Origin: Triparma columacea
Lineage: Eukaryota > Sar > Bolidophyceae > Parmales > Triparmaceae
Direction: 5' to 3'
DNA length: 15,333 nt
NCBI GenBank assembly: GCA_030267965.1
Contig: BRYA01000549.1
Location: 1 to 15,333, forward strand
Positions 1 through 15,333 of the stretch are shown in pieces (within the stretch, counting starts at the first letter, position 1; every line of letters begins with the position of its first letter). The notes below the pieces were generated by a model. It had not been told where the DNA came from. It saw only the letters and a program-made list of their open reading frames with translations, and did not search any database. The position numbers were made by a program, and so were the translations under genes.

Positions 1-160
1 TGAGTATTGAGAGATGCTTTGGAGATGAGGTCTTCTGGTTTGCGTGTTGTCTTTGTGGCATTCTATATTAAGTAATATACTCGCTTCTCATTCTAACATT
101 CACACACGCACACGCAAATCTCATCTCGCACATCTCCACTCGGCCTTGAATTAAACGCAG

Positions 161-461
161 TAACGCATATGACTTCAATCAGGACGTCACCGGCTGGAAT
201 GTTTGTTCCGTCACCAATTTTGGTAGCATGTTTGCTGGTTCTGGACAATCAGACACTGATCTCAGTTCCGGAACATGCGTAGATTGCCCTACCGGTTCAA
301 CCTCAGGATCTAACAACGAGTACATTGTTGGTAGATGGGAGTGCGTCGCTCCCACGGAGGCTCCCACGGAGGCTCCAACGGAGGCTCCCACTGTGGCTCC
401 CACTGTGGCTCCCACTGTGGCTCCCACGGAGGCACACCGTGGAAAGGGGGGGGTGTCGTGA
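161..461 (+). CDS. 3' terminal exon of a DUF285 (BspA-like) surface protein
   Basis: The reading frame is open from 150 and gives NAYDFNQDVTGWNVCSVTNF followed by GSMFAGSGQ. This is the repeat signature of DUF285/BspA-like leucine-rich repeats (FN.D...WN...V..F..MF). A Cys-containing segment (GTCVDCPTGSTSG) and a Pro-Thr-Glu-Ala/Val tandem repeat follow, then a stop at 459-461. The sequence before the frame ends in a stop and in CGCAG at 156-160, so I infer that 161 is the first base of an exon after an intron. There is no plausible ATG for the whole domain, so the 5' part lies outside the window. DUF285 proteins are usually secreted or surface-exposed; the function of this one is unknown. 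The tail after the repeat is short and unlike the rest, so it may instead be a truncated copy. The 14561 gene is the same family. Confidence 0.6.
348..434 (+). repeat. 12-bp coding minisatellite (Pro-Thr-Glu/Val-Ala)
   Basis: About seven tandem 12-bp units (gctcccacggag and gctcccactgtg variants) encode APTE/APTV repeats in the DUF285 tail. It is probably a flexible, possibly O-glycosylated linker (inference). Confidence 0.8.
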
Positions 462-718
462 AGGACGGAAAGATGAATGTAACCACCCAAGGAGATTGAA
501 CTAGGGAACAAGGGAAAAATATTATTTAGTTTGAGGGCGTCAAGTTTGATTCTTCAAAACAACCGCGTACTTTAACTCCCCCCTCTACTCTGAATCAATC
601 GTCGTTCGTCGTTCTCTTTCACTTCTTCCTCACTTAAATGATGAATCCCATTCCGCCCAATTTCCAATTAATTTAATAATAATAATCTACTCTTTTATAC
701 TATATGCGCGGTGGCACT
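462..718. other. Convergent intergenic region
   Basis: No gene is seen. It lies between the ends of two convergent genes and would hold both 3' UTRs. It is AT-rich near 660-705, with an ATAATAATAAT run. Confidence 0.6.
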
Positions 719-3159
719 CTAATCAATGTAGAACCTCTTGTTCTTGTAGCCTGTGCAGGAACCCTTGTAAGTCTCGAAGAGTCTCTCCACCTCCTCGCAG
801 TACTTCTTATGCCACTTGTCAATGTCCTCCTGGGTCGGCTCGTCAATTTGAGGCATCCCCAGAGGCCTTCCCCTCACATAAACCATCTGGTCGGGCCTCG
901 GGATTGGGGTGTTCCAAAGGCCCCAGAAGTACGTAATGCTCACACCCATTTTCCTACTGAGCGTGGCCAGGGGGCCAGCCTTGACGACGGTCAAGGTCGA
1001 GGTGTTGCCGAGGAGGTAGAGGGGGAGGATGTCAGTGCCCGAGGTTAGGGCGAGCTTTATGAAGCCCTTGCGCTTGGAGAGGTAGAGGCGCTCCTCCTTG
1101 GCGCGACGAGCGAAGCGAGGGCGGCGAGCGAAGCGAGGGCGACGAGCGAAGCGAGGAGCGGAAGGGGGTTAATTTACGAGGGTTTAGGGCGGCGAGCGAA
1201 GCGAGTCGTGGAAGGGGCGGCGAGCGAAGCGAGTCGTGGAAGGGGTTGGTGCGTTATTGGGCTCTCACCTTCCTGCTGGATTTGAAGAGCTCGGCGATGC
1301 CGCCGATGTAGATTACGACGCTGCGGGGGGGCGACGAGCGAAGTGAGGGCGGCGAGCGAAGCGAGTGCGACGAGCGTAGCGAGTCGCAATAAGGGTTGTA
1401 TTTGTGGATTAGATTAGGTGCAGGTTGAGTGCGACGAGCGAGTGTCCTTGCGAGCGAGTGTCCTTGCTCTTAGCAGCGCTTTTCCCCATCTTTCACCAGT
1501 CTCACCTACCGGACGCGCCCTTCTTCTTGAGGTGCCTCTTGAGACTTTTACTGGAGGCGTCGATGAGGCCGAAGACACCCATTACGTGCTTGAGGATGGG
1601 AACCTTGGTGACAACAGAGGCGGCGGCGGTCTTGATGCGATGAGCGAAGCGAGTCGTTGAGGGAGGTTGCGTTTGAGGGGGGTTGCGTTAGTGATTATTT
1701 AATTGTGCATAAGAGCGCCGCAGAGCGATGTGAGTTGTGTCAAAGGCGACCAGCGAAGCGGGTCGTTGAGGGAGGTTGCGTTGAGGGGGGTTGCGTTAGT
1801 GATTATTTAATTGTGCATAAGAGCGCCGCAGAGCGATGTGAGTTGTCAAAGGCGAAGAGCGAAGCGAGTCGTTGAGGGAGGTTGCGTTTGAGGGGGGTTG
1901 CGTTAGTGATTATTTAATTGTGCATAAGAGCGCCGCAGAGCGAAGCGAGTCGTTGAGGGAGGTTTCGTTGAGGGAGGTTTCGTCGAGGGGGGTTGCGTTA
2001 GTGAATATTTAATTGTGCACCAGAGCTATGTGAGTTGTCAAAGGTTATTGTATTGCGTCGATGTAGTCTCCTTGCTCCCCCCCCCCAGATGATCTTCCGC
2101 CTCTGGTCAATTCTCACCTTGATTTGGCGGAACTCGTCGATGCAGTAGTTGGCAGAGCACATACCACAGAAGGATATAACACCGTGGGGCTGGGCTGCGA
2201 GTATGTAACAAGGCGAGGCGAACGCGAGTCGCAAGATGGATTGTTAATGGGTTCGTGAATGTGGAGAGAGATGGTCGTTGATCGTTGGGTGCTTTCTTTC
2301 GTTTCTTGTCGTTGCACTTCCAATGGACAATGTACTCACCTGCGAGTATGTAAGATTTTCCCGTCTTGAAGTGCGCGGAAAGCTCCTCATCTGACGTCTC
2401 GCGGACCTCTGCGGCGACAAGCAAAGGGAGTCGCGGAAGGTGGTGGGTGCGTTAGTGGCGACGAGCGAAGCGAGTCGCAGAAGGGGTGGGTGGGTTAGTG
2501 GGGTGCGTCAATTAGTGGGGTGGTTGAGAAGGAGCAACGGTTGCTGCATATCATCGGAGCCATGGAAGAGTAAGCCTGGGGGTTCGAAGTGGCTATCGTT
2601 CAGCACGAGCCACCTCTTGGCCTCGCCACCTATGCCTTCGCCACCTATGCCTCGCCACCTATACCTCGCCACTTACCCGAGTAGTTGAAGTAACCGCACA
2701 TGGGACCGAGGAAGGTCTTGGTGAACCAGGGGGAGTGGATGGCAGGGAAGACGCAACTCAGCATGAACGGGAGAGCTGGGAGAGGGGCTTTGTTGTACAG
2801 GGAGTAAATGGAGTAGATGGAGTAGGGGAGGGTGAAGAGATAGGTGGACGCAAAGGCTGTGGACTGGACGCAGCCGATTAGGTAGCTGGGGAGGGGGGCG
2901 ACGAGAGAAGCGAGTTGCAGGAAGCGTTATGTGATGAGTTGAGAAGCGTTATCGGTGGCGACGAGCGAAGAGACGAGTGCGAAGAGACGAGTGCCATCCG
3001 AAATATGCAGAGGTATCGGGAGAGAGGAGGGGAAGATGGGAGAAGTTGGGTTTCAATGGTTAGAAGGAAGTTTCTTTGTACGATAAGTGGATTTAAAAAG
3101 ACTCACGAGAGGGTAGAAGGCGGAGGAGTAGTGTGAACAGTGTAGGGAATAGGTGCCAT
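719..3159 (-). CDS. DGAT2: Diacylglycerol acyltransferase 2 (DGAT2/MOGAT family), seven exons
   Basis: This enzyme transfers an acyl group from acyl-CoA to diacylglycerol, making triacylglycerol at the ER. Exons on the minus strand: 3159-3107, 2885-2677, 2408-2340, 2194-2118, 1630-1506, 1320-1269, 1096-719. They total 963 nt and encode 320 residues with consistent phases; all donors are GTGAGN or GTAAGT. Family marks: hydrophobic N-terminal region about 19-75; LGPMCGYFNYS (77-87); ETSDEELSAHFKTGKSYILA (about 91-110); QPHG (112-115), at the family's HPHG/EPHG active-site block; VIYIGGIAELF; RKGFIKLALTSGTDILPLYLLGNT; SITYFWGLWNTPIP; and a C-terminal PQIDEPTQEDIDKWHKKY helix. Length suits the family. 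Gln in place of His at 112 matters because that His is important in well-studied members. All six introns carry GAGCGAAGCGAG-type repeats, though intron 3 only a degenerate one. The start was chosen because ATG 3159 leads into exon 1 with a good GTGAGT donor. Family call near certain; exact borders good. Confidence 0.93.
1108..1155. repeat. GAGCGAAGCGAG array in DGAT2 intron 6
   Basis: Three copies of the 12-bp core at 1108-1119, 1126-1137 and 1144-1155, spaced exactly 18 bp. The array sits at the acceptor end of the intron, 11 bp from exon 7. These copies lack extended complementary arms. Confidence 0.9.
1194..1233. repeat. Two GAGCGAAGCGAG copies in DGAT2 intron 6
   Basis: Cores at 1194-1205 and 1222-1233, each inside a duplicated block (ggcgg...gtcgtggaagggg). 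The flanks pair only if G-T pairs are allowed. Confidence 0.85.
1335..1388. repeat. Three core copies in DGAT2 intron 5, one a perfect hairpin
   Basis: Variant cores at 1335-1346 (GAGCGAAGTGAG), 1354-1365 (exact) and 1372-1383 (GAGCGTAGCGAG). The last is flanked by 6-bp complementary arms, TGCGAC at 1366-1371 and GTCGCA at 1383-1388. Confidence 0.85.
1642..2046. repeat. Four-copy tandem repeat filling DGAT2 intron 4
   Basis: Copies begin at 1642, 1751, 1857 and 1938, giving units of about 109, 106, 81 and 109 bp. Each begins with a GAGCGAAGCGAG-type core and contains, read on the gene strand, a CACTAACGCAACC branch-site-like motif and a C-rich tract. The shorter third unit lacks the segment with gatgtgagttgtcaaaggcg. 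Intron 4 (1631-2117, 487 nt) is therefore largely self-duplicated sequence. Confidence 0.88.
2195..2353 (-). repeat. DGAT2 intron 3 bounded by a 14-bp direct repeat
   Basis: On the gene strand TTACATACTCGCAG occurs just before the donor (2353-2340) and again as the last 14 bases of the intron (2208-2195), supplying its AG. The intron runs 2195-2339 (145 nt). A perfect 14-bp repeat exactly abutting both splice sites looks like a target-site or staggered-break duplication made when the intron was inserted (inference). Confidence 0.85.
2414..2478. repeat. Two GCGAC/GTCGC-armed hairpins in DGAT2 intron 2
   Basis: The first has arms 2414-2418 and 2430-2434 around a degenerate core (AAGCAAAGGGA). 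The second has arms 2458-2462 and 2474-2478 around GAGCGAAGCGA. In the first copy the arms are kept although the core has changed. Confidence 0.8.
2621..2676 (-). repeat. 14-bp tandem repeat next to the intron 2 donor
   Basis: About four units of GTGGCGAGGYATAG, read on the gene strand, begin four bases inside the intron, immediately after the GTAA of its donor. A further sign of intron growth by tandem duplication. Confidence 0.75.
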
Positions 3160-3281
3160 GGTGATTGACTTTTGTGGGGAGGGAGACCAAAAAAAGAAAA
3201 AAAGGGAGACAAAAGACATTTCTCCCACATTTCTCCCATTTTACCACATTACGTACGCAATTGAAAGGTAACATACTCATA
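3160..3281. promoter_or_regulatory. Bidirectional promoter region (DGAT2 / Gly-rich membrane protein)
   Basis: Only 122 bp separate the two divergent start codons. The interval has A-rich runs near 3189-3202 and a doubled catttctccca motif at about 3216-3240. There is no clear TATA box. Shared regulation is inferred from the spacing. Confidence 0.5.
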
Positions 3282-4025
3282 ATGAAGGAGGATAGAGAGG
3301 ATACAACGAACGTTAATGAAAATAGAGTAGGAATCAAAGATTTTATGCCTGTGACCATGGCGGAGGGGGTAAGCAAAGTCAGCAGGAGGATCATGTTGGG
3401 GGGCCTTTTGGGGGCAGTGGGGGGAGCAGGGTTAGCAGTATATAGGGGGGGAGTGGTGGGGGCATATGCTGGGAATATGGCGGGGAGGTAAGTCGGTGAG
3501 CGAAGCGAACCGCTGAAGGGGTTTGGGGTGGGGGTGTGGGAGGGAGGGAGGGGAGTTGTTGTACGTCGTGGAGGCGGAGACACGCGAATGGCTGCTACAA
3601 GAAACCTAACCCCCCCCCCTCCCAGCTTTGCAGTCACAGCCTGCGCCATTTACGTCCCCGAGAGGTTCTACAACTTCGCGTCCAGGAGTTTCTCCAAGCC
3701 CCCCCTCGTCGACGACATATACACCAGGGCAGGGGAACACGACATCTTCCCATCCCACGTTTTCGGCGGAGCAGTAGGGGGAGGCATCATGGGATCGCTT
3801 TTTAGAGCCTCAGTGGCGGGGGGAGGGATTCCAGGAGCAGTCATGATGGGCATCGGAGGGATGGGACTAGGGATGGCCGAGAAGACTTTCATAGAGTGGA
3901 AGGAAGAAGAGAGGAACAGGAGGGAGATGGAGTACGGGGGAAGGGACGGGGACGGGGGGGAAGACAGAGGATGGGGAGGAGACCAGAGAGGAAGGAAACA
4001 TTATGACCCCAAGAGCTATAGATGA
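3282..4025 (+). CDS. Gly-rich multi-span membrane protein, Tim17/22/23-like (tentative), two exons
   Basis: Exons 3282-3487 and 3626-4025 give 606 nt, 201 residues. The intron (3488-3625) has donor GTAAGT, a CTAAC branch motif and a C-rich tract ending in CCCAG. The AG|C junction restores a Ser codon and joins NMAG to SFAVTACAIYVPERF in frame. The protein has Gly-rich hydrophobic segments at about 35-70 and 115-150, with GxxxG-like spacing (MLGGLLGAVGGAGLAVYRGG; HVFGGAVGGGIMGSLFR; GIGGMGLGMAEK). This recalls the PRAT/Tim17-Tim22-Tim23 superfamily of mitochondrial and plastid inner membranes, but I do not see the complete PRAT motif, so the family is uncertain. The C-terminal 45 residues are charged (KEEERNRREMEYGGRDGD). 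TGA is followed at once by TAA. The gene model is better supported than the family. Confidence 0.65.
3494..3512. repeat. CGGT/ACCG-armed GAGCGAAGCGA hairpin in the intron
   Basis: The core at 3498-3508 has arms CGGT (3494-3497) and ACCG (3509-3512). It starts 6 bp after the donor G of the membrane-protein gene. The arms differ from those in DGAT2 yet are still complementary. Confidence 0.85.
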
Positions 4026-4195
4026 TAAACAAAAAAGTTTTATTTGAATTCAGAAGTATACAGATAGTTGTCTTGCCAGCAAAAAAAAGGCGGAATGAGC
4101 GGTCTCCCAACACCAAATATATTTTCTTTACTGGCTCCAATCGCTCTCAAACTTTGCCGGCGTGCTCCTCTCGGCTTGGGGTTGCGACGCTGGGC

Positions 4196-4204
4196 AAAAA
4201 AAAA
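4196..4204 (-). terminator. RNA polymerase III terminator
   Basis: A run of nine T on the minus strand starts four bases after the last encoded tRNA base, as expected for Pol III termination. Confidence 0.85.
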
Positions 4205-4244
4205 CGTTTGCCCCCTGGCAGGATCGAACTGCCGACTTCCGGAT

Positions 4245-4281
4245 CGCGCAACACATGTGTTGTGGGAAGTATAATTTCGAA
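4245..4281 (-). other. tRNA intron 2, canonical position 37/38 (37 nt)
   Basis: It lies directly 3' of anticodon-loop base A37, the usual eukaryotic tRNA intron site. It contains the palindrome ACACATGTGT, which includes ATG, complementary to the CAT anticodon. Confidence 0.82.
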
Positions 4282-4294
4282 TATGAGACCGACG

Positions 4295-4374
4295 CTATAA
4301 TTTTCGGGTGGGGGTGGGAATGGATGGGTAAGACGTTGGCGTGCATCAAACATGTAGCGATCGAAAACGCGTAC
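4295..4374 (-). other. tRNA intron 1, ectopic in the D-stem (80 nt)
   Basis: It is inserted between G24 and C25. It begins GTACGCG and ends TTATAG, so it has GT...AG termini, although the border can slide by two bases because exon and intron both end in AG. CGCTA inside the intron (4353-4357) is complementary to TAGCG spanning the 3' junction (4293-4297), a pairing that could help form a splicing-endonuclease substrate. Confidence 0.78.
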
Positions 4375-4398
4375 CTCTACCAACTGAGCTAAAGGGGC

Positions 4399-4615
4399 CA
4401 TTAATAAGAAATTTTGATTTTTTAGTACGATTTCAATACTTCCCTTTTCATTGTGGTGTGTGTTGTGGACGCTTTTGGTCACTTTTGGTTTGGAGCTCCA
4501 ATATTAGCACCTAACGTTTGGGTTTTCTACCCTAAGTACTTCAAAGCTTTTCACTAAAAGTTTAGCGTCCTAATTTGCCGCTATAAACTTACATTCGGGA
4601 TAGGTTCACTCAAAA
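4399..4615. other. Intergenic, no gene seen
   Basis: AT-rich sequence upstream of the tRNA. I see no ORF, repeat or RNA signal that I can support. Confidence 0.5.
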
Positions 4616-5085
4616 ATGGAATCACGATCAGAGGTACAATCGGTACACAATTCATCAGAGACCACATGTGGCAGTATCTAGTTGGGACGATTTGACAGAC
4701 GGTCAGCAGTTGTGCTTGAAGTGGGCCGAAGGCCAAGACTGGGATCGCATCAAGGGGTACGCCAAAGAACATGGTCCTGAGGTGTTGTTAGGCGTTCATA
4801 CAAAGCATGGTGATAGGAAATGGGACGTATGGTCAGTGAGGGAGTGTCAGGTCAAGCACTGGAGGGAGCACAGGGTGCAATGCAGGGGACCCGCTGAACG
4901 AAAGGGGGGAGAGTGAGGCAATGGTCAAGAAAAGATCAAAGACATGGAAGGGGATTAAGGGGGGAGGAGCGGATGTGGGAGTAGCGGATGTGGGAGTAGC
5001 GGAAGGAGCAGGTGCGACGGGGAACAATGGCAAGAATGGCAAGAAGGGGAAGAAGGGCAAGAATAGTAGGGGTAAGAAGAAGTGA
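4616..5085 (+). pseudogene. Decayed MYND-zinc-finger-like gene
   Basis: Three reading-frame pieces abut. ATG 4616 gives MESRSEVQSV...TTCGSI and stops. A second frame (about 4668-4916) encodes a segment ending VRECQVKHWREHRVQC, the hallmark second half of a MYND finger (CQ..HW..H...C). A third frame continues to 5085 with a Lys/Gly-rich basic tail that includes ATG 4921. The upstream MYND ligands look replaced: the pattern reads H-x2-H-G-x3-W-x2-W where Cys pairs are expected. No GT-AG intron restores the frame. Lost ligands and frame breaks suggest a pseudogene; a short expressed ORF cannot be excluded. MYND domains mediate protein-protein contacts. Confidence 0.5.
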
Positions 5086-5112
5086 ACGAAACAATACAGT
5101 AATGCGGAGGCT

Positions 5113-5154
5113 ATAAGCAATTTTTCAGAATTCGATGTACATCAAATTGCTTAT
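5113..5154. terminator. 11-bp inverted repeat followed by a T-run
   Basis: ATAAGCAATTT (5113-5123) and AAATTGCTTAT (5144-5154) are perfectly complementary around a 20-nt loop, and T-rich sequence follows. It may act in 3'-end formation of the MYND-like unit, or be a tiny transposon relic; the role is unproven. Confidence 0.5.
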
Positions 5155-5387
5155 TTTTTAGCGAGTAGCGTGAGAATGAACAATTTCACATTTAATTTCT
5201 CCAACATTTTGTTCCCTTTAGACTCATTCCATTCCAGGCCTTTCTTTCTCAGAATTATTATCGACTTTTTGTTTATTCCTTCTTCACGGGTTTTTGGAGA
5301 TATCGAGTGCGATTGAAGATTGGTGTTAGGTCACTCTCACACAGGAAAGTAAAGTGTCAATCTACTACAGCTTGTTGTTGGGTTGTG
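5155..5387. other. Intergenic, no gene seen
   Basis: T-rich sequence with no coding or repeat signal that I can support. Confidence 0.5.
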
Positions 5388-5523
5388 TTTGTTCCTCAGT
5401 ATGGTCGTTTGGCAGCCATTTACCCCTTACTGGCGTTGAATCATAGCGCGTGTCTCCGAAATGCACGTCGCATATCATATGTAAAGTTGAGTTGTGGTAT
5501 ATTTACATCCTTGGAACAAACAA
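5388..5523. repeat. Direct duplication, copy 1
   Basis: It matches 5688-5823 at an offset of 300 bp over most of its length, with shared blocks such as gtttgttcctcagtatggtc and gcgcgtgtctccgaaatgca. Read on the minus strand, one frame gives ICDVHFGDTRYDSTPVRGKW then LPNDHTEEQ. The family is not recognised. Confidence 0.85.
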
Positions 5524-5687
5524 CATTCTCATCTCATCCTTGTCCCCAGCTTACTAAAACTTACCTGAATCATCGCAAGAGCGGTAGTTGAAAAGCAAGT
5601 GTTGGGGCGCGCGAGCAGACGTGTGTTAGACAGCTTGAAATGTATCCTTCCAGCCCGTGTTTGTGTTTGCTGTTGATTTTGTTGTTG

Positions 5688-5823
5688 TTTGTTCCTCAGT
5701 ATGGTCGTTTGGCAGCCATTTTGTCATTGCTGGCGTTAAATCATAGCGCGTGTCTCCGAAATGCACGTCGCATATCATATTATGGAATTCTTGTGGTATA
5801 TTTACATCAGCGGAACAAACAAG
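5688..5823. repeat. Direct duplication, copy 2
   Basis: The counterpart of 5388-5523. On the minus strand the same frame reads ICDVHFGDTRYDLTPAMTKW then LPNDHTEEQT, in an 87-codon ORF (5889-5626) without a recognisable family. A relative one-base frame change near 5480/5780 separates the copies, suggesting that they are decayed remnants of a duplicated or transposon-borne coding segment. Confidence 0.85.
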
Positions 5824-6207
5824 CAACAACCCTTTATCAAAATTTCCCCCAATCTGGATTTGTCTGCGAGATGTCCTGCACATCTCCATTGAATTTCCTC
5901 AATCTCACCTTTTTTGCTCTATCTTGTTACCAATTTACGTGCAATAATGAGTATCTAGTGTGTGTGTGTATATGTATGTATGAAGGAGTGCAGGAAAAGG
6001 GATGAAAAAGCTACCTAAAGAAGAGTGAGTGTCGAGGTCTTCCAACCCAACCCAAAATCTTCCCCTCTTACGGGTTTTTGTTGGTAATTTTAGTGTTCAC
6101 GTGTAGATGATTGAATAATTATGTTGAATTGGTGGTAACCCTGATTTTCTGGGGGTTAAAACGGAATATATCAAAATTCTTCTGAATGTCCAAAAATGAA
6201 AAATGGA
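5824..6207. other. Intergenic, no gene seen
   Basis: It holds a short TG/TATG microsatellite at about 5958-5984 and AT-rich sequence. A weak plus-strand ORF runs through from 5640 to 6005 with no family signal, and I do not call it. Confidence 0.5.
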
Positions 6208-6403
6208 CTTGAAGATAGCCTTTGGGCCAAAAGGCAAAAGTTTTCAGAGAAATAGGCAATTTTATAGGCAAAGGCAAATAGGCACCCGTTGGAACCAATC
6301 AGATCGCCGGATTTGCGGATATATAGCCGTTAAATAAACTTTTTTAGCGAAGTTATAGGCAAAATTTTAGGCATTGCCTGCTGGCCCAAAGGCTACTTGA
6401 AGA
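6208..6403. mobile_element. hAT-like MITE, 180 bp, with 8-bp TSD
   Basis: Perfect 13-bp terminal inverted repeats, TAGCCTTTGGGCC at 6216-6228 and GGCCCAAAGGCTA at 6383-6395, extend to 20 matches in 22. They are flanked by an identical 8-bp direct repeat CTTGAAGA (6208-6215 and 6396-6403). The interior is AT-rich with several ATAGGCA motifs and has no transposase ORF. An 8-bp target-site duplication and short TIRs fit hAT superfamily non-autonomous elements. The TIR start TAGCC is not a textbook hAT end, so the superfamily is tentative. Confidence 0.88.
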
Positions 6404-6549
6404 ATTCTGGATTCTGGATCTGGAAAGCAGGCTGAAGTCTTCTCGGCCATCCCCAGTCCCATCCCTCCGACCTCCCCCCCATAATAAGATAAACTCTTGT
6501 TTGCTGATACTAGGTGTTTCTCACTCATCAAAACTAAGAGTCTCACTCA
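6404..6549. other. Downstream flank of the helicase gene
   Basis: Short interval between the MITE and the helicase stop codon, probably its 3' UTR. It contains two copies of tctcactcatca (about 6519 and 6541). Confidence 0.5.
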
Positions 6550-9500
6550 TCACTTCCTTCCTCCCTTCCCTTCGCGCTTATTACCACCCCCCCCTCCTCC
6601 TCCTCCGCCTCCGCCTCCCCCACCCCCCCCACCCCCTCCCATCATCACCGCCTTGCAAACTTCCACCAAGTACCTACAGGCGTCCCCCACCGCCTCCTTA
6701 TCCCCCTCCGTCAGCCCCCTCTCCCCCTTCTCCATAAAGGCCAGAAAACAGTCGTTCAACCTAATCCTCATTTGCTTCAGGGCCACTCCCACCTCCACCG
6801 TTGTCTTGAAGACGATCCACTCGTCAATGCTCACCAGCACCTTCCCCGCATTCATCTGCCTGTACAACTCCTCCCCCCCCTCCTCCTCCCGGAACACCAT
6901 TTCCTTCACATCCAGGCTCTTCCCGCACAACAACAGGATGGGTATGACGCTCCAGACTCTACTGGTGTTCCTCATGGAGAATCCGTTTGGCTGCTTCACG
7001 ACCTCCCCGTAGAGCACGTACTCCACCCCCCCAACATCTGCTAGGCCGCACTTCTGGGAGAGGGGCTGTCCTCTCAGGGAGTTGACGGAGCTCAAGTGAA
7101 TCTTGCACTTTCTGTTCAACGCGGTGGAGAAGTTCATCTCCCCTCCTTGCCTCATGACGACGTTGGGGTATAGGCCGGCGATGAGGCTCGACAAGATGAG
7201 GCCCTCCCCGAACTGCCCCTCGCTCCTCATCCACGACCCGTCCTTCTGCAGGTCTCCCATCCCCATCCCCACAAGTTCCCTCGCAACGTTCCTCCTAAGA
7301 TCGGATATCATCCCCATGGTATTGTTTGACAAGAAGTAGTCGTTGCAGAACCTAAACGACCCCCCCGCGCCCCTCCGACGCGATTGGTCGTAGCCATTCA
7401 GCGCGTTCAGGAACGTCAGGAAATCAGACTGCGACCCCTTTGACATGGCAACTTTTGCCCCATCCGCCTGCTGCCTGGGGTTGCGGGTTGCGAATAAGGG
7501 TTGAGGATGAGGATAAGGGTGAGATCGATGACGTGAATCGCTTCGTCCAGGATTACTAACACAGCCAATTCGCTTCGTCCAGGATTACTAACACAGCCCT
7601 CTCTGCGGCTCGCTTCGCTCGGCCACAGCCCTCTCCGCGGCTCGCTTCGCTCGCCGTCGCTTCGCTCGCCGTCGCTTCGCTCGCCGCACCTCTGGTGCTT
7701 CCTGGGTAGCACGAACGGATCCTTGGTGCTCGTCGCGACCGCAATCGCGGCTGCACTCCTTCCCACCCCAAACAGAATCCCGAACATTAGCGCCTTCCCC
7801 AACCTCGGCGCCACGCTAAGTCCGCTCAGTTTCCACCCCAAGTCTGTGAGGGCATTCGTCTCGTCGTCCATCGCTCCAATCTCGACAAGGAGCCCAACCG
7901 CGTTCTTCAGGGCGAGGGGGTGGGGGGCGTCGATGGCCTTGTTCATGAGGGCCGGGATGCCGTCGAAATCATCGTAACCCCCGTTTGCGAGGCCAAGCCT
8001 CTTGGCCAACAAGCAGAGCTCCTCCAAGGGCGTCCTCAACAATTCCGAGTCAAGGAAAGGCCTCAGGCTAGCGTGCCTCCGCTTGCTCATTAGATGAAAG
8101 GCGACTCCGGCCTTGGTTCTCCCAGCCCTTCCCTGCCTCTGCCTGACAGATGCCTGCGAAATCCACTCTGTCGTCAGGGTGCTCGTCCCCAAATGTGGGT
8201 CGTACCCCTTCTCCTTCGCCTTCCCGCTATCGATGACGAAAGCGACGTCGTCGATGGTGATACTTGTCTCTGCTATGTTCGTCGCGAGGACAATCTTCCT
8301 GACACCCTTGGGCATCTTGGAAAACACCATCTTCTGCTCGTTCGTAGGGATTCCTCCGTGGAGCTGCATGATCCTAAACTTGCTAGTGTTCGAGAAGGGA
8401 CTCGTGCTATCCAGCATTTGCCCGAGGACACTAATGTCGTGCCACCCGGGAAGAAAAATGAGGACTGCGCCGTCCCCGTAGCTGCTGGAATCGATGTAGG
8501 AGAGGAGACTTACGATGAGGTCGTGGTCCACCTGGAGGAGCGGAGCGGGAGGAGCGAAGCGGGAGGAGCGCAGCGACGACCGTAGGAGGTTAGGTTAACT
8601 GCTATTAGGTTAACTGCTGTTGAACTTTCAAAATGTAATCAGCTTGCAACAATTGGCAACAATGCTTTCAACAGGTATCCCCGTTATCACTAATCAATCA
8701 ATCAACTCGCATTTTCCTCAACCACCTCTTGCAGCTCGCTTCGCTCACTGCACTCGCTTCGCTCACTGCACTCGCTTCGCTCGCTGCACTCGCTTCGCTC
8801 GCTGCACTCGCTTCGCTCGCTGCTCACCTCCTCGTCGTTGAAGGTCGACTGGTACTGTTCCAAAAGGGTCTCATCCAAAACCGTCACATCCTTAACCTGC
8901 CCGAACTCACTAACCCCGTCCCACTTCTGGGTATTCTCCGCGTCCTCGTCGTCCTCGTCATCTATTTCATACTCTTCCTCCTCCTCATCGTACTCCTCGT
9001 ACTCCTCAAAGTCTTCCTCCCCCCCCCCCCCCCCACCCCCCCCTCCCACCCCCTGCGGCACGATCTGGCAGGTCTTGAGCCTCTCCTCCATCGTCTCAAA
9101 GTCCTCCCCCCCTCCCATGCACTCCCCCATGTGGTTCCCCAGCTCCTCCGCTAGCATGAATCCCCCCCTCCCGCACATTACGCAGCTAAGGCCCTTATTC
9201 CCGTCCAAACCCCTCTTGGTGAGCTCGTCCGCCACCCTGTCCTTTTCCTTCTCGAAGGAGCCCAAGTACTCTGTCATCCTTAAGACGTCCTCGAGGTAGA
9301 ACTTCTGGATAGGGAACGTTCTCCCCGGAATCTCCACAACCCCAACGTCCATGAAGTAGTCTGTGAGCACGTCCGTATTCAGCGTGGCGCTCATGAGCAC
9401 GATTTTGATCTTGCACTTCCTCGCCACCATTTCCTTGAGCGCAATCAAGATGAAGTCCGTGAAGACCTCCCTCTCGTGGACCTCGTCGACAAGGATATGG

Positions 9501-11235
9501 GTGTACTCGGAGAGGTCGGGGGAGGACTGGAGCTTGTTGAGGAGGACCGCAGGGGTGCAAAACGTAAGGCGGGTGTCCTGGAGGGGAGGGGGGAGGAAGG
9601 ATGTAGGGTTAGCACGAGGGCTATTTCCATGGGGATCGTCGCATGATTGGGATGGTCGCATGGTTGGGATCGTCGCATGGTTGGGATCGTCGCATGATTG
9701 TAATCCTCTAACACAGCCCTCTCCACGGCTCACTTCGCTCGCCGCCCCTCACCTGATGCACATTGCTGCTTAACCTGACGACGTGACTGCTTAAGCTCCT
9801 CTCACTCGGCTCGCACCTCTCGCTCGCCACCCTGTCGCTAACTCCCACCGCACTGATCCTCCTCGGCTGCGTGACGATTATCCTAGGGTTCACCTCGCTG
9901 TCCAAAAGGAACTGAGGGACCTGCGTGCTCTTCCCGCAACCCGTCGACCCGCTGACCAGCGTGATGGCGTGCTTCTTGATGGCAGAGATTATCTGATCCT
10001 TGTAGCTCCAGCTGGGGAGCTTCATCCTGGCGGCGGTAGTGGAGGAGTAGTTGGCGTGGTTCTTGCGGAGCTCCTGGTAGCGGTTGAAGCGGTTGACGTC
10101 GGTGCCGCACCCCAGCTTGTAGCCGCGCCCAGTGTTGTTGTTGACGCGGACGATGCGAGGGATCTGGGGAGGAGGGGAATTTCGGAGGTTGGTTAGGGTT
10201 GGCAAAAGGTAAAAGGCAATGGCAAAAGTAAAGAACCCCATATCCGCCCACACAACCCCCCCCCCATTTCGGAGGTTGGTTAGGCAAAAGGTGAAAGGCA
10301 AAGGCAAAAGTAAAGAACCCCATATCCGCCCACACAACCCCCCCCCCATTTCGGAGGTTGGTTAGGCAAAAGGCAAAGGCAAAAGTAAAGAACCCCCTAT
10401 CCGCCCACACGCCCCCCCCCCCGCCTCACCTTCGGTGCCAACCCCGTCCCCCCCCCATGTTTCCTCCCCCACTCTATCAGCAACCTCTCCGCCTGCTTCC
10501 CCCCGACGTTCAAGTCCGGGATAACGGCCCTCTGTACGACCCCGGTGTCCATGTTCTTCGTGACGGTGATGCAGCGGGAATCGCCCTTGCCGGAGGACTT
10601 CGACTTCAAACCCAGGTTGCGCGCGAGCTCGTGGACATACTGGGGGGGGAGCGGGGCGATTGGGTGGAATGTTTTGAGGATTGTTAGCATCTAGTTGTCA
10701 TCACTGCCAGGTTACCACCCCCCCCCCTTCCATTCACACAAGCTGCTACGCTATGCTGCTACGCTATGCTGCTACGCTTATATATATGATATATATATAA
10801 TATGCTCCTCCTTGCTTTGCTCGTCACCGCCTCTCATCACTGCCAGCCACCTCTCGCACCACTCACCTTCCTCTCCGTATTGGTCAAGTCCTTCGGCAGC
10901 GTAATCGTGCTTGTCTTCCCATCACCGCTCACAGTCTGGTTCTCACTGTTGACTCCAGGCTCGTCCCTGAACTTTGTAAGGAGCCTCGTGAACCTGATCT
11001 TACTACTTTCACTAATTACAAAGGATTCTGCTCCTAGCTGACCGTTCTGACGAGGCGCAGGCTTTTCTCCGCCTCCTCTCCCACCATATCTACCCCCACT
11101 ACTACCCCCACGTCCCCCAGTGCGTCCTCCAGCATTATAATTCCCTCTACCTCCGTTGTTACGATAGTTATTTCCATTCATATTGTTGGGATGCTGGGAC
11201 CGTTGGCGATGCTGTCCAGGAGGCGGTCCAGGCAT
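6550..11235 (-). CDS. R3H-domain DEAH-box (RHA-type) RNA helicase, six exons
   Basis: Exons on the minus strand: 11235-10867, 10639-10430, 10163-9753, 9577-8828, 8531-7690, 7474-6550. They total 3507 nt and encode 1168 residues, with phases 0,0,0,0,2. The N-terminus is RGG/Gly-rich (about 20-65). An R3H domain spans intron 1: R122 and H126 of RKYVH, then ELARNLGLKSKSSGKGDSR. Helicase motifs: GSTGCGKST (about 265-273), DEVH (361-364), SAT (393-395), TNIAETS (664-670), QRQGRAGR (711-718). HA2 and OB-fold regions follow. R3H plus DEAH is shared with YTHDC2-like and plant NIH-like helicases that bind RNA or single-stranded nucleic acid; I see no YTH domain. Oddities are a Cys-x2-Cys-x13-His-x3-Cys element (462-483) and an acidic, Gly-rich stretch (about 507-545) between the RecA lobes, and a C-terminal run of about 20 Gly. 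Donor 5 is GTGCGG, weaker than the rest. Probable RNA remodelling ATPase. Confidence 0.93.
7539..7598. repeat. 28-bp direct repeat in helicase intron 5
   Basis: cgcttcgtccaggattacta plus acacagcc occurs at 7539-7566 and 7571-7598. Part of intron 5 (7475-7689). Confidence 0.85.
7609..7680. repeat. CTCGCTTCGCTC cluster in helicase intron 5
   Basis: Exact cores at 7609-7620 and 7641-7652, followed by further copies near 7656 and 7671. The 7641 copy has CGGC (7638-7641)/GCCG (7653-7656) arms. On the gene strand they read GAGCGAAGCGAG, the opposite orientation to DGAT2. Confidence 0.85.
8542..8629. repeat. Degenerate core and branch-site duplication in helicase intron 4
   Basis: ggagcgaagcggga-type degenerate cores lie at about 8542-8575, next to the acceptor of intron 4. 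Beside them taggttaactgct is present twice (about 8589-8618); on the gene strand each copy gives a TTAACCTA branch-site-like motif. Confidence 0.65.
8730..8818. repeat. 18-bp repeat, five copies, at the donor of helicase intron 4
   Basis: CTCGCTTCGCTC cores begin at 8735, 8753, 8771, 8789 and 8807, exactly 18 bp apart. The outermost has TGCAG (8730-8734)/CTGCA (8748-8752) arms. The array starts within ten bases of the donor GTGAGC (8827-8822). It stays open in the exon frame as Ser-Glu-Arg repeats, so an unspliced transcript would read through it before stopping. Confidence 0.9.
9635..9702. repeat. 17-bp tandem repeat in helicase intron 3
   Basis: About four units of the type gatcgtcgcatggttgg with small changes, inside intron 3 (9578-9752). 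Confidence 0.8.
9726..9744. repeat. CGGC/GCCG-armed core hairpin at the donor of helicase intron 3
   Basis: Arms CGGC (9726-9729) and GCCG (9741-9744) surround TCACTTCGCTC, a one-base variant of the core, eight bases from the donor of intron 3. Confidence 0.75.
10179..10429. repeat. Three-copy tandem repeat filling helicase intron 2
   Basis: Units start with atttcggaggttggttag at 10179, 10266 and 10348 (periods 87 and 82 bp) and run through nearly the whole intron (10164-10429). Each has, on the gene strand, CCTAACCAACC (branch-like) and a TTTGCC-rich tract. There is no GAGCGAAGCGAG core here. Confidence 0.85.
10739..10801. repeat. 13-bp tandem repeat plus TA-rich palindrome in helicase intron 1
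   Basis: GCTGCTACGCTAT-type units occur about three times (10741-10779), followed by an ATATATATGATATATATAT palindromic stretch. Confidence 0.8.
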
Positions 11236-11367
11236 TGTCTCACTCTCCAAAGATAGTGAACCTATTACGCCAAAATTTACACTTTAAGGGCAGGGAATAT
11301 ATAATATGTATGTGGGCATGAGTTCGACGACTGAGTGACCGGGATGGGGAAGAGAAAACACCCAAGC
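11236..11367. promoter_or_regulatory. Upstream region of the helicase gene
   Basis: 132 bp upstream of the helicase ATG, containing TATA-like tatataatatg at about 11299-11308. It probably also holds the end of the neighbouring transcript. Confidence 0.4.
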
Positions 11368-11940
11368 TTATTTGTGAAGCTTATATATAGAGTCGAATAA
11401 AAATACATACGGGGTTAATATACGTAGTATATGGAATGCCTCCGACGTGAATTTTACCGTAAGAAAAGGATATTCTGATAATTTTTGTCGAGGTGAGATG
11501 GGTAAAACTTGGTTAAACGAAGTCCTCCCCTCCCCTCCCCTTCCCCCTCCCCTCCAAAATTGATTATGCGAAGCCCTCCCCTCCGCTCCCCTCCCCTCCC
11601 CTCTATCTCCATTCTCTACCATACAAACAATTGCGTTACGGACTGGCTTGTCCCAGATATTCTCACGAATTTCACGGTTATTCCCCAACTCGTCCCACGC
11701 CCTTCTTACGGTGTCCTCGAGGGCATCCGCTTGGTTTCGTTGTCCCTTCTGGAGGCTATCAACCCTTTGTTGAAAATCCACATCCAGTAGATCTACCCCC
11801 CTCGACTTTAAATATTCCTCGTAAAACTCCATGTCCGTTTTCTTCCCGTGTCCGATCTGTAGCACTACCCTCCTTCTCCCTGCCTGCGCCCCTATGCCAC
11901 TGCAAAGTCCTGGATCATCCCTCGGTCGTAGCTTCCACAT
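11368..11940 (-). CDS. Hypothetical protein, basic N-terminus
   Basis: A 190-codon minus-strand ORF starts at ATG 11940. The first 110 residues have ordinary composition and look coding: MWKLRPRDDPGLCSGIGAQ, then a helical, charged part (EFYEEYLKSRGVDLLDVDFQ; ALEDTVRRAWDELGNNREIR). I recognise no family. The next part (about 111-150) is a Gly/Arg-rich translation of purine runs, GGGGAGGGGAGGGGAG-like at 11520-11610 and partly duplicated, which suggests an intron. ATG|GTAGAG near 11619 would be the donor and TTATCAG near 11474 the acceptor, and the joined frame would end within a few codons. The C-terminal model is therefore uncertain. Confidence 0.5.
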   Translation of the reverse strand: MWKLRPRDDPGLCSGIGAQAGRRRVVLQIGHGKKTDMEFYEEYLKSRGVDLLDVDFQQRVDSLQKGQRNQADALEDTVRRAWDELGNNREIRENIWDKPVRNAIVCMVENGDRGEGRGAEGRASHNQFWRGGGRGGEGRTSFNQVLPISPRQKLSEYPFLTVKFTSEAFHILRILTPYVFLFDSIYKLHK

Positions 11941-12147
11941 TTTCGGCTAAAACCACTAAACCGCCTTCAACCTCTTCTCCTCGCATATGCGATCAATGTT
12001 GCAAAGCAAGGTGAGACTTGACGACGAGTCAAACAGTTCCACGGTAACAGTATTTCAGAAGGGACCTCCCGTGTTGCACTACTACTACCTACTACTTTTC
12101 AGCCTCATATCGGCGCTCGCTCTCATCAACTAACGCAACCCTTTCAA
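11941..12147. other. Intergenic, no gene seen
   Basis: It lies between the channel gene's 3' end and the hypothetical gene, both on the minus strand. It contains tactactacctactacttt near 12080. No further signal. Confidence 0.5.
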
Positions 12148-12172
12148 CGGTGGCTCGCTTCGCTCGCCACCG
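12148..12172. repeat. 7-bp-armed GAGCGAAGCGA hairpin just after a stop codon
   Basis: CGGTGGC (12148-12154) and GCCACCG (12166-12172) form perfect 7-bp arms around the 11-base core. It starts one base past the TAA of the channel gene, so it would lie at the very start of that mRNA's 3' UTR. Confidence 0.9.
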
Positions 12173-12173
12173 C

Positions 12174-14128
12174 TTAGCGGCTTTCATCCGGTGTAACTCT
12201 TGTTGTCACGGAGAACCTCCTGACGCCGTCCAGCGTCTTTCTTACCCCCCTCCTGGCCTTTGCCCTCATCTTCTCGTAGTCCGAGAAGTGGTAGTGGTGG
12301 TCGACTGCGTCGATCAGGACCCCGAGCACAAGGAACATGACGGGAATGTAAAATACAGCTCGGAGGTCATCGAAGCTGAACTGCATGCTCTCCTCGTCAG
12401 GTCCTTGCTGGCTGTAGGAGTTGCCGTCGGAGCCGCACATGCTCCCGAACGTGTTCATGTACTCGGCGTGCTTGTTGTCCACCATTTTCCCCTGCTGGAT
12501 CTGAACCGTCAGACCCGAGAACGCGCTGTGTAGCTCGTTCCTCACGGGAAAGCTCAAACCTATTGAAGCCTCCAAAGTCCTCCCCATGATGTGCCCTGTT
12601 TTAGGGTCACACATTGCCTCAGCGGAAATGTCATACTGGTCTGGGGGAAAGTGGACAGTGCTGAAGTCGAACGTTTTGGGCCAATAAATCGCTATATCGC
12701 ACTTGCCGTCGAAGTAATCCCTTACTACGTCGTATCCCCATCCGAGGCTAGACACGAAGTCTAGATTCGGATACTGTTCCTTGAAGATCGAGTCTGCGAT
12801 GCCGCTGACGCACACACGCCTGCACGACGGGCTTGCATCGCACTGAGCCAGGTTCTCAACTTCACCAACCCCATCAGATTGGCTGCGGATGGCTGCCATA
12901 TTGCCCGTGAAGCACGCAATGACGACAACCGTGAAAAGAGCGTAGCCCGTCTTCACCATCTTGAGACCTACAGATCTTTCCTCGTGATCCATGCCCTCGT
13001 AGGCGACCGTGGAGCTCAAGAACTCCATCACAGCGCAATGCAGCCTGTGCCCGTAGTGTCGCGTGATCACCTTGAGCTTTTTCAAGGGGCTTTTGGGCGG
13101 TCCCTCTAAAACCTTGGTGAGCTCTGCCATCGTTCCCCTCCGGTCGTCGTCTTTTGCGGCGGTCTTTATGTCGTATACATCGTAGAGGGTATAAACTAGT
13201 CCAACACTTGCCCACACCAAGAACAGACCGAGCATCACATCAGCTGAGAAGGGGCGGAACGGTTGGGTGATCACCCTCCAAAAGCCAGGTGCCGCAGCCT
13301 TCTTGGACGCTATTATGTACATCTCCTCAGTCGCAAAGGCGCTCGCCATGCTAATTCCTCGCTCAATGCGCTCCTTCGTCACCCAGAATCCTCCCAGGCA
13401 GAGGTCGACCACGCCCCGTGCTACGTCATAAGTGCAAGCCGTCCAAGCGTTCTCCTCCATGCGCCTGGACAGCGCCATGGAGGCGTTCGAAGTCGGCACC
13501 AGCTCCATTTCAAAGTCGCCGAGATTCTTCATCTCCTCAAAGACGTCTATATATATGCGTAGTATTTGCTCATATATATATCAAGGTCAGTGGCGAGAGG
13601 CCAAGGACCGCTGTCATACTTCTCCCCCGTAATTTTGTGCTCCAAGTAATGCAACGGGTAACTTGCCGCTGGCACTCCAACTCGAAACGTCTTCCCCTTC
13701 ATTACCACCTCATTCTTGTTCTCTTGCCAGGCCTCATCTTCCCCCCCGCACGTCTCGTAGCTATAGTATGCACCTTCGCCCTCCAAGATGACGTCCGTGC
13801 TTCTCATCAGGAACTTGGATCCCATGCACACGACCGGATCGACATAACACCAAGACTCCACACAGTAATCTAAACCAGGGCAATTCTTGTTCATGCCAAG
13901 GTCCCAAGTTCTGCAACTCCCAATACCGTAACTAGAATTGAGGCACTGGATTTCGTCGCCGAAGAGTGTTAGCATGCAAGTGGTGTTATCTGCCCTCCTG
14001 CCAAGGTTTGTGGGCCATGTGGGCACATCGATACAAGGGCACGATGGGGACCCGTGCTGGCATCTCGCCGTGACAAATTGTAGTAGGATGAACACTCCGG
14101 TGAACATGAGCACATCGTGGTTAAACAT
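12174..14128 (-). CDS. Ionotropic-glutamate-receptor-like channel with Cys-rich ectodomain, two exons
   Basis: Exons 14128-13609 and 13546-12174 give 1893 nt, 630 residues. The 62-nt intron (13608-13547) starts GTCCTT, a weak donor, and ends ATATAG. Splicing joins EKYDS to DVFEEMKNLGDFEMELV in phase, removing an in-frame TAG. Signal peptide at about 1-22; Cys-rich module at about 23-127 with a CVESWCYVD motif; ligand-binding S1 begins KTFRVGVPAASYP (about 147-160); first membrane helix about 275-294; pore-like segment about 341-357; third helix containing ACFTGNMAAI, matching the SYTANLAAF motif of glutamate receptors; S2 with DFVSSLGWGYDVVRDYFDGK; last helix about 570-588; basic tail. It lacks the large N-terminal domain of animal receptors. 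Ligand and ion are unknown. ATG 14164 is an alternative in-frame start; 14128 gives the cleaner signal peptide. Confidence 0.85.
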
Positions 14129-14164
14129 AATGGTAACGTTGTACCAAATTAAAAAAAATTGCAA

Positions 14165-14560
14165 ACAACCAGGGAAGGAAAAAAAAGGAATTCAATTCTT
14201 ATCCAACATTCAGAATACAACGCATAAAAGATTTCATCAGACAGAGGTAAGCGTTGAAGCAAGCGCAAACGCTTTTGAATCACTTGTTTGTATCGACCAC
14301 TGCCTCTCTCTCCCCCCGCTACTATTTCATCAAGGAAAATAGGGCCCCTTCCTCGCCTTTTTCTCGACATCTGTGATTTCTACTCAGAATTTTGGTCGAT
14401 TGAGGCCTTAGAAGTTTATAAATATACGTATATAAGACACACACACCCTTCAAAACACAATTCAGACTTATTCTGCCCTAATAGCGTGCAATATCTCACA
14501 CAAAATTGCCCTTTTCCTCAGCCCTCGACTTTATTGATCATATTCATATTGTGACTAAAG
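14165..14560. promoter_or_regulatory. Divergent promoter region with two TATA-like boxes
   Basis: This interval separates two divergent genes for membrane or secreted proteins. TATAAATA (14417-14424) and TATATAA (14429-14435) lie about 125-145 bp upstream of the DUF285 ATG and fit a TATA box on the plus strand. A 73-codon minus-strand ORF inside it has no family signal and is not called. Confidence 0.55.
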
Positions 14561-15333
14561 ATGAAGTCACTAGTCGCTTTGTTAGCTGCTTCGCTGCTAG
14601 TTTTGGTACTCCTCGTCATCACTAGCCACGGGACTGACAAATCGTTGAGATTCCCTTCAAGAGGCCTACAGGACTTTGCCTTTGGCGGTAATGACATCGA
14701 CAACATTATCTTTGCTAACGGCAAGAAGAGCAACAAGGGCGACAAGGGCAACAAGGGCAACAAGGGCAACAAGGGCAACAAGGGGAAGAAGGGCAACAAG
14801 GGCAACAAGGGCAACAAGGGCAACAAGGGCAACAAGGGCAACAAGGGCAACAAGGGCAACAAGGGCAACAAGGGCAACAAGGGCAACAAGGGCAACAAGG
14901 GCAACAAGGGCAACAAGGGCAAGAAGGGCAAGAAGGGCAACAAGGGCAACAAGGGCAACAAGGGCACAACTCCGCAGCCAACTGAGAGCAAAACGCCTGC
15001 ACCAACTCCTGCGCCCAAACCCGGGCCTACTATCACGCCGTTGAAAGACGGCAACAGCACCACCGCCGGCACCATGTTCTGGGCCATGTCAACGTGGTGC
15101 GCCAGCCCTGCAATGTGGAACAACAATCACGCTGCAACCTACGGAACGATCGACAAATGGGATACCGCTAAGGTAACAAGCATGAGAGAGCTGGTTAACA
15201 AGTACTGTGGAAGTGGAGGGAATGTTACACAAGTGACGACGACGACGTTCAATGCCGATATCAGTTATTGGAACACCGGGAGTGTTGAAGATATGGCATC
15301 TATGTTTAGGGAAACGTTCTCTTTTAACCGACC
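14561..15333 (+). CDS. Secreted DUF285 (BspA-like) protein with collagen-like GNK repeat, 5' part
   Basis: The frame is open from ATG 14561 to the window end (257 codons seen), so the gene is incomplete at its 3' side. Residues 1-24 are a clear signal peptide (KSLVALLAASLLVLVLLVI). Residues 54-134 are 27 tripeptides, mostly Gly-Asn-Lys, formally collagen-type Gly-X-Y but without proline. A Pro/Thr-rich linker follows (PAPTPAPKPGPT). From about 165 the DUF285 domain starts: WDTAKVTSMRELVNKYC and FNADISYWNTGSVEDMASMF. DUF285 repeats are typical of surface proteins. The strongly basic repeat could bind acidic polysaccharide or silica-like polyanions (inference). It is in the same family as the 161-461 fragment; the other frames across the repeat are shadows. 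Confidence 0.88.
   Translation, partial: MKSLVALLAASLLVLVLLVITSHGTDKSLRFPSRGLQDFAFGGNDIDNIIFANGKKSNKGDKGNKGNKGNKGNKGKKGNKGNKGNKGNKGNKGNKGNKGNKGNKGNKGNKGNKGNKGNKGKKGKKGNKGNKGNKGTTPQPTESKTPAPTPAPKPGPTITPLKDGNSTTAGTMFWAMSTWCASPAMWNNNHAATYGTIDKWDTAKVTSMRELVNKYCGSGGNVTQVTTTTFNADISYWNTGSVEDMASMFRETFSFNR
14720..14962 (+). repeat. 9-bp coding minisatellite, 27 units (Gly-Asn-Lys)
   Basis: GGCAACAAG is repeated 27 times in frame with few changes (for example AGCAACAAG, GGCGACAAG and GGCAAGAAG units). The near-identity suggests recent expansion and probable length variation between strains. Confidence 0.93.

Follow-up and report, generated by a model that had tools for sequence, protein, structure and literature searches.

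Probable spliceosomal introns in tRNA genes of an ochrophyte genome, including one in the D-stem of a tRNA-Met gene

Introners are known in protein genes. They are mobile spliceosomal introns, as described in excerpts of PMC11782384, and the U6 gene of fission yeast has an mRNA-type intron that is thought to stem from reverse splicing (excerpts of PMC10484740). The splicing of tRNA is described as independent of the spliceosome (excerpts of a 2026 review, PMC13149111). A search of the open-access literature, including excerpts of PMC10328945, PMC3978253, PMC13149111, PMC11782384 and PMC10484740, brought up no account of nuclear tRNA genes with spliceosomal introns, and the word 'intron' is absent from the main text of the Parmales genome paper.

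The locus described here is a tRNA-Met(CAT) gene of Triparma columacea. It lies in a stretch of 15,333 nt, hereafter the window, which is contig C485 of the genome that was searched throughout (37.85 Mb, 789 contigs). A sequence-only reading of the window had supposed a stramenopile nuclear gene, and matches of CCT-epsilon bear this out: the genome is very probably an ochrophyte nuclear genome. Among the best 120 of 284 matches, identity reaches 75–79% for named ochrophytes and 57–66% for named animals; the named relatives are diatoms, brown algae, an Ochromonadaceae and a pelagophyte, and two JGI proteins stand at 88–89%. A weak Triparma match (33%) had pointed to Parmales, but the CCT-epsilon matches carry the assignment to ochrophytes only.

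The same reading had proposed two introns, one of them in the D-stem, whose removal (80 nt, 4374-4295, and 37 nt, 4281-4245) leaves an elongator tRNA-Met of 73 nt. ARAGORN agrees: the joined exons (4398-4375, 4294-4282 and 4244-4209, minus strand) form a 73-nt molecule of elongator type that is returned as tRNA-Met(CAT) with a score of 114.9. The features of the locus are as follows.

4416..4425, minus strand: upstream element CTAAAAAATC (mostly GCAAAAAATC elsewhere), beginning 27 nt ahead of the gene
4209..4398, minus strand: tRNA-Met(CAT) gene, elongator type, with two introns; 73-nt cloverleaf by ARAGORN and sole result of blind removal
4375..4398, minus strand: exon 1, tRNA nt 1-24
4295..4374, minus strand: intron 1 of spliceosomal type, 80 nt with GT..AG ends, following nt 24 in the D-stem (GTACGC...CTTAC...TATAG)
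4369..4374, minus strand: 5′ splice site GTACGC of intron 1, a weaker variant, with C at +4 in 4 of 31 introns
4328..4332, minus strand: branch-like CTTAC of intron 1, A at 4329, 34 nt ahead of the intron end
4282..4294, minus strand: exon 2, nt 25-37, holding the anticodon CAT
4245..4281, minus strand: intron 2, 37 nt, at the canonical 37/38 position, not GT-AG; ARAGORN i(38,37) after removal of intron 1
4209..4244, minus strand: exon 3, nt 38-73
4196..4204, minus strand: run of nine T from +5 past the tRNA, probable Pol III terminator
4135..4195, minus strand: conserved downstream element, common to 19 other tRNA genes, with its core 15-mer at 4144-4158
L017-L024, L026-L029, L031-L035, L037 and L038: the 19 other tRNA genes with the downstream element

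Across the window ARAGORN at its default settings finds no tRNA and Rfam finds none at gathering score; at E≤10 over 3900-4700 Rfam lists a plastid ycf2 leader and SNORD50 only, both far under threshold. With long introns allowed, ARAGORN reads the unspliced locus as a tRNA-Arg with a 110-nt intron; with the 80-nt intron alone taken out and introns allowed, it returns tRNA-Met with an intron of 37 nt, i(38,37). Genes of this kind may escape standard tRNA finders on account of their GT-AG introns, as happens in the window. As a control for chance, each GT[AG]..AG segment of 55–82 nt was removed on both strands of the window and the products were scanned with and without a short intron. Only one of the 1654 single-removal variants contained a junction-spanning tRNA, namely that lacking 4374-4295, and the reversed window gave none in 1987. 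The boundary of this D-stem intron slides by one base (4374-4295 or 4375-4296), with GT..AG in the first register only, and its site is the nucleotide position of a GT-AG intron in tRNA-Lys(TTT) (L022). Folding of the entire precursor was uninformative (z −0.28).

Other features of the window lie outside the tRNA gene. Tandem units resembling GCGAGCGAAGCGAG occur at 1103-1156, 1187-1245, 1329-1383, 8534-8575 and 8730-8823; such units are also seen inside apparent protein-gene introns and are possibly an intron-associated repeat family. A direct repeat of 95 bp, 94% identical and 300 bp apart, occupies 5386-5480 and 5686-5780, with a further pair at 5492-5523 and 5791-5822, and a predicted protein at 14561-15331 (plus strand) has a GNK repeat of collagen-like character, made up of 27 units of 9 bp, and after it a DUF285 region.

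The tRNA-Met gene has company: 17 tRNA genes found in the window's own genome carry 31 GT-AG introns, distributed from the acceptor stem to the T arm. One part of the sample comprises 20 tRNA genes chosen by the downstream element, independently of introns; 12 of these contain GT-AG introns and eight do not, and all 17 of their introns away from 37/38 are GT-AG. Phe(GAA) was found by a pattern of T-loop plus T run, and Glu(CTC), Arg(TCG), Gln(CTG) and Pro(TGG) were found through intron homology and contribute 12 of the 31 introns. Since tRNA-Val(AAC) has two copies (L034, L035) whose introns are almost the same, and both copies are counted, the number of independent introns is below 31. tRNA-Val(TAC) (L033), whose 37/38 boundary was misplaced in the cut (ARAGORN '???'), lacks GT-AG introns and stands outside the 31; three pattern-derived loci (L053, L057, L066) showed no tRNA by eye. 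The most extreme gene is Pro(TGG), where five GT-AG introns, one of them directly ahead of the anticodon, divide a product of 72 nt into exons of 17, 15, 8, 7, 8 and 17 nt.

Blind removal of single GT..AG segments at 48 loci gave 27 matches among 13,611 variants. Six intron-bearing genes (Arg CCT, Leu CAA, Leu TAG, Lys TTT, Trp and Gln TTG) account for 26 of them, and the remaining one lies where an intact tRNA-Lys ends or begins. Among 18,558 variants of the reversed loci there was one match.

Introners might have landed in dispensable tRNA copies that are never spliced, leaving the work to intact copies elsewhere, and the interrupted genes would then be pseudogenes. Some introns are indeed recent, to judge from pairs that are 93–98% identical, and the inventory is partial: of 675 candidates in the Rfam tRNA search 63 were scored, and the genes read include none for a number of isotypes, among them Ala, Asp, Asn, Cys, His, Tyr and initiator Met. 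ARAGORN nonetheless recognizes all 17 spliced forms as tRNAs with the expected anticodon, and all 17 have paired cloverleaves with a single mismatch in one acceptor stem: acceptor stems are paired at 7/7 in 16 genes and at 6/7 in Arg(TCT), and T stems at 5/5 in all (stem intactness was counted over 19 genes, intronless genes being left out). Among the genes read, those for Met, Trp, Phe, Glu and Gln all carry GT-AG introns. The comparison with other tRNA-Met genes that the sequence-only reading had proposed was carried as far as a first look with one candidate, in which the spliced tRNA-Met as query found the window gene only and no second elongator tRNA-Met. Together with the T runs behind the genes and the interrupted U6 gene described below, these observations make decay very improbable.

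In 19 genes 38 introns were cut, seven at or near 37/38 and 31 elsewhere. Every intron away from 37/38 has GT..AG ends (31/31, in 17 genes). The tRNA itself fixes the boundary in 15 of the 31, where no slide is possible; the others slide by 1–3 nt (0–3 nt overall) and the GT-AG register was taken. By uniform-base chance 31 of 31 would have a probability of ∼1e-68 if all were independent, which these introns are not. They are 58–80 nt long and lie at sites from nt 5 to nt 64; the donor is GTRAGT-like, with G at +5 in 31/31 and T at +6 in 25/31, and CTNAY is present in the searched branch region of 29/31, the two introns without it being related to each other. None of the 31 lies at the 37/38 site by nucleotide count; the one nearest to it follows nt 38 of Val(CAC), a tRNA of 72 nt in which the anticodon begins at nt 33. 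The seven introns at or near 37/38 are 11–37 nt long as cut and not of GT-AG type. The length of 58–80 nt does not fit a group I or group II intron, and the window has no Rfam match at gathering score; introns of these groups possess a catalytic core and usually run to hundreds of nucleotides.

These signals bear on the class of the D-stem intron, which the sequence-only reading had set beside the extra introns of archaea and Cyanidioschyzon. Introns of the archaeal, Cyanidioschyzon or nucleomorph kind would be ectopic introns cut by a tRNA endonuclease that recognizes a BHB or relaxed BHB. Algae offer a precedent, with introns outside 37/38, several per gene, and many of those in the Guillardia nucleomorph forming no defined BHB (excerpts of PMC3978253); introns near 37/38 in 7 of the 19 genes suggest that the present genome has an ordinary tRNA splicing system. 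A strict BHB (4-bp central helix, two 3-nt bulges) is formed by none of the 31 introns, but the shuffle mean is 1.4 and the seven 37/38 introns score 0/7 as well, so this result excludes the strict BHB only, carries little weight and is compatible with a relaxed enzyme. The case against an endonuclease lies elsewhere: the boundaries are fixed by sequence (GT..AG, G at +5, a branch-like site) whatever the local tRNA structure, one of the tRNA introns is homologous to an mRNA intron, and U6 has introns of the same kind. We consider this explanation very improbable. The extra intron stands, as first read; the comparison with the archaeal and Cyanidioschyzon class alone was incomplete, all 31 being GT..AG and one having a relative in mRNA.

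That relative is, judged from sequence, the strongest single piece of evidence for the spliceosomal nature of the introns. Intron 1 of tRNA-Trp matches an intron of a protein gene on contig C347 at 84% over 68 nt, or 86% over 70 nt when two exon bases are included. Removal of the C347 intron opens the frame across the entire stretch read (374 codons), and in two paralogues, 91% identical to the C347 gene, removal of the same intron opens frames of 173 and 172 codons; the relatives of Trp intron 1 in protein genes are L094, L099 and L100. The match spans the donor and the branch region, the 3′ ends differ, and the tRNA intron is shorter there. Because the match coincides with restored frames, sequence of this intron family is very probably removed from mRNA, from which we infer its removal from tRNA. 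Only Trp intron 1, and not the intron of the window, could be matched to a protein gene.

A broader comparison was made with 16 introns of chaperonin genes, whose splice sites were hand-picked from the in-frame GT-AG options. The tRNA introns are shorter (median 69 versus 126.5 nt). Both sets share GT, a prevailing A at +4 and G at +5, and they differ at +3 (A in 23/31 versus 3/16) and +6 (T in 25/31 versus 1/16). The branch motif CTNAY is common to both (29/31 versus 15/16), CTTAC being the usual form in tRNA introns (21/31 versus 4/16) and CTAAC in the mRNA introns (2/31 versus 11/16). These differences point to a special intron family or to modified recognition. The protein-gene relative of the Trp intron itself has the tRNA-like features GTGAGT and CTTACC, so that the differences look like those of a particular family of introns and not of another chemistry, although recognition may be modified.

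Some of the tRNA introns are also related to one another. Relatives of Leu(CAA) intron 1, which follows nt 5, stand behind nt 12 of Gln(CTG) (85% over 76 nt) and behind nt 17 of Pro(TGG) (84% over 49 nt); intron 1 of Gln(TTG), after nt 11, recurs as intron 2 of Gln(CTG) after nt 56 (86% over 59 nt), and intron 2 of Val(AAC) as intron 3 of Glu(CTC) (97% over 66 nt). Within Val(CAC) one intron matches the other at 93% over 59 nt, and intron 1 of Lys(TTT) shares 36 nt with intron 2 of Phe at 86%. Arg(TCG) and Arg(TCT) have an intron at the same site, 87.5% identical over 72 nt, as expected of inheritance. Alike introns at several unrelated sites, the mark of introners, are thus found among the tRNA introns; the window's intron 1 has no such relatives, being the sole match to itself in the genome.

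The genes share sequences outside the tRNA as well. The core 15-mer of the downstream element, GGCAAAGTTTGAGAG, gave 34 matches with at most one mismatch, versus two for the reversed pattern; 30 of the 34 were read, four having no locus, and nine further one-mismatch matches showed no tRNA. A longer 22-mer with up to three mismatches gave 21 sites versus one in the control, and 20 of the 21 lie behind a tRNA gene. The element directly follows the T run and consists of a GC-rich, possibly hairpin-forming part and then GAGAGGAGCAYGCTGGCAAAGTTTGAGAGTGATTGGAG. Within 90 nt, as far as read, the 15-mer with up to three mismatches is absent behind Phe(GAA), Glu(CTC), Arg(TCG), Gln(CTG) and Pro(TGG), and a 26-place pattern of the element has no match in viral contigs and none in genome contigs, a set from which near relatives were possibly left out. 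The upstream element, sought as four 7-mers within 60 nt (for Glu(CTC), within the 30 nt covered), stands 26–51 nt before the gene in 17 of the 18 genes read, the exception being Pro(TGG). It is possible that the downstream element is an external Pol III promoter or a 3′ element.

Several loci depart from this pattern. L025 (C208:1098-1112, minus strand) has the downstream element and a run of eight T, with no recognizable tRNA and no Rfam RNA at gathering score; it is perhaps an unknown Pol III RNA. Four identical tRNA-Arg(CCG) sequences (L005-L008, on C54, C501 and, twice, C670) have no adjacent T run or flanking elements and could represent a mobile repeat that resembles a tRNA, instead of true genes. 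The tRNA-Lys(CTT) genes L001 and L002 have a T run plus GC, followed by sequence unlike that of the other tRNA genes.

Conserved elements outside many of the genes could also mean that the introns are spliceosomal and the genes are transcribed by Pol II in the manner of snRNA genes, with an upstream element and a downstream element resembling a 3′ box; such transcription would explain access of the spliceosome. In keeping with this, 18 of the 31 introns interrupt nt 8–19 or 52–62, the usual places of the internal A and B boxes. The T runs speak otherwise. No run exceeds five T within any of the 19 pre-tRNAs, and seven to nine T follow each gene at +1 to +22, a pattern that is expected of Pol III and favors it over Pol II. 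Transcription by Pol II therefore appears improbable, although less so than cutting by a tRNA endonuclease.

A second class of gene is affected. The sole U6 match found in the genome (47 of 1886 candidates scored) is interrupted by two GT-AG introns. The second, GTGAGT..TTTTAG, splits GGATGACA/CGCAAA, which is contiguous in the Rfam consensus. The first, GTAAGT..ATTCTTACC..GTAG, was placed by its signals, and its removal restores a stem-loop at the 5′ end, closed by CUUCGG (−6.1 kcal/mol, z −3.0), that is absent from the unspliced sequence (z 0.0). U2 snRNA was not found by Rfam among the 46 of 356 candidates scored, and the U2 branch-recognition 19-mer, with up to three mismatches, gave four matches versus 17 in the control, none convincing. 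The U2 snRNA of this genome may be missing, divergent or itself interrupted.

Taken together, these data make it probable that the 80-nt insertion is a spliceosomal GT-AG intron in a Pol III tRNA gene, one of many that are removed by the spliceosome and have spread by copying. The sequence itself shows how the genes are built, that their splice sites are conserved, that one tRNA intron is homologous to an mRNA intron, that related introns occupy different sites in different tRNA genes, that U6 has introns of this kind and that many of the genes have conserved flanks; the polymerase, the cutting by the spliceosome, the sequence of steps, the way and direction of copying and a promoter function of the flanks are inferred from it. 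In the order of events that we envisage, Pol III would transcribe the tRNA gene, aided by flanking elements (upstream GCAAAAAATC and the downstream element), ending at the run of seven to nine T; the spliceosome would take out the GT-AG introns, the ordinary tRNA endonuclease the 37/38 intron, and the tRNA would then be matured. The question that the first reading had raised, namely which enzyme cuts the D-stem intron, would thus be answered by the spliceosome, the 37/38 intron being left to the usual endonuclease. The introns may have reached tRNA genes as copies of existing spliceosomal introns, by introner-like insertion or by reverse splicing.

A wider scenario is offered tentatively, as possible but falling somewhat short of probable. 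In this ochrophyte lineage Pol III genes may have come under external promoters, freeing the A and B boxes; a distinct, mobile family of short spliceosomal introns (GTAAGT, TTCTTACC, 58–80 nt) could then have invaded tRNA and U6 genes, making both tRNA supply and U6 dependent on the spliceosome, with recognition possibly tuned to Pol III transcripts.

If true, tRNA genes with up to five spliceosomal introns would break the division between tRNA splicing and the spliceosome, and exons of 7–8 nt would prove definable in a short RNA. The machine with which the cell splices its messengers would also make the adaptors for reading them, so that tRNA supply would depend on the spliceosome. The genes would moreover allow the gain of introns to be traced in nature at the level of single bases, the structure of the product fixing the boundaries.

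Like the U6 gene of fission yeast, these genes would have an mRNA-type intron in a Pol III transcript (excerpts of PMC10484740); in fission yeast a snRNA of the spliceosome is affected, whereas here tRNA genes are too, with 31 introns that number as many as five in one gene and occupy many positions. The ectopic and permuted tRNA genes of Cyanidioschyzon merolae and those of nucleomorphs are likewise algal, with introns outside 37/38 and sometimes several of them, but these are discussed as BHB-mediated (excerpts of PMC3978253), in contrast to the spliceosomal signals and mRNA-intron homology found here. Canonical eukaryotic 37/38 introns share some genes with GT-AG introns (those for Met, Trp, Phe, Glu(CTC) and Gln(CTG)) and differ from them in being 11–37 nt long, without GT-AG and confined to one site. 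Introners are likewise similar spliceosomal introns at different sites (excerpts of PMC11782384); the introns described here differ in that copies are few and the targets include Pol III genes.
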